Origin: Psychrobacillus sp. FSL K6-2836
GTDB taxonomy: Bacteria > Bacillota > Bacilli > Bacillales_A > Planococcaceae
Length of the DNA stretch: 64,000 nucleotides
Direction: 5' to 3'
Assembly: GCF_038003085.1 (NCBI RefSeq)
Contig: NZ_JBBOOM010000001.1
Coordinates: 1,922,001 to 1,986,000, forward strand
Both the position numbers and the translations under genes were made by a program. Every line of letters starts with the position of its first letter. Within the stretch, counting starts at the first letter, position 1. The notes below the pieces were generated by a model. The model did no database searches. It saw only the letters and a program-made list of their open reading frames with translations, and was not told the origin of the DNA. Below, piece by piece: positions 1-64,000 of this stretch.

Positions 1-301
1 TTAACAGTACTCCCTTTTTCAACGCTCTTCCGCCTACTCTTAAATTCATTTGGCTTCCTACACAAAATAAGAATAATGCAATAAGAACTAATGCACTATC
101 TTTAAATAATTCTTGTGAAAATCCACCAATTCTTAAAAATTCATAGTGACCAGCATCTGTTGGTGCAGTTCCTAACATTTTTAAAAAGTTCATAACTACT
201 GGAATGTGCATTTGATCAATTGTGTTAAGTGTAGCCCCCAATAAAAGTGGAACTACCATCATGCCACCTGGTACTTTTTCAACAGTATCTTTAATATTCA
301 A
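1..301 (-). CDS. kdgT: 2-keto-3-deoxygluconate permease family protein, N-terminal part
   Basis: The first about 100 residues of a membrane permease; the rest lies beyond the window edge. The N-terminus (NIKDTVEKVPGGMMVVPLLL) carries the PGGMM-VPL signature of the KdgT family, followed by a second hydrophobic segment (LVLIALFLFCVGSQM). The family imports 2-keto-3-deoxygluconate by proton symport in the inner membrane. The best start is a TTG that overlaps the TGA stop of the glycerate kinase gene, with a GGGAGG site 8 bases upstream, so the two genes are translationally coupled. Pairing with glycerate kinase and a CdaR-type regulator suggests that the real substrate could be glycerate or a sugar acid; that part is inference. 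Confidence 0.8.
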   Translation of the reverse strand, partial: MNIKDTVEKVPGGMMVVPLLLGATLNTIDQMHIPVVMNFLKMLGTAPTDAGHYEFLRIGGFSQELFKDSALVLIALFLFCVGSQMNLRVGGRALKKGVLL

Positions 302-1458
302 ATTAATAACCTCCCTTTTTCATTTACACTTTTATAGAAATAAGATCGAACAACTTGTTCAGCGCATGAAGTTAGTAACCCTTCTGCATTATCAACTGCT
401 TCTTTTAACGTCATTGGCCTATTTATAATGCTATTTATACTTACAACACCATGATCATAAAGAGCCTCAATGTCCTCCCCTATAGATCCAGCTATAATAA
501 TGGTTGGAACATTATTACTTTTTGCTAGTTGAGCGACTCCTAACGCAGTTTTTCCAAATATTGTTTGACTATCAACTTTTCCTTCTCCTGTAATAACTAA
601 ATCAGCATTTTCCAATTCATCTTCTAGTTTAGTGTACTCAAGTACTACATCTACTCCACGTTTCATCTCAATTGGAAAGAATGCTTGAAATGCTCCTCCT
701 ATTCCACCTGCTGCACCAGCACCCGGCTGATTATGAAGTTCAATTCCTGTGGTTTTAGCAATCTCATCCGCCCAAACAAGCATATTACTATCCAAGAAAT
801 TAACCTCTTCTACTGAGGCGCCTTTTTGAGGTCCAAAAACATGAGAAGCTCCTTGTAGACCAACTAATGGATTTTGAACGTCAGAAGCAATGATAAATCT
901 ACTTTTACTAATTCTTTTATCAAAAGAATTTATGTCAATACGATTAACCTTACTTAACTCTCCTCCTCCCCAGCTAATCTCATTTCCTTGTTCATCCAAA
1001 AGATGCATTCCCAGTGCCTGTAACATTCCACTTCCTCCATCATTTGTTGCAGAACCACCCAAACCAATAATGAAAGTAGTGAAACCATCATTAAGAGCTT
1101 GTAAGATCAACTCTCCTGTACCATACGTAGTTGCTTCTAGAGGACAAAGCTCTCCTTCAGGTACTAGCTGTAGTCCAGATGCAGAAGCCATTTCAATAAC
1201 ACAGGTTTCTCCGTCTCCTAGTACTCCATATGCTGCTTCTATTTGATTGCCTAGAGGCCCAATTACAAGTACCTTTCTTATTTCCCCCCCTGTTGCTGCG
1301 ACTAAAGTTTCCATTGTACCTTCACCACCATCACCAACAGGGAGTAATATAGTTTCAGCATCACTAAACACTTTTTTTATGCCTCTGTCTATGGAACTTG
1401 CTGCTTCAACTGCGCTTAAACTCCCTTTAAATGAATCTGGGGCAATAATAATTCTCAT
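298..1458 (-). CDS. glxK: glycerate kinase (GlxK/GarK family)
   Basis: Glycerate kinase of 386 residues, phosphorylating D-glycerate with ATP to feed lower glycolysis. The start at 1458 (MRIIIAPDSFKGSLSA) is chosen over upstream codons because a GGAGGAG site lies 8 bases before it and the family typically begins with this motif. Family signatures visible are APDSFKGSLSA at the N-terminus, LPVGDGGEGTM near residue 50, GLGGSATNDGG near residue 130 and VITGEGKVDSQT near residue 290. Length fits the roughly 380-residue family. It is first in an operon with the KdgT-type permease and is divergent from a CdaR-like regulator, which probably controls both. Confidence 0.93.
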   Translation of the reverse strand: MRIIIAPDSFKGSLSAVEAASSIDRGIKKVFSDAETILLPVGDGGEGTMETLVAATGGEIRKVLVIGPLGNQIEAAYGVLGDGETCVIEMASASGLQLVPEGELCPLEATTYGTGELILQALNDGFTTFIIGLGGSATNDGGSGMLQALGMHLLDEQGNEISWGGGELSKVNRIDINSFDKRISKSRFIIASDVQNPLVGLQGASHVFGPQKGASVEEVNFLDSNMLVWADEIAKTTGIELHNQPGAGAAGGIGGAFQAFFPIEMKRGVDVVLEYTKLEDELENADLVITGEGKVDSQTIFGKTALGVAQLAKSNNVPTIIIAGSIGEDIEALYDHGVVSINSIINRPMTLKEAVDNAEGLLTSCAEQVVRSYFYKSVNEKGRLLI

Positions 1459-1601
1459 AAAATTCTCCTCCTGAAAACGGTTACATCTTGTATTCAAAAT
1501 TATATGAATCTTAACTCAATTAGTCTATAGTTGTACCATACAGAAATATATATATAAAACTGCTAATTTTTGTTTACTTTGACTAAAGGATGAGGGAATC
1601 T

Positions 1602-2702
1602 ATGCATATGCTAACCAAAACAATGGCCAATGAAATTGTGAAAGAGACTTCTAAAAGGTTAAATCGCAACGTTAATATCATGAACATGGAAGGTAAGATC
1701 ATTGCAACGCAAGATAAATCTAGAATAGGCTCTATTCATAAAGGAGCAATGGAAGTTCTAAAAAACAAAAAAACACTTACTATTCACATGAATGAAAAAG
1801 AAAATTGGGATGGTGCCCAACCTGGTATTAATCTGCCAATTGTCTTCCTGGAGCAAGTCATAGGTGTTATCGGTATAACTGGGGATCCTAATGAGATGGG
1901 TAGTATTGGAGAAATGGTTAAAATGACTACTGAACTGATGATTAGACAAGAATTTATGGACTCGCAAATGGAATGGAAACAACGAACTAAAGAAACTATT
2001 ATTGAACAACTGCTGAACAGACATACTTCGGTTAATGGAAGTATAGATCAAAGTCTTAGTTTACTAGGTTTGAATCTTACGGCACCCTTCACGACAATTA
2101 TTATTCAGATAACAGAAAGGTCTGTGCCAAACCGAACATTAATTCAAGACATAGAAGAAATAATTGGCGTCAAAAACGGAATTGTTAGTTTTATGAATGT
2201 TAACCGGATTTTCATAACTATTTTTGGCATAGAAGAAAAAGAAATTCAATCTAATATAGAATCTATTAATCACCTATTTAAATCATTAAATGTAATTTCA
2301 AGAATGGCATATAGTCTTCCTTTTAGTACGCTAGATAAATTCAACCAATCTTATAAAGAATGCGAGTTGACTTTAAAAATTAGCGATTTAGAGAGTGACA
2401 TCGTTTCATTTGCCCAAATTGAAGCAAAATCATTAATCTATCAGGTTGATGATTTTGTGGCAAAACGTTTTTCTCAGAGAGTATTAAAAAATTTCAATGC
2501 AGACAAAGCAAATACACTAGAGGCTTTTTTTGTTAACAACCTAAATATCCAAAAAACAGCAGATGATTTGTACCTCCACAGGAATACGTTAATTTATCGT
2601 TTGAATAAGATTTTAGATGAGACGGGGTATGATGCTAGGAATTTCAATGATTCCTTAATTTTACAGGTAGCTTTATGGATATTCCAAAAAGGAGAAACTT
2701 GA
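1602..2702 (+). CDS. CdaR family sugar-diacid/glycerate regulator
   Basis: Transcription regulator of 366 residues. The N-terminal about 130 residues look like the putative sugar diacid recognition domain (MLTKTMANEIVKETSKRLNR and DKSRIGSIHKGAMEVL), and the C-terminus has the PucR/CdaR helix-turn-helix (NIQKTADDLYLHRNTLIYRL). CdaR relatives activate glycerate, galactarate and glucarate genes. The start at 1602 follows a GAGGG site by 6 bases; the earlier ATG at 1590 touches the preceding AAAGG and is poorly spaced. It is transcribed away from glxK across a 143-bp AT-rich gap that should contain both promoters, so it is the likely activator of glxK and the permease. Confidence 0.88.
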   Translation: MHMLTKTMANEIVKETSKRLNRNVNIMNMEGKIIATQDKSRIGSIHKGAMEVLKNKKTLTIHMNEKENWDGAQPGINLPIVFLEQVIGVIGITGDPNEMGSIGEMVKMTTELMIRQEFMDSQMEWKQRTKETIIEQLLNRHTSVNGSIDQSLSLLGLNLTAPFTTIIIQITERSVPNRTLIQDIEEIIGVKNGIVSFMNVNRIFITIFGIEEKEIQSNIESINHLFKSLNVISRMAYSLPFSTLDKFNQSYKECELTLKISDLESDIVSFAQIEAKSLIYQVDDFVAKRFSQRVLKNFNADKANTLEAFFVNNLNIQKTADDLYLHRNTLIYRLNKILDETGYDARNFNDSLILQVALWIFQKGET

Positions 2703-2900
2703 CTGAACTTCAATTCTTTATTCTCTTTCTTCAGTTATGACTATATAACTTTAGTAAGACATACGGTGTTTTGCATTATCATCGACTGGCTCAACTGTTT
2801 TCCGCAATTCAATGCACCTTTAAAAGTACAAAATTTTATCAATATAGCATACAAAAAAGCTATTTCATTTAAAAATGCATTACGTCATTATCATTACAAA

Positions 2901-2926
2901 GTTTTAAGTGTTCTTTAAAGGGGAAT
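2901..2926 (+). promoter_or_regulatory. SigB-type promoter of yflT-like gene
   Basis: GTTTTA (2901-2906) and GGGAAT (2921-2926) are separated by 14 bases, a good fit to the Bacillales general-stress sigma-B pattern (GTTTAA, 12-15 bases, GGGWAT). It lies 40 bases upstream of a gene of a SigB-regulated family, which supports the call. Confidence 0.75.
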
Positions 2927-2966
2927 AATTAAAACAAGAAAATTATTAATCAGGAGGGAACTAAAC

Positions 2967-3440
2967 ATGGCAGATAAAAAATTTGTGGGATCTTTTCTAA
3001 CAGAACAGGAAGTACTAGACAAAATTAGAGAACTAAAACTGGAAGGTTACGTTGAAGACGATATTTATGTCGTAACAAATAACAAGGAATCGCTTTCGAT
3101 CGTTCGCGGACAAACAGATGTGGAGCTAGAATCGGTTGGAGACAACTGGTTAGACAAATTTAAGGCGTTCCTAACAGGGGATGAGCCTGTCCGTGCTGCT
3201 TTTAGCCAAATGGGATTTACAGATGAGGATTCGCATCGCTATTATAATGAAGTGAAAAGCGGAGGCATTCTCCTATATGTGGATAAAAATTACGGCACAA
3301 TTTACGATGAATATGCGAAAAACCAGTCTGATTCTTCTTATGAGGGAACAGAGATGGGGTATACTGGAGAATCAATCCGTGCAGGAGATGTGGAAAATCG
3401 ATTAAATCAATATCCATTAAGTGACCGTGGTGAGCATTGA
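2967..3440 (+). CDS. yflT: general stress protein, YflT/GSP17M family
   Basis: Cytoplasmic stress protein of 157 residues. The N-terminal half (KKFVGSFLTEQEVLDKIREL, GYVEDDIYVVT) and the central AAFSQMGFTDEDSHRYYNEV followed by GGILLYVD match the heat-induced stress protein YflT domain. The function of the family is unknown; members belong to the sigma-B regulon. An AGGAGGG site lies 8 bases before the ATG and a SigB-type promoter lies just upstream. The C-terminal about 40 residues are polar and low in complexity, as is usual for the family. The downstream lipoprotein gene starts 39 bases later and could be cotranscribed. Confidence 0.88.
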   Translation: MADKKFVGSFLTEQEVLDKIRELKLEGYVEDDIYVVTNNKESLSIVRGQTDVELESVGDNWLDKFKAFLTGDEPVRAAFSQMGFTDEDSHRYYNEVKSGGILLYVDKNYGTIYDEYAKNQSDSSYEGTEMGYTGESIRAGDVENRLNQYPLSDRGEH

Positions 3441-3478
3441 TTTACTTTAACACATCCGGACTAAAGGAGTGATTCACT

Positions 3479-3814
3479 ATAAAATTATTATTTACTGCAC
3501 TTTTAGGAATATCCTTATTAGCAGGTTGTGCTGATGAAGCATCCAATCAAACAGGAACAGAAGAGTTACCTATAGTAAAGGAAGAAAATGAAACATTAAA
3601 TGACCTTCCCGAGTATGATTTATTAGCTAAATATATTGATTTGTCTACGTATGATGCGGATGTGGAAAGCGATAATAATGGAACACGCGTCATTTTCTTT
3701 GAGAATGAAGAAGGACAGAAAGATTATAAGAGTGTATTCGTAAAAGAAGCCAACCATTTAAAGCTTGTTAGCTTAGATAATGATGGATTAATTTACGATG
3801 ATGTAATTCAATAA
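3479..3814 (+). CDS. small lipoprotein with apparent ATA start codon
   Basis: An open frame of 111 codons encodes a lipoprotein: KLLFTALLGISLLAGC is a signal peptide with the lipobox LAGC, followed by an acidic linker and a compact C-terminal domain (EYDLLAKYIDLSTYDADVES, NGTRVIFFENEEGQKDYKSV). No ATG, GTG or TTG precedes the signal peptide in frame: a TGA stop lies three codons upstream. The codon at the expected position is ATA (3479), 8 bases after AAAGGAG. I infer either AUA initiation or a G-to-A mutation that silences the gene. The rest of the frame is intact and ends at a terminator. The function is not recognised. Confidence 0.6.
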   Translation: MKLLFTALLGISLLAGCADEASNQTGTEELPIVKEENETLNDLPEYDLLAKYIDLSTYDADVESDNNGTRVIFFENEEGQKDYKSVFVKEANHLKLVSLDNDGLIYDDVIQ

Positions 3815-3823
3815 CTAAAAATA

Positions 3824-3858
3824 CCCCAAACATGAGCTATAACCGTTTGGGGATTTTA
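3824..3858 (+). terminator. Rho-independent terminator after the lipoprotein gene
   Basis: CCCCAAAC (3824-3831) pairs with GTTTGGGG (3845-3852), followed by ATTTTATTT. It ends the yflT/lipoprotein unit. Confidence 0.85.
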
Positions 3859-3953
3859 TTTATTCGAAATATTCTTATTCCCTCTCCTCGTTTTTCTAAG
3901 TACTTAATGTTAAAATTAGTCTTATAATATGTAGGATTACAAAGGGGATGCGT

Positions 3954-5234
3954 ATGAATATTAATGTGAATTTTTCAGGGGACTTTTCAAAACTTGTAAC
4001 ACCAGAAGTAACGAATAGATTAGAGGCAATTCATCAGGGGATTCATACTAAATCAGCAGCTGGGGCAGAGTTTTTAGGCTGGGTTGATTGGCCAAGCAAT
4101 ATGAGCACTGAATTTCTACAAGAAATCCAAAAAACAGCCGAACAAGTTCGCTCTAATTCGGATGTACTAGTCGTTATTGGAATCGGTGGATCATACTTAG
4201 GATCCAAAGCAGTTATCGAGGCACTATCGACCCCATTTGAAACAAAAGGCGACCTGGAAGTAATTTTTGCTGGTCATATGGTTAGTGGAGAATACTTAAA
4301 GCAACTGATGTCCTACTTAGATGGAAAAGAAGTATCACTAAATGTCATTTCCAAGTCTGGTAAAACGACCGAGCCGGCCTTGGCGTTCCGATTTTTACAG
4401 CAATACATGGAAAAACGCTATGGGGATCAGGCAGCATCTCGTATTTTAGTAACAACGGATGAAGAAAAAGGTGCACTTCTATCACTTGCGATCGAAAAAG
4501 GATATAAGCGTTATGTCGTGCCAAATGACATAGGGGGAAGATATTCCGTATTTACTGCTGTTGGTTTACTTCCTATCGCGGCTGCAGGATATGACATCGG
4601 AAAATTAATTGGTGGTGCCACAAAAGCGGAACATGAATTCAGCGCAGTAGATACAAGAACCAATAGCGCTATTCAGTATGCTATTATCCGGAAGCATTTG
4701 TATGATGCAGGATACCCGGTTGAGATTATGGCTACTTTTGATGAAAAACTACGCTATATCCAAGAATGGTGGAAGCAATTGTTCGGTGAAAGTGAAGGCA
4801 AAGATGGTAAAGGGATTTTCCCAGCATCTGTTGTCTATTCGACGGACTTGCATTCATTAGGACAATACATTCAAGATGGAAAACGCATGTTATTCGAAAC
4901 TTTTTTAACTGTCGAAAATGCGCATGAAGATCTAACAGTTTTTGAAGCTGAGAACGATGGCGACGAATTGAACTATTTAAGCGGGTTATCACTTCATGAA
5001 TTCAACCATGCCTGCCATGAAGCAACTGCTAGCGCTCACTTGGATGGCGGTGTACCACAGGTTTCCTTGACCATCGAGCAAATTGACGAGGAGCATATCG
5101 GATACTTGTTGTACTTCTACATGATTTCATGTGCATATAGCGCATACTTATTAGATATTAATCCATTTGACCAACCCGGTGTAGAAGATTACAAGAATAA
5201 TATATTCAAGATTCTCAAAAAACCTGGTTATTAA
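3954..5234 (+). CDS. pgi: glucose-6-phosphate isomerase
   Basis: Interconverts glucose 6-phosphate and fructose 6-phosphate in the cytoplasm. Signatures visible: VVIGIGGSYLGSKA near residue 75, ISKSGKTTEPALAFR near 135, NDIGGRYSVFTAVGLLP near 190, and SLHEFNHACHEATASAHLDG near 340, ending in VEDYKNNIFKILKKPGY. The 426-residue length is a little under the roughly 450 of Bacillus Pgi. The start at 3954 lies 8 bases after AAAGGGG; the ATG at 3948 directly abuts that site and is unlikely to be used. It is a single gene, followed by a perfect inverted repeat and a remnant of the glucokinase 3' end. Confidence 0.95.
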   Translation: MNINVNFSGDFSKLVTPEVTNRLEAIHQGIHTKSAAGAEFLGWVDWPSNMSTEFLQEIQKTAEQVRSNSDVLVVIGIGGSYLGSKAVIEALSTPFETKGDLEVIFAGHMVSGEYLKQLMSYLDGKEVSLNVISKSGKTTEPALAFRFLQQYMEKRYGDQAASRILVTTDEEKGALLSLAIEKGYKRYVVPNDIGGRYSVFTAVGLLPIAAAGYDIGKLIGGATKAEHEFSAVDTRTNSAIQYAIIRKHLYDAGYPVEIMATFDEKLRYIQEWWKQLFGESEGKDGKGIFPASVVYSTDLHSLGQYIQDGKRMLFETFLTVENAHEDLTVFEAENDGDELNYLSGLSLHEFNHACHEATASAHLDGGVPQVSLTIEQIDEEHIGYLLYFYMISCAYSAYLLDINPFDQPGVEDYKNNIFKILKKPGY

Positions 5235-5313
5235 TATGAAATGCGCAAGCACCTTTGCCTTGGAAGTTTGAATCTGGACAGGTATTGAGAAAAAAGCATA
5301 TACTTTCTTTAAG

Positions 5314-5372
5314 AAGAGTGTGCATAATTTATGCACACTCTTAGCTTATTGTATTGAATCTATTACAAACAA
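5314..5372. repeat. terminator hairpin plus glucokinase 3'-end remnant (copy 1)
   Basis: A perfect 12-bp inverted repeat (arms 5314-5325 and 5331-5342) with a 5-base loop terminates pgi. Read on the minus strand, the adjoining bases encode VIDSIQ-stop, matching the glucokinase C-terminus VIDSSK-stop found at 10145. The hairpin and the tail together resemble 10112-10172 at roughly 85% by eye. This is a diverged direct repeat on the two sides of the Bce module. Confidence 0.75.
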
Positions 5373-5383
5373 CGAGGGATTTT

Positions 5384-6058
5384 ATGTACAGAATAATGAT
5401 CATTGAGGACGATGAAAAAATTAGACGAATTGTCGCTGATACATTAAAAAAATGGCAGTATGATGTCATAGAAGTGACCCAATTTGACCAGGTTTTAACG
5501 GAATTTGAGCGCAACAGTCCACACCTCGTTCTTTTAGATATCAATCTTCCGGTTTTTGATGGATACTACTGGTGCCAACAATTACGCTCGGTTTCCAAGG
5601 TTCCGATTATATTCCTTTCATCCAGAAATCAGAATATGGATATTATAATGGCGATTAATATGGGTGGGGATGATTTTATCCAGAAGCCATTTGATTTGGA
5701 TATACTGGTCATGAAAATCAGTGCGCTCCTCCGCCGGAAATATACTTATCAAGATGAGGAGAACAGCAGCTTCACCCATCGAGACTTGAAATTACATGTG
5801 ACCAATTCAACAATTGAATATAAAGGGCAAAGCGCAGAGTTAAGCCGGAATGAATTCATCCTTCTACAATTAATGATGCGAAATATTGGAAAAATTATTT
5901 CGCGCGATGACTTAATGCAAGCATTATGGACCGAGGAACAATTTGTAGACGATAACACTCTAACTGTGAATGTGAACCGAATGCGCAGGAAAATCGCTTC
6001 ACTTGGTCTGGAGGAGTTCATTGTCACACGAAAAGGAATGGGGTATTTGATTGAATGA
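5384..6058 (+). CDS. bceR: BceR-like response regulator
   Basis: OmpR-family response regulator of 224 residues. The receiver domain begins MYRIMIIEDDEKIRR with the acidic pocket at its N-terminus, the phosphoacceptor in LVLLDINLPVFDG (about residue 52) and the conserved lysine in FIQKPFDLD. The C-terminal winged helix includes SRNEFILLQLMM and NTLTVNVNRMRRKI. The start at 5384 follows GAGGG by about 6 bases and gives a standard receiver N-terminus. It overlaps the kinase gene by ATGA. It should be phosphorylated by the adjacent kinase and activate bceAB in response to peptide antibiotics. Confidence 0.9.
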   Translation: MYRIMIIEDDEKIRRIVADTLKKWQYDVIEVTQFDQVLTEFERNSPHLVLLDINLPVFDGYYWCQQLRSVSKVPIIFLSSRNQNMDIIMAINMGGDDFIQKPFDLDILVMKISALLRRKYTYQDEENSSFTHRDLKLHVTNSTIEYKGQSAELSRNEFILLQLMMRNIGKIISRDDLMQALWTEEQFVDDNTLTVNVNRMRRKIASLGLEEFIVTRKGMGYLIE

Positions 6059-7050
6059 CCTTCCTACGCTATCTAACCTATGAAAAGCCATTTATTTATC
6101 TGTACCTAACTGGTTTCTTAATCTCTGCCACGGTTTTTTTTACTGATAGCAATGACGGATGGGCATGGGGTACATTCTTCTATGCCTTTGCCCTCTCTTC
6201 AATTGTGTTGCTCGGATTTCTAATATTTCGCTACCAGCAAAATGTGCGTTTGATCCGAAAAATGAAAAGTGAGGATTATGAGAGTTTGTCACTTGAAGGA
6301 GAGTTCGCTAAAATACACATCGAAGAGTTGGTCAAGCAGCATATCCGTGAAATCAACCGAATTCAAGACATGCAGAAGGACCATTATGATTTTATCGTCT
6401 CCTGGTTCCATGAAATTAAAACACCTATCGCTGTTCTTCGCTTACTGCAGCAAACCGATATGGACGAGAGTAGTTTAAGGGAAGAAATCACGAAGATTGA
6501 GAATTACGTCGACCAAGCTCTCTATTACGCAAAGCTCGATAGCTTTAACCAGGATTACGAAATTCAAAACTGTGACTTGATCCAAATTTCGAAAGAAGTC
6601 GTTAAGATGCACTCGAAAACCTTTATTTCCAAAAAAATCCGCATTGACTTCCAGGCAGAAACACTTGTCGTTCAAAGTGATTCGAAATGGTTGCTGTTTA
6701 TCGTTAATCAGTTATTGACGAATAGCTTGAAATATACAGAACATGGTGGGAAAATTACCATTTCTGCATTCGAAACCCCGCAAGAAAAGCAGCTGCTAAT
6801 TCAAGACAGCGGAATTGGCATCAGCCAAAAAGATCTTCCGCGAATTTTTAATCGTGGGTTTACTGGTGAAACCGGTCGCACTCATGCAATGTCAACAGGA
6901 ATGGGTTTATATTTGGCGCAAAGCTTATCAAACAAACTTGGTCATTATATTAGCTGTATGTCTGAAGTCGGCGTATATACCCAATTCATCATTCATTTTC
7001 CAAAGGATGATGATCCGTATCTAATACGCCAAAAAACACACGAAGAGTAG
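6055..7050 (+). CDS. bceS: BceS-like intramembrane-sensing histidine kinase
   Basis: Histidine kinase of 331 residues with two N-terminal membrane segments (about residues 13-30 and 37-57) joined by only a few residues, typical of BceS kinases that lack an extracellular sensor and read the state of the BceAB transporter. The H box is IVSWFHEIKTPIAVLRLL (near residue 125), the N box QLLTNSLKYT and the G boxes DSGIGI and GMGLYLAQ. The ATG overlaps the bceR stop (ATGA). The downstream terminator is shared with the convergent bceAB genes. Confidence 0.92.
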   Translation: MTFLRYLTYEKPFIYLYLTGFLISATVFFTDSNDGWAWGTFFYAFALSSIVLLGFLIFRYQQNVRLIRKMKSEDYESLSLEGEFAKIHIEELVKQHIREINRIQDMQKDHYDFIVSWFHEIKTPIAVLRLLQQTDMDESSLREEITKIENYVDQALYYAKLDSFNQDYEIQNCDLIQISKEVVKMHSKTFISKKIRIDFQAETLVVQSDSKWLLFIVNQLLTNSLKYTEHGGKITISAFETPQEKQLLIQDSGIGISQKDLPRIFNRGFTGETGRTHAMSTGMGLYLAQSLSNKLGHYISCMSEVGVYTQFIIHFPKDDDPYLIRQKTHEE

Positions 7051-7074
7051 AATAACTCATCGTGTGTTTTTTTC
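7036..7074. terminator. bidirectional terminator between bceS and bceB
   Basis: ACACACGA (7036-7043) pairs with TCGTGTGT (7060-7067), with an A-run before and a T-run after, so it can end transcripts from both strands. It overlaps the 3' ends of both genes. Confidence 0.8.
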
Positions 7075-9015
7075 GTTGATAATTTTGTAATAAATAGATG
7101 TTGATGATACATAAAAAATTAGATAAGTTAACACATACAATCCCATGACAGAAAAAATAATCGTCGTTAAGGACGGTAAATCTTTTATTACTAGGATGAC
7201 TGTGTAGTATAAAAGAAACCAACTGTGAACCAATCCAATAATTAGTGGTGGTAAAAATACGAAAAGTAATTGCTTCCGAATAATCTTTTTCATTTCTTTA
7301 TCGCCAATACCCATTTTCCGTAAGATTGCGTAGTGCTCTCGCTCTTCTGTAGCTTCGCGTAGCTGTTTAAAGTAAATGACACTGCTTAAAGCAAACAATG
7401 CAATTACTGCAAAAAACGCAACCGAGAACAATACTAAAGATGATGATTCTGTATCCATGGAATATATATCTATAAAAGCTGAATAATATGCTCCTTCTGT
7501 TTGCATAACGATATCGTATATTTCTCGTGATACATCATTGGATGTTTTCGAATCTTCAATTTCATAAATTTCATACAAAGAAAGGGTATGATCTTCTTTT
7601 AAATACTCAAAAAATTCGTCTGAAATAACGAGTACAGAAGGTTGAAGATCGGAATCTCCACCAGGACTCGTTGGAATACTTAACAACGGGTATCGTATTT
7701 TTTCGACTACACTAAATGTATTGTTCTCTAGAACAGTAATTTCAGGTTTAGAACTTTTATATTTTGTTGGTTCATCTAATCCTCTTGTTAAAACAATTGC
7801 TTCTTCACCATCCAAATCTACTTTGTCACCAACTTTACGCAAATCAACAATTGCGTTTAATTGGGACTCTGGGAAAAGGTAAAATTCCTCTGTGTAATAT
7901 TCGGGATGACTAAAGAACGTTTTTCTATTTTGGATTTTTTCTGTTTGAATTCCCGTAATTGTTTCATGTCCTATAATTGGATGTGAGTCATTCATAATTT
8001 GTTCAATTTGTTTTTGTGTTTCTTCTTCTTGCACCGAAAAGGCAATATGGTTTGGAAACTCTTTTTTTACAACGTCACCTTTCACTGCATAATCTACGGC
8101 GATAAATCCAACCGAAAAGATGACAACCGCACTAATTAGCGAATTAAACGTAAAGTTTACTGTATTTCCTCGAATAGAAAAACGAAGGGAGGAAATCCAT
8201 AGCACCTTGTTACCATTTAAGTAATTTTTACTCTGACTCATTTTCTGTAAAATCCAACCAGAAAACTGACGGAAAAATAAATACGTCCCTACAATCAATG
8301 CTAATGTTGTAGCAATTAATGTTTCTTTAAAATAATCTTTCCATATATCTGTATCTCCCGCTAAGGTAATCGTGTAGTAGGAAGCTACAATCAATAGGAT
8401 GGACAATATCGCCAAAGGCATAGAAAATATAAGCGGTTTGTCCATTTTTTCTTTTGCATGAAACAATTCAACTAACTGCACACGACGGACGCTAAAATAA
8501 CTTTGAATAGTAATAATGCCGATTAATAAAGCGAATAACAGAATAGTGGAGATGATGGCTTCCAATGGAAAAGCAAAGGAAATGTCGTCATTGTAGCGCA
8601 TTAAGTTCATTAATACCCTACCGAAAAATTTCGATAGTAATCCACCGATTAATATTCCGCTGGCCACTGAAATCGCGCTTAAGAATAACGTTTCAAAAAA
8701 GACCATTGTGACAATTTGTCTTTCTTTCATCCCGTAAAGTAAATACATACCAAATTCTTTTTTCCGCTGCTTCATAAAAAAAGAGTTAGCATACAAAATA
8801 AAAAACACTATAAACAAAAAGACGATAATCGAAGCAATGAAAATACTCGTTTCGTAGTTTTCTTTATTTTGAATGGCTGCAACTACATCCTTGTTAAACA
8901 TTAAACCGGAAAAGGTAAAATAAATAACAACTCCAACAAGCATGGAAATAAAATAGATAGTATACAAACGGAAGTTCCGTTTCATATTTCTCCATGATAA
9001 ATCTATTATGTTCAT
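7057..9015 (-). CDS. bceB: BceB-like ABC transporter permease
   Basis: FtsX-type permease of 652 residues with the BceB layout: about ten membrane segments, and a large extracellular domain of roughly 220 residues (about 310-520) between segments seven and eight that handles peptide antibiotics bound to lipid II-cycle intermediates. The N-terminus is IIDLSWRNMKRNFRLYTIYF; the FtsX-like core includes FMKQRKKEFGMYLLYGMKER and, near the C-terminus, EEREHYAILRKMGIGDKEM. The start overlaps the bceA stop by 4 bases. With BceA it forms the detoxification pump and also acts as the sensor for BceS. Confidence 0.93.
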   Translation of the reverse strand: MNIIDLSWRNMKRNFRLYTIYFISMLVGVVIYFTFSGLMFNKDVVAAIQNKENYETSIFIASIIVFLFIVFFILYANSFFMKQRKKEFGMYLLYGMKERQIVTMVFFETLFLSAISVASGILIGGLLSKFFGRVLMNLMRYNDDISFAFPLEAIISTILLFALLIGIITIQSYFSVRRVQLVELFHAKEKMDKPLIFSMPLAILSILLIVASYYTITLAGDTDIWKDYFKETLIATTLALIVGTYLFFRQFSGWILQKMSQSKNYLNGNKVLWISSLRFSIRGNTVNFTFNSLISAVVIFSVGFIAVDYAVKGDVVKKEFPNHIAFSVQEEETQKQIEQIMNDSHPIIGHETITGIQTEKIQNRKTFFSHPEYYTEEFYLFPESQLNAIVDLRKVGDKVDLDGEEAIVLTRGLDEPTKYKSSKPEITVLENNTFSVVEKIRYPLLSIPTSPGGDSDLQPSVLVISDEFFEYLKEDHTLSLYEIYEIEDSKTSNDVSREIYDIVMQTEGAYYSAFIDIYSMDTESSSLVLFSVAFFAVIALFALSSVIYFKQLREATEEREHYAILRKMGIGDKEMKKIIRKQLLFVFLPPLIIGLVHSWFLLYYTVILVIKDLPSLTTIIFSVMGLYVLTYLIFYVSSTSIYYKIINEKNTR

Positions 9016-9758
9016 CTCTGATCACCGCCAATAGCACTTTGAATCGTTAAGATGCGATCGAAAAATTCTTTTTCCGTTTGCTCTCCTTTAAACAGTTCGT
9101 TGACGATTTTTCCGTCACGGAGAAAAATCACGCGCCTGCAGTAGCTCGCGGCATATGAATCATGTGTAATCATCAGAACCGTTGTTTTATACGTTTGATT
9201 GAGTAATTGAACTTGTTCTAACAACTGGGTAGCTGACCTTGAATCAAGTGCACCTGTTGGTTCATCGGCAAACACAATGGCTGGATTTGTAATAATTGCC
9301 CGAGCTGCGGCCGTACGCTGCTTTTGGCCACCTGAAATTTCAGACGGATATTGATGTAAAATCGATTCAATATTTAATGCTTCAATCAGCTTTGCTAATC
9401 GTTGTTCCATTTCCACTATGGGTGTTTTTTGTAACGCAAGCGGTAGCAGAATATTTTCCTTCACTGTTAGGGTATCCAGTAAGTTATAATCCTGAAAAAT
9501 AAACCCCATCCTTTTTTGACGGAATTCTCGTAAAGCATTCTTTTTTATATCTAACAGCGATTTTCCCTCTATCCAAACATCCCCGCCATTAAAAGTATCA
9601 ATAGTCGAGAGGGTGTTCATTAATGTCGTTTTCCCAGAACCAGAAGGTCCCATAATTGCAGTGAATTCACCTTCTTCAATCGTCATGTCAATATTTTTTA
9701 AGACTTGTGTTTTTCCGTAAGCTTTCGATAAGTTCTTTGTTTGTATAATTTTTGTCAT
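9012..9758 (-). CDS. bceA: BceA-like ABC transporter ATPase
   Basis: ATPase of 248 residues: Walker A GPSGSGKTT near residue 40, Q loop in GFIFQDYNLL, signature ISGGQKQR, Walker B AIVFADEP, and the switch histidine in VLMITHDSYAA. The start at 9758 (MTKIIQTKNLSKAYG) has an AAGGAGGTC site 7 bases upstream; the longer frame to 9782 includes that site and is rejected. A BceR-type palindrome 75 bp upstream suggests BceR control. Confidence 0.93.
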   Translation of the reverse strand: MTKIIQTKNLSKAYGKTQVLKNIDMTIEEGEFTAIMGPSGSGKTTLMNTLSTIDTFNGGDVWIEGKSLLDIKKNALREFRQKRMGFIFQDYNLLDTLTVKENILLPLALQKTPIVEMEQRLAKLIEALNIESILHQYPSEISGGQKQRTAAARAIITNPAIVFADEPTGALDSRSATQLLEQVQLLNQTYKTTVLMITHDSYAASYCRRVIFLRDGKIVNELFKGEQTEKEFFDRILTIQSAIGGDQR

Positions 9759-9832
9759 TGTTTTGACCTCCTTTACCAACATACTATAACGACTAATTAG
9801 CTAGCCCACCATAGATTTAACATCATCTGAAG

Positions 9833-9846
9833 TGACATTTTTGTCA
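9833..9846. promoter_or_regulatory. BceR-type operator upstream of bceAB
   Basis: TGACA-TTTT-TGTCA is a perfect palindrome and fits the TNACA-N4-TGTNA pattern I recall for BceR-like regulators. It lies about 75 bp before bceA. The rest of the 386-bp gap holds the orphan hairpin at 9932, the glucokinase terminator and no gene. Confidence 0.75.
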
Positions 9847-9931
9847 TGTTGCAAAAATATTGCTCAGAACATGGATGGATGAGACTGACATGTATTCTCA
9901 CGAGACCATCACATAATCACCAACTCAAAAT

Positions 9932-9962
9932 AGTCTTGTCCATATTGGAGAAGACTTTTTTA
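9932..9962 (+). terminator. orphan terminator-like hairpin
   Basis: AGTCTTGTCC (9932-9941) pairs with GGAGAAGACT (9947-9956) with one mismatch, followed by six T on the plus strand. No plus-strand gene lies upstream that would need it, so it may be left from the rearrangement that brought in the Bce module. Confidence 0.5.
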
Positions 9963-10111
9963 TAACTGACATCCTATTATAATATTTAATAACAATAGAA
10001 TTCCAAGCATGATTCTGTATTATTTTCAAGAATTGCGAATACCTTTGTTTACTTGCTTTTGGGTCGAAATTACTTACGAAAAGGAATGTATCTACTTAAT
10101 TATTCCCATAA

Positions 10112-10172
10112 AAAAAGTGTGCATGATGTATGCACACTTTTAGCTTATTTTGATGAATCTATTACAAGCATA
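10112..10172 (-). repeat. glucokinase terminator and 3' end (copy 2 of the flanking repeat)
   Basis: Perfect inverted repeat with 12-base arms (10113-10124 and 10130-10141), ending in a T-run on the minus strand; it terminates glucokinase. Together with the last codons of that gene it is the intact partner of the diverged copy at 5314-5372. Confidence 0.8.
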
Positions 10173-11041
10173 GCTGCTCCCAACATCCCTGCTTCATTGC
10201 CAAAAGTTGCACGTCGAACTTGAACTGGTTTTAGCTTAAGTGGTTCTACTTTAGCAAGCAGCTCTTCCCACCAATGATCAGCAGAGTCGGATACGCCGCC
10301 TCCAATAACGACACAGTCCATATCGAGTACTGCTTGAAGACTAGAGATAACTATAGCAAAATCAGACAGAAAACGCTCACGGACTGCTATTGCTCCAGCA
10401 TGACCATTTGCAGCTAAACGGAATAAGTCGTGTGGCTTTGCCAATTCATTTGTTTCTGTATTGATGACATTCCCTTCTTGGATAAGTCTATTGATAGCCG
10501 TTCCGGATACATACTCTTCACTACAGCCAGGTCTGCCACACCCACACACTATACCGTTTGGATACAATATTAAGTGACCAACCTCGCCACCGCCACCATT
10601 TGTCCCATTCATCACTTTTCCATCAAGCACTATGCCACCGCCAAGTTTTGTTCCGACTGTTAGGCAAACTACATGATTAAAGCCTGCTGCTGCACCAAGT
10701 CTAGCTTCTGCCAGCGCAGCACAATTGGCATCGTTGTTGATCTCTACCGGAAGACCTGTTGCTGCTTCAAGTAGTGCTTTTACAGGTGTCCCTTGCCATC
10801 CCGGCATTTCTGTTTCAAATGTGATGACACCCGTTGCCGCGTCTACCATTCCTCTTGTTCCAATTCCAACTCCAGCTATGTCTGGAACATCGTTCTTCAT
10901 CGCAAGAACCTGCTCCTCTAAATATGGATATAATGGCAATACTGTTGGTATCGTCTTATCAACTAGAACTTCACCCTGTTCATTTACGATACCCATCCGT
11001 ATTTTCGTTCCACCAATATCTACTCCCAGTACCTTCTTCAA
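10145..11041 (-). CDS. glk: ROK-family glucokinase
   Basis: Phosphorylates glucose with ATP in the cytoplasm. The 298 residues begin KKVLGVDIGGTKIRMGIV (phosphate-binding motif), with the ROK zinc motif CGCGRPGCSEEYVSG near residue 165, the catalytic aspartate in EINNDANCAALAEARLG, and CVVIGGGVSDS near the C-terminus. It starts with TTG overlapping the alpha-glucosidase TGA stop, and GGGAG lies 8 bases upstream, so the two genes are coupled. Its place behind an alpha-glucosidase suits phosphorylation of the released glucose. The C-terminal codons recur as a remnant after pgi. Confidence 0.93.
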   Translation of the reverse strand: MKKVLGVDIGGTKIRMGIVNEQGEVLVDKTIPTVLPLYPYLEEQVLAMKNDVPDIAGVGIGTRGMVDAATGVITFETEMPGWQGTPVKALLEAATGLPVEINNDANCAALAEARLGAAAGFNHVVCLTVGTKLGGGIVLDGKVMNGTNGGGGEVGHLILYPNGIVCGCGRPGCSEEYVSGTAINRLIQEGNVINTETNELAKPHDLFRLAANGHAGAIAVRERFLSDFAIVISSLQAVLDMDCVVIGGGVSDSADHWWEELLAKVEPLKLKPVQVRRATFGNEAGMLGAAMLVIDSSK

Positions 11042-12732
11042 TTCTCTATCTCCCTTTTAAAAGCGACCACAAAGGCTTCATATGGACGAATTTTTATTAA
11101 ATTTTCATTTTTTTGGATCGTGTCATAGTTTGAAATAATAAGTTTACCTGATTCTGATGGCACATCACATGTATTCCATTCTAGCTCCTCCGATTGGGTG
11201 GAGAAATTTGTAACCACTAGCCACTCTTCATCGGCCAACTGTCGTTTATAAACAAATAAGTTTGGATGATCGGCAAGTAAAAGCTGGAAGCTGCCATATG
11301 TAATAATGTCATGCTGCTTTCTAAGCTGTATTAGCTTTTGATACGTATAAAAAATAGATGCGGAATCATTTATAGCTTGTTCGGCATTTATCTCATCTGT
11401 ATTGGGGTTCATTCGAATCCACGGAGTACCTGTCGTAAAGCCACCCTCTGATGTCCATTGCATAGGTGTTCTTGCATTGTCCCGACCTTTTGCATAAATA
11501 CCAGACATTATGTTTTCATGGGAAATTCCTTGCTCAATTTTTTCATTATACATATTCAACGTCTCAATATCTCGGTAATCCTCAAGCATCTGGAATTTCA
11601 CATTCGTCATTCCAAGCTCTTCCCCTTGGTAAATATACGGGGTACCTTGTAGCATATGCAGACAGATGGCTAACATTTTTGCAGAAAGCTTCCGATATTC
11701 TCCATCATTACCAAAACGGGATACTACCCTTGGTTGATCATGGTTGTTCCAATATAAGCTATTCCAGCCCACTTTATGAAGTGCATACTGCCACTTTTCG
11801 AAATTTCTTTTTAAATCGATTAAATTTAACGGCTGCACATTCCATTTTTCGTATCCACTGTCTAAATCCATATGTTCAAATGTGAAAACCATATTCACTT
11901 CTTTATTATTAGGATTTGTGTAAATGCGTGCATCATCGGTTGTCGCTCCAGGCATTTCCCCGACCGTAACCACATCATATTTACTCAATACTTTTTCATT
12001 CATCTCTTGAAGGTAAGTGTGAATTTTCGGTCCATTAATAAAATAAGGGCTCCCATCCCCAAATAATTTATTTGGATGCACTATACCATCTGGTAGCTGT
12101 TCATCCTTCGAGATAAAGTTGATAACATCCATTCGGAAGCCACCAATCCCTTTTTCGAGCCAAAACTCCATTAATTGGTACACTTCCTCCCGCAGAGGTT
12201 GATGCTCCCAATTTAGATCTGGCTGCTTTTTAGAAAATAAGTGTAAATAATACGAATCTGTAAGCTCATCTTTTTCCCAAGCGGAGCCCGAGAAAACGGA
12301 GCCCCAATTATTAGGTGGTTGGCCATTCTTTCCATCTTTCCAAATATAGTAATCTCGATATTTAGAATTCATAGAAGACCTTGATTCTACAAACCATTCA
12401 TGCTCATCTGAACTATGATTTACCACTAAATCCATCAAAATTCGTATTCTACGTTTCTTAGCTTCCTCTATCAACTGTTCCATATCTTCCATTGTTCCAA
12501 ATTCCTGCATAATTGTCCGGTAGTTTCGAATATCATAGCCGTTATCATCGTTCGGAGAATCATAGACTGGACTCAGCCAAATAACATCTATCCCTAACTT
12601 TTGCAGGTAATTTAACTTAGAAATAATGCCTTGAATATCCCCAAGACCATCACCATTTGAATCCATAAAGCTTCTTGGATAAATTTGATACACGACACTT
12701 TTTTTCCACCAAGGATCCATTTGCTGCCCCAT
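11038..12732 (-). CDS. malL: oligo-1,6-glucosidase / alpha-glucosidase, GH13
   Basis: Cytoplasmic alpha-glucosidase of 564 residues that splits short malto- or isomalto-oligosaccharides. GH13 regions visible: VVYQIYPRSF near the N-terminus, MDLVVNHSSDEH, GGFRMDVINF with the nucleophile aspartate, VGEMPG with the acid/base glutamate, and WNNHDQPR. No signal peptide. Either the ATG at 12732 or the one four codons later could start it; I kept the first, which has GGTGG upstream. A promoter overlapped by a 24-bp palindrome precedes it, and glucokinase is coupled downstream. Symbol by similarity to the oligo-1,6-glucosidase branch; the exact substrate is uncertain. Confidence 0.9.
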   Translation of the reverse strand: MGQQMDPWWKKSVVYQIYPRSFMDSNGDGLGDIQGIISKLNYLQKLGIDVIWLSPVYDSPNDDNGYDIRNYRTIMQEFGTMEDMEQLIEEAKKRRIRILMDLVVNHSSDEHEWFVESRSSMNSKYRDYYIWKDGKNGQPPNNWGSVFSGSAWEKDELTDSYYLHLFSKKQPDLNWEHQPLREEVYQLMEFWLEKGIGGFRMDVINFISKDEQLPDGIVHPNKLFGDGSPYFINGPKIHTYLQEMNEKVLSKYDVVTVGEMPGATTDDARIYTNPNNKEVNMVFTFEHMDLDSGYEKWNVQPLNLIDLKRNFEKWQYALHKVGWNSLYWNNHDQPRVVSRFGNDGEYRKLSAKMLAICLHMLQGTPYIYQGEELGMTNVKFQMLEDYRDIETLNMYNEKIEQGISHENIMSGIYAKGRDNARTPMQWTSEGGFTTGTPWIRMNPNTDEINAEQAINDSASIFYTYQKLIQLRKQHDIITYGSFQLLLADHPNLFVYKRQLADEEWLVVTNFSTQSEELEWNTCDVPSESGKLIISNYDTIQKNENLIKIRPYEAFVVAFKREIEN

Positions 12733-12765
12733 TTTACCACCGCCCTAAATGAACTTAATAGAGTT

Positions 12766-12808
12766 ATTTTAATCTTTCCACAATAATTATGCAAGCGCTT
12801 GCATAATT
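12766..12808 (-). promoter_or_regulatory. alpha-glucosidase promoter with palindromic LacI/CcpA-type operator
   Basis: A perfect 24-bp palindrome (12785-12808) is centred on GCAAGCGCTTGC. It matches the catabolite-responsive element pattern WTGNAARCGNWWNCA and also LacI-family operators in general. On the minus strand TTGCAT (12794-12789), 17 bases and TAAAAT (12771-12766) form a promoter whose -35 lies inside the palindrome, so bound regulator would block transcription. Confidence 0.8.
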
Positions 12809-12840
12809 AATTTATCTCGGAAATTTGAATAATTGTACGC

Positions 12841-13536
12841 TTATTCTAATTCGGATTCCTCTAAAAAGTTGATAAATTCGATATGTGTATCTCCGCCCCA
12901 GGAAGAACTTCCATTTCCAGTTCCTTCAGGATATGTAATTTTATCTGACCTATCAAAAGCCCTCCAACCAAAATAATATGTTGAGGCCATTCTAGAATCG
13001 ATTAATGAATTAATAACTGATACCCACTCCGTCGAAAGTTTCATACTTCCATAAAGATTCTCTGATAGTGTGATTGTTTGCTCTAATTGCATACCTGGTT
13101 CGTAGTGTTCTTCACCATCACTAACTTGAAATCCTCTTTTATTGATAAAGTAAAACTTCATATAATCTAACTGATCTTGGGGTGGGTAGTTCCAAACGAT
13201 ATGGTAGGTTGTTGGATCCTTACTATCAATCTTCCATACTCGTATATCCCCATTTGTTGAAACGAGAACCTCATCCCATTTACGATTGTTCCACTCCCAT
13301 AAACTAAACCCATACATATCACCCTCTGCTATAAATGGAACAAACACATGATGGTCATCTAAAAAGACAGTATCTTGAATTACACTATTAGAAACTACTG
13401 AAAAATCATCGGTCATCTCTTCCACTAACTGTTCATCTGTTGGAAACGGCGTTGGATCAGAAGTGTAATACCAGAAACTTGCGGAAAGTAGAATAACCCC
13501 GATTAGTATGGAGGCAAGTACGATTGTCTTCTTCAC
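12841..13536 (-). CDS. hypothetical membrane-anchored protein
   Basis: Protein of 231 residues, not recognised. One N-terminal membrane segment (TIVLASILIGVILLSASFWY) and a polar extracellular domain rich in Trp, Tyr and acidic residues, including FVPFIAEGDMYGFSLWEW and TTYHIVWNYPP. There is no lipobox cysteine, so it is probably anchored by the uncleaved segment. It starts with GTG directly after the stop of the upstream gene (no gap), with GGAGGCGG before it, so the two are a coupled pair whose products may work together in the envelope. Confidence 0.7.
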   Translation of the reverse strand: MKKTIVLASILIGVILLSASFWYYTSDPTPFPTDEQLVEEMTDDFSVVSNSVIQDTVFLDDHHVFVPFIAEGDMYGFSLWEWNNRKWDEVLVSTNGDIRVWKIDSKDPTTYHIVWNYPPQDQLDYMKFYFINKRGFQVSDGEEHYEPGMQLEQTITLSENLYGSMKLSTEWVSVINSLIDSRMASTYYFGWRAFDRSDKITYPEGTGNGSSSWGGDTHIEFINFLEESELE

Positions 13537-14205
13537 TTATTCCGCCTCCTCCAACAGGGAATTTTCCGTTTGAAAATAAAATTGCTTCTCCTGTGTAGTT
13601 ATTAATATCCCTTTTCCGTTTTTCTCCAGATAAATAGTAGTACGAAGTCCACTTCCCCATTTTGGAATAGTATTCGCTAGCATATAAGGAAAGCGCTCAG
13701 TTGTTTTATTGGGTCCTATTAATGTCTCGTTGTACCAACTATTACTGAAATAATCTTGTTGCTTAGCACCTTGTAGAGAAGCTATTAAGTTTCCCTTAAT
13801 AAGAGAGCTTTCGTTTGCCGTTGGATGCGTATTAATAATATAGGCATCCTCCACATTAGAAATATATGTACTTAAGTTATTTCCCGGGTAAAGAAGATGA
13901 TTTACTAGTATTCCCACCAATAGGAATATCAATAAAATATAATTAGCCATAAAGCCTAACCAAGCAAATGGTCGATACTTTTGCCAGGTTGCCTTATTTT
14001 TACTTAATAGCGCATATAGTATCCATACTCCAAGGGGAAGGATAGAAATTTGTACTACTTGGCCAAAAACATTCAAATTAACAGAAAATGTAAAAAAACC
14101 TACAAGAAGAACTACTATTAGTTTCCAAATCACAGGCTTCTCTAACCGCGTTTTATATAGACGCGAGGCAATTATGCCAATTACAATCCATCCTAAAACT
14201 ATCAT
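13537..14205 (-). CDS. hypothetical polytopic membrane protein
   Basis: Protein of 222 residues, not recognised. About four membrane segments fill the first 110 residues (IVLGWIVIGIIASRLY; WKLIVVLLVGFFTFSVNL; VQISILPLGVWILYALL; ILLIFLLVGILVNHLLY), followed by an extracellular domain of about 100 residues. The ribosome binding site before ATG 14205 is weak, so the true start is uncertain. It forms a zero-gap pair with the next anchored protein. Confidence 0.65.
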   Translation of the reverse strand: MIVLGWIVIGIIASRLYKTRLEKPVIWKLIVVLLVGFFTFSVNLNVFGQVVQISILPLGVWILYALLSKNKATWQKYRPFAWLGFMANYILLIFLLVGILVNHLLYPGNNLSTYISNVEDAYIINTHPTANESSLIKGNLIASLQGAKQQDYFSNSWYNETLIGPNKTTERFPYMLANTIPKWGSGLRTTIYLEKNGKGILITTQEKQFYFQTENSLLEEAE

Positions 14206-14401
14206 TAACTGTTCAACAATTTCACCACTCCACCAAATAATAACTCCCTCTTTTCATCTATCCCATATCCTTCAATTCTACATAGATTCCAATATTTCCT
14301 TCTATGAGTTGACTTCAAAAATTGTAGTTGATCCTTCCAATGTACCTAGTTAAAGGATTAAAGAGATGCTTAAAACCTGTAAAATGTGCAAGCGCTCTTT
14401 A

Positions 14402-14565
14402 ATGTCAAAACCTGTTTCTATCGTTTTCGAAGGGCTTTGGAAAGACGTTCGCTATATTATTACCGAGTGAATTTTTAGTGATTGTTGTGACATCCGTCAC
14501 AACAAATATCACTTTTTTTCGGTAATCTTATGGCGTTTGTCCCGCATTAACGGCGAACGCGCAAG
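14402..14565 (+). repeat. family A structured repeat, copy A1 (5' module)
   Basis: Begins GTCAAAACCTGTTTCTATCG and runs through a TGTGACATCCGTCACA hairpin to TCTTATGGCGTTTGTCCCGC. It matches the reverse complement of 17830-17963 and parts of 19018-19090. It has no open frame. It fills most of the 535-bp gap 14206-14740, where I see no gene. Confidence 0.7.
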
Positions 14566-14740
14566 CGTCGGTGATGGTTCATCGCTCACCCTGCGGAACG
14601 CGTCCACCTATAACGGAAATCAGCGGTATTAATCATTACTTCAAGTCCCATGAATCCATTGTACACAGTACATTTTTATATACTTTCTTTTAAAAAAAGC
14701 CCCCGCCATTATTAAAAGGTAGTATGAACCTTATATTTTT

Positions 14741-15079
14741 TCATTCCTCTATGGAATACATTAAAATCATTTCTATGAAAACAATAAAACCAAATATAAT
14801 AGCCAGTTTACCTTTTCCTGCTGCAAATAGTGCAGTCGTAGCAAGAGCAAATACGATTATTTGTAGTAATATTCGAATAGGAATTGTCACCGGAAAAGTG
14901 GCTTTCGGAGCAATGAAAGTTCCCCAAAATATTGCAACTAGTAAGGGTGTTCCTATTCCAAATACAGTATTGATGAACCATCCTTTGTTCATGTGAAAGC
15001 CCCAGTAAGAAAAAGCACCAAGTGCAAATAGCTCCATAGCAAAAAACAAGCCAAATACTGTATATTTGAATAGCAACAT
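14741..15079 (-). CDS. YrdB/DUF2568 family membrane protein
   Basis: Membrane protein of 112 residues with four hydrophobic segments (MLLFKYTVFGLFFAMELFAL, WGFHMNKGWFINTVFGIGTP, LLVAIFWGTFIAPKATFPV, ILLQIIVFALATTALFAAG), matching the small YrdB-like family of unknown function. The start at 15079 lies 2 bases after the MBL stop with a G-run 8 bases upstream; a longer frame that runs back into the hydrolase gene is rejected. It is last in a TetR-MBL-YrdB operon. Confidence 0.75.
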   Translation of the reverse strand: MLLFKYTVFGLFFAMELFALGAFSYWGFHMNKGWFINTVFGIGTPLLVAIFWGTFIAPKATFPVTIPIRILLQIIVFALATTALFAAGKGKLAIIFGFIVFIEMILMYSIEE

Positions 15080-15081
15080 TC

Positions 15082-15765
15082 CTAATACCCCCCTAACTTT
15101 CTCTTCATAGTTTTTATGTATTCCTCTAGTTGATCGGAAGGTTGAAGAACTGTATTTCCATGACATACTTCTAACTGCTTTGGCTTTAATAGGCTTATAA
15201 TATTAGCACTTTCTACTGCTTGCTTCATATCTGCTGTGAACGTAGGCATAGGCTGCTTGAGCTTTCCCTTTTTCGAAGTGAACAGATCTCCAGCTAATAA
15301 TACTTGGTCTTGTTCATGGTAATAGACGACGTGACCTGGAGAATGCCCTGGAGTGAAATAAGGAGTAAGTCCCCCGATTTTCTTCAATTCTTTTGAGTCC
15401 TCTTCTAATAGCGATCTAGTTAATGTTTTTGGAAGATTATTCTCCAACTTTTTTCTCTTTGGATAAACGACTTCTCCCTCCATATAAGGGATTTCAATTT
15501 GATGAGCGTACACTGGAACTTCATACTTCTTCAAAATTCCTTTTACCGCGCCAACATGATCGGAGTGTCCATGCGTTAAGAGTATTCTCTGTAATGGGCC
15601 AGCATTTAGTTGTTCTATGAATTTCATAATTCCTTTTGTCATCATCGGCATTCCCGCATCTACTAAGGTGATACCTTCCCTATCAGTTACGACCCATACA
15701 TGAATAGGAATAATCATCCATGTTTTTAAGCTCCATATATGCTCAGAAATCTTTTTCACCTGCAT
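15082..15765 (-). CDS. MBL-fold metallo-hydrolase
   Basis: Metallo-beta-lactamase-fold hydrolase of 228 residues. Metal ligands are visible in LLTHGHSDHVGAVKGI (HxHxDH), in TPGHSPGHVVYY, in LLAGDLF (bridging Asp) and in the late VCHGN histidine. The substrate is unknown; close relatives are annotated as general MBL hydrolases or lactonase-like enzymes. The start at 15765 is 8 bases from the GGGG of the ribosome site; the ATG two codons earlier is too close. It follows the TetR gene by a few bases and is probably repressed by it. Confidence 0.88.
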   Translation of the reverse strand: MQVKKISEHIWSLKTWMIIPIHVWVVTDREGITLVDAGMPMMTKGIMKFIEQLNAGPLQRILLTHGHSDHVGAVKGILKKYEVPVYAHQIEIPYMEGEVVYPKRKKLENNLPKTLTRSLLEEDSKELKKIGGLTPYFTPGHSPGHVVYYHEQDQVLLAGDLFTSKKGKLKQPMPTFTADMKQAVESANIISLLKPKQLEVCHGNTVLQPSDQLEEYIKTMKRKLGGY

Positions 15766-15777
15766 CGTCATTACCCC

Positions 15778-16395
15778 TTACTTTAATTTTTCTTGAAAAC
15801 CTAAAAGTAAAACTTCTATTGCTAGGTTAAATGTTGGTTTCAATCTTTCCATTAGCACATCATGTGGCTCATGCTGATAGGAGTACGTACTCAATACCCC
15901 ATTCAATTGGTAATAATAAATTCGAGAAAATGCTAACAGCTGCTCATCATTTGAAATGAAAAGATTTTCCTCGATAATCGATTTCAATAGTTCAAATATT
16001 TCAAATCGAAGTTGGTTTACCTCTAATTCTGGCTTTTTATCCACTCTCGAGGATTTAGCGTTGAAAAAAATATCATACATATTGCGGTGTTTTAAACAAA
16101 AGGAAATATACTCTAAACTTATTTCTTTTAGCTTGCTTTCTGATGTTAATGAATCCAATGTTGAAATAGCCTTCAATTTTTGCTGTAGTTGGTGCAATGG
16201 TGGCAAAGAAAGCTGGTGAAGTAATGTTTCCTTATCTTTAAAGTATAGATAAATTGCCGTATGTGAACAGCCCGCATCCTTTGCAATTTCTCGAATCGTT
16301 ACTGCATCATATCCTTTTTTGGCAAATAAATTTGCAGCAGATTGCAATATCAACATTTTGGTTTCCTCTGAACGTTGTTCTTGTTTACTTTTCAT
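15778..16395 (-). CDS. TetR family transcriptional repressor
   Basis: Repressor of 205 residues. The N-terminal helix-turn-helix is clear (LILQSAANLFAKKGYDAVTI, REIAKDAGCSHTAIYLYFKD), followed by an all-helical ligand and dimer domain without recognised specificity. It is first in the operon with the MBL hydrolase and YrdB-like protein. Its own promoter is covered by a 37-bp dyad, so autorepression and induction by an unknown, perhaps toxic, compound are likely. Confidence 0.9.
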   Translation of the reverse strand: MKSKQEQRSEETKMLILQSAANLFAKKGYDAVTIREIAKDAGCSHTAIYLYFKDKETLLHQLSLPPLHQLQQKLKAISTLDSLTSESKLKEISLEYISFCLKHRNMYDIFFNAKSSRVDKKPELEVNQLRFEIFELLKSIIEENLFISNDEQLLAFSRIYYYQLNGVLSTYSYQHEPHDVLMERLKPTFNLAIEVLLLGFQEKLK

Positions 16396-16420
16396 ATTAT
16401 ATGCCCTCTTTTCGTAAAAA

Positions 16421-16466
16421 AACTAACCATTGGTTATATTATAACCAATGGTTAGTTAAGTGTCAA
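16421..16466 (-). promoter_or_regulatory. consensus promoter overlapped by TetR double operator
   Basis: Minus-strand TTGACA (16466-16461), 17 bases, TATAAT (16443-16438) is a perfect consensus promoter. A 37-bp perfect dyad (18-base arms 16421-16438 and 16440-16457) covers the -10 and most of the spacer. Each arm is itself nearly palindromic (TAACCATTGGTTA; TAACCAATGGTTA), so two dimers could bind. Confidence 0.85.
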
Positions 16467-16699
16467 AAAAGGGGGAATTTCATTAAAATACGCACAACAT
16501 AAATTAGTTTTATAGACATTCCCTCTACTTCATCCAGCGAGGATCAATAATTTTATTTCCATAATAACAGCAGTATAATTAGTTACCTAAACTTCCAACA
16601 ACTGTGAAAAGGGGGAATCCATTTGAAAAATAGACTGAGTCAGTACTCCTAATCATCAAACAAGTATTTACCGTGAATAAAATCCCACTCCCATCAAAA

Positions 16700-16739
16700 C
16701 ACCTCCAACCATTTTAAAAATAGTTGGAGGTGCTTATTA
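16700..16739 (-). terminator. terminator after spo0M
   Basis: CACCTCCAAC (16700-16709) pairs with GTTGGAGGTG (16723-16732), 10 perfect base pairs, with a T-run on the minus strand. The rest of the gap between TetR and spo0M holds no gene I can support. Confidence 0.8.
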
Positions 16740-16768
16740 TTTTATATGCATTTTGAATGAATTATGCG

Positions 16769-17533
16769 CTAGATCCCTATAGCTCTCTTTAGTTTGTCTT
16801 TAAGAGTAGGTATGTCTTGTGCATTGATCGTTAATCGAATGAATTTCTCGTCCATTTCAAATGCCTCTGCTAACAGTCCCCCGAGACCTCTTGCTCTTCG
16901 GTCAACCTGCATTAAAATTTCAGCTGATTGAGCGGACTGAGACAGAAATAGGATTTCTAGTTCATCTAGTTTTGCTCTATAGGAACTGCTAGTCGGCACA
17001 AATTCAAATTCTTGGACAAACGGATATCGACTACCTAATTTATAGGAGGCTTTCTCACATTCAACTTTTCTTATTTTAAATCCAAGTTGTTCAATCGTCT
17101 CTAAAATATGTGTCGCTATTCTCGTTGGTCGTACGTTAATATAATCTTTGTCTGTAGGATCCACACTATTTTTGATATCTAGTCCTGTGCTAACCCATAC
17201 ACGGGTGCTTCCATAAGTGACTGGTGCGTCTTCAGGAAGTGTTAGTGAAAAGGGGATTACTTTCTTTTCATTTGCTCCAATTGTAAAAGGTTCAGTTACT
17301 TTATGCTTTTGAATAGCCGCTACATCCGTGTATTTTCGATCATTCGATTCACGAATATAAGTTGTATTTAGCGTTAAGTAGATTGCATCAATCTGTTGTT
17401 CTAAATTCCCACCACTGACCTCTACTACACCTTGCATGATTTCTCCAGCAGTAAACTCTGACTTTTCTAATTTAGTGTCTACTTTAGCCCCACCAACTCC
17501 GATACTTGCTAATACTTTATTGAAAAATGACAT
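16769..17533 (-). CDS. spo0M: sporulation-control protein Spo0M
   Basis: Arrestin-like protein of 254 residues affecting sporulation control. It begins MSFFNKVLASIGVGGAKVDT, with the family pattern LEKSEFTAGEIMQGVVEVSG, a central beta-sandwich (GANEKKVIPFSLTLPEDAPV) and a C-terminal EILMQVDRRARGLGGLLAEA segment. The start at 17533 follows GGAG by about 10 bases; the ATG two codons earlier is closer to that site and less likely. Its presence supports an endospore-forming host. It is monocistronic with its own terminator. Confidence 0.9.
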   Translation of the reverse strand: MSFFNKVLASIGVGGAKVDTKLEKSEFTAGEIMQGVVEVSGGNLEQQIDAIYLTLNTTYIRESNDRKYTDVAAIQKHKVTEPFTIGANEKKVIPFSLTLPEDAPVTYGSTRVWVSTGLDIKNSVDPTDKDYINVRPTRIATHILETIEQLGFKIRKVECEKASYKLGSRYPFVQEFEFVPTSSSYRAKLDELEILFLSQSAQSAEILMQVDRRARGLGGLLAEAFEMDEKFIRLTINAQDIPTLKDKLKRAIGI

Positions 17534-17643
17534 AAACACTTCTCCTTTAGTTTTTATACCATTTTTACGATTTTACACTGTAATAGGTTTCACTTTATTT
17601 AAAGTAAAGTATCTGCCTTTTACTCAACAGAGGACGACAGACA

Positions 17644-17963
17644 GATAAAGTGAAACTTCAATTAGTGTGGCTTCATCCCCACTAATTGAAAAATTGAACT
17701 CAGGCAAATAACGTCGCGTCGTGCACATTGCCTAAGTGAACAATATATTGTTGACCCGAGGCTCGCAGGAAGCGAGTCGCATAGACGAAACCACACTATG
17801 TGTCGCTTTTACGTCTATGTTCTACTTCGGGCTTTTACGGTCAGTTATCTACTGCCCATTAATGCGGTACAAACGCCATAAGATGACCCCCAAAAGTGAT
17901 ATTGGTTGTGACGTCTGTCCATAGCTCTTGGAAACGGTAAAAACAGGTTTTGACCTTTTAGGA
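17644..17963 (-). repeat. family A structured repeat, copy A2 (near full length, inverted)
   Basis: Read on the minus strand it starts GGTCAAAACCTG, passes CTTATGGCGTTTGTACCGCA and GCCTAAGTG/AGGCAAATAACG inverted repeats, and ends with a hairpin TTCAATTAGTG...CACTAATTGAA. The 5' half matches A1 and A3, the 3' half matches A5. No coding frame. It occupies the 458-bp gap upstream of spo0M and abuts the 3' end of the DUF2971 gene. Confidence 0.75.
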
Positions 17964-17991
17964 CCGGACGTCTTTTTGGCGGTTTTTCTTA

Positions 17992-18903
17992 CTATCTATA
18001 TGGAATATGGGAAAGTTTAATAGGTACAGTTGGATATCCTACGTTTTTCAAATAATAATTGATACTTCTTGCTGTGAATTCATTGGTTCCGGAAGGGCCA
18101 ATAATGATTTGGTTTACAGGAAGCCTATTGTCATTTTGAAGTATTTTGTTATGTGTCTCTAGCTCGATATATGGAAGAATAATATTATCTCGCGCACGGA
18201 ATTTAAGCTCATGCTGATAGGGCATACTCTTGGAGTTCGTCACAATGATTCGCCATTCCTTTTCCTCTGAAAAAGTAGCATGTTTAAATAGTGGAAGAAA
18301 GTATCCAATCGTTCGTGCCACTTCCTTTGGAGAAAATTGAGGTTTTTGTACGCTTAGCTCTAAGCTGAGGAGCGAGATATTTATAATTCTGCGAATAATT
18401 CGTTCTTGCAGCTTATGATCGTATATCACTTTTCGAGGAAAAAAGTTTTCTTCACTTAAATGAAAGGAAACATCAAACAAAGATGAAAAATCAAAGCCAA
18501 TAGAGATGCCATGCTGGCTTCTGCTATACCCCCTCCACTGACTCAGTAGGTCTCCACTTTCACAAAATGAAACAACAAAAATATCTGTATCCTGTTCCTC
18601 AAGAATCGCAAAAACTTCTTCTAGGTATGCTCTTCTAGGATTTTCTAATGGTAATTCTTGAATGAGCTTTTGTACAATACTTTCACATACTTCTAGCCCA
18701 TGACTATATTCTTTCGAGTCATTCATAAACTTTATATGCGAAGCCCAAAAGGTTTTATCGCTAATTATTCCTTGTGCGCCTTCTAGATTTGTATAGTGAT
18801 ATAATGCTTTAATATTTTTCGTAAAGTACTTTTTGAATTCCTTACTGATTAAAGGAATAAGAGCCTTCATGTCGATCTTTGAAATAAGGTTTTGCTCGGA
18901 CAT
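17992..18903 (-). CDS. DUF2971 family protein
   Basis: Protein of 303 residues with DUF2971 features: LYHYTNLEGAQGIISDKTFW, ASHIKFMNDSKEYSHGLEV, IFVVSFCESGDLLSQWRGYS and GISIGFDFSSL, then FSEEKEWRIIV. The function of the family is unknown; members occur sporadically in accessory regions. There is no signal or membrane segment, so it is cytoplasmic. It lies between two family A repeats in opposite orientation, which suggests acquisition or movement as a block. It stands alone with a GGAGG site before the start. Confidence 0.8.
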   Translation of the reverse strand: MSEQNLISKIDMKALIPLISKEFKKYFTKNIKALYHYTNLEGAQGIISDKTFWASHIKFMNDSKEYSHGLEVCESIVQKLIQELPLENPRRAYLEEVFAILEEQDTDIFVVSFCESGDLLSQWRGYSRSQHGISIGFDFSSLFDVSFHLSEENFFPRKVIYDHKLQERIIRRIINISLLSLELSVQKPQFSPKEVARTIGYFLPLFKHATFSEEKEWRIIVTNSKSMPYQHELKFRARDNIILPYIELETHNKILQNDNRLPVNQIIIGPSGTNEFTARSINYYLKNVGYPTVPIKLSHIPYR

Positions 18904-19017
18904 TTCACTAGCACCTCCTATACTTTATAGTAGTACTTCCCTCTTTTTATGTCCAAAAAGGTATTGAATTTTATAAAATATAAGAAAAACCAGGCAAAAG
19001 ACATGCCTGGTTCTTTA

Positions 19018-19090
19018 AGGTCAAAACCTATTCCTATCGTTTTCGAAGGGCTTTGGACAGACGTTTTGCTATATTATTACCGTTTGATTT
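19018..19090 (+). repeat. family A repeat, copy A3 (truncated 5' module)
   Basis: AGGTCAAAACCTATTCCTAT through TTTTCGAAGGGCTTTGGACA to TATATTATTACCG matches A1 with a few differences, then diverges. It is the only thing I see in the 325-bp gap between the MHYT-EAL and DUF2971 genes. Confidence 0.65.
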
Positions 19091-19228
19091 TTTTGAGATG
19101 CAGGTTAGTGCGTTATTGGACAACTAGAGAAAAGATACTTTCTGATTTATAGAATAAGTTCTCGAAGATGCAATTTCGTTCGCTATTTCGCTTCTTTATT
19201 ATTCCATTCCTTCACTCTGGTTTTTATA

Positions 19229-21274
19229 TCATAATCCTTGATACCACTTAATAAGGTCATGAGCCTTCATCGGTTTTGCAAAATAATAACCTTGAAAAAT
19301 AGGAGTTTTACTAGTATTTGTTAAGAACTCTAATTGCTCCTTCGTTTCTACACCTTCGATGACTACATTTAAGTCTAATGATTCTCCTAAAGTAATAATA
19401 GCTTGAACAATTGCTGAATCTTTAGGTGATATTGGTACATCGTCTATGAAAGATTTATCTATTTTTAAGGTGGAAATAGGCATTTGCTTTAAATAAGAAA
19501 GTGATGATACACCAGTACCAAAGTCGTCCAATGCGACAGAGAAACCTTCTTGTCTAAACGCTCCTACCGCCCTCATGGCTTCTTCCATATTTTTCACAAA
19601 ACTATTCTCTGTTATTTCTAATTCTATTTGCGCGGGTTCCAAACCGTAATCATTCAGTTTTTCTGTTAATACTTTTAATAATAGCGGTGAAGTTACATAC
19701 TCCCCTGGAATATTGATAGCAACTTGCTTAAACGAAATATTGTCTTGTTTCCAGTTAGCTATTTGTTGACACACTCGGTCTATTATCCAATTCGTCACAT
19801 AAATCATACGATCATATTCCTCTAAAATAGGAATAAAAACAGCAGGTGATAAAACACCATACTTCGGATGATCCCACCTTAATAATGCCTCAAGACCTGC
19901 AATGTTTTGTACGGTTAAGCGAACTTTCGGCTGGTAAACAAGAAATAATTCATCTTCTCTCATAGCTCGAATGACATCTTCTGCTATTTCCCGTTCAAAT
20001 GTATACGTATGTATAGTGGGATCAAAGTAAACAATATCATGATTGTACGTTATAGATGGGTAGTTTAGAACCGCAAGTACATTTGTATAAATATCTGAAG
20101 CATTATCAGTATGAACTGCTTCAGATATTACACATACGCCATACGAAAAAACTTTTTGGTCTTTAACTTGTATAGGTTGACGAAGAACATCAGCTACTTC
20201 CTTCAAAGCATCTATTAATTGTTTTGCACTATCCACATCCCTAGCTATTAGAGCAATACGATGCCCCTCTATTCGATAAATTTCTATCTTTGAGGGTGCT
20301 CTAGATTTGAAGAGATGTACTAAAGCGCGAATTACATCATCACCGAAAGCATAATTGAACTCTCTATTAATATATTCCAAGTCATGTATATGCCAAACAG
20401 CTAAAACATTAGGAGACTGAAGTTTTTTCTCAAACAACCGGCGATTTGGTAATTGTGTTAATGCATCATAATAATTTGCACGGTACTCAATATAACGGTC
20501 TAGCAAGCTAGATAGTAATAATATACCCAAAAGCATTGCCATTCCCACCGCCACAATAATTGCTAGTCCATACATTTCCGTCATATGGATATGCCCAAAG
20601 TCCAATTCATACTCTTTTGGAATATAAAAGTGCATAGCAGCCATGCCTGTATAATGCATACTAGAGATAGCCATTCCCATGATTAAGGATATTGAAAGTT
20701 GAATTATATAATTTCCTTTATACGCTTGGACCGTTGAAAAAATGTAGACTGCAATTACAGAAACAATAATTGCAATGCAAATAGAAGCTATAAACAGTAG
20801 GCGATCATAAGTATAGATAGCATCCATTTCCATCGCATACATCCCTATATAGTGCATGGAGGATATCCCCGCCCCCATTGCAATCCCAGCGAAAATGTAT
20901 GACCAAACGTTTCGTCTTGGAAGATTCGCCAAATAGAAAGCTATAAATGATGCTAGCATAGCAGGAATAATTGAAACTAGCGTAATAATATTGTTGTAAT
21001 CCATGTGTACTGGTAACGAAAATGCACCCATCCCTACAAAATGCATAGACCATATACCAAATCCCAAACAGATAGAGGCAAGCAACAACCAGAAATTCTT
21101 ATGAAAAAAACTATTTTCTCTTGCTCGGTTATTCAATGACAGAGCCGTATAGGATGCCACTATCGCTATAATGACTGAAAACACTACTATTATCATAGAG
21201 TAATCGCCGTTTATTTCTACATATGAATTATTTACAGGACTATTGTTATTATAATTGAATATATTCTCCACCAT
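19229..21274 (-). CDS. MHYT-degenerate GGDEF-EAL c-di-GMP phosphodiesterase
   Basis: Membrane signalling protein of 681 residues. Residues about 20-250 hold seven hydrophobic helices with three MHYT motifs (MHFVGM, MHYIGM, MHYTGM), proposed to bind copper and sense a gas. A GGDEF-like domain follows (YDALTQLPNRRLFEKKL) but the active loop reads RIEGHRIAL instead of GGDEF, so it should not make c-di-GMP. The C-terminal EAL domain is intact (YQPKVRLTVQNIAGLEALLRW, DDFGTGVSSLSYLKQMP, IDKSFIDDV), so the protein probably hydrolyses c-di-GMP. The start codon has AGAGG immediately upstream and is not certain. Confidence 0.9.
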   Translation of the reverse strand: MVENIFNYNNNSPVNNSYVEINGDYSMIIVVFSVIIAIVASYTALSLNNRARENSFFHKNFWLLLASICLGFGIWSMHFVGMGAFSLPVHMDYNNIITLVSIIPAMLASFIAFYLANLPRRNVWSYIFAGIAMGAGISSMHYIGMYAMEMDAIYTYDRLLFIASICIAIIVSVIAVYIFSTVQAYKGNYIIQLSISLIMGMAISSMHYTGMAAMHFYIPKEYELDFGHIHMTEMYGLAIIVAVGMAMLLGILLLSSLLDRYIEYRANYYDALTQLPNRRLFEKKLQSPNVLAVWHIHDLEYINREFNYAFGDDVIRALVHLFKSRAPSKIEIYRIEGHRIALIARDVDSAKQLIDALKEVADVLRQPIQVKDQKVFSYGVCVISEAVHTDNASDIYTNVLAVLNYPSITYNHDIVYFDPTIHTYTFEREIAEDVIRAMREDELFLVYQPKVRLTVQNIAGLEALLRWDHPKYGVLSPAVFIPILEEYDRMIYVTNWIIDRVCQQIANWKQDNISFKQVAINIPGEYVTSPLLLKVLTEKLNDYGLEPAQIELEITENSFVKNMEEAMRAVGAFRQEGFSVALDDFGTGVSSLSYLKQMPISTLKIDKSFIDDVPISPKDSAIVQAIITLGESLDLNVVIEGVETKEQLEFLTNTSKTPIFQGYYFAKPMKAHDLIKWYQGL

Positions 21275-21484
21275 CCTCTACCTTTTTGACTATACCATAC
21301 TTCATATCAAGTAATAAATTGTGTAAAATTTTAAAAAACTAATATTTTTATAATGAACAAGCATAACTATTTACGAGGATAAAATATTCGTGCTGAAATA
21401 GTAACACTGGTTTTATAGCATTATAATCGATGTACTATTTATGAAAAGCTAGTCAAAAAGATGTTCAGTCCTTTATATTTTCTA

Positions 21485-21575
21485 TCGTTTCCGAGCTAAC
21501 TGACTTGTTTCTATAATATTACCTATTATCTTTTTGAAAGGCTAGTCGTGAATTACATCACAACCAGCCATACTC
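21485..21575 (+). repeat. decayed family A repeat, copy A4
   Basis: TCTATCGTTTCCGAG, CTATAATATTACC and TTACATCACAAC occur in the same order as in A1 but with many changes. It is tentative. The remaining gap upstream of the MHYT-EAL gene is AT-rich and shows nothing else. Confidence 0.35.
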
Positions 21576-21632
21576 ATAGCACATGAACCCATTGTTTATG
21601 CGTATTTCCACATACTTTATAGATTAAAAAAA

Positions 21633-21658
21633 CACAGAAACTAGTTAAAGTTTCTGTG
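21633..21658 (-). terminator. terminator of the betaine transporter operon
   Basis: CACAGAAAC and GTTTCTGTG form a perfect 9-bp stem followed by seven T on the minus strand. It overlaps the last codons of the ATPase gene. Confidence 0.88.
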
Positions 21659-22856
21659 CCTCGTTTTGTTCTTCTGTACCCTCACTGATAAGACTTGCCA
21701 ATACATGAACTCTCAGTATAATACCCATAATTGTTTGTTCTTCATCCGTAACGACGATTGGATATTTAGAATCTAATACGTACGGTATAATATCTTGGAC
21801 ATATTCATCCGGTCGTACTGTTTGAACTTCTGTAGACATGACTTCTTGTAATGTCTTTTTTTCTTTCAGACCATTAATCGCTTGGTCAACCGTAATAATT
21901 CCTTGTAGCTGGCGCTTGCGATCAGTAACGAATGCACTAGATATACCATTTTCACGCATAACTTGGATTGCAACATTAAGTCCATCCTTTAAAGAGACTA
22001 AGCCATATGGTTTGGACATGATATGCTCGGCCTGTAGGATTTTAGAACGATCAATATCTCTGATAAATTCCGAAATGTAGTTGCTTGCCGGTTTTTCCAA
22101 AATTTCTTCTGGGGTCCCGATTTGTTCTACTTTTCCATCCTTCATCACTGCTACACGGTCGCCAATTTTAAATGCTTCGTTTACATCATGTGTGATGAAA
22201 ATAATTGTCTTTTGTAATTTATTTTGTATATCAAGTAGCTCTAATTGCATTTCGCGTCGTATTAATGGATCTAGTGCACTAAATGGTTCATCCATCAGTA
22301 AAATGTCAGGATCATTTGCAAGTGCTCTGGCAATACCCACGCGCTGCCGCATTCCTCCAGATAATTCATCAGGATATTGATTTTCATATCCTTTTAAACC
22401 AACCGTCTCTAAATGCTTCCTGGCAATGTCTCGGCGCTCTACTTTAGACATCCCTCGTATTTCCAGACCATATTCAATATTTTCTAATACAGTTCTATGG
22501 CTGAATAAACCAAAATGTTGAAATACCATTGCAATTTTTTTCTGACGGAAGTATTTTAACTGATTTTTATTATAACCAACTACATTTTCACCATCGACAT
22601 AAATAGCTCCAGAGGTTGGTTTGTTCAATAAATTTAAGCAACGAATTAACGTTGATTTTCCACTTCCGGAAAGGCCCATGATAACAAATGTTTCGCCCTC
22701 CATAATATCCATCGAAGCATTATAAACACCTACAGTATGGCCCGTTTTAGCTAGAATTTCATCTTTTGGAACGCCCTTTTCAACCATAGAAATGACTTTT
22801 TTAGGTCTTGGCCCAAAAATCTTAGATACATTTTCTACTTTGAGTTTTACTGTCAT
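21645..22856 (-). CDS. opuAA: glycine betaine/proline ABC transporter ATPase with CBS domains
   Basis: ATPase of 403 residues for osmoprotectant uptake. Walker A is MGLSGSGKSTLIRCL near residue 60, signature LSGGMRQRVGIARAL, Walker B ILLMDEPFSALDPLIRREM, and the tail from about residue 280 holds two CBS repeats (AEHIMSKPYGLVSLKDGLNV; LQEVMSTEVQTVRPDEYV) that in OpuA-type systems sense ionic strength. Third gene of the binding protein-permease-ATPase operon; its ATG overlaps the permease stop (ATGA). Whether the substrate is betaine, proline betaine or another compatible solute cannot be told from sequence. Confidence 0.92.
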   Translation of the reverse strand: MTVKLKVENVSKIFGPRPKKVISMVEKGVPKDEILAKTGHTVGVYNASMDIMEGETFVIMGLSGSGKSTLIRCLNLLNKPTSGAIYVDGENVVGYNKNQLKYFRQKKIAMVFQHFGLFSHRTVLENIEYGLEIRGMSKVERRDIARKHLETVGLKGYENQYPDELSGGMRQRVGIARALANDPDILLMDEPFSALDPLIRREMQLELLDIQNKLQKTIIFITHDVNEAFKIGDRVAVMKDGKVEQIGTPEEILEKPASNYISEFIRDIDRSKILQAEHIMSKPYGLVSLKDGLNVAIQVMRENGISSAFVTDRKRQLQGIITVDQAINGLKEKKTLQEVMSTEVQTVRPDEYVQDIIPYVLDSKYPIVVTDEEQTIMGIILRVHVLASLISEGTEEQNEAQKL

Positions 22857-23713
22857 ACTGCATCCCTCCTATGTTTCTGAAGGCGGTTTGCAATTCCTCC
22901 TGTAATTCGGTCAATAATAATTGCTAGGAATACAATACTAATCCCTGCTTCAAACCCAAGCGAAATATCAATTCGATTAATCGCATATAGCACACGTTCT
23001 CCTAGACCTTGTGCACCTACCATCGATCCAACAACTGCCATCGATAATGCCATCATCGTCGTTTGGTTTACACCAGCCATAATAGTTGGCAATGCTTGAG
23101 GTAATTGTACTTTCATAAGCATTTGAGATGTGGAAGAACCAAATGATTGTGCAGATTCTACTACTTCCTTATCTACATTACGAATACCTAGCTCGGTCAA
23201 TCGAATAACTGGTGGAAGTGCATAAATAATAGTAGCAATAACCGCTGGAACATTTCCTAGAGGGAAGAAGAATATTACTGGTATTAAATAGACAAAGCTA
23301 GGCATTGTTTGCATTGCATCCAAAACAGGTCTCATTATTGTCGACATTGTTTTACTAAATGCAGTCCCAACTCCTAGTGGAATCCCAATTACAAGAGAAA
23401 GTATAACTGAGATTAATACAATGGATATAGTGGTCATTGTTTCGGGCCACAAATCGAATGTACCTATTAAGAATATAAAGAGGCCAAAAAGAAGTCCTCC
23501 ATATAAATTTGTAAAGTACCACCCTAAAAGAAAGATAATTATGATAAAAATCCACCAAGGGATTGCTAGAAGACCTGCTTCAAGCCCCTTAATCATGGTA
23601 GAGGAAATAACAAAGATAAAATCAAAGAACGCTTCAAAATTCATCGCTAAAAAGTCAATGAAATTCTCTACTACATCTCCAATTGGAATTCTTACTTCTG
23701 GAAATTCTGTCAT
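22853..23713 (-). CDS. opuAB: glycine betaine ABC transporter permease
   Basis: Permease of 286 residues with about seven membrane segments and the BPD-transport coupling loop (SAQSFGSSTSQMLMKVQLPQ, then ALPTIMAGVNQTTMMALSMA), typical of ProW/OpuAB. The N-terminal FPEVRIPIGDVVENFIDFLA amphipathic part is also typical. It lies 76 bases downstream of the binding protein gene and overlaps the ATPase gene by 4 bases. Confidence 0.92.
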   Translation of the reverse strand: MTEFPEVRIPIGDVVENFIDFLAMNFEAFFDFIFVISSTMIKGLEAGLLAIPWWIFIIIIFLLGWYFTNLYGGLLFGLFIFLIGTFDLWPETMTTISIVLISVILSLVIGIPLGVGTAFSKTMSTIMRPVLDAMQTMPSFVYLIPVIFFFPLGNVPAVIATIIYALPPVIRLTELGIRNVDKEVVESAQSFGSSTSQMLMKVQLPQALPTIMAGVNQTTMMALSMAVVGSMVGAQGLGERVLYAINRIDISLGFEAGISIVFLAIIIDRITGGIANRLQKHRRDAV

Positions 23714-23789
23714 ACACTTTGGACTGTATCAAAAAGAACAGTCGCATACACCTCACTTTTTATGGTTAAATTACTATGATCATGAACCA

Positions 23790-24785
23790 TTATTTCAAAG
23801 CTGCTTTCACTTTTTCTGCAACTTCTTCAGACACCCAAGTAGTCCAAATATCTTCATGCTCATTCATCCACCACTGTGCGGCTTCATCTGCTTCTACTTC
23901 GTTTTCATTCATATATTCTAATGCTTCTTCTGTTAGAGCATTACTAGTTTCATATTTGCTTAAGAAATCAGTTACGTCTTTAGCTTGCGTTGGAAAATCT
24001 TTGTGAACTGCAATTACAACATCATTCGGAGGAAATTCAGTTCCTTTAGATTCTTCCCAAGTTGCTGCATCATAAGGAGTATCCTCAAGTAATGTTAAGT
24101 CATAACTAGCAGTTACCCATGTTGGCGACCAGTAATACCCTACCCATGGTTCACCCTTTTTATATGCTCCCGCTAAATCTGCTACTATTGCAGAGTCAGA
24201 TCCAGGTGCTAAGTAATTGTAGTTCGCGTCAAGGCCATATGTTTCAAGTTTCGTCTCCAAGTGTTCACTTACAGCCCAGCTAGAAGGTGCACCAATTATT
24301 CTACCTTTGGTGTTGTCTTCAGGGTCTTGGAAAATATCTGGATATTTCTCTAGGTCTTGGACAGTTTTCAAATCAGGTGCAACTGCTTCAATCCCTCTTT
24401 CTTTATCCCCTTTTATCACGTAAGTTGGAACATATAGTCCTTGCGTATTATCATTGAAATTAGTTGCTAATTTCACAATGTTTCCACTATCAATTGCTTT
24501 TTCATAAATTTCCTTTGTATTATCTGTCCATATCTCCATATAAACATTGATGTCCCCTTGTTCAAGTGATTGCAACGTAGCTGCGGTAGTTCCACTTGTA
24601 ACCTCGGTTTCATAGCCATAGCCCTCTTCGACGATTAATTGGGCTATACTATTGTGAACACGTATACTGTCCCATCCTGCATCTGCAAATTTAATCACTT
24701 CAATACTGTCTGTGCTAGATTCACTACTACATGCACCTAGTACTAAAAATGCACACAAAGAAATAAACAACATAATTTTCCTCAT
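23790..24785 (-). CDS. opuAC: glycine betaine ABC transporter substrate-binding lipoprotein
   Basis: Lipoprotein of 331 residues: signal peptide MRKIMLFISLCAFLVLGAC with the lipobox cysteine, then a type II binding protein of the OpuAC/ProX group (FADAGWDSIRVHNSIAQLIV, TSGTTAATLQSLEQGDINVY, KGEPWVGYYWSPTWVTASYD). The aromatic residues in the last stretch are candidates for the quaternary-ammonium cage. First gene of the operon, so binding protein comes before permease and ATPase, the reverse of the B. subtilis opuA order. Confidence 0.9.
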   Translation of the reverse strand: MRKIMLFISLCAFLVLGACSSESSTDSIEVIKFADAGWDSIRVHNSIAQLIVEEGYGYETEVTSGTTAATLQSLEQGDINVYMEIWTDNTKEIYEKAIDSGNIVKLATNFNDNTQGLYVPTYVIKGDKERGIEAVAPDLKTVQDLEKYPDIFQDPEDNTKGRIIGAPSSWAVSEHLETKLETYGLDANYNYLAPGSDSAIVADLAGAYKKGEPWVGYYWSPTWVTASYDLTLLEDTPYDAATWEESKGTEFPPNDVVIAVHKDFPTQAKDVTDFLSKYETSNALTEEALEYMNENEVEADEAAQWWMNEHEDIWTTWVSEEVAEKVKAALK

Positions 24786-25195
24786 TATTTTTCCCCTTTT
24801 CTCTATTTATTAAAATAGACACATAGTCATGCCCTCCAATACATACCCTTTTTTCTCAAGTTTAATCATATGAATTTTTTTATAGAACTTTGTCACCAAA
24901 ATCCCCAAAATTCTGGTATGTCTATTTTATGAGTGTTTATGTTACTAGAGTTTTTATAGCGAAGCAAATAGAACAAGCGAAAAAACGGTATATTATACAA
25001 TAATTCAAAATAATCACAATTAAATTTATAGACTATTAGTTATGATTTTATGGTATTTATTATGTGATTTTCGCAGTTTTAATTAGGTATTTAGATTCAA
25101 TCTTGGGATTATCGAATTTTCTGCTTTTACGGAGGATTATTTGAGGTAATTCAACTAGAACTAGAAATAATTAGTTTGATTTATTAGTGAAAAGA
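24786..25195. other. AT-rich gap, no gene seen
   Basis: About 410 bases upstream of the betaine operon should contain its promoter. I find no convincing open frame, riboswitch or strong hairpin here. Confidence 0.5.
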
Positions 25196-25229
25196 AAGAG
25201 CTGTCCTTGTATATTTGAACCGCCACTTA

Positions 25230-25440
25230 AGTACTATCCGCTTTAACGGACAGTAAGACACCTACTTCAAGGCTTGTGACAAGCAGCAAAGCGTAATAGG
25301 AAGATCAACAACCCGTAAAAGCCCAAATGGTTCAGGCAAACAGGATGTTGGTCACTTAGGCATTGCCGTAGGACGCAGCGTATTTGCCTAAGTTCTATTA
25401 TCAATCAGTGGGGGATGAAGAACCCCCCCACTGATTAAAA
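25230..25440 (+). repeat. family A structured repeat, copy A5 (3' module)
   Basis: CTTTAACGGACAGTA, CCCGTAAAAGCCC, CACTTAGGCATTGCC, TATTTGCCTAAGTTC and the hairpin ATCAGTGGGGG...CCCCCCACTGAT occur in the same order as on the minus strand of A2. The last hairpin ends just after the stop of the dehydrogenase gene and may act as its terminator. Confidence 0.7.
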
Positions 25441-25447
25441 TTTCATT

Positions 25448-26407
25448 TTATACAATTCGATTTTGAGGTTCACTGTTTTCTAGTACTGCTTCTATATCTT
25501 TTGCGTTCATTTGCATCATCGCTAGACGAGTTCGGATACTGGCACTACCGATATGTGGCGATACAGTTACATTAGGCAATGTCAATAAAGGATGATCCAC
25601 CGGGACTGGCTCCTGTTCAAATACATCAAGTCCTGCAGCCCATATTTTTTTAGATACAAGCGCTTCGTAAAGAGCTTGTTCATCTACAATGCCACCACGT
25701 GCGACATTAATAATTGCTGCAGTTTCCTTCATAAGGTTTAGTTCACGTTTACCTATAAGTCCTTTTGTTTCTGGCGTCAGCGGAGTTAACAGAATAACAA
25801 AATCAGATTGCTTTAATAAGTCGTCTAATTCAGTATAAGTTAAACCATATGTTTCTTCCGCATCTAGTTTTCTAGAACGATTATGGTAGAGCACATTCAT
25901 GTCAAAGCCTTTCGCACGTCTGGCTACTGCCTCGCCTATGCGTCCCATCCCAATAATACCAAGCGTCGCACCAAAAACATCCATTCCTGTATATTGCATT
26001 GGCGACCAGGATGTCCAATTACCTGTACGAATTTCTTGTTCCACTTCTGTTATTCTTCGAGCTGTTGCTAATAATAATGCAAATGTTAAGTCTGCCGTTG
26101 TCTCTGTTAACACACCTGGTGTATTAGTTACAACGATACCGCGTTCTTTTGCTGCATCTATGTCTATATTGTTATAGCCAACAGCAAAGTTACTAATTAC
26201 TTTTACATTTGAAAGGCTTTCTATAAGTGCGCAATCGATATTATCAGATAACATTGTCCAAAGAGCATCAACGTCTTTAGCATTTGTTTTTATCTCTTCA
26301 TATGTCATCCCAATATTTTCGCTATGCCACATATGAACGTCAAATTTTTCTCTTAAAGGCTCTACGATTTCCTCCGGTAGTTTACGTGTTATGTATATTT
26401 TTTCCAA
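25448..26407 (-). CDS. D-2-hydroxyacid dehydrogenase (glyoxylate/hydroxypyruvate reductase type)
   Basis: NAD(P)-dependent dehydrogenase of 319 residues. NAD-binding motif GATLGIIGMGRIGEAVARRA near residue 145; catalytic Arg in INVARGGIVDEQALYEAL (about 230), Glu in LDVFEQEPVP (about 262) and His in VSPHIGSAS (about 283). Resembles the glyoxylate reductase/glycerate dehydrogenase branch, which would fit glycerate kinase and the glyoxylate shunt elsewhere in the window, but the substrate is inferred. Single gene with GGAGGAAG before the ATG. Confidence 0.88.
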   Translation of the reverse strand: MEKIYITRKLPEEIVEPLREKFDVHMWHSENIGMTYEEIKTNAKDVDALWTMLSDNIDCALIESLSNVKVISNFAVGYNNIDIDAAKERGIVVTNTPGVLTETTADLTFALLLATARRITEVEQEIRTGNWTSWSPMQYTGMDVFGATLGIIGMGRIGEAVARRAKGFDMNVLYHNRSRKLDAEETYGLTYTELDDLLKQSDFVILLTPLTPETKGLIGKRELNLMKETAAIINVARGGIVDEQALYEALVSKKIWAAGLDVFEQEPVPVDHPLLTLPNVTVSPHIGSASIRTRLAMMQMNAKDIEAVLENSEPQNRIV

Positions 26408-26553
26408 GACTTCTTCCTCCTTTGATTTCTCTATTCGGGTGTTTCACCGTTTTGTAAAAGATCTTACAGCTCGGTCAGTATTACAATGCACCCAGCAGCC
26501 AAATAGTGGTGTTAAATAAAGCATGGACGAAAGTACGAAATTTTGCAAACATA

Positions 26554-26582
26554 TTTACATCTTCAAATACCTGCGTTATACT
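26554..26582 (+). promoter_or_regulatory. promoter of the ykoFEDC operon
   Basis: TTTACA (26554-26559), 17 bases, TATACT (26577-26582). It lies about 35 bases before the TPP riboswitch. Confidence 0.65.
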
Positions 26583-26616
26583 TTGGGCACATTAAAAAAA
26601 CTACATACCGTTTTCT

Positions 26617-26708
26617 GCACTAGGGGTGCCCACTTTGGCTGTGATGAGAGCTTTTTAGCTCCGATCCCTTATTACTCGATCAGGATAATACCTGCGTGAG
26701 GAAGTGCG
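26617..26708 (+). ncRNA. TPP riboswitch (THI element)
   Basis: Conserved TPP elements occur in order: CACTAGGGGTGCC, TGATGAGAG, GATCCCTT, CGATCAGGATAATACCTGCG and GAGGAAGTG, with GCACT/AGTGC closing the P1 stem. It controls the thiamine-precursor transport operon downstream through the terminator at 26741. Confidence 0.95.
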
Positions 26709-26740
26709 GTGACTTTCCGAATTTTTCATGTTGGATAAGT

Positions 26741-26776
26741 GGCTGCATCTTCACGGATGTGGTCTTTTTTTATGAA
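26741..26776 (+). terminator. riboswitch-controlled terminator
   Basis: GGCTGCATC and GATGTGGTC form a 9-pair stem (three wobble pairs), followed by seven T. It lies between the TPP aptamer and the ykoF ribosome site. Confidence 0.8.
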
Positions 26777-26799
26777 AAATTTTTCGGGAGGTTTTTATT

Positions 26800-27381
26800 A
26801 TGCAATGCGGTTTAAGTCCTATCGTCGGATTTCGTTTTTCGTTACATCCGATGACCAATGATTTTATCTCGGTGATTAAAGGAGCTCTTCAAGAAACAGA
26901 TACGTCAAATGTGTGGATGCATACGGATGATGTTTCGACAGTAATTCGTGGAAAACAAGTGCATGTGTTTAATGTGGCGAAAGCACTTACTTTATATGCA
27001 GCTAAAACAGGTGTGCACGCTGCTTTATCTGGTACTTTTTCTGCTGGTTGTCCTGGTGATACTGCTGGGGATGTATATTTAGATAAAGGAGATGAAGTCG
27101 CAAATAATGACACGACTAAGCAATACGTGTCTTCTCAATTTGCCCTTTATCCAATGAATAATCCGAATTACATGGAGATTATTTATCAAGAGGTGGACCG
27201 TGCAAAAGAACATGGCGTATTTAACGAATCGATGCATTATGCAAGTGGAATTCACGGCGATATTCATGATGTATTCGCTTTTTACGAAGAAGCTTTTACA
27301 AATGCTCGCTCTGAAGAATATAAGCATTTAGTGATGACGGTTTCAATGAGTATTAATAGTCCTTCGCATGGGGGTCTTTAG
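26800..27381 (+). CDS. ykoF: thiamine/HMP-binding protein YkoF
   Basis: Protein of 193 residues with the duplicated YkoF fold: the two halves carry matching motifs, GFRFSLHPMTNDFISVIKGA near the N-terminus and QFALYPMNNPNYMEIIYQEV in the second half, plus GTFSAGCPGDTAGDVYLDKG. YkoF binds thiamine or its hydroxymethylpyrimidine moiety in the cytoplasm and is coupled to the YkoEDC ECF-type transporter. ATG follows CGGGAGG by about 9 bases. First gene after the TPP riboswitch; ykoE follows directly. Confidence 0.95.
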   Translation: MQCGLSPIVGFRFSLHPMTNDFISVIKGALQETDTSNVWMHTDDVSTVIRGKQVHVFNVAKALTLYAAKTGVHAALSGTFSAGCPGDTAGDVYLDKGDEVANNDTTKQYVSSQFALYPMNNPNYMEIIYQEVDRAKEHGVFNESMHYASGIHGDIHDVFAFYEEAFTNARSEEYKHLVMTVSMSINSPSHGGL

Positions 27382-27382
27382 T

Positions 27383-27964
27383 GTGCTGAAGTCTTGGAAG
27401 TTAAAAGAGATTGTACTTATGTCTTTATTTGCAGTTGTATTTGGTATTGTTTACTTGCTATTTTTGCATGTCGGCAATATTTGGGCTGGGTTTATAGGAC
27501 CGATTGCATATGAGTGGATTTTTGGAATTTGGTTTATCGTGTCAATTATTTGTATGTATATTATCCGCAAGCCTGGTGCTGCCGTTGTTTCGGAAACTAT
27601 TGCCGCAGCAATTGAGGTGTTATTAGGGAATGCGGTTGGTCCCCGTTTAATACTTTCAGGGGTGATTCAAGGTTTAGGTGCAGAGGCAGTATTTGCTGCG
27701 ACGCGTTACAAGCGTTTTGACCTATGGGTGCTGATACTTGCCGGTGTTGGATCTTCAGTATTTAGTTTTGCTTATGGTTATTTGTTAGGTGGGTTTACGG
27801 TGTATAGCACGAGCTATGTAGCATTAATGCTCGGAATTCGTATACTAAGCGGGGCTTTGCTTGCAGGTGTTGGTGGAAAGGCAGTAGCAGACGGATTACT
27901 TGCGACCGGTTCGCTTCGTGGCTATGCCATCTCTCGTTCGAAAAAGGGTGAGGTTCGTGCATGA
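27383..27964 (+). CDS. ykoE: HMP/thiamine ECF transporter S component YkoE
   Basis: Membrane protein of 193 residues with about five membrane segments, e.g. EIVLMSLFAVVFGIVYLLFL near the N-terminus. It is the substrate-specific component that captures the thiamine precursor. The GTG at 27383 is preferred, 8 bases after GGGGG and just after the ykoF stop; the ATG at 27368 lies inside ykoF before that site. Its stop overlaps the ykoD start. Confidence 0.92.
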   Translation: MLKSWKLKEIVLMSLFAVVFGIVYLLFLHVGNIWAGFIGPIAYEWIFGIWFIVSIICMYIIRKPGAAVVSETIAAAIEVLLGNAVGPRLILSGVIQGLGAEAVFAATRYKRFDLWVLILAGVGSSVFSFAYGYLLGGFTVYSTSYVALMLGIRILSGALLAGVGGKAVADGLLATGSLRGYAISRSKKGEVRA

Positions 27965-29327
27965 GGTTATTCAATTTGATAAAGTAAGTTTCCGTTATCC
28001 CGACGAGGAAAAATGGATTTTAAATGACTTTTCTTTTACCGTACAGAAAGGGTCCAGGGTTGTTTTAACTGGACCTAGTGGTTGTGGGAAAACTACACTA
28101 CTTTACCTGTGCAATCGATTATATCCAGATAACTGCGACGGTATTTTGACGGGTAAGATTAAGCTATTCGGGAAGGACAGTTCGATGTTCATTCCCGGGG
28201 AAATAAACCGTAGAATAGCGACCGTCTTTCAAGATCCAGATGCTCAATTTTGCATGCAAACAGTCGAAGAGGAACTTGCTTTTACGCTTGAAAATTTGCA
28301 TACTAAACGCGAAGAAATGGAAAAAAGAATCTCTGACGTGCTAACTTTAACCGAATTAACTGAATTTCGGCACGCAACTATTCAGAAACTCTCTGGCGGA
28401 CAAAAGCAACGTATCGCGACTGCCTGCGCACTTATTATGGATCCAGAAATACTGCTGCTAGATGAACCAATCTCTCATTTAGACCCTTATACCGCGAAAA
28501 AGTATGTAGAGTGGTTAGATGATTTACAGCAAAAACGAAAGATGACGATAGTAGCCATTGAGCATCGATTGGATTTATGGGGAGGCTTTTTTGAAAGAAG
28601 TATTTCCTTGCATAAAGGCGAAGTAGCTCCTAAGTTAGAAAAACGAACAAGCAGTATACGGGCAAATGCTTCATTAGTAGTTAGTAAAGTACAAGCAGAA
28701 CCCATTTTGCAAGAAACCACCTTTACATTAAATCATGGTGAAATAACAGTTCTTGCCGGACCAAATGGTAGCGGAAAGTCTACTTTGTTGAAATCATTAT
28801 GTCAACTAGTTCCTTCGAGTGGCAGTGTAGAACCGAAGTATTTAGGATATGTTCCTCAATCTCCTGAGTTTTTATTTCTCACCAAAAATGTGCGAGATGA
28901 AGTTGGTTATGGTGGCGGAAATAATGTGGATGAAATGTTGACTAGATTGCAGCTGCTACCTATTACGGATTCCCATCCCTTTGCAGTAAGTCATGGGCAA
29001 AAGCGACGAGTGGCTATCGCAGCCATGCTTTGTGATGGACGCGATATTATACTCATGGATGAGCCAACTTCCGGTCAGGATGCGGCAGCTTTGACCGAGT
29101 TACTTCAATTAATCGATGAACGTGCACGTGCTGGAACTACTTTTTTAATCGTCACGCATGATATGGAGTTCGCCCATTGTTTGGCCGATTCTATTTTATT
29201 GATAAATAATGGTCGCTTGACTGGAAAGTTTGTAGCTGAAACTCTATGGCAGAATGAGCAGTTATTACTGGATCACCACTTACTTCCACCGAAAGGATTG
29301 ATGTGTCGTGAAGAATGCTTTTCATAG
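27957..29327 (+). CDS. ykoD: ECF transporter ATPase with two nucleotide-binding domains, YkoD
   Basis: Fused ATPase of 456 residues with two ABC domains. Domain 1: Walker A GPSGCGKTTLLYLC, signature LSGGQKQRIATACAL, Walker B ILLLDEPISHLDP. Domain 2: Walker A GPNGSGKSTLLKSL near residue 260, a shortened signature VSHGQKRRVAIAAML, Walker B IILMDEPTSGQDA. It energises uptake through YkoE and YkoC. The GTG at 27957 overlaps the ykoE stop; the earlier in-frame codons lie inside ykoE. Confidence 0.92.
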   Translation: MHEVIQFDKVSFRYPDEEKWILNDFSFTVQKGSRVVLTGPSGCGKTTLLYLCNRLYPDNCDGILTGKIKLFGKDSSMFIPGEINRRIATVFQDPDAQFCMQTVEEELAFTLENLHTKREEMEKRISDVLTLTELTEFRHATIQKLSGGQKQRIATACALIMDPEILLLDEPISHLDPYTAKKYVEWLDDLQQKRKMTIVAIEHRLDLWGGFFERSISLHKGEVAPKLEKRTSSIRANASLVVSKVQAEPILQETTFTLNHGEITVLAGPNGSGKSTLLKSLCQLVPSSGSVEPKYLGYVPQSPEFLFLTKNVRDEVGYGGGNNVDEMLTRLQLLPITDSHPFAVSHGQKRRVAIAAMLCDGRDIILMDEPTSGQDAAALTELLQLIDERARAGTTFLIVTHDMEFAHCLADSILLINNGRLTGKFVAETLWQNEQLLLDHHLLPPKGLMCREECFS

Positions 29328-30063
29328 GATGAATCCTTCGGTGAAGTTTTTAGTAATTACAATTTGTATGTTCACGATGGCATTTTTCTTTGACCCTTGG
29401 ACTCCCCTTGTGTTTTTGGTCGGTGTGCTGTTGCTACAAGTTTTCTTCAGCCAGATCGACTGGAAGAAATGGTTGTTGTTTATGCTTCCTTTTTTTGTTA
29501 CTGCTTTTGGTTATTTCTGGACCACACTTATCTTTGCTAAGGAAAAATCTGGTCCTATCATTTGGTCAATCGGATCTGTTGGTGTAACAGAAATCCAGCT
29601 AGATCATGCACTTTCATTGACCTTTCGCGTACTGGCTTTTTCTAGTTTGTCTCTGCTATTTGCGCTAACAACTAATCCAGTTACTTTCATATTGAGCTTA
29701 ATGCAGCAATTGAAACTATCTCCCAAAATTGCTTATGGTATTTTAGTAGGCTTTCAGTTTTTACCTGTTTTAAAAGACGAGTTCATACAAATTCAACAAG
29801 CACAACGATTGAGAGGCATTGTCCAGAAGAAAAATGCCTTGCAACGGATACTTGCATCTCGTCTAGTGCTTATCCCCTTACTTGCGGGTGCTGTTCGTAA
29901 AGCGGAGCGATCTGCTTTCGCCATGGAAGCAAGGGGCTTTACAGGAGAGCCGAGAAATAGTTTCTTTCATGTTATTTCAGTAAGTAAAGTAGATGCCTTG
30001 ATAGTAGTACTGTTTTTATTCGTTTTAGTTTTAAGCTGTACGAACTCCTACTGGCTTAGTTAA
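29308..30063 (+). CDS. ykoC: ECF transporter T component YkoC
   Basis: Energy-coupling transmembrane protein of 251 residues (CbiQ-like) with about five membrane segments and the two coupling motifs typical of T components: RLRGIVQKKNALQRI and RSAFAMEARGFTG (Ala-Arg-Gly). GTG start within the end of ykoD; a second ATG seven codons later is also possible. Last gene of the operon. Confidence 0.92.
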   Translation: MKNAFHRMNPSVKFLVITICMFTMAFFFDPWTPLVFLVGVLLLQVFFSQIDWKKWLLFMLPFFVTAFGYFWTTLIFAKEKSGPIIWSIGSVGVTEIQLDHALSLTFRVLAFSSLSLLFALTTNPVTFILSLMQQLKLSPKIAYGILVGFQFLPVLKDEFIQIQQAQRLRGIVQKKNALQRILASRLVLIPLLAGAVRKAERSAFAMEARGFTGEPRNSFFHVISVSKVDALIVVLFLFVLVLSCTNSYWLS

Positions 30064-30133
30064 AATAGAGGCAGAACTTTTATGATTTTAACAAAATGTT
30101 AAAATGTAGTGCAGTACTAGGAAATGATTGAGA

Positions 30134-30200
30134 GAGGAAAGGAGCGTACTTAGTACGTGACGGACCGAACGAATGAAGTTGACGACGTAATGGGCTGCAT
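30134..30200 (+). other. possible leader or dispersed repeat fragment
   Basis: GGAAAGGAGCGTACTTAGTA and GACGGACCGAACGAATGAAG resemble a short non-coding motif I associate with Bacillales intergenic repeats. There is no second copy in this window, so the call is weak. Confidence 0.2.
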
Positions 30201-30227
30201 ATCAACATTTGCAAAGGAGTGATGGGG

Positions 30228-30731
30228 ATGTCGTCAGTTGTATTACTTCGAGGGATCAATCTTGGAGCAAAAAATAAGGTAGATATGAAATCCTTAAAAT
30301 CTCTTTTTGAAGAGATGGGCTATAGAAATGTACAAACCTATATTCAGACCGGAAACGTGCTTGTTGAACAATCTAGTATTGATGCACCTGCTATAGAGGC
30401 AGCTCTCCGAGAATCATATGGATTTGAAATACCAGTAGCAGTTCGTTCTAAAGAAGAATTGGAGGAGATTAGGCAACATTCTATCTTCTCCAAGGAGCAA
30501 GTGTATGTCATGTTTTTAGCTCAGGAAATTTCTAAAGAGCAACAGGAGATGCTTACGAGCTTAATCGATGATGATTTTGTTGTTTGGAAGAAACAAAATG
30601 TGATTATTAGTCTTTCGAAAAATTATCATCAAACGAAATTTACGAATGCTTTTTTTGAGCGGAAACTAGGTATTCCCTCAACAGCTCGTAATAAAAATAC
30701 GGTTAATAAAATATTAGCTAAATTCTCATAA
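30228..30731 (+). CDS. DUF1697 family protein
   Basis: Cytoplasmic protein of 167 residues. It begins SSVVLLRGINLGAKNKVDMK, with LKSLFEEMGYRNVQTYIQTG and a C-terminal FERKLGIPSTARNKNTVNKI, all typical of DUF1697. The function is unknown. The start at 30228 is 8 bases after AAAGGAG; codons at 30219 and 30222 touch that site. Confidence 0.88.
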   Translation: MSSVVLLRGINLGAKNKVDMKSLKSLFEEMGYRNVQTYIQTGNVLVEQSSIDAPAIEAALRESYGFEIPVAVRSKEELEEIRQHSIFSKEQVYVMFLAQEISKEQQEMLTSLIDDDFVVWKKQNVIISLSKNYHQTKFTNAFFERKLGIPSTARNKNTVNKILAKFS

Positions 30732-30814
30732 GAAATCCTTATGTACACTAATGATTTTAATAAATTATCCTTATATATAACTTTCTATTAAAATGAAAGT
30801 ATAGGGAGGGGATA

Positions 30815-31189
30815 ATGATGTCATTTGTATTTCAATCAATCGATCACGTTCAATTAGCTGCTCCAAAAGGTTCCGAATCACGCGCTAGAACATTTTACGG
30901 GGAGATTTTAGGATTTACAGAAGTAGAAAAACCAGAGCTCCTAAAGAAAAGAGGTGGCGTTTGGTTTGCATTTGGCTCCTATCAAATCCATATAGGAATT
31001 GAGGAACCATTTGCACCAGCTAAAAAAGCTCATCCTGCTTTTCAAATAAAAAATTTAGATGCTTTAAAGGCACATTTATCTAAAAGTGATGTGAGCTTTG
31101 TAGTCGATATCGATTTGCCGGGAGCCGATCGAATATATGTACATGACCCATTTGGCAATCGTATCGAAATATTAGAGTGGGTTTCTTGA
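30815..31189 (+). CDS. VOC family (glyoxalase-like) protein
   Basis: Vicinal oxygen chelate protein of 124 residues: DHVQLAAPKGSESRARTFYG at the N-terminus, HPAFQIKNLDALKAHL in the middle and YVHDPFGNRIEILE at the C-terminus with the metal-ligand glutamate. The substrate is unknown; such proteins are dioxygenase-, glyoxalase- or resistance-like. Starts at the first of two adjacent ATGs behind GGGAGGGG. Confidence 0.85.
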   Translation: MMSFVFQSIDHVQLAAPKGSESRARTFYGEILGFTEVEKPELLKKRGGVWFAFGSYQIHIGIEEPFAPAKKAHPAFQIKNLDALKAHLSKSDVSFVVDIDLPGADRIYVHDPFGNRIEILEWVS

Positions 31190-31201
31190 TTTAGCCTGCT
31201 T

Positions 31202-31238
31202 AAAGACCGTATTTCATTTTATTGAATTACGGTCTTTT
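31202..31238 (+). terminator. terminator after the VOC gene
   Basis: AAAGACCGTA (31202-31211) pairs with TACGGTCTTT (31228-31237) over 10 perfect base pairs, ending in a T-rich stretch. Confidence 0.85.
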
Positions 31239-31325
31239 GTTGTTCACTTATCCATGGACCTATACTTGAACATAATATGTTTCGCCAAGAACAGTTCCCG
31301 ATTTAACTGCATTTTGCGGGAATGA

Positions 31326-31466
31326 TTGTTGAACAAACCTGCACAAAGATATTTAACAATGCACTCTGCACGTTTAGCAAGCTTCAGTATTACAGATATT
31401 CGTGGGAAAATCTTTGAAATTATTGAAGCCCTTTCTACTATTAACAACGGTCCTATTCAAAAATAA
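31326..31466 (+). other. unassigned open-frame fragment
   Basis: A 46-codon frame from a TTG encodes NKPAQRYLTMHSARLASFSI followed by TDIRGKIFEIIEALSTIN. It looks protein-like, has no ribosome site and has a stop just upstream, so it may be the tail of a lost gene. I do not recognise the family. It fills most of the gap before the nrdF terminator. Confidence 0.2.
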
Positions 31467-31470
31467 CAAA

Positions 31471-31503
31471 AACGCATGAATGGTTTACGACCATACATGC
31501 GTT
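31471..31503 (-). terminator. terminator of the nrd operon
   Basis: AACGCATGAATGGT (31471-31484) pairs with ACCATACATGCGTT (31490-31503) with one mismatch, with a T-run on the minus strand. Confidence 0.85.
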
Positions 31504-31510
31504 TTCCTTT

Positions 31511-32542
31511 TTACAGATCATCAAATCCATTATCAATAGCATTTACTTTTACATATTGGCGAGATTTTTGCTCAAAGAAATCTGTTTTTGTGCCATCAAT
31601 ATTGTCTGCGTATGCACGTATCCATTTCATCGGATTGTCCACATACTCAGGATAGATTTCATTAAGCCCAATAAGACGTAGCATTTTGTTTGCACGGTAT
31701 TTAATATACCCATGCATTTCCGCTAATTCGATTCCTTCAATATCGGCTAATACATACTCCGACCATTCTATTTCTAGTTTCACGGATTCTTTAAATTGCT
31801 CGTATACCCATTCGATTAGTTCTTCGTTATTCAGTTCTGGGTTTTCTGAAAGAGTCGCTCTAAATAGTTCTGATATAAACCGGCCATGCTCTAGCTCGTC
31901 TCGGTTAATATAGCTAATCATTGTAGAAGTCCCAACCATCTTGTTATAGCGAGCAAGATTATAGAAGTATGCAAAGCCTGAATAGAAAAATAAGCCTTCT
32001 AGCAAGGTTGTATACGTTAAAGTTTTCACTATATTTTCTGTCGTAGGGTTTTCAACGAAGTCATTATAATACTTGGCGATATTTTGATTGCGCTTGAGCA
32101 GAATTTCGTCTGTTCTTCCAAATTCGAATGCCTTATTTTGCTGGTCAAGTGATACAACTGAAGATAGTACATATGAATAGCTTTCATTATGTACCGCTTC
32201 CTGCTGCGCTATGACCGCCATAATCGATTGTACAGACGGATCGGTTGCATATAGCGATAGAAGCAGAGCAGTACGTGTTTGAGGTGCATCTAATGTTGCA
32301 AGTAAGCCTATAATTTTTAAATAGGCATCCTGCTCCGACTGACTAAGGCTTGCAAACTGCTTAATGTCATTGGACATATTGATCTCATCTGCCTGCCAGT
32401 AGTTGCCTAGCAAGCGTTTGTACATCTTATGCCAATGTGGATACGCAATATCGTTCCAGTTTAATATCCCACTTGACTGACCGTTGAAAATTCCTGTCGA
32501 TTTATTTGGATTTCTAGGTTCTAATGTTTTTGCCTTCTGCAT
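31511..32542 (-). CDS. nrdF: class I ribonucleotide reductase beta subunit
   Basis: Radical-generating R2 subunit of 343 residues. All dinuclear metal ligands are in place: Asp85 (LLATLDAPQTR), Glu115 and His118 (IAQQEAVHNESY), Glu182 (LLEGLFFYSG), Glu216 and His219 (NRDELEHGRF); Tyr122 is the candidate radical. It works with the alpha subunit (C-terminal tail DFFEQKSRQYVKVNAIDNGF) and the flavodoxin next door, which points to a dimanganese, class Ib-like cofactor. Overlaps the flavodoxin gene by 29 bases, with AAGGAG upstream. Confidence 0.92.
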   Translation of the reverse strand: MQKAKTLEPRNPNKSTGIFNGQSSGILNWNDIAYPHWHKMYKRLLGNYWQADEINMSNDIKQFASLSQSEQDAYLKIIGLLATLDAPQTRTALLLSLYATDPSVQSIMAVIAQQEAVHNESYSYVLSSVVSLDQQNKAFEFGRTDEILLKRNQNIAKYYNDFVENPTTENIVKTLTYTTLLEGLFFYSGFAYFYNLARYNKMVGTSTMISYINRDELEHGRFISELFRATLSENPELNNEELIEWVYEQFKESVKLEIEWSEYVLADIEGIELAEMHGYIKYRANKMLRLIGLNEIYPEYVDNPMKWIRAYADNIDGTKTDFFEQKSRQYVKVNAIDNGFDDL

Positions 32543-32957
32543 GTTCCAAAACTCCTTTTAACCATTTAGTTACCAGCTGCTCCTGGCTACCTCTCGGTGA
32601 TTGCTCAATTTTCAAACCCGGATAATTACTTTCATAGAAACGAGCCAATTTGTTTACAGCGTTACAAAACAAGTTATCTCCGCCAAACTGTGTGTCTCCA
32701 GTCCCAAAGACATAGACATTTTTAGGCTTGTCTCCAACTTCTTTCGCAAAATCCTTCATTTCCTCTGGAGTACTTCCCTTATCCCAAGTAAAAGTTCCAA
32801 GAAAAATAAGGTCATATTCAAACAAATTCGGTACCGCACCATAGCCAATGCTGTACATATCTATATCGAAGTTGCTGTCTTCCAATTCCTCCTTCAATAG
32901 ATCCGCTACTTCCTCTGTATTTCCGCTATAACTTAAGTAACAAATAATTGTTTTCAT
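32514..32957 (-). CDS. nrdI: NrdI-like flavodoxin of the ribonucleotide reductase operon
   Basis: Flavodoxin of 147 residues with the FMN phosphate loop YLSYSGNTEEVADLLKEEL at the N-terminus and FGTGDTQFGGDNLFCNAVNK near residue 90. It lies between alpha and beta genes, where NrdI delivers the oxidant for the manganese-tyrosyl cofactor. It is longer than classical NrdI (about 120-130), closer to ordinary flavodoxins, so the symbol rests on context. ATG overlaps the alpha-subunit stop (TAATG). Confidence 0.82.
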   Translation of the reverse strand: MKTIICYLSYSGNTEEVADLLKEELEDSNFDIDMYSIGYGAVPNLFEYDLIFLGTFTWDKGSTPEEMKDFAKEVGDKPKNVYVFGTGDTQFGGDNLFCNAVNKLARFYESNYPGLKIEQSPRGSQEQLVTKWLKGVLEHAEGKNIRT

Positions 32958-35182
32958 TAGCTTGAACAAGAATCGCAATCTACTAGTTCAACTGAAGTGG
33001 AACGCACATAGTAAGTTGTTTTCAGTCCACTATTCCAGGCATCTAGGTGTAAATCTAATAATTCTTTTGCTTTGATCGTATTTTGCACATATAGATTTAG
33101 CGAAACACCTTGGTCGATATGACGCCCGCGTGCAGCATTTTGTTTAAGTGTCCAATGCTGATCAATGAAATAAGCAGATTTGTAGTACCATGTAGTTTCG
33201 GAATTTAAATCCGGTACTGTGACTGGAATTTTATAATCCTTCTTCTCTTCGGAGTACGACTTTTGGAAAATAGGATCAATACTTGCAGTACTTCCAGCTA
33301 TAATGGATGTCGAAGAATTCGGAGCAACTGCCATTAAATAACCATTCCGTATTCCACTTTTGCTTACCTGCTCTCGTAGTTCATTCCACGATTCGTTGTC
33401 GTACCCACGATTGTCAAAATAGACCCCTGTTTGCCAGTCTGACCCTTCGAATAATGGATATGCTCCTTTTTCCATTGCAATCTCTGCAGAAGCTTTAATC
33501 GTTAAGTAAGCAATTTTTTCGTATAATGTATCCGCAAGCTCTACTGCTTCATCTGATTCCCAGCGAATATTCTTTAATGCAAGTAAATGATGCCATCCAA
33601 ATGTTCCTAGACCGATCCCTCTGTATCTAGAATTTGTGCGCTCAGCTTGAGGAACTGGAATCATATTTAGGTCAATCACGTTATCGAGCATTCGAACTTG
33701 AATTTTTATAAGCTTTTCTAATACATCTGCCGGAACTGCTCGACCTAGATTAATAGAGGACAAATTACATACGACAAAGTCCCCTGGCTTACGACGAGTG
33801 ACAATGATATCGTCCTCCATTTGAATCGACTCGAATGTTGTTGCACTTTGGTTTTGGAAAATTTCCGTACAAAGATTACTACTATAAATCATCCCAGCAT
33901 GTTTGTTAGGGTTGCTACGATTGACCTCATCACGATAAAACATAAATGGCACGCCTGTCTCTAGCTGAGAGCGCATAATTCGCTTCATCAAGTCAATAGC
34001 GGGAACTGTTTCTCGAGACAAACGATGATCGCTGACGCATTCCTCATATTTTTGGCGGAATGATCCATCACCACGTTTTTCATCATAAAATTCTTCTAAC
34101 GAATAGCCTTTTAGTTGGCGAACTTCATGCGGGTCAAATAAATGCCATTCCTCTCTAGCATCTACTTTCTCCATAAATAAATCTGGCAAGCACACGCCAG
34201 TAAAAATATCGTGCGCACGAAGGCGATCATCCCCATTGTTTAAACGTAGATCTAAAAATGTGAAGATATCTTTATGCCACACATCTAAGTAAACAGCTAC
34301 CGCTCCTTGGCGCTGCCCAAGCTGATCCACACTTACTGCAGTATTATTAAGCTGTTTAATCCAAGGAAGTACACCGCTAGATGCGCCTACAAAACCTCTA
34401 ATAGAAGACCCACGACTACGCACTTTACCCATATAAACACCGATACCACCACCAAATTTCGACAGAGTTGCTACGTCGGTATTGCTATCGTAGATTCCTT
34501 GAAGACTATCGTCAACCGTATCGATAAAACAACTAGAAAGCTGTCCATGAGGCTTACCTGCATTAGAAAGTGTTGGTGTTGCTACTGTCATATATAGGTT
34601 GCTCATTGCCCAATATGCTTCTTTTATTTTTTCTAAACGATTTTCCTGCTCGTCTTTCATAAGTGTCATCGCAATAATAAGCCAGCGCTCCTGAGGTAGT
34701 TCGACTATTGTTTTATCAAAGTCTTTAGCTACATATCGATCCAGCAGTGTCTTCAGCCCAATATATGTAAATAAATAATCTCTCTCCTGTACTAGAATTT
34801 CAGATAGCTGCTCTAGTTCCTGTAAGGAATACGATTCTTTAAGACGTTTGTCGTAAATGCCTTTTTCACTTAATAGTTGAACATTGCTAGCAAACTTTGT
34901 ATACACTGCATCCGCGGTTGTGCTTCTTCTCTCAGCTACTTGTTCATAAACCTCTGCTAAATGCACTCTTGCAGCTACAAAGGTCCAGTAAGTTTCTTGT
35001 TCATCTAGAAAACTTAATGCTTCCAGGGACATTGACTTCGACCAAGCAGCTATTGTACCTTCCGGGTGCTTTTGCATCCACCTTTCATGTGTTTTTATAA
35101 GAGGAGCAATTTTTTCCTCCCCAAATTCTCTGATTAGATTATGTAGTACTTCTTGTTTAGTTGTGTTTGAGATGATTGTCAT
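32957..35182 (-). CDS. nrdE: class I ribonucleotide reductase alpha subunit
   Basis: Catalytic subunit of 741 residues that reduces ribonucleoside diphosphates. Active-site features: LSSCFIDTV with the first redox cysteine, NLCTEIFQNQSAT with the radical cysteine and glutamate, GGGIGVYMGKVRSRG, and a C-terminal DCDSC redox pair. No complete N-terminal ATP-cone is visible. The start at 35182 follows GGAGG by 7 bases; the frame stays open 65 codons upstream, but only because the 21-bp repeats there contain no stop. Control: NrdR boxes, a cobalamin riboswitch and a terminator precede it. Confidence 0.94.
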   Translation of the reverse strand: MTIISNTTKQEVLHNLIREFGEEKIAPLIKTHERWMQKHPEGTIAAWSKSMSLEALSFLDEQETYWTFVAARVHLAEVYEQVAERRSTTADAVYTKFASNVQLLSEKGIYDKRLKESYSLQELEQLSEILVQERDYLFTYIGLKTLLDRYVAKDFDKTIVELPQERWLIIAMTLMKDEQENRLEKIKEAYWAMSNLYMTVATPTLSNAGKPHGQLSSCFIDTVDDSLQGIYDSNTDVATLSKFGGGIGVYMGKVRSRGSSIRGFVGASSGVLPWIKQLNNTAVSVDQLGQRQGAVAVYLDVWHKDIFTFLDLRLNNGDDRLRAHDIFTGVCLPDLFMEKVDAREEWHLFDPHEVRQLKGYSLEEFYDEKRGDGSFRQKYEECVSDHRLSRETVPAIDLMKRIMRSQLETGVPFMFYRDEVNRSNPNKHAGMIYSSNLCTEIFQNQSATTFESIQMEDDIIVTRRKPGDFVVCNLSSINLGRAVPADVLEKLIKIQVRMLDNVIDLNMIPVPQAERTNSRYRGIGLGTFGWHHLLALKNIRWESDEAVELADTLYEKIAYLTIKASAEIAMEKGAYPLFEGSDWQTGVYFDNRGYDNESWNELREQVSKSGIRNGYLMAVAPNSSTSIIAGSTASIDPIFQKSYSEEKKDYKIPVTVPDLNSETTWYYKSAYFIDQHWTLKQNAARGRHIDQGVSLNLYVQNTIKAKELLDLHLDAWNSGLKTTYYVRSTSVELVDCDSCSS

Positions 35183-35214
35183 TTGAATTCCTCCTATTTG
35201 TTGATCAAGTATAG

Positions 35215-35286
35215 TTATGTTGTACTTTTGGTTATTTATGTGGTGCTTGCCCTCGGTTATGTGGTACTTACCACTCTTTATGTGGT
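35215..35286. repeat. four 21-bp tandem repeats in the nrdE leader
   Basis: TTATGTTGT/TTATGTGGT occurs at 35215, 35236, 35257 and 35278, exactly 21 bases apart (two helical turns). It lies between the riboswitch terminator and the nrdE ribosome site, so it would be in the leader RNA. Confidence 0.85.
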
Positions 35287-35307
35287 AAACACCTTTAAAC
35301 TTCAGCA

Positions 35308-35350
35308 CAAAAAAAGCGATGTCACAGCCATCTTCGGCTGAGACATCGCT
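35308..35350 (-). terminator. expression-platform terminator of the cobalamin riboswitch
   Basis: On the minus strand a 14-pair stem (one mismatch; arms AGCGATGTC-CAGCC and GGCTG-GACATCGCT) is followed by seven T. It lies downstream of the aptamer and upstream of nrdE, as expected for B12-induced termination. Confidence 0.88.
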
Positions 35351-35439
35351 CAAAATTAAAAGTGTAGGATACAACAAGACATATCAAGCATTCGAGATAG
35401 TGGCCTTCGCTCCCACCTCTCAACCCCCGAAGAAAGTGT

Positions 35440-35605
35440 TGCTTACCGATGAAAAGGCAGGTCTACTGGCTCGTGTTTCACTCTCCTGTTGGCCTTCCCA
35501 CGATTGCTCGCAGTGGCTATTTCAACAGTCGTCCACACTTACAGTTGCGGGGACAGCTTCGGCATTTTACCGAATTCCCTTTTAAACCATAAAGGTACCT
35601 TCTCA
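35440..35605 (-). ncRNA. cobalamin (B12) riboswitch upstream of nrdE
   Basis: Minus-strand order: GGTACC, AAAAGGGAATTCGGTAAAAT, GCTGTCCCCGCAACTGTAAG, then GCCAGTAGACCTGCC, the B12 box. These match the cobalamin aptamer core. Placed before a B12-independent reductase, it should turn the operon off when B12 is available for a class II enzyme elsewhere in the genome. That last point is inference. Confidence 0.92.
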
Positions 35606-35613
35606 TCGTTAAC

Positions 35614-35661
35614 ATACTATATATTGTGTTTAGTTCATTTATATAATCTAACATATTGTGT
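35614..35661. promoter_or_regulatory. pair of NrdR boxes at the nrd promoter
   Basis: ATACTATATATTGTGT (35614-35629) matches 15 of 16 bases of the NrdR consensus acaCwAtATaTwGwgt; ATCTAACATATTGTGT (35646-35661) matches about 12. They start exactly 32 bp apart (three helical turns), the usual spacing. A TATAGT -10 candidate lies inside box 1. Confidence 0.85.
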
Positions 35662-35773
35662 TTATAGGAGCAATAGATAATATATTATTAAACAAGAAAT
35701 CTATAAAAAGTCCCATATGTATAAAAAATTCTTCACTCTTTCCAAATGACTAAAATAATATTATCTAACCTTT

Positions 35774-35805
35774 TTGTTCAACTAAAAGTTGCTTTAGTTG
35801 AACAA
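35774..35805. repeat. TTCAACTAA hairpin
   Basis: TTGTTCAACTAAA (35774-35786) and TTTAGTTGAACAA (35793-35805) form a perfect 13-bp stem with a 6-base loop. Weaker relatives appear near 46098, 49297 and 54605. Confidence 0.6.
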
Positions 35806-35856
35806 GAAAAAAGTATTTATTCCTTCTTCCAACAACACTAACGCCTAAACACAAAA

Positions 35857-35890
35857 ACGCCCAAAACCTTTATAAATTAGGGTTGGGCGT
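35857..35890 (-). terminator. terminator of the sigma/anti-sigma operon
   Basis: ACGCCCAA (35857-35864) pairs with TTGGGCGT (35883-35890), extended inward by CC/GG, with T-rich sequence following on the minus strand. Confidence 0.75.
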
Positions 35891-35937
35891 GTATACTACT
35901 TGCATACTTTTGTTAACGTAATTTTAATTAAAATATG

Positions 35938-37032
35938 TTACTTATTCAATGGCATATAGATTGGTTCAATAGTGTATGGTTCTTTAACCAGTTCAAGTAA
36001 AGTATCATTTTCTTTCTTTTTATATATATTAATAATTGGTGTAATGGTTAGAGATGTAGCTTTCTCATGGAAATTTGTAGTAGTTAATCTAGGATAACTA
36101 TGACGAGTTTTAGGGAAATCTGTACTATGGCCAATATCTCTATAGTGAATAGTGTTGTATTTATTTCCTAAGTTATCAAATACAGTGTATTCAATTTGTA
36201 CAACGCGTAGTTCTTCATCTTCCTCAGCTATTAAACGTATATCTACCCCTTCAGATAAGTAAAGTGTTGTAGATATAGGGGTTTCCGTCATTTTTGTAAC
36301 TAAGATCTCAATACTGTCCTCTTCAGTTATTATACTGCCACCTGTGAATTTTTGTGTTTCACTTTCAAGTGCATTTAATGAAAATTGAAACGACCAATCA
36401 CCTTGGAAGGTATTGTTAACATTATTTAAATCTATTATTGTGCCACCTTGCCAAGTAATATGAATCTTATCAGGTTTTGGTCCTTTAATTAACTCATAAA
36501 TATATACTACTGCATATTCTTTTTCGCTTATTTTTTCTATTATATAATTTTCAGCGTATCCACTATACTCATACTCGTTTTCAAATTCATCTGCAACTAA
36601 ATTTCCATCTAAAATTGGTCTAGCTCCTAAATCATGTTCACTTTTTATAGTATAAGCTATTGTAATATTTTCCCCATCGTATACAGCATCTGTTACCGTT
36701 ACATCTATCCCATTACTTTCTTCGGATATCCCAATTTCTGTTGAATAAGTATTATGTTTTTCAAACACATACTCCTCATCATTATTAAATAGTTCAAATA
36801 TATCTCCCATAATTGGAAGTTTTGCTGCAATGGTAGGAAATGCAAAACTAAAAGTAATACTTGAAGCAACTAAAAGAGCAGCTGCTACAGAAAAATTTCT
36901 TGAAATATATCTTTTCTTTTTATTTTTTATTAAATTCTTTTTAACCCTTTCTTTTTCGAGATCACTTACTTCCATCGGTTCGAGTTCCATCTCAATATTC
37001 AGGTGATTAAACTGCTTATATAATTTTTTCAA
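35938..37032 (-). CDS. DUF4179 anti-sigma factor-like membrane protein
   Basis: Protein of 364 residues: a charged cytoplasmic N-terminus, one membrane segment (FSVAAALLVASSITFSFAFP, about residues 47-66) and a large extracellular part with the DUF4179 pattern (PIMGDIFELF, GIDVTVTDAVYDGENITIAY). Such proteins are encoded with ECF-like sigma factors and hold them inactive. It starts with TTG overlapping the sigma gene's TGA stop, so the two are made together. The signal is unknown. Confidence 0.82.
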   Translation of the reverse strand: MKKLYKQFNHLNIEMELEPMEVSDLEKERVKKNLIKNKKKRYISRNFSVAAALLVASSITFSFAFPTIAAKLPIMGDIFELFNNDEEYVFEKHNTYSTEIGISEESNGIDVTVTDAVYDGENITIAYTIKSEHDLGARPILDGNLVADEFENEYEYSGYAENYIIEKISEKEYAVVYIYELIKGPKPDKIHITWQGGTIIDLNNVNNTFQGDWSFQFSLNALESETQKFTGGSIITEEDSIEILVTKMTETPISTTLYLSEGVDIRLIAEEDEELRVVQIEYTVFDNLGNKYNTIHYRDIGHSTDFPKTRHSYPRLTTTNFHEKATSLTITPIINIYKKKENDTLLELVKEPYTIEPIYMPLNK

Positions 37033-37583
37033 GTCAATATACCTCCCACACGAATTTGTTGTAATCTTTTTTTCCCACGATATATTCGATTATCAACAGA
37101 AGCCTTCGTTAAACCGAGGTGTTGAGAAATTTCTTCGTTGTTCATATTTAAAAAGAATTTCATAGTAAAAATATCACGGTCTAGTGGTTCTAATTGCGTC
37201 ATCATTTTTAATAAATCTTCTGTTGCTGACCTTATCAAAAATTCCTCTTCTGCTGAATTCACAGCATTATTGTTTTCATTAATCTCAGTTACTATGTCAG
37301 TTTTTGACAGTTTCCTTAGTTTATCAATAGCTTTAAACTTAGCTATGGTACAAATCCATCGTCTGAAGTCTTCCTTATTACCTTCAAATTGTCTGGAATT
37401 ATCAAAGACACCTAAAAATGTATCATTAATACATTCTTCTACTGACTGAGGATCGTTGGAGGATTGGAGGGAATTGTAGATAGTTGCTTTTACAATTCCG
37501 ATGTATTCCTCAATTACATATTCAAGTGCTTCTTCTCTCTTTTTTTTAAGATGTTTTATAAAATTTTCACTTGTAATTCTCAT
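37029..37583 (-). CDS. ECF-type sigma-70 family sigma factor
   Basis: Sigma factor of 184 residues. Region 2 is at residues about 25-95 (VEECINDTFLGVFDNSRQFE, then KEDFRRWICTIAKFKAIDKL) and region 4 at about 125-180 (LEPLDRDIFTMKFFLNMNNE, EISQHLGLTKASVDNRIYRG). The start at 37583 follows AGGAG; the frame extends 34 codons upstream without a ribosome site. It is paired with the DUF4179 protein. A 16-bp palindrome lies 21 bases upstream of the start. Confidence 0.85.
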   Translation of the reverse strand: MRITSENFIKHLKKKREEALEYVIEEYIGIVKATIYNSLQSSNDPQSVEECINDTFLGVFDNSRQFEGNKEDFRRWICTIAKFKAIDKLRKLSKTDIVTEINENNNAVNSAEEEFLIRSATEDLLKMMTQLEPLDRDIFTMKFFLNMNNEEISQHLGLTKASVDNRIYRGKKRLQQIRVGGILT

Positions 37584-37603
37584 ACAACCACTCCTACTTA
37601 AAT

Positions 37604-37619
37604 TGTAAAGGCCTTTACA
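37604..37619. promoter_or_regulatory. 16-bp palindrome upstream of the sigma gene
   Basis: TGTAAAGGCCTTTACA is a perfect dyad that would sit in the sigma-gene leader or promoter. No regulator can be assigned. Confidence 0.45.
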
Positions 37620-38070
37620 CTTAATACATCGTTTTAAATTGGATAAATTCTCACATTTGTCAAAATAATTATGAAATAAGAACAAAGCTGTTGAAAAAAT
37701 ATTGTTATTTTTATGTAGTTTATTTAATTTTTTATTTAGAATGAGATGATTCTAGTAATCAGCATTTCTAAAACTAGATTTAATCTAGTTCTTTTTAAAG
37801 TACATTGTTGTGTTAGCTTAAGCGTGTAACATTCACAATTGATTGTAAAAACATTCCTGTTATTCTAAAAAAAAAACCATCGAAATGATGGCCTAATAAT
37901 ATAACTAACCCGTTGTCTGAAAAAGTTGAATACTTTTCCAAAGTTCACCCTGCTTACGCTAGTTTAAGTGAACACTTTCACACCCTTTACTTTTAGCAAA
38001 TCCTTTCTGTTAAAGGGCACTCACGCTTTTTCTAATTTCTCCCTACACTTCATATAAAATTTTATTACTT
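37620..38070. other. AT-rich gap with one minus-strand hairpin
   Basis: CCATC/GATGG around 37870-37886 with an A-run on the plus strand could terminate minus-strand transcripts. No gene is seen. The stretch should contain the sigma operon promoter. Confidence 0.4.
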
Positions 38071-38074
38071 TAAA

Positions 38075-38103
38075 AAAAGCACTGCCAGCGGCAATGCTTT
38101 TTT
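38075..38103 (-). terminator. terminator of uppP
   Basis: GCACTGCC and GGCAATGC pair with one mismatch around a three-base loop, with A- and T-runs on the two sides. Confidence 0.75.
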
Positions 38104-38151
38104 CTATATTTATCGCTCCTCGGACACGGAGCACTTTATCAAATTCATTAT

Positions 38152-38979
38152 TTAAAGAAATACAATAACTGCTAGAATCACCGCTAAAATAATGCGATAA
38201 ATTGCAAATGGCATTAATTTAACGCGCGAGATTAATTTCAGGAAGAACTTAATAGAAATAAGGGCGAATACAAACGCACTAATAAATCCGACAACATAAA
38301 AACTTAAGTGGTTCATATCAATGTCTTCCCAGTTTTTAAGAACAGATATTAGACTTGCTCCAGCCATTATCGGCACAGCCATTATAAATGTAAAATCTGC
38401 TGCTGTTTTATGGCTCATTCCAAATAATACCCCGCCAGAAATGGTTGCTCCTGAACGAGAGAAGCCAGGCCATAAAGAAAGACATTGCACTAACCCTACC
38501 TTAAAAGCCTTTGAATATGTAATTTGGTCCAAGCTTACGATAGAAGGGTTTTTAGGTCCAAACTTATCTGCAACAATCATTAAAATAGAGCCCGCTACAA
38601 GACTAAATATTACTGTTTCTACTCCAAATAAATTTTTATCTATAAAGTCTTCTAATAAAACTCCTAATACTCCTGCTGGAATAATACCAACAATAACGTG
38701 CAGTAAATTGAACTGCTTACTCGACTCTTCTGTATCTATTTTGTATAACCCGACTAAACTAAATAATCGTTTCCACATAACCACTACTACAGCTAAAATT
38801 GATCCTAATTGGACTACAATTTTAAACGTATTAGCAGAATACTTCCCTAAAAACTCCTCCGTTTTCAACCACATATCATCGACAATAATCATATGTCCCG
38901 TGGATGACACCGGTGCAAACTCTGTCATCCCTTCAACAAATCCAAGTATAAGTGCTTTTAATAACTCTAAAATCTCCAT
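38152..38979 (-). CDS. uppP: undecaprenyl-diphosphatase (BacA family)
   Basis: Integral membrane phosphatase of 275 residues that recycles the cell-wall lipid carrier and gives bacitracin resistance. Signatures: LGFVEGMTEFAPVSSTGHMI near residue 15 (Glu-rich motif and SSTGH) and QCLSLWPGFSRSGATISGGV near residue 165. In this copy the usual EGLTEFLPISSTGH appears as EGMTEFAPVSSTGH, a common variant. AAGGAG lies before the ATG. Three genes transcribed in the same direction (phosphoesterase, dedA, uppP) form an envelope-related operon. Confidence 0.93.
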   Translation of the reverse strand: MEILELLKALILGFVEGMTEFAPVSSTGHMIIVDDMWLKTEEFLGKYSANTFKIVVQLGSILAVVVVMWKRLFSLVGLYKIDTEESSKQFNLLHVIVGIIPAGVLGVLLEDFIDKNLFGVETVIFSLVAGSILMIVADKFGPKNPSIVSLDQITYSKAFKVGLVQCLSLWPGFSRSGATISGGVLFGMSHKTAADFTFIMAVPIMAGASLISVLKNWEDIDMNHLSFYVVGFISAFVFALISIKFFLKLISRVKLMPFAIYRIILAVILAVIVFL

Positions 38980-38988
38980 ATAATCTCC

Positions 38989-39591
38989 TTAGTCACGTTT
39001 TTTAAAATACCAAAAAAGAAATGCAATACCACAAATAGCTATAAGTGCGTAAACAATGTTGGAGTATATATCCATATAGCCAACAATTTGATCCCAATTA
39101 TCCCCTACTGCTGCCCCTACCGAAACTAATACCGTATTCCATATTAATGTTCCAAGCGTGGTAAATAGAAGAAATAACCCAAAATTCATATTCGACATCC
39201 CGGCAGGAATCGAAATAAGACTTCTTACAAGTGGTATTAATCTTCCGAAAAATACTGCCCAGACTCCATATTTATCGAACCATGCGTCTGCTTTGTGAAT
39301 ATCCTTAATCGTTAATCGTAAGAACTTGCCGTACTTCCCTATAATTTTCTCCAAACGCTCTACGTCTAACAGTAAACCGATACCATATAAAATAGCAGCC
39401 CCAATCACAGAACCTGCTGTAGATGCTATGATAATTCCGAACTTCGTCATACTCGTAATCGTCGTCATATATCCTCCAAGTGTTAAAATCACTTCAGAAG
39501 GAATCGGCGGGAAAACATTCTCTGCCAAAATTAATAAAAATACTCCTAGATAACCAAACTGATTCATCCAGTCTGTAATCCATGCTTCCAT
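38989..39591 (-). CDS. DedA family membrane protein
   Basis: Membrane protein of 200 residues with the DedA/SNARE-associated pattern: GVFLLILAENVFPPIPSEVI at the N-terminus and FFGRLIPLVRSLISIPAGMS in the middle. DedA proteins are proposed flippases or transporters for lipid carriers such as undecaprenyl phosphate, which fits the neighbouring uppP. ATG overlaps the stop of the phosphoesterase gene (TAATG). Confidence 0.9.
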   Translation of the reverse strand: MEAWITDWMNQFGYLGVFLLILAENVFPPIPSEVILTLGGYMTTITSMTKFGIIIASTAGSVIGAAILYGIGLLLDVERLEKIIGKYGKFLRLTIKDIHKADAWFDKYGVWAVFFGRLIPLVRSLISIPAGMSNMNFGLFLLFTTLGTLIWNTVLVSVGAAVGDNWDQIVGYMDIYSNIVYALIAICGIAFLFWYFKKRD

Positions 39592-40679
39592 TATACTTCC
39601 CCATCCTCTAACTTAATGTTTACTGACCATAGCTCCGATTGACTACCTAATCGTATAGGAGGTCCCCAAAAACCAAATCCAGAAGATACAATTGCATGCA
39701 AACTTCCTTTTTGTCTATACCCATAATCTAATTCAAAAATCTTTCTTGTAAATAAATGATTTGGCCACATTTGTCCAAGATGCGTATGCCCAGACACATG
39801 AAAATCTACCTCTTCCTTCTCCGGAATCAATAAATTTGATGGTGTATGATCCATCACAAACCATGGTAAAGCTCTTTCTTCTGGAGCTAACTCGGATAAT
39901 TGCTTTCTGTTTTTATTCGTCAAGTCTTCACGACCTGTCAAATAGAACGAATCCGCCACTAAAATAGTTTCATCTAATAACATGCGGACATTCGATGCTT
40001 CCATCTCTTCTACTAATAGGGGAATCTTTTTTCCATAATACTCATGATTTCCAAGCACCCCATATATACCATACGTAGAATCTAGTTGTTTCATCACTTC
40101 GGACATGCCATTTTGAACAAACCAAATAGGATCATCGTCGACTAAATCGCCTGCTAATAATATTAAATCCGGTTTCTCTGCATTTGCTTTTTTCACAAAG
40201 CGAGTTAAATGTGCCCTATTGGATAATAAACCAAGATGGAAATCAGATGCAACCACTACTTTAATAGATTCTAGCTTGGAACCCTTTTTCGGCATTACAA
40301 TAGAAAGCTCTCGAACAACCGGTGTATATGCGTTATACGTACCAAATATTAATATAAAGATAAAAATCCCGAAAACTATCCAACCTATTAGATTTAAATG
40401 AGCCGGGAAAATCCATGTAAGAACGGTCGCTATTGGAAAAAGGATAGTCCCATACTGCATTATAATAATCCAGTAGGATCCTATTATACTAAAAAGCCGT
40501 AGCTTATGACTGACTCTTCCAATGATAAATCCAAAAGCGATTAGACTCCAAACGATGCCGAATATCCAATTATTTATAGGGAGGTATTGTTCTATCCAAG
40601 TGGCGACGCTCCAGCCAAAGTAAAATACAATTGCAGAATATAAGAGGATTGCTACTGCTACTCCAGCGATTCTTTTCAT
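39591..40679 (-). CDS. membrane-anchored metallophosphoesterase
   Basis: Protein of 362 residues: about four membrane segments in the first 120 residues, then a calcineurin-like phosphoesterase domain with metal ligands in VVASDFHLGLL, LLAGDLVDDD, GVLGNHEYYG, WFVMDHTPSN and VSGHTHLGQMWP. Related to the YkuE/YkoQ group. The natural substrate is unknown; a phospholipid or lipid-carrier diphosphate is plausible from the neighbours. First gene of the operon and divergent from the Lia operon. Confidence 0.88.
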   Translation of the reverse strand: MKRIAGVAVAILLYSAIVFYFGWSVATWIEQYLPINNWIFGIVWSLIAFGFIIGRVSHKLRLFSIIGSYWIIIMQYGTILFPIATVLTWIFPAHLNLIGWIVFGIFIFILIFGTYNAYTPVVRELSIVMPKKGSKLESIKVVVASDFHLGLLSNRAHLTRFVKKANAEKPDLILLAGDLVDDDPIWFVQNGMSEVMKQLDSTYGIYGVLGNHEYYGKKIPLLVEEMEASNVRMLLDETILVADSFYLTGREDLTNKNRKQLSELAPEERALPWFVMDHTPSNLLIPEKEEVDFHVSGHTHLGQMWPNHLFTRKIFELDYGYRQKGSLHAIVSSGFGFWGPPIRLGSQSELWSVNIKLEDGEV

Positions 40680-40774
40680 GTGTCATTTCTCCAATGTATG
40701 TATTTTTAACTCAACAAAGAATCAGGTACTAAACTGATTCCTAACCACTTTTTCATAAGTATAGCAGAAATTGT

Positions 40775-40789
40775 CTTAGTACTCCTAAG
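40775..40789. promoter_or_regulatory. candidate LiaR operator
   Basis: CTTAG-TACTC-CTAAG is an imperfect dyad about 95 bp before the liaI-like start, where a LiaR box would be expected. I cannot confirm it against a consensus. Confidence 0.35.
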
Positions 40790-40883
40790 TCTCTAGACCG
40801 ATAGGAAAATCGATTCTAAGCCCGTTTGGATTCGTTTCTAGAATTGATAAGCTTGTAATACAAACGAGAGGAGGAACAAATAT

Positions 40884-41237
40884 ATGAAAAAATTTGGTTT
40901 ATTAACACTAGGAATTATCGCAGGGATTGTAGCACTAGCTAACTTAGGTTCACTTTTAGCTCTTGGAGTTTCCGCTGCAGTTGTCTTTGCGGGGGTACAT
41001 TTTTACTTGAAGAGTGATTCAACCTTCTTGAAAATCTTTTGGGCAAGCGTGGGAATCGTTGGTTTAATCACTGCAGTTGTAAACGTACCTGCATTCTTCG
41101 CTATCTTAGCAATTCTAGCAGTTTGGTATGTAGTGAAAAAATGGAACAACGAAACACTAAGCTTTTCATCACCAATCGTTAAAACAGACGACCCATTTGT
41201 AAACTTTGAAAAACAATGGAATGAGCTTTCAAAATAA
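40884..41237 (+). CDS. liaI: LiaI-like small membrane protein
   Basis: Protein of 117 residues with two to three membrane segments (FGLLTLGIIAGIVALANLGS, ALGVSAAVVFAGVHFYL, FFAILAILAVWYVVKKW) and a polar tail. In Bacillus, LiaI anchors the phage-shock protein LiaH at the membrane during envelope stress. Assignment rests on size, topology and its place directly before the PspA-like gene and the liaFSR genes. AGGAGG before the ATG. Confidence 0.78.
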   Translation: MKKFGLLTLGIIAGIVALANLGSLLALGVSAAVVFAGVHFYLKSDSTFLKIFWASVGIVGLITAVVNVPAFFAILAILAVWYVVKKWNNETLSFSSPIVKTDDPFVNFEKQWNELSK

Positions 41238-41250
41238 GGAGGAAACTAAC

Positions 41251-41889
41251 ATGACATCATTATTAAACAGATTAAAATATTCAATAGAAGCAGACTTACA
41301 CAAGTTATTTGATAAAAAAGAAGAAAAAAACCCGATTGCAATGCTAAACCAATACATTCGGGAGGCAGAAAAACAAACTGAACAAACTGGTAAATGGTTA
41401 GAACGCCAAGGAAACCTAAAACAAGAACTGGAAAAAGAACTAACTGAAACGATGCAAATGGTTGAAAAACGTAAAAATCAAGTAGAGCTAGCAACTGCAA
41501 GCGGCGAGGAAGACCTAGCAGCATTTGCTCTAGCGGAAGTAAACGCGTACGAGGAACGTGCTACCGTATTACAAAACAGTATTCACCAAACAACGGAAGA
41601 ACTTTTCGGATTAGAACGTAAATACGAAGAGATGAAACATAAGATCAAAGACATGAAAGTTCGCCAATTACAATTGATGGGAAAAGAGAATGTAACTCGT
41701 GCTCACCATCAAATGGATCGTATTTTACAGCCTGAACAAAAAGAAAAGAATTTCGGCACATTCGAAGACATGGAACAATACATCGAACGTCTTGGAACAA
41801 AGATTGAAAAAGAGCATGAAATCACTTCAATGGAACAACGTTTAGAAATGTTAGAAAAAAACGCACAAAAGAAAGAAGAAATTGTGTAA
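41251..41889 (+). CDS. liaH: PspA/IM30 family protein, LiaH-like
   Basis: Phage-shock protein of 212 residues, almost entirely coiled coil (LNRLKYSIEADLHKLFDKKE, PIAMLNQYIREAEKQTEQTG). PspA-type proteins assemble on damaged membranes and limit proton leakage. The start at 41251 has AAGGAGG upstream; the frame's earlier ATGs lie in the liaI end. The gene follows liaI by 13 bases, and both are probably induced strongly by cell-wall antibiotics through LiaR. Confidence 0.9.
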   Translation: MTSLLNRLKYSIEADLHKLFDKKEEKNPIAMLNQYIREAEKQTEQTGKWLERQGNLKQELEKELTETMQMVEKRKNQVELATASGEEDLAAFALAEVNAYEERATVLQNSIHQTTEELFGLERKYEEMKHKIKDMKVRQLQLMGKENVTRAHHQMDRILQPEQKEKNFGTFEDMEQYIERLGTKIEKEHEITSMEQRLEMLEKNAQKKEEIV

Positions 41890-41974
41890 ACTAGAATTAG
41901 CAGGTATTAAGTAGAGGAGAAGGCACTCGCCTTCTCCTTACTAATCCTTATGCGAAGAAGGAGGAATACTCATT

Positions 41975-42676
41975 ATGAAAGAAAACCAAACAAACAAGCT
42001 TGCTTTTATACTCATTTGTTTTGTTTTCCTTATGTTCATAGAGGCTACGATTTTTGGAAACGGCAGTATTGTATTAGTTCTTCTTGGCATCGGGATGATG
42101 TATTTTAGCATGCGAAAACGTACCCGATTTTTATTTTGGACCGGATTTACTCTTTTAATCATAGCGGTTTTTTCTATGTGGAGCTTGAGACTTCTACTAC
42201 TCGCTATTATGGGGTACATCCTGTATAAATTATGGAAAAATGAACCTATTCAAAAAGTAGTTCGCCCATTTGACACCGTATATAAAGAAACTCCGAATAG
42301 TATTATTCAAAATAAGTTATTTTCTTCCCAAACGACACCTTTTAATGCATATGAGTGGCAGGATGTCCACGTCCAAAGCTTTTATGGAGAACAAGTAATT
42401 GATGTAACACAAACGGTATTGCCAAAGGGGACGTCCTTCGTTTCCATTCGCCAGTCCCTTGGGAAAGTGACCATCTATGTACCATACGAAATTCCGGTAA
42501 GACTACATTATGCAACTATTATTGGAGAGGCGAATATATTTGGTCGAGGTGTACAGCGATTATGGAACCAATCTGTCCTAGTGAAAGATGGTTATTTAGA
42601 GGACGTCACTTACGCTTCCGAGTTAGTTATTACCGTATCTACATGGATTGGGGATATTGAGGTGATCCGTAAATGA
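41975..42676 (+). CDS. liaF: LiaF-like membrane regulator
   Basis: Protein of 233 residues: four short membrane segments in the first 90 residues, then a cytoplasmic beta-rich DUF2154/LiaF domain (VHVQSFYGEQVIDVTQTVLP, SIRQSLGKVTIYVPYEIPVR, YASELVITVSTWIGDIEVIR). LiaF keeps the LiaS kinase in its phosphatase state without stress. GGAGGAA before ATG; overlaps liaS by ATGA. Confidence 0.9.
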   Translation: MKENQTNKLAFILICFVFLMFIEATIFGNGSIVLVLLGIGMMYFSMRKRTRFLFWTGFTLLIIAVFSMWSLRLLLLAIMGYILYKLWKNEPIQKVVRPFDTVYKETPNSIIQNKLFSSQTTPFNAYEWQDVHVQSFYGEQVIDVTQTVLPKGTSFVSIRQSLGKVTIYVPYEIPVRLHYATIIGEANIFGRGVQRLWNQSVLVKDGYLEDVTYASELVITVSTWIGDIEVIRK

Positions 42677-43761
42677 AGATTGTTTTTGGTCAAGGTCTCT
42701 CTATTTTCATCATTTTGCTGGCACTGGCAACACTTTTACTTTATGCACTATGGGGATGGCCAAATGAAGATGCTTGGTGGTCCTTACTAGAAATAAAATA
42801 TGCTGAGGTTCCTTTCGGAGCTTGGATTATTATCATCTTGGCAATTATGAGTTTTAGTTTTTCAATGAACACGCTACAAAAGATTAGAGATCAAGAAAAG
42901 AAGATTGATACTAGCCTCCGTCCTCTACTTGAAGCAGAAACATTCGTACCAGCGAAGAAAAAGTATTCCTATTCAAAGCGATTACACGTTACAACAACTC
43001 AATTAGAGCAACTTATCATGACACAGCGTAAAACATTACAGCGTATTACGAATGAAAAAGCGGAGGCACAAGATAAGCTTATCCAGGAGCGAATCATACA
43101 GGAAAGACAGCGACTAGCTAGAGAGCTACATGATTCCGTATCTCAGCAATTGTTTGCTGCATCTATGCTATTATCCACTATGGTAGAAATTGAAGAAGCA
43201 CAGCATGAAAAAGCCCCAAAAACATTGCTTCAAACCGAAAAAATTGTACAGCAGGCTCAATTAGAAATGCGCGCATTATTACTGCATCTTCGTCCAGCAG
43301 CCCTTCATGATAAAACGCTAAAGGAAGGTTTAGAAGAGTTGCTTATGGAATTACAGGAAAAGGTATTTTTCACGATTCGTTATCGCTTAGAAGATGTTCC
43401 TTTGTCTAAAGGTGCCGAAGATCATTTATTCCGAATTGCACAGGAAACGTTATCCAATACACTGCGACACGCAAATGCTACTGAAGTGGATATATTATTC
43501 GTGGAACGAGATAATCTTGCTATTTTCCGCGTTCAAGATAACGGCGTTGGATTTGAACAGGTTGACTCTAAAAACGGCTCTTACGGTTTGCAGAGTGTAC
43601 AGGAACGAGCAGTGGAAATCGGTGCAATATGTAAAATTGTTTCCGTTCCTTCTCAAGGTACAATTGTAGAAGTAAAACTACCGATTGAAAAAAAAGAAAT
43701 GGAAATAATCCAGTTTGAGAAAGGAGAGCGAGAAAATGATTCGAATATTACTAGCGGATGA
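42673..43761 (+). CDS. liaS: LiaS-like histidine kinase
   Basis: NarL-type kinase of 362 residues: two N-terminal membrane segments (SIFIILLALATLLLYALWGW and AWIIIILAIMSFSFSMNTL), a coiled-coil linker, the HisKA_3 motif RQRLARELHDSVSQQLFAAS (phosphorylated His near 155) and a HATPase domain (IAQETLSNTLRHANATEVDI, VQDNGVGF). Senses envelope stress together with LiaF and phosphorylates LiaR. The gene's 3' end overlaps liaR by 26 bases. Confidence 0.92.
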   Translation: MKIVFGQGLSIFIILLALATLLLYALWGWPNEDAWWSLLEIKYAEVPFGAWIIIILAIMSFSFSMNTLQKIRDQEKKIDTSLRPLLEAETFVPAKKKYSYSKRLHVTTTQLEQLIMTQRKTLQRITNEKAEAQDKLIQERIIQERQRLARELHDSVSQQLFAASMLLSTMVEIEEAQHEKAPKTLLQTEKIVQQAQLEMRALLLHLRPAALHDKTLKEGLEELLMELQEKVFFTIRYRLEDVPLSKGAEDHLFRIAQETLSNTLRHANATEVDILFVERDNLAIFRVQDNGVGFEQVDSKNGSYGLQSVQERAVEIGAICKIVSVPSQGTIVEVKLPIEKKEMEIIQFEKGERENDSNITSG

Positions 43762-44377
43762 CCATGAAATGGTGCGTATAGGCGTTTCCGCATACTTGCA
43801 GGCGCAGCCAGATATGGAAGTAGTTGCAGAGGCGATTAATGGAAAAGAAGCGGTGAAAATGGCACTTGAGCATAAACCGGATATTATTTTAATGGATATG
43901 GTTATGCCCATTATGAATGGTGCAGAGGCTACACGAGAAATTGTCGGGCAATGGCCAGAAGCAAAAGTAATGATTGTCACGAGCTTTATCGATGATGACA
44001 AAGTATACCCAGCACTTGAAGCTGGTGCTATCAGTTATTTGTTGAAGACGTCGAAAGCCTCTCATATTGCAGACTCTATCCGCAAAACATTAAATGGAGA
44101 TGCTGTATTAGAGCCTGAAGTAACCAATAAAATGATGAAGCGTATGCGTCAAGGCTCGGACCACGCTCTCCATGAAGATTTAACGGACCGAGAGCACGAA
44201 GTACTATTACTCATGGCAGAAGGCAAAACAAATCAAGACATCGCAAACACTCTCTTTATAGCATTGAAAACAGCTAAAACACATGTCAGCAATATTTTAT
44301 CGAAGCTAGAGGTAAGTGACCGAACTCAAGCGGTGATATATGCATTTGAACATAAATTAGTTCCCACAAAAAAATAA
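43736..44377 (+). CDS. liaR: LiaR-like response regulator
   Basis: NarL/FixJ-family regulator of 213 residues: receiver domain MIRILLADDHEMVRIGVSAY with the phosphoacceptor in DIILMDMVMPIMNGAEATRE, and a LuxR-type helix-turn-helix (TDREHEVLLLMAEGKTNQDI, ALKTAKTHVSNILSKLEVSD). Starts at 43736 behind AAGGAG inside the end of liaS. Should activate its own operon from a site before liaI. Confidence 0.94.
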   Translation: MIRILLADDHEMVRIGVSAYLQAQPDMEVVAEAINGKEAVKMALEHKPDIILMDMVMPIMNGAEATREIVGQWPEAKVMIVTSFIDDDKVYPALEAGAISYLLKTSKASHIADSIRKTLNGDAVLEPEVTNKMMKRMRQGSDHALHEDLTDREHEVLLLMAEGKTNQDIANTLFIALKTAKTHVSNILSKLEVSDRTQAVIYAFEHKLVPTKK

Positions 44378-44406
44378 CTTATTCGTTCCCACCATCATAT
44401 GCTAAT

Positions 44407-44527
44407 AAGAAAAGCGCAAGCGCCTATGTCAGCCCTGAAAAGCGCTGGAAGGATTTTACGTAAAGGCGCGTTTTGCCTTTGCTAAAATCCTGAAGAGACT
44501 CGAGGGGCTATGCGCTGGAGCTGGACA
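44407..44527 (+). repeat. REP-like element (family C)
   Basis: AAAGCGCAAGCGCC at the left and GCGCTGGAGCTGGACAG at the right with inverted segments between them. It resembles the GCGCAAGCGCC...GGAGCTGGACA repeats I know from Bacillales intergenic regions. Single copy here; no coding frame. Confidence 0.6.
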
Positions 44528-44587
44528 GATAATGAGTAAAAAGTATACACTATCTTGTCTAAGAAAAAGATAGCATAAAGGATGTTA

Positions 44588-44872
44588 GTGCGCATGAACC
44601 CACTAGACCCTAACGAGCCAGAGAACGAGCAAACGACTAACCTAGCCGCAAAGGTTGGATTTTTAGGCACTGTTGTTACAACAATAGGATACATTATTGA
44701 AGCCATCAGTGAAGGCATCGCCATTTCTGAACTCGCTGAGGAAGAAAAGAATATAGAACAAAAAAAGCAAGCTGATCAGCAACAATTATCAGATATTCAG
44801 AGTAAATTGGATTATTTAATTAAGGAAATGAATACGATGAAAAAAAAGGATGACCATTTTAGAAGATGGTGA
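44588..44872 (+). CDS. small hypothetical protein with coiled-coil tail
   Basis: Protein of about 94 residues, not recognised. A central hydrophobic stretch (VGFLGTVVTTIGYIIEAISE) could insert in a membrane; the C-terminal half is a charged coiled coil (AEEEKNIEQKKQADQQQLSD). GTG at 44588 is 6 bases after AAAGG; ATG 44594 is the alternative. The last codons form part of a terminator (GGAT-ACCAT / ATGGT-ATCC, then a T-run). Confidence 0.6.
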   Translation: MRMNPLDPNEPENEQTTNLAAKVGFLGTVVTTIGYIIEAISEGIAISELAEEEKNIEQKKQADQQQLSDIQSKLDYLIKEMNTMKKKDDHFRRW

Positions 44873-44882
44873 TCCTTTTTTA
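44841..44882 (+). terminator. terminator overlapping the small gene's 3' end
   Basis: AAGGATGACCAT pairs with ATGGTGATCCTT (one mismatch), followed by six T. Confidence 0.85.
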
Positions 44883-45046
44883 TGTTTGGCTCTGTTAAAG
44901 CTGATGGATGAATCTTTTTTGTGTTTTTTACCAAAGCACCCGTTATTTTAAGTGTATACATTTACAATCAGGTCATCTGTAAAGAAAATAGTTAAATATA
45001 AAATGAACTACCGAAGCAGCTCAGTGATTTTGATTTAAATTTTAAT

Positions 45047-45919
45047 TTATTTTTTCGATACGGGAATCCAAATTTCGCTTTTTACTGATGGTGAAGTTAA
45101 ATCTTCACTTTCAATCGACAAGATTTCAGGACCTTCTATTACTTGATAGTTAGAAGATGGAAACCACTCAGAATAAATCCTTCCCCAAGTTTCCTGTAGT
45201 GTACTAGGAAAAGGCCCTATTGAATCGAATACAGCCCATGTTAAGGCAGGAACTTCAAGTTTTGAAAAGTTTTCAGGGTATTCTTGTGTTGTGGCCACCC
45301 CTATATATTGATCAAGCTCTCCTTTTTCTTCCATGCGTCCTTCAGAAAAGTTTGTAGATGCTTGAACCATTCCTTTGGGTTCAACATTAGAGAGCTTTTT
45401 TAATTGATCTATTTTTCCCATCGTCAAAGATTTCCACATCGCTGTAATTTCTGGGTTTTCTCCTCCAAAAATTATTGGGACTCTTTTCATAATACCAACT
45501 ATGTTAAATGCCTCTTTTTGTTCAATTCGATAATTCATTTCATTTCCTCCTCTAATTGATAATTGAAAGGTCATTAGTGGATAGGCTTTTAATTGTTGTC
45601 CATTGTTTCTTGCCTCTGATGGTGTTATACCATGTAAATTCTGAAAAGCTCTAGTAAAAGAGTCCGGTGAACTGTATCCATATTTAATCGCAACATCAAT
45701 TATTTTTATGTTACTATTATTAAGCTCAAATGCTGCTAAACTAAGTCGTCTGCGCCGAATGTATTCTGATAACGGAATTCCTGCAAGGAAAGAAAACATT
45801 CTTTTAAAATGATATTCGGAACATCGAGCTAACCTAGCCACCATTTTGAAGTCTATTTCTTTAGTAAGGTTCTCCTCGATATACTTCATTGAATCATTCA
45901 TATTTTTCAGCAAATCCAT
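45047..45919 (-). CDS. AraC family regulator with GyrI-like effector domain
   Basis: Regulator of 290 residues: N-terminal AraC double helix-turn-helix ([60 protein letters not shown]) and a C-terminal effector-binding domain of the GyrI/SOUL type ([55 protein letters not shown]). Such proteins often respond to drugs or organic cations. The target is unknown; it stands alone. Confidence 0.9.
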
Positions 45920-46291
45920 TTTATGACCTCCTTCATCAATAGAATAGCAAGAGTTAAATATATACGTCCGACAATTTGTGCACCATTATGTAGGATTAAT
46001 TCTTTATTTTCACTATAATGCCCCGTTCACGGAAGTAGTTAACTCCATTACTCAATAAGAAAAAGCTGCCATGGGAAGGCAGCCGATTCTTAAACTAAAG
46101 CACTGGCGTTAGTTGAAAAAGAAAAGAGAGGCTTATTCCATATTCTCGCCAGATCTGTGGAAAAAACAACTTAATTAATCAAGATAATTCCTTTATATTA
46201 TTTGAACAACTTGATTTAATAAGAAGAGGCTGTTCTCAAAAGGTCATTGTTGTCGACACTTTTAAGGCAACCCATTCTCTTTTCAATATTT
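45920..46291. other. gap with minus-strand terminator and hairpin
   Basis: GCTGCC (46065-46070) and GGCAGC (46078-46083) form a hairpin with T5 on the minus strand, probably ending the SDR/dehydrogenase transcript. An imperfect TTAAACTAA/TTAGTTGAA dyad lies at 46090-46118. No gene seen. Confidence 0.5.
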
Positions 46292-47062
46292 TTACATGAA
46301 TTTGCTTAAATCCGGATAACCACTTACAGCCCATGCACCATCAACAATTAGACTTGCACCGTTCACGTAAGAAGCATCATCACTAACTAAAAATAATGCA
46401 GGTCCTGCCATTTCATCTGGGTCTCCCGCCCGACGCATAGGTATGCGTTCCATATAAGCTTCATTGATTGCTTCAACATTAGTTAACCCGCTTGTTAAAG
46501 GAGTTGCAACCAATCCTGGCAGAATTGCATTCACTCTAATATTATTTTGTGCTAATTCTAATGCAGCATTCTTCGTTAACATTTCAACTCCAGCTTTTGC
46601 TGATGAATAAGCTGCTCCGTAAAACATTGGTACATGTGCATTTAAAGAAGCTATATTTACAATTGCTCCTCCACCATGTTCCTTCATATATCTTGCTTCA
46701 TGTTTTACTGATAAAAATACACCTTTTAAACATAAATCTACAGTGAAATCCCAGTCTTCTTCACTTTGATCTACAATTGCACCAGCTTTTGAAGCACCCG
46801 CAACATTGAATGCATAATCAAGGCCACCGAATGTTTCAACAGTTTTATTGACTAAATTTTCGATATCAGCTTCTTTTGTTACATTAGTTACACAACCTAT
46901 TAAATTTCCTTTATGGGCTTCCTCCATTTCGCTTAATTTTTCTCTATTTAAATCAGCAACAGCTACTTTAATATTAGCTTTTAATAAACGTTGAACAATA
47001 GCATAACCAATTCCTGAAGCTCCTCCAGTTACAAGCGCTACTTTACCAGATAAATTTGTCAT
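46292..47062 (-). CDS. short-chain dehydrogenase/reductase
   Basis: SDR of 256 residues: cofactor loop VALVTGGASGIGYAIVQRLL at the N-terminus, NNAG-like NVAGASKAGA, catalytic Ser in GAIVNIASLNAH and Tyr-Lys in YGAAYSSAKAGVEML. Asp-rich VAVADLNREK suggests NAD preference. Substrate unknown; it follows a butanediol dehydrogenase-like gene, so a polyol, acetoin or sugar alcohol is plausible. GGAGGAATT before the ATG. Confidence 0.88.
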   Translation of the reverse strand: MTNLSGKVALVTGGASGIGYAIVQRLLKANIKVAVADLNREKLSEMEEAHKGNLIGCVTNVTKEADIENLVNKTVETFGGLDYAFNVAGASKAGAIVDQSEEDWDFTVDLCLKGVFLSVKHEARYMKEHGGGAIVNIASLNAHVPMFYGAAYSSAKAGVEMLTKNAALELAQNNIRVNAILPGLVATPLTSGLTNVEAINEAYMERIPMRRAGDPDEMAGPALFLVSDDASYVNGASLIVDGAWAVSGYPDLSKFM

Positions 47063-47088
47063 GTGAATTCCTCCTAAAAATTAATAGT

Positions 47089-48123
47089 TTATGGTTTTAC
47101 TAAAATTTTTGATTGGTTTTTATCGTTAATTAATTGGTTAAATCCTTCTTCGACTATTTCTTTTAGATCAATTTTCTTTGTAATAACAGGTTTTACATCC
47201 AATCTTCCGGTAGAAATCATATCAATGACTTCAGGAAAAACATGTCTATAAGCAAGTGTTGAAGTTATGTCTGCAGCTTTAAACATTAGCTGACCCATAT
47301 CAACAGAAACAGGTTTCGCGAATACTGCTATTGCCATTACTTGTCCACCTTGTTTTACAGAAGCAACCGCACTTGTCATTGTAGGCTGTGCACCAGCACA
47401 TTCAAATGCAACACTAACTCCACCATCTGTCAAATCGTGAATTGTTTCAACAATGTCGTCACGCATACCATTAATAATGGTAGTAGCCCCTAATTCTTTT
47501 GCCTTTTCCAGACGTTCTTCTGACAGGTCTATTACAATGATTTTTGTTGCACCAGCTGCTTTAGCAGATAACAAAGTCAATAATCCAATGGGTCCTGCAC
47601 CAAAAATTGCTATAGAATCACCTGCTTTTAGTTTACTTTCTCTTACTGCATAAAATGAAACAGCCGTTGGTTCAACTAAAGCCCCTTCTTCAAAGGAAAC
47701 ATTTTCTGGCAGTACGTGTACCATATTTTCATTAACAATTACATACTCAGCGAAACCACCGTCACGGTTTAATCCGACAAATCCTACTTTGCTGCATTGG
47801 TTATAATAGCCCCTTTTACAAGCATAACAATCACCACAATAGATTAGAGGTTCAATTGCAATTCTCTCCCCAACTTGATGGCTAGTTACATCATCTGCAA
47901 CCTCCACAATTGTTCCGGAAAATTCATGACCAAGTGTAAGTGGTGGTTTTTTACCACTCAATGAATGCGCTTCCATTGATAAGCCATGTGAATATGCATG
48001 AAGATCACTTCCACAGATTCCTGCCCATTCAACTTTTACTTTAACTTGACCTGAAGAAATCACAGGCTCTTCTATCTGTTCTACACGAACATCTTTAATA
48101 TTATGCCAAACTGCTGCTTGCAT
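47089..48123 (-). CDS. zinc-dependent medium-chain dehydrogenase (butanediol dehydrogenase-like)
   Basis: MDR enzyme of 344 residues: catalytic zinc site CGSDLHAY and GHEFSGTIVEV, structural zinc cluster CGDCYACKRGYYNQC, and Rossmann motif IAIFGAGPIGLLTLLSAKAA. The sequence most resembles (R,R)-butanediol/polyol dehydrogenases (MQAAVWHNIKDVRVEQIEEP). Precedes the SDR gene by 26 bases in the same operon and is divergent from a LysR-type regulator. Confidence 0.88.
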   Translation of the reverse strand: MQAAVWHNIKDVRVEQIEEPVISSGQVKVKVEWAGICGSDLHAYSHGLSMEAHSLSGKKPPLTLGHEFSGTIVEVADDVTSHQVGERIAIEPLIYCGDCYACKRGYYNQCSKVGFVGLNRDGGFAEYVIVNENMVHVLPENVSFEEGALVEPTAVSFYAVRESKLKAGDSIAIFGAGPIGLLTLLSAKAAGATKIIVIDLSEERLEKAKELGATTIINGMRDDIVETIHDLTDGGVSVAFECAGAQPTMTSAVASVKQGGQVMAIAVFAKPVSVDMGQLMFKAADITSTLAYRHVFPEVIDMISTGRLDVKPVITKKIDLKEIVEEGFNQLINDKNQSKILVKP

Positions 48124-48244
48124 GATTACATCCCCTTTTGTTTACGTAATTTTTAAATCTTCAATATTAGTATATCAATTTGATTTGTTTAACAAAAGTT
48201 AATATAATTTAATTAAAGTTAACTATTACTTAAGGAATGATTTT

Positions 48245-49150
48245 ATGAACATAGAACAATTAACATATATTGTTGAAGTAGCAAATTCAAATTCTTTAGC
48301 AACAGCTGCAAAAACTTTGAATATAAGTCAATCTGCATTGAGCCAAGCTATAACAAAGTTAGAGAGTGAACTAAATTTGAAAATATTTAATCGTAGTAGA
48401 ACGGGTGCAGTCACTACTAAGGAAGGAGATTATATAGTAGAAAAAGCTAAAAGTGCTTTGAATGCAATTTACCAAATAAAAGAAGAGGCAAAAAATCAAC
48501 TAAATAATTTAAACGATGTGCTTAGATTATCCACTATTCCAGGATTGGCAGATCCAATAATAGACACTTATTTATCATATAGTAAAAGGGGATCCCATTT
48601 AAAAGTTGAGGTAGACGAAAAATCTAGCTTGGAAATAATTGAAGACATAATTAGTAATAAAATTGATATTGGGTTCATTGCGCTCAACAAAACTAACACC
48701 AACCTTGTAAATGAGCTTAATTTCACTCCAATTATTGAAGGGAAAATTTTAGTCTATGCTTCAAATGAATCACATATAGCTAAAACCAATGATGTAGTTA
48801 CTGCTGATTTGTTAAAAAAACAAACATTCGTCTTATATAAGGATGAATATGTACAAGGTTTTATTACTAACTTTCAAAGATTATATGGTCCAATAAATAT
48901 CTCTTTTAAAACGACAAATCTAGATATGATTACTAAAGCAGTAACAGAACTTGGATTCGTAACTATTGGACACGATGTCTCTACCAAATTCAACCCTAAC
49001 TATCCTTCTAATAAAATGACTACTTTGAGCATTGTAGATTCTTTTGACACGTCGTTCAGATTTGGTTGGATTAAAAAGAATGAAAATAAACTATCAGAGC
49101 AAGCAAAACTTTATGTTAATGAGGTTAACGAAATTTTGACTAAAAAATAA
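48245..49150 (+). CDS. LysR family transcriptional regulator
   Basis: Regulator of 301 residues: N-terminal winged helix MNIEQLTYIVEVANSNSLAT, AAKTLNISQSALSQAITKLE, then a periplasmic-binding-like effector domain. It is divergent from the dehydrogenase operon across a 121-bp gap, the usual arrangement for a LysR regulator and its target. The inducer is unknown. Confidence 0.92.
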   Translation: MNIEQLTYIVEVANSNSLATAAKTLNISQSALSQAITKLESELNLKIFNRSRTGAVTTKEGDYIVEKAKSALNAIYQIKEEAKNQLNNLNDVLRLSTIPGLADPIIDTYLSYSKRGSHLKVEVDEKSSLEIIEDIISNKIDIGFIALNKTNTNLVNELNFTPIIEGKILVYASNESHIAKTNDVVTADLLKKQTFVLYKDEYVQGFITNFQRLYGPINISFKTTNLDMITKAVTELGFVTIGHDVSTKFNPNYPSNKMTTLSIVDSFDTSFRFGWIKKNENKLSEQAKLYVNEVNEILTKK

Positions 49151-49405
49151 CGGTATTACATAAGTCAGATGCTGCTTCATTCATGGATCCCTTGCTTGCT
49201 ACCTCTAATGCATATTTCTATTGTTGTAAAGTCAATTTGAACATCCTCTCTTTCAAAGTTCCAATCATTCATTTAACAAGAGATTTTACCACTATTCAAC
49301 TAACCTGCTGCGTTAGGTCAATAACAAACCCAGTATGGTAACAGAGAAAATAAATTAAAAAACAATAAAGAACAAATACCCTTCATATCTTTTTTTAGTT
49401 CAATT

Positions 49406-49924
49406 TTATCGAGTTTCTTCCATTTGAAGTCTCTGCAACCATTCCTCTACTTCTTCATTTGTATAAAGGTAATGCACTTTTGTGCCAAAGACTTCAAATT
49501 TTGTTAGGAACAATGGTTTCATTTGTTCTTCGAAGTATGTATTCCACTGAAACATCTTCCGGAATATAGTAAAGGTCGGTTTATAGTTTACCTTTTCTAT
49601 TTTTAGAAGCTGACGAATGTATCGTCTAATTATGCGCCACGTTCGTTTATGCACAGGGATATCTAAGAAAATAATTTGGTCAGCAACTAGTAATGCCTCG
49701 TCTGTCCAATCGATGTGAACACCTTCTATAACCCACTCTTCTAGTTGTACTGCGTCGATAAGTAATTGGTTTCTGACATCAATATCATTTCGAGTGTCAC
49801 CAGTCGGTTGATGATTCCATACGAAACTATCCGTTTCAAAATGTGGTATGTGGAGGTTGGCTGCAACTTTACGTGCAAGTGTGGTTTTGCCACTTCCCAC
49901 TGAGCCTACAATGTAAATTTTCAC
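49406..49924 (-). CDS. P-loop kinase-like protein (FlaR/adenylate kinase-like)
   Basis: Protein of 172 residues with the Walker A KIYIVGSVGSGKTTLARKVA and a following HFETDSFVWN motif that matches proteins annotated as DNA topology modulation FlaR or adenylate kinase-like. EEWVIEGVHIDW and ADQIIFLDIPVHKRTWRIIR fit the same family. The substrate is unknown. It follows the DinB gene by 2 bases. Confidence 0.85.
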   Translation of the reverse strand: MKIYIVGSVGSGKTTLARKVAANLHIPHFETDSFVWNHQPTGDTRNDIDVRNQLLIDAVQLEEWVIEGVHIDWTDEALLVADQIIFLDIPVHKRTWRIIRRYIRQLLKIEKVNYKPTFTIFRKMFQWNTYFEEQMKPLFLTKFEVFGTKVHYLYTNEEVEEWLQRLQMEETR

Positions 49925-49926
49925 CG

Positions 49927-50391
49927 TTATTCACTCGTGGCACGGTTCAATGCATGGATAATTCCTGCATGCACACCTTCATGCCAAACCATAAATTGTG
50001 CGAGTGCCTCAACTGTATTCATTTCATGTAGATTACCTATTGAAATGGACTCTATTAAAAAATTAGATAGATTGTTGGCTAGCACTGCTTTTATTCGCTC
50101 TGTTTGTTCCTTTAAAGCACTGACTAATTCAACTGAAGTTGGCGGCTCTACGTCCCAATCACTTGGTTTTGTTTCAGGAACAAATAGTGGTACCCATTCC
50201 GGATGTACAATTTCATAGGAAGGAATTGCCTTTTGCGACAGTATCTCTGCGTTCACGTACACATGGCCAACATTCCAACGTATTGTGTTATTGAAACCAG
50301 GTGGTTGGATATCCCATGCGACATCATTTACCTGTTTAATTCTCCCTAATGTATAAATTCTCGCAAAATTAAATTGATTCAACGTTTCCAT
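49927..50391 (-). CDS. DinB-like family protein
   Basis: Four-helix DinB/YfiT-type protein of 154 residues. Candidate metal histidines lie in IRWNVGHVYVNAEILSQ and VWHEGVHAGIIHAL. Probably a metal-dependent thiol transferase or hydrolase; the reaction is unknown. The start at 50391 follows GGGGATG by 8 bases; the TTG-initiated longer frame has no ribosome site. Confidence 0.85.
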   Translation of the reverse strand: METLNQFNFARIYTLGRIKQVNDVAWDIQPPGFNNTIRWNVGHVYVNAEILSQKAIPSYEIVHPEWVPLFVPETKPSDWDVEPPTSVELVSALKEQTERIKAVLANNLSNFLIESISIGNLHEMNTVEALAQFMVWHEGVHAGIIHALNRATSE

Positions 50392-50680
50392 TTTTTCATC
50401 CCCATTCTTCAATTCAATATGTATCAATAGTAGATTAGCACTTCTCCAAAATATACCATACCATGGGTTACGACGTCTCTATCTATATCGGTGAATATAA
50501 ACAATTGCCAGATGTCATATATATCGCATATGTATAAGCAAATAGGAGGGTATCAACTTAGAAAGAAGTCGTTGTATGGATGGTTGGTTGGGTAAGAACA
50601 TGGATTGCTTAGGCTTAGGAAGGAATAGCTTAAGTGCTTAGAGAATACTTAGAAATAAAACTTTTTTAGGAGGTACTTAT
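50392..50680. other. gap with unproductive ribosome site
   Basis: AGGAGGGTATCAAC at 50541-50555 is followed by CTTAGAAAGAAG instead of a start codon and the frame soon stops. It may be another decayed gene start. No other gene is seen. Confidence 0.3.
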
Positions 50681-50926
50681 ATAAAACTACTAGGTATTTT
50701 ATTGTTTATATTCGGTACAATAGGCACAATAATTGAATTAATCCCTTTTGTAATTGATTTTCCGTATACAACTTCAGGTGAATATTCTGGTCCTAAAAAC
50801 AACTGTTGTAATATATATGCTTATGACAAATGGCCTTTACTAATTTGAATAGGGATAATAATGATATTAATTGATTTTTTATCGCTTAATAATATTCGAA
50901 AGAGTTCATCTCAAATTAACGGTTGA
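50681..50926 (+). pseudogene. decayed small membrane protein gene with ATA start and internal TGA
   Basis: AGGAGG is followed 7 bases later by ATA, then KLLGILLFIFGTIGTIIELI, a membrane segment, and an 81-codon frame interrupted by TGA at codon 56 (50846). Beyond it GIIMILIDFLSLNNIRK is a second membrane segment. A TGG there would restore KWPLLIWIGIIMIL. Both defects are single G-to-A changes from ATG and TGG. Family not recognised. Confidence 0.6.
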
Positions 50927-51090
50927 AATAGTTGTAAATCAAGGAGTTTCTTAAACAGCTTTTCAAAAAAGACTCATAAAATACTGTAAATAAGGAGTTG
51001 GTTAGTTTAAGTAGGAGTTCTGAATGTGCATGGAAAAGTTGACCATTAAATACATGCAGGTGGAGATTATTTTGAATCGGGGTGAATCAC

Positions 51091-51558
51091 ATGATTATTA
51101 GAAAGATTGTTTCCTCAATATTGGCTTGTGTACTCGTTATGTTCATTTACTTCCTCATAGATCAGAACGGTTTTGTAATCATAATAGGTATGTATCTATT
51201 TCCAATTCTATTGATTTATGGAGTACCAGCATCTATTCTCTCTGATTTTGTCACAAAAAAAGTAAGAGCATTTCATAGAGGAAGTTTAGCATTATTAATC
51301 CACTTTTTTTTTGCCGCTTTGTTTGTTTTGATCCCAACCCCAACCTTGTTTTCAGAATGGGAAAGGGATTTGTTACTTTCTGACATCAGGAGTTTATTTT
51401 ATAATTTTTATTTCATTACCGCTATCCTATCCTCAAGTCTGTTCTACTGTATAGATGAGTTTCTTAGGTCTAAAATGGTGAAATATTTGCATCGGGAGAT
51501 TTTGTTGTCTAAAAGAGCTAAAGAACTATGTGAAAAGATTGGGGATTTGAGAATTTAG
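51091..51558 (+). CDS. hypothetical membrane protein
   Basis: Protein of 155 residues with about four membrane segments (IVSSILACVLVMFIYFLI; VIIIGMYLFPILLIYGVPAS; LALLIHFFFAALFVLIPTP; FYFITAILSSSLFYCIDEF). Not recognised; the C-terminus is a short basic amphipathic helix. ATG at 51091 lies 7 bases after GGGGTG. Confidence 0.65.
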   Translation: MIIRKIVSSILACVLVMFIYFLIDQNGFVIIIGMYLFPILLIYGVPASILSDFVTKKVRAFHRGSLALLIHFFFAALFVLIPTPTLFSEWERDLLLSDIRSLFYNFYFITAILSSSLFYCIDEFLRSKMVKYLHREILLSKRAKELCEKIGDLRI

Positions 51559-51641
51559 TGGAGTTGTATTGTCTTGTTCAACGAAACGGGTAGAAAAAAG
51601 AAAGGTCATGCCATTAAAATCACAAAAAATGGAGGCTTTTA

Positions 51642-51824
51642 ATGTCCGAGGAATCCAGAGAAAGATTAAAAACTAAAGAACAACGAAAAAACCCTGGTGG
51701 TGCTTTAAATAATGCCTGGGCTCAAGCCCATATAGGAGCACCTAGTAGTGGGTGTTTGGTCAATATTGGTTCAGTTGTAATAGTTGTCGTAATTCTTCTG
51801 CTGGTAAGAGCCTGCTCAAATTAA
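51642..51824 (+). CDS. small membrane protein, DUF6366-like
   Basis: A 60-residue protein: charged N-terminus (RERLKTKEQRKNPGGALNNA) and a C-terminal membrane segment (IGSVVIVVVILLLVRACSN). The N-terminal pattern recalls DUF6366 proteins of Bacillales, which have no known role. GGAGG lies before the ATG. Confidence 0.55.
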   Translation: MSEESRERLKTKEQRKNPGGALNNAWAQAHIGAPSSGCLVNIGSVVIVVVILLLVRACSN

Positions 51825-51860
51825 TCTTATTGTAATAGGCTGTATTTTTTTATGCAATAA

Positions 51861-51908
51861 AGCCGAAAAATATGTAAGCAGTGAGTAAAAACTTACATAT
51901 TTTCGGCT
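51861..51908. terminator. long hairpin after helD
   Basis: AGCCGAAAAATATGTAAG (51861-51878) pairs with CTTACATATTTTCGGCT (51892-51908), 17 pairs with one bulged base. It probably ends the helD transcript and perhaps the small gene before it. Confidence 0.65.
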
Positions 51909-51969
51909 GATTAATATTATTCTTAATGAGATAATTGCATATGAGGCTATCGTTGAAAGTTCAACTATG

Positions 51970-54306
51970 TCAAGCTTGGATGAAACTTTCATGCAAGACG
52001 TTTCCCAATAATGGGGTCGGTTCACCTACACTGTAAAGTTGCAAATAATGCATAGCTCTAGTACAGGAAGTGTAGAATACTCTGCGAAGGCTCTCATCCC
52101 CGTATACTTGCTCTGATGCATCATAAATGATGACAGCATCGAATTCGATGCCTTTGGACAAATACGAAGGAATGACAACAACACCTTGTTCATATTCACT
52201 CGAGCCGTTCTTCACGAGCTTAATATCATCGATGTTGGACAAGGATTCGTATGCACTTTTACTCTCCTCTGCTGATTTACATATTATTGCAATACTGTTA
52301 TAACGAAGGCTTCGCAAAGTTGCGACTTTGGATGTGATGCAGCGGTGCAGTTCTGTGTGATTGAGCAATTGCGTCAGCACGGGTTGCTCACCATCGCGAT
52401 CGAAAGGGATAATCCGTTCGCCGTTTGGTACTAGTTTTCGTGTAAATTCGATAATCGGCTTTGTGGATCGGTAGCTGCGCGTCATGTTAATCACTTCCGT
52501 TTCAACCTGCCCGTATAAGCTCATAAGCACGTCAAAATTTTCCTTTTCACTTGCATGGGCGAATATCGCCTGATTAAAGTCACCTAGTACAGTCATTCTA
52601 GCCGATGGAAATAAACGCTTTAGAAACTCAAATTGAAACGGCGAATAATCCTGAGCCTCATCAACAAGTATATGCTTTATCGAGCCGTTCGTCTGAAAGC
52701 CTTGAATCAGCTCTTTCATAAGTAAGAAAGGAGTAGCATCTTCATAAGACAGCTTGCCTTCATTTAGCATTTCCAGCGTTGCTTGGCAAATCTCCTCCCA
52801 CTCCGCAGGTGTTTCCCCCTCTATCCACCGTTTGATTTGCAGAGGATCAGCAAAAAGCTGCTCATATATTCCCTTAATGTCGATGAAACCAAATGTTTTG
52901 ACTCGTTTACGTAACGGCTTCAGTTTCTGCTGAACAAACAATCGGGCAAGCGCTTCATGTTCGACCTCATAATCTGCAATCTCTTCTCTTTTATAACCTT
53001 GTTTTTTCGCCAAATAGATCTGGGCCTTATGGTAATCCTCATTGCTAAGTAGCTCAATTTTCTCCTGTACCCACGGCTTAGTCAGTTCAGCCTGTTGGGT
53101 CTCGTTTATTTTCTTAATTAGCCAATCCTTTAAATTTTCTAGTCTATTATGGAAGCGGAGTGATGTGTCGTTACTATAAAATCTTTCTGCTATTTGCCCG
53201 GCGGTAACAATTGGCTTTCCTCTGAAGATCATGTCCTTGAATAACATTCCAGATAACTCTAACGATTTCCTATATGATTCGATGGCATCGAAAAAAAGAG
53301 GCGATGCTTTGAATCGAATGCTCGCAACCCTTGCCCCGTAGGAAGGGGTATTCGAAGCAGTTAAAACATACTCCAATTGCTCGTAGGGATTTTCAACTTG
53401 AAACTCTTCACTTAGCCGATGGTCTAAATATTCCTGAAATGTGACCTGCTGCATACTCTCTTCTCCAAGTTCTGGCAGCACATTGGACACATAACTGTTA
53501 AACATCGAATTAGGTGAAAATAGAATAATTTGATCAGCATTCATACTACCTCGATATTTGTAGAGTAAAAAAGCAATCCGCTGCAGAGCGGCCGATGTCT
53601 TTCCACTTCCAGCGGCACCGTGTACAATGAGCAGTCTGCCACGATCATGACGAATGATTCGGTTTTGCTCCTGTTGAATGGTAGCTACTATATTGTGCAT
53701 ATGTTTGTCTGTACCTTTACCCAGCACCTGTTGTAAAATCTCATCTCCAATAGTGAGACTCGTATCGAACATGGATTGGAGAACACCGCCACGGATAAGA
53801 TATTGCCCCTTTTTCACTAATATACCTTTAATTTCACCACCAGGTGTCGCATACTTGGCAGGTCCAGTCTGGTATTCATAGTAGACACTTGAGACAGGCG
53901 CCCTCCAGTCGTAGATAAGAAATTCTTCGCCACTTGCATCCCTAAGTGTGGAAATTCCAATATAAATTTGTTCCTGAGTAGAATCTCCTTCTTCGATGAA
54001 ATCGATTCGACCAAAGTAGGGAGTCTCCTGCATACGTCGAAGCTTGGATAATTTCTTAGAAGTATGTCTATCGGTGCTTTGGATAACTGATAGAGCTTGA
54101 GTCTCTTGTCTCAAGCCAATGATGGTCTCAAGATAATCATCAAAGGTATCAACATTGACCTTGACTTCATCCCAAAAGTGTTTACGTATCTTAACCAGTT
54201 CGTTTCGACTCCGAGAAGTTTCTTCCTCTAATCTCGTGATTTGCTCCGTTATTGTCTCTACTACACTATCCACTCGTTTTTGCTCCTGCAGAAATTCTGA
54301 CTCCAT
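51970..54306 (-). CDS. helD: RNA polymerase recycling ATPase HelD
   Basis: Superfamily 1 helicase-like protein of 778 residues. A coiled-coil N-terminus (about 1-80) would enter the RNA polymerase secondary channel; Walker A is IVHGAAGSGKTSAALQR near residue 235, Walker B ILVDEAQDYSPFQFEFL near 560, and conserved motifs TVLGDFNQAIF and VINMTRSYRSTKPI follow. HelD releases stalled polymerase from DNA and can affect rifampicin sensitivity. The start at 54306 follows AAGGAG by 8 bases; the GTG three codons earlier overlaps that site. Confidence 0.93.
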   Translation of the reverse strand: MESEFLQEQKRVDSVVETITEQITRLEEETSRSRNELVKIRKHFWDEVKVNVDTFDDYLETIIGLRQETQALSVIQSTDRHTSKKLSKLRRMQETPYFGRIDFIEEGDSTQEQIYIGISTLRDASGEEFLIYDWRAPVSSVYYEYQTGPAKYATPGGEIKGILVKKGQYLIRGGVLQSMFDTSLTIGDEILQQVLGKGTDKHMHNIVATIQQEQNRIIRHDRGRLLIVHGAAGSGKTSAALQRIAFLLYKYRGSMNADQIILFSPNSMFNSYVSNVLPELGEESMQQVTFQEYLDHRLSEEFQVENPYEQLEYVLTASNTPSYGARVASIRFKASPLFFDAIESYRKSLELSGMLFKDMIFRGKPIVTAGQIAERFYSNDTSLRFHNRLENLKDWLIKKINETQQAELTKPWVQEKIELLSNEDYHKAQIYLAKKQGYKREEIADYEVEHEALARLFVQQKLKPLRKRVKTFGFIDIKGIYEQLFADPLQIKRWIEGETPAEWEEICQATLEMLNEGKLSYEDATPFLLMKELIQGFQTNGSIKHILVDEAQDYSPFQFEFLKRLFPSARMTVLGDFNQAIFAHASEKENFDVLMSLYGQVETEVINMTRSYRSTKPIIEFTRKLVPNGERIIPFDRDGEQPVLTQLLNHTELHRCITSKVATLRSLRYNSIAIICKSAEESKSAYESLSNIDDIKLVKNGSSEYEQGVVVIPSYLSKGIEFDAVIIYDASEQVYGDESLRRVFYTSCTRAMHYLQLYSVGEPTPLLGNVLHESFIQA

Positions 54307-54333
54307 AGCAACCACTCCTTAAAAAAATTGGAA

Positions 54334-54549
54334 TTGACAAACGAAAAATTATAATGTATAATATAAATTAGGGATATAATACACATTGATATATTTAGCG
54401 TATATCTATATAAATTTACCACAAGTTCTCATTTTTTTCAATGTATCGGACAGGATTTTTATGTCTATGGATTCTTAATGTTTTTGTCATAACATATACC
54501 AATTGAACGTTAGAAACCCACACCCGATAGATAATAGGGTGTTTTTTTG
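54334..54549 (+). ncRNA. candidate small RNA with consensus promoter and terminator
   Basis: TTGACA (54334-54339), exactly 17 bases, TATAAT (54357-54362) is a perfect promoter. From about 54369 the plus strand runs about 180 bases to ACACCC (54520-54525) / GGGTGT (54537-54542) followed by seven T. No open frame longer than a few codons is present. It overlaps the divergent helD promoter region. It could be an RNA, or the leader of a deleted gene. Confidence 0.5.
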
Positions 54550-54652
54550 ACCTTGATTTTACTACGAAATATAAACAATAAATTATTTTTGGTTCTATTC
54601 CTTACTCAACTAACTCTTGCTTTACTTAATAATTAATTTAAAATAATGCAAT

Positions 54653-54682
54653 AGTAACCTAGTTCATTATGGCTAGGTTACT
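54653..54682. terminator. terminator-like hairpin
   Basis: AGTAACCTAG (54653-54662) and CTAGGTTACT (54673-54682) form a perfect 10-bp stem, followed by T-rich sequence on the plus strand. Confidence 0.5.
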
Positions 54683-54690
54683 TTATTTTA

Positions 54691-54854
54691 GAAATGAGGG
54701 GCGACTCCTACGGGAATAGCGTGACGCCTGAGACTACAGGCTCAGGCCACGCCCGTGGAAAGCGTCCCTGGAATGGAAATCAATTTTGTGCACAGCAAAA
54801 AACAGCATTTTTCTCACAGAGAAAAATGCTGTTTTGGGGTTCTGTCCCAGCCTC
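54691..54854 (+). repeat. family B repeat, copy B1
   Basis: Contains GGAATAGCGTGACGCCTGAG, GGAATGGAAATCA and a 15-bp stem hairpin (AACAGCATTTTTCTC / GAGAAAAATGCTGTT) before GGGGTTCTGTCCCAGCCTC. The reverse complement recurs at 60034-60200 with roughly 90% identity by eye. It resembles dispersed Bacillales intergenic repeats. Confidence 0.85.
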
Positions 54855-54932
54855 TTTAGATTTATATATTTAGTAATATTTCAAAGTTCCGAAAAGTAAC
54901 GATCCCCTTTATACGCTAGGAAATTTCTTTTT

Positions 54933-57047
54933 CTATATTATTACAGCTATTTTCACGGTTACTTTGAACAAATCTCCGTCTACTTCCATTCTTAAGCTGC
55001 CTCCGTGTAAATCCACTATGGATTGTGCGATAGCAAGGCCAAGTCCCGAACCATCTGTATGACGAGATGTGTCTGCTCTCTTGAATCGCTCGGTTAATTC
55101 ATTCACATCGTTACCTAACTCATACTTTGCTATATTTTTGATGACGAAAATGGCTTCTCCGTCGACTTGGTCCAAATTGATATACACGCGAGTATTAGGT
55201 AGGGCGTACTTCAGCGTATTGATGATCAGGTTATCAAGAACTCTCCACCACTTTTGACCATCTACATAGGACATGATTGGTTTAGTGCCAATGGCTACGC
55301 GATAATCTAACCCTGATTTATCAATGTCTTCCTGGTGCTCTGCGATTGCTTGCTGCAGCAGTTGGGTTAAATCCACTTTCCGTTTATCTAATTCGATATT
55401 TCCGGTCGCCATTTTGGATACTTCAAACAAGTCTTCGATTAGCGTTTTCAAGCGCATCGACTTTTTATCCAAAATTGCAATATAGGACGAACGCTCCTCA
55501 TCCGTAATGCTCGGGTTCTTCAACAAATCTGTGTACGTAATAATCGATGTTAACGGTGTTCGTAAATCATGACTAACATTTGTGATAAGCTCCGTTTTCA
55601 AGCGTTCACTTTTGGCTTGCTCGGAATGAGATGACTTTATTCGGTCGCGAAGCCCATTTAAGCTAGCCGCATGCTCAGCAATAGGCGACTTCCCTCTCAC
55701 TTCGACTTCGTTGCCGATCACGCCTCTTGCCATTTCTTCTGTTTTCATCATAATTCGGTTCAAGTATGACATTCTGGACAATAAAAACATGAGCACTGGA
55801 ATGCCGATTAAAATCGTAGCCGGTATCCAAACGATTATTATACTTGGCTCCCAGAACACCATCATTGTGCCAAATCCCCAGAAGAATATAACGATTAGCA
55901 TAATCAGTGTTTGTACCCCAATAGTGCGTTTTAAGAAAAAGCCTTCTAATGACTTAAACCAACTATACAAAAGCGTATTCTTCCAATCAAAACTTTCAAA
56001 ATCTACTTTTAACCATTCCCTCTGATAAAATACTAAAGCGGCTGTAAGAATTGCAATGATTAACGTAAAAATTGGTATATCATATCCACCGTAATGTAAA
56101 ATACCATTTCTCAATTCATTTGTAGCAGTATATACAATAAAGACACTGACAAAAAATAATATCCATTGTACATCTATCGGCAAGCTACGATACTTTCGCT
56201 TTCCTTCCTCATGCTGAAAATGAGTCTTGTCTTTTCTCCACAAGAAAATAAATGTGATAGCTGCTAAGACACCTAGGATAAGTATCCCAAAAAAGAATCT
56301 CTCTTCTTTTTTAAAATATTGATAACTATCCGCGCGATTACCATTTTTAATACTTGCTTCTGATATAGCAATAGTTCCTTCGAATTGCGGGAAGCCATAG
56401 CCAATTAAATTTTGTACGTACCAAGAGTTATCTATACTTTCATTTACAACATTTCTTCTTAAATAGTTGGATTTACTAGAGTATTCTTTTTTGTAAGCAA
56501 ACTTGGTATTCATATCACCATTTGTAAATTTTTCGCCAGTTTCTTTATTTTTCAAGCTATAAATAAATCCCGTATCACCATTTAAGAATTCATTCTTCCT
56601 GCGCTCTAATGTTAGAAAATACTCATCTACCTGTTTTTCTTTTTCAAGTCGTACTTTATCTGCTACATGCACATTATCCTCAAAATTTTTAGTGATATCT
56701 TCCATTTTTTTATTGCGTTCTGCAATTGATGCATCATCTGTTCTTCCTTCATATTGATATTTGATGGAGTCTAGTTGATCTTGTAGACTACCAAACCGAT
56801 AGCGATGTTCATCTATTTCTTCGGTTGTTACGGTAATGTTTTTCTTTATTTCTTCAATATCTGGAACAGCTAAAATAAGTGAAACAATAGACGACTCAAA
56901 GCCACGTACTTCTTCATTAAAGCTATCGCTATCGAAATAGGTTTTCCCTATATAATTACCGCTATCTCTAATTAGGGTTAGTATAGCTAAAACCATCATT
57001 ACCGCTAACAAAGAAAGTATTATATCTTTTACCATTGGTTTTTTCAT
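54933..57047 (-). CDS. large multi-pass sensor histidine kinase
   Basis: Kinase of 704 residues. One membrane segment at about 8-25 is followed by an extracellular domain of about 220 residues with long helical stretches, then about five membrane segments (about 248-420), a HAMP-like linker, the H box ELITNVSHDLRTPLTSIITY (about residue 485) and ATP-binding motifs NLIINTLKYALP and DGSGLGLAIAQSIV. The signal is unknown. It is preceded by the response regulator and a 47-residue peptide gene, all overlapping. The intergenic region downstream holds repeat B1. Confidence 0.9.
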   Translation of the reverse strand: MKKPMVKDIILSLLAVMMVLAILTLIRDSGNYIGKTYFDSDSFNEEVRGFESSIVSLILAVPDIEEIKKNITVTTEEIDEHRYRFGSLQDQLDSIKYQYEGRTDDASIAERNKKMEDITKNFEDNVHVADKVRLEKEKQVDEYFLTLERRKNEFLNGDTGFIYSLKNKETGEKFTNGDMNTKFAYKKEYSSKSNYLRRNVVNESIDNSWYVQNLIGYGFPQFEGTIAISEASIKNGNRADSYQYFKKEERFFFGILILGVLAAITFIFLWRKDKTHFQHEEGKRKYRSLPIDVQWILFFVSVFIVYTATNELRNGILHYGGYDIPIFTLIIAILTAALVFYQREWLKVDFESFDWKNTLLYSWFKSLEGFFLKRTIGVQTLIMLIVIFFWGFGTMMVFWEPSIIIVWIPATILIGIPVLMFLLSRMSYLNRIMMKTEEMARGVIGNEVEVRGKSPIAEHAASLNGLRDRIKSSHSEQAKSERLKTELITNVSHDLRTPLTSIITYTDLLKNPSITDEERSSYIAILDKKSMRLKTLIEDLFEVSKMATGNIELDKRKVDLTQLLQQAIAEHQEDIDKSGLDYRVAIGTKPIMSYVDGQKWWRVLDNLIINTLKYALPNTRVYINLDQVDGEAIFVIKNIAKYELGNDVNELTERFKRADTSRHTDGSGLGLAIAQSIVDLHGGSLRMEVDGDLFKVTVKIAVII

Positions 57048-57187
57048 CCCTCTGCGCCACCTTTCATGTTTTGGATAATTTCTACGAAGCTCTCTCTAAT
57101 TTCTACTAAAGGCACTAAGTTGGTTATACAATACAACAAGCAAAGTATTCCACAGACAATTGCCACTATAGATAGGAGGAAACTCAT
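57044..57187 (-). CDS. 47-residue single-pass membrane peptide in a two-component operon
   Basis: A small frame between regulator and kinase genes. The peptide has a hydrophobic N-terminus (MSFLLSIVAIVCGILCLLYC) and a short polar tail ending in MKGGAEG. Its ATG lies 1 base after the regulator's stop, and its TGA overlaps the kinase ATG (ATGA). Tight packing supports real translation, although its ribosome site is weak. It may tune the kinase, by analogy with small membrane regulators of other kinases. Confidence 0.6.
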   Translation of the reverse strand: MSFLLSIVAIVCGILCLLYCITNLVPLVEIRESFVEIIQNMKGGAEG

Positions 57188-57188
57188 T

Positions 57189-57881
57189 TTACTTGTCGAT
57201 TTTATAGCCAACGCCCCACACCACCTTTAGATATCTAGGATTTTTAGGATCTGTTTCTATTTTTTCTCGAATTTTTCGAATATGAACAGCTACTATATTT
57301 TCAGCGTTATAGGCTGGCTCATTCCAAACACGTTCGTATATTTCATTGATGGAAAAAACGCGTCCTGCATTTGTCATCAGTAGCTCTGTTATTTTAAATT
57401 CAATCGGCGTTAGTTTAACGGACTCGCCTTCTACAGAAAGATCCTTCGCTTCTTTATTCAAGACCAGCCCATCGATTTCAATCACTTGCTGCTGTCCTTG
57501 ATAATTGCCTAACTTCGTATATCTTCTAAGCTGTGACTTCACACGTGCCACCAATTCCATCGGATGAAAAGGCTTCGTCACATAATCATCTGCTCCAACA
57601 GATAGCCCATGAATTTTATCGGAGTCCTCTGCTTTAGCGCTTAACATAATAATTGGGATATTTTTTTGCTCTCTGATTTTAAAAGTTGCTGATATTCCAT
57701 CCATTTTCGGCATCATAATATCTAACACGATGACATGAACTTCGTTTTCTTCTATTAACTGCAATGCTTCTAACCCATTAGCAGCTTTTAAAACCCGGTA
57801 GCCCTCATTTTTCAAATAGATCTCGATACCATCTCGAATATCTTGGTCGTCATCAGTTACCAATACTGTAAACTGTGTCAT
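57189..57881 (-). CDS. OmpR-family response regulator
   Basis: Regulator of 230 residues: receiver with TVLVTDDDQDIRDGIEIYLK, phosphoacceptor in VIVLDIMMPKMDGISATFKI and Lys in DDYVTKPFHPMELVARV; C-terminal winged helix (LTPIEFKITELLMTNAGRVF, VAVHIRKIREKIE). First gene of the operon with the 47-residue peptide and the large kinase. Targets not visible; genes nearby include a lipoprotein and a hypothetical exported protein. Confidence 0.93.
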   Translation of the reverse strand: MTQFTVLVTDDDQDIRDGIEIYLKNEGYRVLKAANGLEALQLIEENEVHVIVLDIMMPKMDGISATFKIREQKNIPIIMLSAKAEDSDKIHGLSVGADDYVTKPFHPMELVARVKSQLRRYTKLGNYQGQQQVIEIDGLVLNKEAKDLSVEGESVKLTPIEFKITELLMTNAGRVFSINEIYERVWNEPAYNAENIVAVHIRKIREKIETDPKNPRYLKVVWGVGYKIDK

Positions 57882-58021
57882 TTATTTACCTCCCAGGCCC
57901 GCAGCATCCATGTAGTGATGTACTTAGGATGCCTTCCTCATCATTCTTATGTTACTTATTGTACCCCTCATTCCTTAACATTCCAGTAGGGAAAATATGA
58001 AGAAATTCTTAAGAAAACAAT

Positions 58022-58061
58022 AAATGCGCTCTCAATGGGTTAGCCACTAATGAACGCATTT
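58022..58061 (-). terminator. terminator of the exported-protein gene
   Basis: AAATGCG (58022-58028) pairs with CGCATTT (58055-58061), with an imperfect inner stem. It is located just after the stop of the minus-strand gene. Confidence 0.6.
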
Positions 58062-58069
58062 AATTACTT

Positions 58070-58636
58070 TTATTTAATTTTTTTGTATGAGTATTTATTC
58101 AATACGTTATATCTAACATAAAAGCCATCTTTAATCGTAGAATATTTTCCTTGTTCTATATTAAAGCCAAACATTTCGTCTGGTCCCATCCCAATCCCAT
58201 CTGTCTCTATTTTATTATGATTTTTATCAAATAGCTGAATATCATCTATGCCACTCTTAGTTGTTATCCCTCCATCTGGATTAATCGTATAATTTACAAG
58301 CAAATCGCCACTTTTTCGATTCAACCGATTCTTTGCATCAAAAGAAAAGTTTAAATGCTTGTCTCGTTTCATCACTTCCATTAGAACTACATTTATTTGA
58401 TCATCCGTATAGACTATTTCATCAATTTTTAAGGGTTCTTCTGAAGAAAGAGGAATCCAATCTGATTTGATAAAGAACTCAATTGGGACATTCTCCTTTT
58501 GGAGCTCGATTGTATAGCCTTTTTGGTTTACTATTTTCTTTTTAATAGCATCTGCACTAAACTGTTCATTATAAATAAAAATTCCAGTCATCACGAAAAT
58601 TATCAGCAAAAATAATATAGATATCTTCCTATTCAC
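58070..58636 (-). CDS. hypothetical exported or membrane-anchored protein
   Basis: Protein of 188 residues with an N-terminal membrane or signal segment (ISILFLLIIFVMTGIFIYN) and a soluble domain of mainly beta character (IPLSSEEPLKIDEIVYTDDQ, KSGDLLVNYTINPDGGITTK, DEMFGFNIEQGKYSTIKDGF). Not recognised. It stands alone between the regulator and the BsuPI lipoprotein, pointing away from the latter. Confidence 0.65.
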   Translation of the reverse strand: MNRKISILFLLIIFVMTGIFIYNEQFSADAIKKKIVNQKGYTIELQKENVPIEFFIKSDWIPLSSEEPLKIDEIVYTDDQINVVLMEVMKRDKHLNFSFDAKNRLNRKSGDLLVNYTINPDGGITTKSGIDDIQLFDKNHNKIETDGIGMGPDEMFGFNIEQGKYSTIKDGFYVRYNVLNKYSYKKIK

Positions 58637-58742
58637 TGAATCCCCCCTTTTTACATAATTATACCAATTACTTATTTTACTAACAATTCATCCTGTAACT
58701 TTCTTCGAGCTAAAGTGTCTAATAGTTAAAGGAGTGATTAAG

Positions 58743-59597
58743 ATAAAAAGAATAATATGGGGTATATGTTCGATTTTTATTATTTTGATCTTAGCGAGTT
58801 GCGGAACGGATAATTCAGATAGCATTACCGGTAAACCTCAACAAAAGGAAGACAAAAGCATCACAACTGAACTAAAAGTAAAAGAGGATGGCAATGCTTC
58901 ATTTACCATGAAAAATGAAACACCAAAAGAAATGACATTAACATATCCGAGCGGGCAAGAAATTGAATATCAGCTTTTAAACAATGAAGACAATATTGTA
59001 TTCACCTATTCAGCCGACAAGGTATTTGTCCTTATGATTTCCGAAAAACTGCTACAGCCAAATGAAGAAATCGTCATACCACTTGACTTAAAAACAGAAT
59101 TGGCAGAAGTACCTGCTGGTTCATACACACTTGTAGCTTGGTCAACCGCAAAAGAATTAAGTGACCAGAAACAAGAGGTAGCCTATGAATGGGCTGGAGA
59201 TGAAGTAGCGGAAGAAAGTAATGAAACGATTACCGTCTATAGAGGGGACGCAAATGCAGAGTATGTTGAACCATACGACGTAAGTATTGATCCTACAAGC
59301 GATTTAGTTCATCAAATTTTCGAAGAAATTATGGTGCTTGAAGTCGGGTTAATTGATTATCGTTTAGAGAATAATAACACAAAGCTAATCTTAAATATGG
59401 ATAGTGGACTAGAGAATGTACAGGGAAGTGCTGGCGAGAATATATTTATTGGGACAATTGTTCATTCCTATTTTGAAAACCTTCCCGATATAGAGGAAAT
59501 ATACTTCGAAGAGGAAGGTAAATCCCCGGTTGAACTCGCGCATATAGTGGTGTCGAAGCCATTTACAAGGGATCAGGACTATACAAATAAAAAATAG
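58743..59597 (+). CDS. BsuPI-domain lipoprotein with apparent ATA start
   Basis: Lipoprotein of 284 residues: signal peptide IKRIIWGICSIFIILILASC with lipobox cysteine, a BsuPI-type domain (ASFTMKNETPKEMTLTYPSG, QEIEYQLLNNEDNIVFTYSA, PAGSYTLVAWSTAKELS), then a C-terminal region resembling a GerMN domain (NIFIGTIVHSYFENLPDIEE). AAAGGAG (58728-58734) is followed 8 bases later by ATA; an in-frame GTG at 58734 overlaps the ribosome site and is badly placed. Paralogue of the gene at 60360, which has ATG. The BsuPI domain was first seen in an intracellular protease inhibitor; the role of exported versions is unknown. Confidence 0.75.
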   Translation: MKRIIWGICSIFIILILASCGTDNSDSITGKPQQKEDKSITTELKVKEDGNASFTMKNETPKEMTLTYPSGQEIEYQLLNNEDNIVFTYSADKVFVLMISEKLLQPNEEIVIPLDLKTELAEVPAGSYTLVAWSTAKELSDQKQEVAYEWAGDEVAEESNETITVYRGDANAEYVEPYDVSIDPTSDLVHQIFEEIMVLEVGLIDYRLENNNTKLILNMDSGLENVQGSAGENIFIGTIVHSYFENLPDIEEIYFEEEGKSPVELAHIVVSKPFTRDQDYTNKK

Positions 59598-59680
59598 CCT
59601 TTTTATACCCATAGTCCGAAATCAATTTAAAGTGTACACTTAGTTATAATCAGCAAATTTTTTAATAAGGTGGGCTATGG

Positions 59681-60028
59681 ATGACAAATCACGAAGAAAC
59701 AAATTTACCTCCAAAGACATGTTCCGTTGAAAGATTAGTAACAATGGAATCGGATGTTGCTTTAGTATTACAAGGAAAAAAAACTGCTACACGACGTAAT
59801 GGTCGCTATGCAGATGTAGGCGAAATAATGGAGCTTCAAGGGCAGTCCTTCGTTGTAGACCGTGTTTATATTCAAACACTTGGTGAATTAACGGATGATC
59901 ATGCAAAGCAAGAAGGCTTTGAATCTGTAGAAGATTATAAACAATCCATTCTGTCTTATCATCCAGGCATGCCGTGGTTACCTCATATGACTGTATGGGT
60001 TCATGAATTTAGTCCTGTAAAGGCGTAA
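59681..60028 (+). CDS. ASCH domain protein
   Basis: Protein of 115 residues with an ASCH-like pattern: VALVLQGKKTATRRNGRYAD, then VGEIMELQGQSFVVDRVYIQ and TLGELTDDHAKQEGFESVED, ending PHMTVWVHEF. ASCH proteins have a PUA-like RNA-binding fold. The role here is unknown. AAGGTGGG precedes the ATG; it is monocistronic and ends at repeat B2. Confidence 0.8.
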   Translation: MTNHEETNLPPKTCSVERLVTMESDVALVLQGKKTATRRNGRYADVGEIMELQGQSFVVDRVYIQTLGELTDDHAKQEGFESVEDYKQSILSYHPGMPWLPHMTVWVHEFSPVKA

Positions 60029-60033
60029 CAATT

Positions 60034-60200
60034 GAGGCAGGTACAGAACCCCAAAACAGCATTTTTCTCTGTGAGAAAAATGCTGTTTTTTTGCTGTGCA
60101 CAAAACTGATTTCCATTCCAGGGACACTTTCCCTGGGCGTGCCCTGAGACTGTAGTCTCAGGCGTCACGCTATTCCCGTAGAAGTCGCCACTCCATTTCA
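60034..60200 (-). repeat. family B repeat, copy B2 (inverted relative to B1)
   Basis: Reverse complement of B1 at 54691-54854, with the same 15-bp hairpin (which may terminate the ASCH gene transcript) and the GTAGTCTCAGGCGTCACGCT stretch. The two copies face each other across 5.2 kb. Confidence 0.85.
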
Positions 60201-60359
60201 ATCAATTTTATAAATATCCATTATTTTGTAAAGGTTTCTCCTTATCCAATAAAATTTCTACTTCTGTCCCAGTCTCTTTTTTTACAAAAATTATTGTTCC
60301 TAGCGTGTGAAACTTTTTATCTAAAAAATGGTCTAATTCGTAAATAGGAGGTGTACAAC

Positions 60360-61043
60360 ATGAGAAGAGGCAAAAAAATTAGTTGGTTTTTACTGTTTGC
60401 AATCCCTCTCTTTATCTTAGCTAGCTGTGGATCCAGTGCAACTGAATCTACAACAGGAAGTGACCCTGTAGAGGAACATTTATCTACACGACTAGACCTA
60501 ACAGGTGATGGAGAAGGATCTTTTACGATTAAAAATGAATCATCTAAAGAAACTGTTTTGAAGATGTCGAGTGGTCAGCAAATCGAATTCCAACTATTAA
60601 ATAAAGCGAATACAGTTATTTACACTTATTCGGCAAATAAATTATTCATACAGGAAATGCAAGAAAAGAAACTACAGACTGGTGAAGAATGGACGATTCC
60701 ACTTAATCTGGAAGAAGAACTTGTTGGAGTTCCTCAGGGGTCCTATACACTAGTTGTATGGTCGACCGCAGAAGGATTAAATGAGCAAAAAGAAAAAATA
60801 GCATATGAATTACTGACGACACCTGGAAAACTTGTTGTTCTAACACAGGAGGTCACCTTTACTGGACTAGTTGATCCTCACTCCATCGAAGTGGAAAACC
60901 TAGATGGTGGTACAGAAGTAATGCAACTATCTGAGGTGGCAATGCCACAGTTTGAAAACCTGGAGGAAGGCACACAGCTAATCATTGAATACGTACAAAA
61001 AAATGATCAAAAGATCGTTCAAACTACGTATCCTGCTGAATAA
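60360..61043 (+). CDS. BsuPI-domain lipoprotein
   Basis: Lipoprotein of 227 residues: signal peptide ISWFLLFAIPLFILASC with lipobox, then a BsuPI-type domain (GSFTIKNESSKETVLKMSSG, QQIEFQLLNKANTVIYTYSA, PQGSYTLVVWSTAEGLNEQK) and a short C-terminal region. It is clearly a paralogue of the product at 58743 but lacks the GerMN-like tail. ATG at 60360 follows AGGAGG by 7 bases, the normal arrangement the paralogue lacks. Confidence 0.85.
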   Translation: MRRGKKISWFLLFAIPLFILASCGSSATESTTGSDPVEEHLSTRLDLTGDGEGSFTIKNESSKETVLKMSSGQQIEFQLLNKANTVIYTYSANKLFIQEMQEKKLQTGEEWTIPLNLEEELVGVPQGSYTLVVWSTAEGLNEQKEKIAYELLTTPGKLVVLTQEVTFTGLVDPHSIEVENLDGGTEVMQLSEVAMPQFENLEEGTQLIIEYVQKNDQKIVQTTYPAE

Positions 61044-61061
61044 GATTCTAAACAACCATAA

Positions 61062-61091
61062 AAAAATGCATCGCGATCTTGCGGTGCATTT
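61062..61091. terminator. bidirectional terminator
   Basis: AAAATGCATCGC (61062-61073) pairs with GCGGTGCATTTT (61080-61091) with one wobble pair. It serves the lipoprotein gene and possibly the convergent alpha-CTD-like gene. Confidence 0.8.
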
Positions 61092-61108
61092 TGTATGGTG
61101 ATTTTAGT

Positions 61109-61402
61109 TTAGTTTTTGAAGGATAAACCCTCTTCCTCTAAACTAGATCTAAGCTTTGGTAATGAAGCAGGACCTATACCATGAAATTTCAAAATTTCTT
61201 TCTCACTAAATTCCGAGAGTTTCTGCACAGAAGTTATTCCGTTATTTTCTAGGGCTCGTCTAGCTGGTGCAGAGAGTAGCGAAAGAAATCCACTGTCAGG
61301 CTTTTTTTCTTTCTCACAGGCAGGGCAGGTTGGACAGTCACTGCTTTTATAATATTTATGCCCTTTGCCACAAATCCTTAATTCTTTTTCAGTTGTTGCC
61401 AT
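61109..61402 (-). CDS. RNA polymerase alpha C-terminal domain-like zinc protein
   Basis: Protein of 97 residues. The N-terminus holds a possible zinc site (CGKGHKYYKSSDCPTCPACE); the C-terminal half (LSAPARRALENNGITSVQKL, SEFSEKEILKFHGIGPASLP) is an alpha-CTD-like or helix-hairpin-helix fold. It could bind DNA or compete with polymerase alpha for transcription factors; this is inference. AAGGAGA precedes the ATG. Confidence 0.75.
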   Translation of the reverse strand: MATTEKELRICGKGHKYYKSSDCPTCPACEKEKKPDSGFLSLLSAPARRALENNGITSVQKLSEFSEKEILKFHGIGPASLPKLRSSLEEEGLSFKN

Positions 61403-61501
61403 ATTATCATATCTCCTTATATAAGATTATTTGATATCCGTGCACCAATTAATTTATGTTAATAATACTTTGTGTCAGTTCATAATAATAGTGAAATGCA
61501 T

Positions 61502-61545
61502 AAAAAAACCAGCGGGACATAAGAGCTCTCACTGGTTTTTTCGTT
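61502..61545 (-). terminator. terminator of the small zinc-ribbon gene or glyoxylate operon
   Basis: AAAAAACCAG pairs with CTGGTTTTTT, extended inward with wobble pairs, immediately after the small gene's stop. Confidence 0.75.
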
Positions 61546-61552
61546 TTCAACT

Positions 61553-61675
61553 CTATTCCTCGTTCATGCCGATGCAACGTTCGCACTCGTAAAGGGATGA
61601 TTCTACTTGCTCATTAATAACACATCCACATTCACGACAATGCTTTGTATTTAGTTCTTGAGTAGTTGTTTTCAT
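61553..61675 (-). CDS. small zinc-ribbon protein, YhfH-like
   Basis: A 40-residue protein with four cysteines spaced as a zinc ribbon: HCRECGCVINEQ and YECERC. The layout resembles the YhfH family of Bacillales, whose role is unknown. An excellent ribosome site (GAGGAGGTGATT) precedes the ATG by about 4 bases. It lies 30 bases downstream of malate synthase in the same direction and is followed by a terminator, so it may be the last gene of the glyoxylate operon. Confidence 0.75.
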   Translation of the reverse strand: MKTTTQELNTKHCRECGCVINEQVESSLYECERCIGMNEE

Positions 61676-61705
61676 GCAAATCACCTCCTCGAATGGATTC
61701 GTTTT

Positions 61706-63304
61706 TTAGCTAATTTTTTCGTAGCCTGGCAATGTTAGAAATTCGATAAATTCATCTTCTCTTACTAATGATAGGAATAGCTCCGCCGCTTCTGTGTAAC
61801 GACCACTTCCGTATGCTTCATTTCCAAATGTGGCTTTTAGTATTCCTAATTCCTCTGTTAATACTTGTTCTACTAAAGGTATTGTAATATTACGTCCATC
61901 CTCCATTTTTCCTTCTGGATGTCTGATCCATTGCCATACCTGTGTACGAGAAATTTCTGCTGTTGCAGCATCTTCCATTAAGTTATTAATCGGGGCTGCT
62001 CCATTTCCACGTAGCCAAGATGCTATATATTGAACCCCTACGCTACAGTTCATGCGAAGACCTTCTTCTGTAATGGTCCCCTCTGGTACTTCTAGTAAAT
62101 CTTCAGCATTTACCTGAACATCCTCCCGTTTACGGTGAATTTGGTTTGGTGTAGGCATAAGTTCTTCGAATTGCTCCCAAGCGACGGGTACAAGACCTGG
62201 ATGCGCTACCCATGTTCCATCATGACCGTCCGTTGCTTCCCTACGTTTGTCTTCGCTTACTTTTGCGAAAGCTGCGGTGTTTGCTGCTTCATCACCCTTA
62301 ATAGGAATTTGTGCGGCCATTCCACCAATGGCAGATGCATTTCGCAGGTGACAGGTTTGGATACATAATTGAGAATACGCACGCATAAATGGTGATGTCA
62401 TCGTCACTTGACCTCGGTCTGGCAAGATGACCTGTGATTGATTGCGAAGTCGTTTGATATAACTAAATATATAATCCCAACGTCCACAGTTTAATCCTGC
62501 AGAATGATCACGAAGCTCGTATAATATTTCATCCATTTCGAATGCTGCCATAATCGTTTCGATTAAAACAGTTGCCTTAATCGTCCCGCTTGGAATCTCC
62601 AATTGCTGCTGAGAGTATACGAAAATATCATTCCATAACCGCGCTTCCAAATGACTTTCTAGCTTCGGCAAATAGAAGTAAGGACCAGTTCCTCGAGAGA
62701 TTGCTTCTTTTGCATTATGGAAGAAATAAATTCCAAAGTCGAAGAAGCTACCTGAGATTGACTCACCATCTATTTGTATATTTTTCTCTAAAAGATGCAG
62801 TCCCCTAGGTCGTACGATTAGTACTGCTGTTTCCTCTTGCAGGCTATATACTTTACCAGTGTTAGGCTGTGTATAAGAGATTGTTTTGCGAACAGCATCA
62901 CGCATATTGAGTTGACCTTCAATCATATTTTCCCAAGTTGGTGAAGTAGCATCTTCAAAGCAAGCCATAAATACCTTTGCACCTGAATTTAATGCATTAA
63001 TAACCATTTTACGATTAACTGGACCAGTTATTTCGACGCGGCGATCCTGTAAATCCTCTGGGAGTGGAGCAATTGTCCAATCCCCCTCTCGAACCGCTTT
63101 TGTTTCTGGTAAAAAGTCTAATGTTCCACCGTTATCTAACTTCTCTTGACGAACTTGACGTGCCTGTAGCAATTCTTTTCTTCTATTATCAAAGAGATGA
63201 TGGAGGGAAGCTACGAAATCTAAAGCTTCTGGCGTTAAGATTTTGAATATCCCTTCAACTTCTTTCCCTACAATTTCAATTCTTTTAGTCGTTACTTGTT
63301 CCAT
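61706..63304 (-). CDS. aceB: malate synthase A
   Basis: Condenses glyoxylate with acetyl-CoA to malate in the glyoxylate shunt. 532 residues. Family motifs: [20 protein letters not shown] near residue 115, [33 protein letters not shown] near 270, [20 protein letters not shown] near 365 and [20 protein letters not shown] near 440. It follows the isocitrate lyase gene by 31 bases in the same direction, so acetate or fatty acids can serve as carbon source. Confidence 0.96.
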
Positions 63305-63335
63305 TTCTCGTTAACCTCCCATCTCCATGTTTGGT

Positions 63336-64000
63336 TTAAGCAAATTGTGCTACCTCTGTAGAGCCTTTCATCGCTGTGGTAGAAGAATTTCCTCCAGAAA
63401 CTATTTGTGAAATTTCATCGAAGTATCCAGTTCCTACTTCACGCTGATGTTTAGTCGCGGTGTATCCTTTTGCTTCGTTTGCGAATTCTGCTTGTTGAAG
63501 CTTAGAGTAAGCAGCCATACCATTTGTTTTATATTCATGTGCTAGCTCAAACATGCTATGGTTTAATGCGTGGAATCCAGCTAGTGTTACGAATTGGAAT
63601 TTGTACCCCATCTTCCCTAACTCTACTTGATATTTTGCAATTGTTTCTTGGTCTAAGTTTGCTTCCCAGTTGAATGATGGTGAACAATTGTAAGCTAGCA
63701 ATTTACCTGGATATTCTGCATGAATAGCGTCAGAAAACTGTTTTGCTTCCTCTAAACTTGGATGAGACGTTTCACACCATATAAGATCCGCATATGGTGC
63801 ATACGCTAAGCCCCGTGCGATTGCTTGGTCGATTCCTGGTTTTGTTTTGAAGAATCCCTCAGGTGTTCTTTCGCCCGTTAAGAAATCTGCATCACGTGGG
63901 TCAATGTCACTTGTAACCATATCTGCAGCATCTGCATCAGTACGTGCAATTAGTACAGTCGGTACACCCATTACATCTGCTGCTAGTCGAGCTGATACTA
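63336..64000 (-). CDS. aceA: isocitrate lyase, C-terminal part
   Basis: About 220 residues of isocitrate lyase; the start lies beyond the right edge of the window. Visible motifs: [56 protein letters not shown] and a C-terminus with [20 protein letters not shown]. It cleaves isocitrate to glyoxylate and succinate. First gene of an aceA-aceB operon; the sequence stays open to the last base of the window. Confidence 0.95.

Follow-up and report, generated by a model that had tools for sequence, protein, structure and literature searches.

Comparison of a small lipoprotein gene of Psychrobacillus sp. FSL K6-2836 with its orthologues places ATA at the start codon position in this genome and ATG in its closest relatives. 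As the best explanation, and one we regard as reasonably probable, this accessory gene underwent a lineage-specific ATG-to-ATA down-mutation, is still weakly translated from AUA and is perhaps drifting towards loss. A change of this kind at a start codon is rare but already known. The gene lies near one end of the window, by which we mean the whole 64,000-nucleotide stretch of DNA that was analysed, and the coordinates below refer to it unless another contig is named (Table 1).

The Shine-Dalgarno sequence AAAGGAG (3463-3469; a sequence-only reading of the same DNA had let it begin at 3464) is followed by a 9-nt spacer (3470-3478), ATA (3479-3481), AAA and an intact frame of 111 codons ending in TAA (3812-3814), much as that reading had described. 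The N-terminus of the product reads IKLLFTALLGISLLAGC... and has the features of a lipoprotein signal, with lysine in the n-region, a hydrophobic stretch and the cysteine of the lipobox LLAGC ((M/I)KLLFTALLGISLLAGC); LPAM_1 of Pfam matches 3 of 24 homologues. A variable linker joins the signal peptide to a C-terminal domain about 75 residues long, which is present in Psychrobacillus and relatives. Searches of Pfam, NCBIfam and PDB with this domain found no relative, and the structure model (mean pLDDT 65) gave no significant match in a fold search. Two further statements of the sequence-only reading stand: an in-frame TGA (3470-3472) lies three codons upstream of the ATA, leaving a stop-to-stop frame that begins at 3473 (TTC ACT ATA), and no ATG, GTG or TTG is at hand to replace it, the earliest in frame being TTG 3641 at codon 55. 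RNA structure near the start was unremarkable (z -0.6 and -0.9). Also in the lipoprotein frame is a TTG-initiated mini-frame of 11 codons (3437-3472), which ends at the TGA after the Shine-Dalgarno sequence and is found in the sister genome and not in the outgroups. The lipoprotein gene is single-copy in the genome and is located between a gene with a yflT domain and a gene that, named from its sequence, is probably glucose-6-phosphate isomerase-like (pgi), with a terminator-like hairpin closing the unit. The hairpin was recognized from the alignment, its loop exceeding the length allowed by the terminator scan, and it is kept in congeners, including two that have no lipoprotein gene.

Table 1. 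Features of the lipoprotein locus and other genes with near-cognate codons at the start position (window coordinates unless a contig is given; G000, FSL K6-2836; G007, sister genome)
Feature	Position	Strand	Evidence
yflT-domain general-stress-type gene, upstream, in the same presumed transcription unit	2967..3440	+	Pfam PF11181 YflT, E 5e-15; syntenic in congeners
Shine-Dalgarno AAAGGAG, 9 nt 5' of ATA; sequence and spacing identical in sister	3463..3469	+	sequence, alignment
In-frame TGA, also TGA in sister	3470..3472	+	sequence
ATA at start codon position; ATG in G007, P. antarcticus and P. psychrodurans	3479..3481	+	alignment
Small lipoprotein gene, 111 codons, lipobox LLAGC, linker, ~75-residue domain	3479..3814	+	sequence, homologues
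Terminator-like hairpin CCCCAAAC...GTTTGGGG, then T-rich stretch	3824..3852	+	alignment
Shine-Dalgarno AAAGGAG of second gene with ATA at the start position	58728..58734	+	sequence
Second lipoprotein gene, BsuPI domain, 284 codons, ATA	58743..59597	+	congener alignment, omega 0.139
Glyoxalase/dioxygenase-like gene, 313 codons, ATA in sister, ATG in FSL K6-2836 (1715342, -)	G007 contig 1, 2616886	+	omega 0.116, intact
Membrane protein, ATT here, ATG in G007	G000 contig 1, 2254218	+	omega 0.152, intact
Response regulator, CTG here, TTG in G007	G000 contig 1, 2260000	+	omega 0.170, intact
Erythromycin-esterase-like gene, ATA	G000 contig 1, 1625746-1624493	-	PF05139, E 6e-109

Homologues of the lipoprotein were identified in 38 of the 201 genomes searched (its own included), and the orthologues, at 76-92% identity, keep the order yflT-lip-pgi, so the frame is real. 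In the sister genome G007, the nearest relative (91% protein identity), the same Shine-Dalgarno sequence and spacing precede an ATG, the start region reading TTCACT ATG AAA AAA TTA TTT there versus TTCACT ATA AAA TTA TTA TTT in FSL K6-2836. The orthologues of P. antarcticus (G006) and P. psychrodurans (G008) also have ATG at the aligned position, and distant homologues with a readable start region have ATG, GTG or TTG. Judged from the alignment, this position is the ancestral start codon. Given ATG in the relatives, the ATA is a derived codon, and among the orthologues compared it is private to FSL K6-2836. Conservation of the ATA in orthologues, which the sequence-only reading had proposed as a check, is thus not what we found, the sister and all close orthologues carrying ATG. 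Strain-specific AUA starts are known (PMC13009471), so conservation would support use without being a strict requirement. Two further congeners (G004 and G014) retain yflT, the hairpin and pgi, and at the same site in both, between yflT and hairpin, the lipoprotein gene is missing with no trace left; it is evidently dispensable.

The initiator tRNA-fMet matches AUA at two of three positions, and IF3 disfavours this codon, for which a strong Shine-Dalgarno sequence partly compensates. In the mechanism that we propose, ATG changed to ATA in the FSL K6-2836 lineage, and AAA to TTA two codons on, leaving the strong Shine-Dalgarno sequence unchanged; the normal initiator tRNA would pair with two positions of the AUA, assisted by the AAAGGAG helix, and the lipoprotein would begin with fMet and be synthesized at perhaps 5-30% of the rate before the change, from a weakly constrained gene that may be heading for loss. 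A global relaxation of start selection was considered and rejected: the genome has three initiator-type tRNAs, all with anticodon CAT, and an IF3 that matches the sister's at each of the 170 C-terminal residues compared. Since both are normal, special machinery is not indicated.

To place the ATA among other start differences, 1.2 Mb of FSL K6-2836 was compared with 0.8 Mb of G007, giving 591 coding orthologue pairs from about a fifth of the chromosome; the lipoprotein gene failed the third-position filter for such pairs and was added by hand. Most differences are swaps among ATG, GTG and TTG, and most non-start replacements lie one or two codons from a canonical start. The clean exceptions (ATA in three cases, ATT and CTG in one each) are all near-cognates, and none of the inactive replacements ACG, AAG and AGG was seen among them. 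From the fates of internal Met codons, the chance of that absence is about one in five, so the near-cognate-only pattern cannot separate use from decay. Near-cognate starts occur in roughly one of every 150 to 300 genes per genome within the compared stretch, and these are mostly constrained genes. A genome-wide search for a Shine-Dalgarno sequence followed by ATA gave no excess (153 matches versus 151 in the backwards control), and AAAGGAG-N6-10-ATAAAA matched 7 times versus 8, with 3 of the 7 heading a long open frame.

The clearest of the other cases is the erythromycin-esterase-like gene, whose ATA is a more interesting by-product of the analysis than the lipoprotein gene. ATA stands at its start position in FSL K6-2836 and G007 (omega 0.145), and pattern searches gave ATA in G004, G008 and G014, ATG in G006 and G015, and TTG in G005. 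In the five species that share the ATA, AAAAGGAG 8 nt upstream is the sole conserved Shine-Dalgarno sequence; an in-frame GTG overlaps it and has no conserved Shine-Dalgarno sequence of its own. By inference, the codon is a conserved AUA start. The lipoprotein gene resembles the esterase gene in having ATA after a Shine-Dalgarno sequence in the same genome and differs from it in that the esterase ATA is kept under constraint across species. For the second lipoprotein gene in the window, congeners with a full-length orthologue have ATG, TTG or GTG behind the same AAAGGAGTGATT leader, its sequence is under normal constraint, and an in-frame GTG (58734) overlaps the Shine-Dalgarno sequence; this gene, like the esterase gene, appears to initiate at ATA. 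In addition, infC seems to begin at ATT in all 19 congeners, to judge from Shine-Dalgarno sequence and spacing.

The evidence thus points to AUA being able to start genes in Psychrobacillus. A broader and more tentative interpretation is that AUA serves there in practice as a fourth, weak start codon for a few intact, constrained genes that callers misplace, of which the esterase gene would be the example kept across five species and the lipoprotein gene a recent recruit, expressed at a low level and possibly regulated. Gene callers take ATG, GTG and TTG only, and such programs drop or truncate genes with near-cognate starts, which are then called absent or pseudogenes. The expectation that gene finders would miss the lipoprotein gene, and that AUA initiation is plausible, holds, AUA starts being apparently used elsewhere in the genus and one of them in five species. 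The esterase ATA offers a clean natural example on which AUA initiation could be measured in a genus of Bacillales other than Staphylococcus and Listeria.

Constraint on the lipoprotein gene is probably weak at best. Between FSL K6-2836 and G007 it shows 10 nonsynonymous and 3 synonymous changes (omega 0.83), compared with omega of 0.07-0.10 in the flanking genes and 0.17-0.34 in other pairs of the same gene. With two outgroups to polarise the changes, the FSL K6-2836 branch has 8 nonsynonymous and 0 synonymous ones and the sister branch 0 and 1; the counts are small, and about half of the changes come from the fast linker. Under the family's ratio of about 1:1, eight of eight nonsynonymous changes has a binomial P of about 0.003 (about 0.007 for seven of seven, if the two changes in codon 3 count as a single event), and under neutrality P is 0.17. 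As a test for a pseudogene, purifying selection on this branch is thus represented by few changes, all nonsynonymous, and by an omega of 0.83 versus 0.07-0.20; the frame itself has the length of its orthologues and is free of frameshift, nonsense mutation and truncation. At fourfold sites the gene differs from the sister at 1 of 33, which ranks it in the lowest 2% among 581 gene pairs with a median of 0.21, and for this reason we consider the ATA young and the segment probably exchanged recently by recombination between the FSL K6-2836 and sister lineages. The segment (3400-3780) is far closer to the sister at fourfold sites than its flanks are, and the gene order upstream of yflT is G004-like, unlike the sister. 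The sequence-only reading had taken the otherwise undamaged frame as an argument against decay, which is not valid for so recent a change in a gene whose own branch shows nonsynonymous changes alone (8 of 8). Its observation was correct; its conclusion of real AUA initiation rather than decay was too strong for an ATA that is derived and lineage-specific.

These same results bear on plain loss of the start codon, in which AUA would be too weak to yield a functional amount of protein and the gene would be a young pseudogene with its frame not yet broken. We give this a minor but appreciable chance: the ATA is private, the branch counts are consistent with neutrality, two congeners lack the gene at the same site, and the low fourfold divergence implies too little time for stops to arise. 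Weighing against it, AUA behind a strong Shine-Dalgarno sequence initiates at roughly at least 10% of AUG in related Firmicutes (PMC13009471, PMC13068326), and constrained genes in the same genome tolerate AUA starts. Weak translation from AUA combined with drift is what we infer.

A sequencing or assembly error that conceals a true ATG is unlikely. The ATA is known from one assembly, its place as the start being assigned by Shine-Dalgarno sequence and alignment, and the sister has ATG; however, three bases rather than one differ in the first nine letters (ATGAAAAAA versus ATAAAATTA), and the chromosome is a single 4.23-Mb contig whose central 400 kb contain no N, at a completeness of 99.99%. 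The esterase ATA recurs in five independent assemblies, which argues against ATA after a Shine-Dalgarno sequence being a general artefact.

Known AUA starts offer several points of comparison. Starts at AUA and AUU reach about 10% of AUG in S. aureus, and ccpN up to 30% in rich medium (PMC13009471). A close parallel is S. aureus citZ, in which an AUA restricted to one strain lineage (NCTC 8325) replaces the usual AUG behind a good Shine-Dalgarno sequence and translation is about 10% of AUG, not abolished (PMC13009471); citZ, however, belongs to central metabolism and its translation was measured with Ribo-Ret and a reporter, whereas the lipoprotein gene is accessory and was studied here through its sequence. 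The ccpN genes of S. aureus and B. subtilis and infC of S. aureus share with the lipoprotein gene an AUA behind an extended Shine-Dalgarno sequence (PMC13009471), but for ccpN the AUA is conserved between species and a regulatory role is assumed, whereas the lipoprotein ATA is private to one genome. Natural rsbW mutants of Listeria monocytogenes carry a similarly recent ATG-to-ATA change and retain translation at a lower rate (ATG > ATA > ATT), in a species where less than 0.3% of core genes have rare non-canonical or flexible starts (PMC13068326). The rsbW change is tied to a selected phenotype, a tie that the lipoprotein gene lacks.

Selected down-tuning, with AUA maintained to hold the lipoprotein low or dependent on IF3 or growth state, has precedents in S. 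aureus infC and ccpN and in Listeria rsbW (PMC13009471, PMC13068326), and the gene is located within a yflT general-stress-type unit. We nevertheless think it improbable, as no orthologue has the ATA and the few changes on the gene's own branch give no sign of purifying selection. Initiation elsewhere is very improbable and was rejected on conservation and position: TTG 3437 does open 11 same-frame codons up to TGA 3470 from which readthrough could proceed, but P. psychrodurans and P. antarcticus lack this arrangement, and a downstream start at codon 55 would fall in the mature domain, with signal peptide and lipobox lost.

Upstream of yflT, at 2902-2930, we also observed a possible sigma-B-type promoter (GTTTTAA...GGGGAATA), and congeners carry similar GTTTA...GGGTAA motifs. 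If this promoter is real, yflT and the lipoprotein gene would form a general-stress unit.
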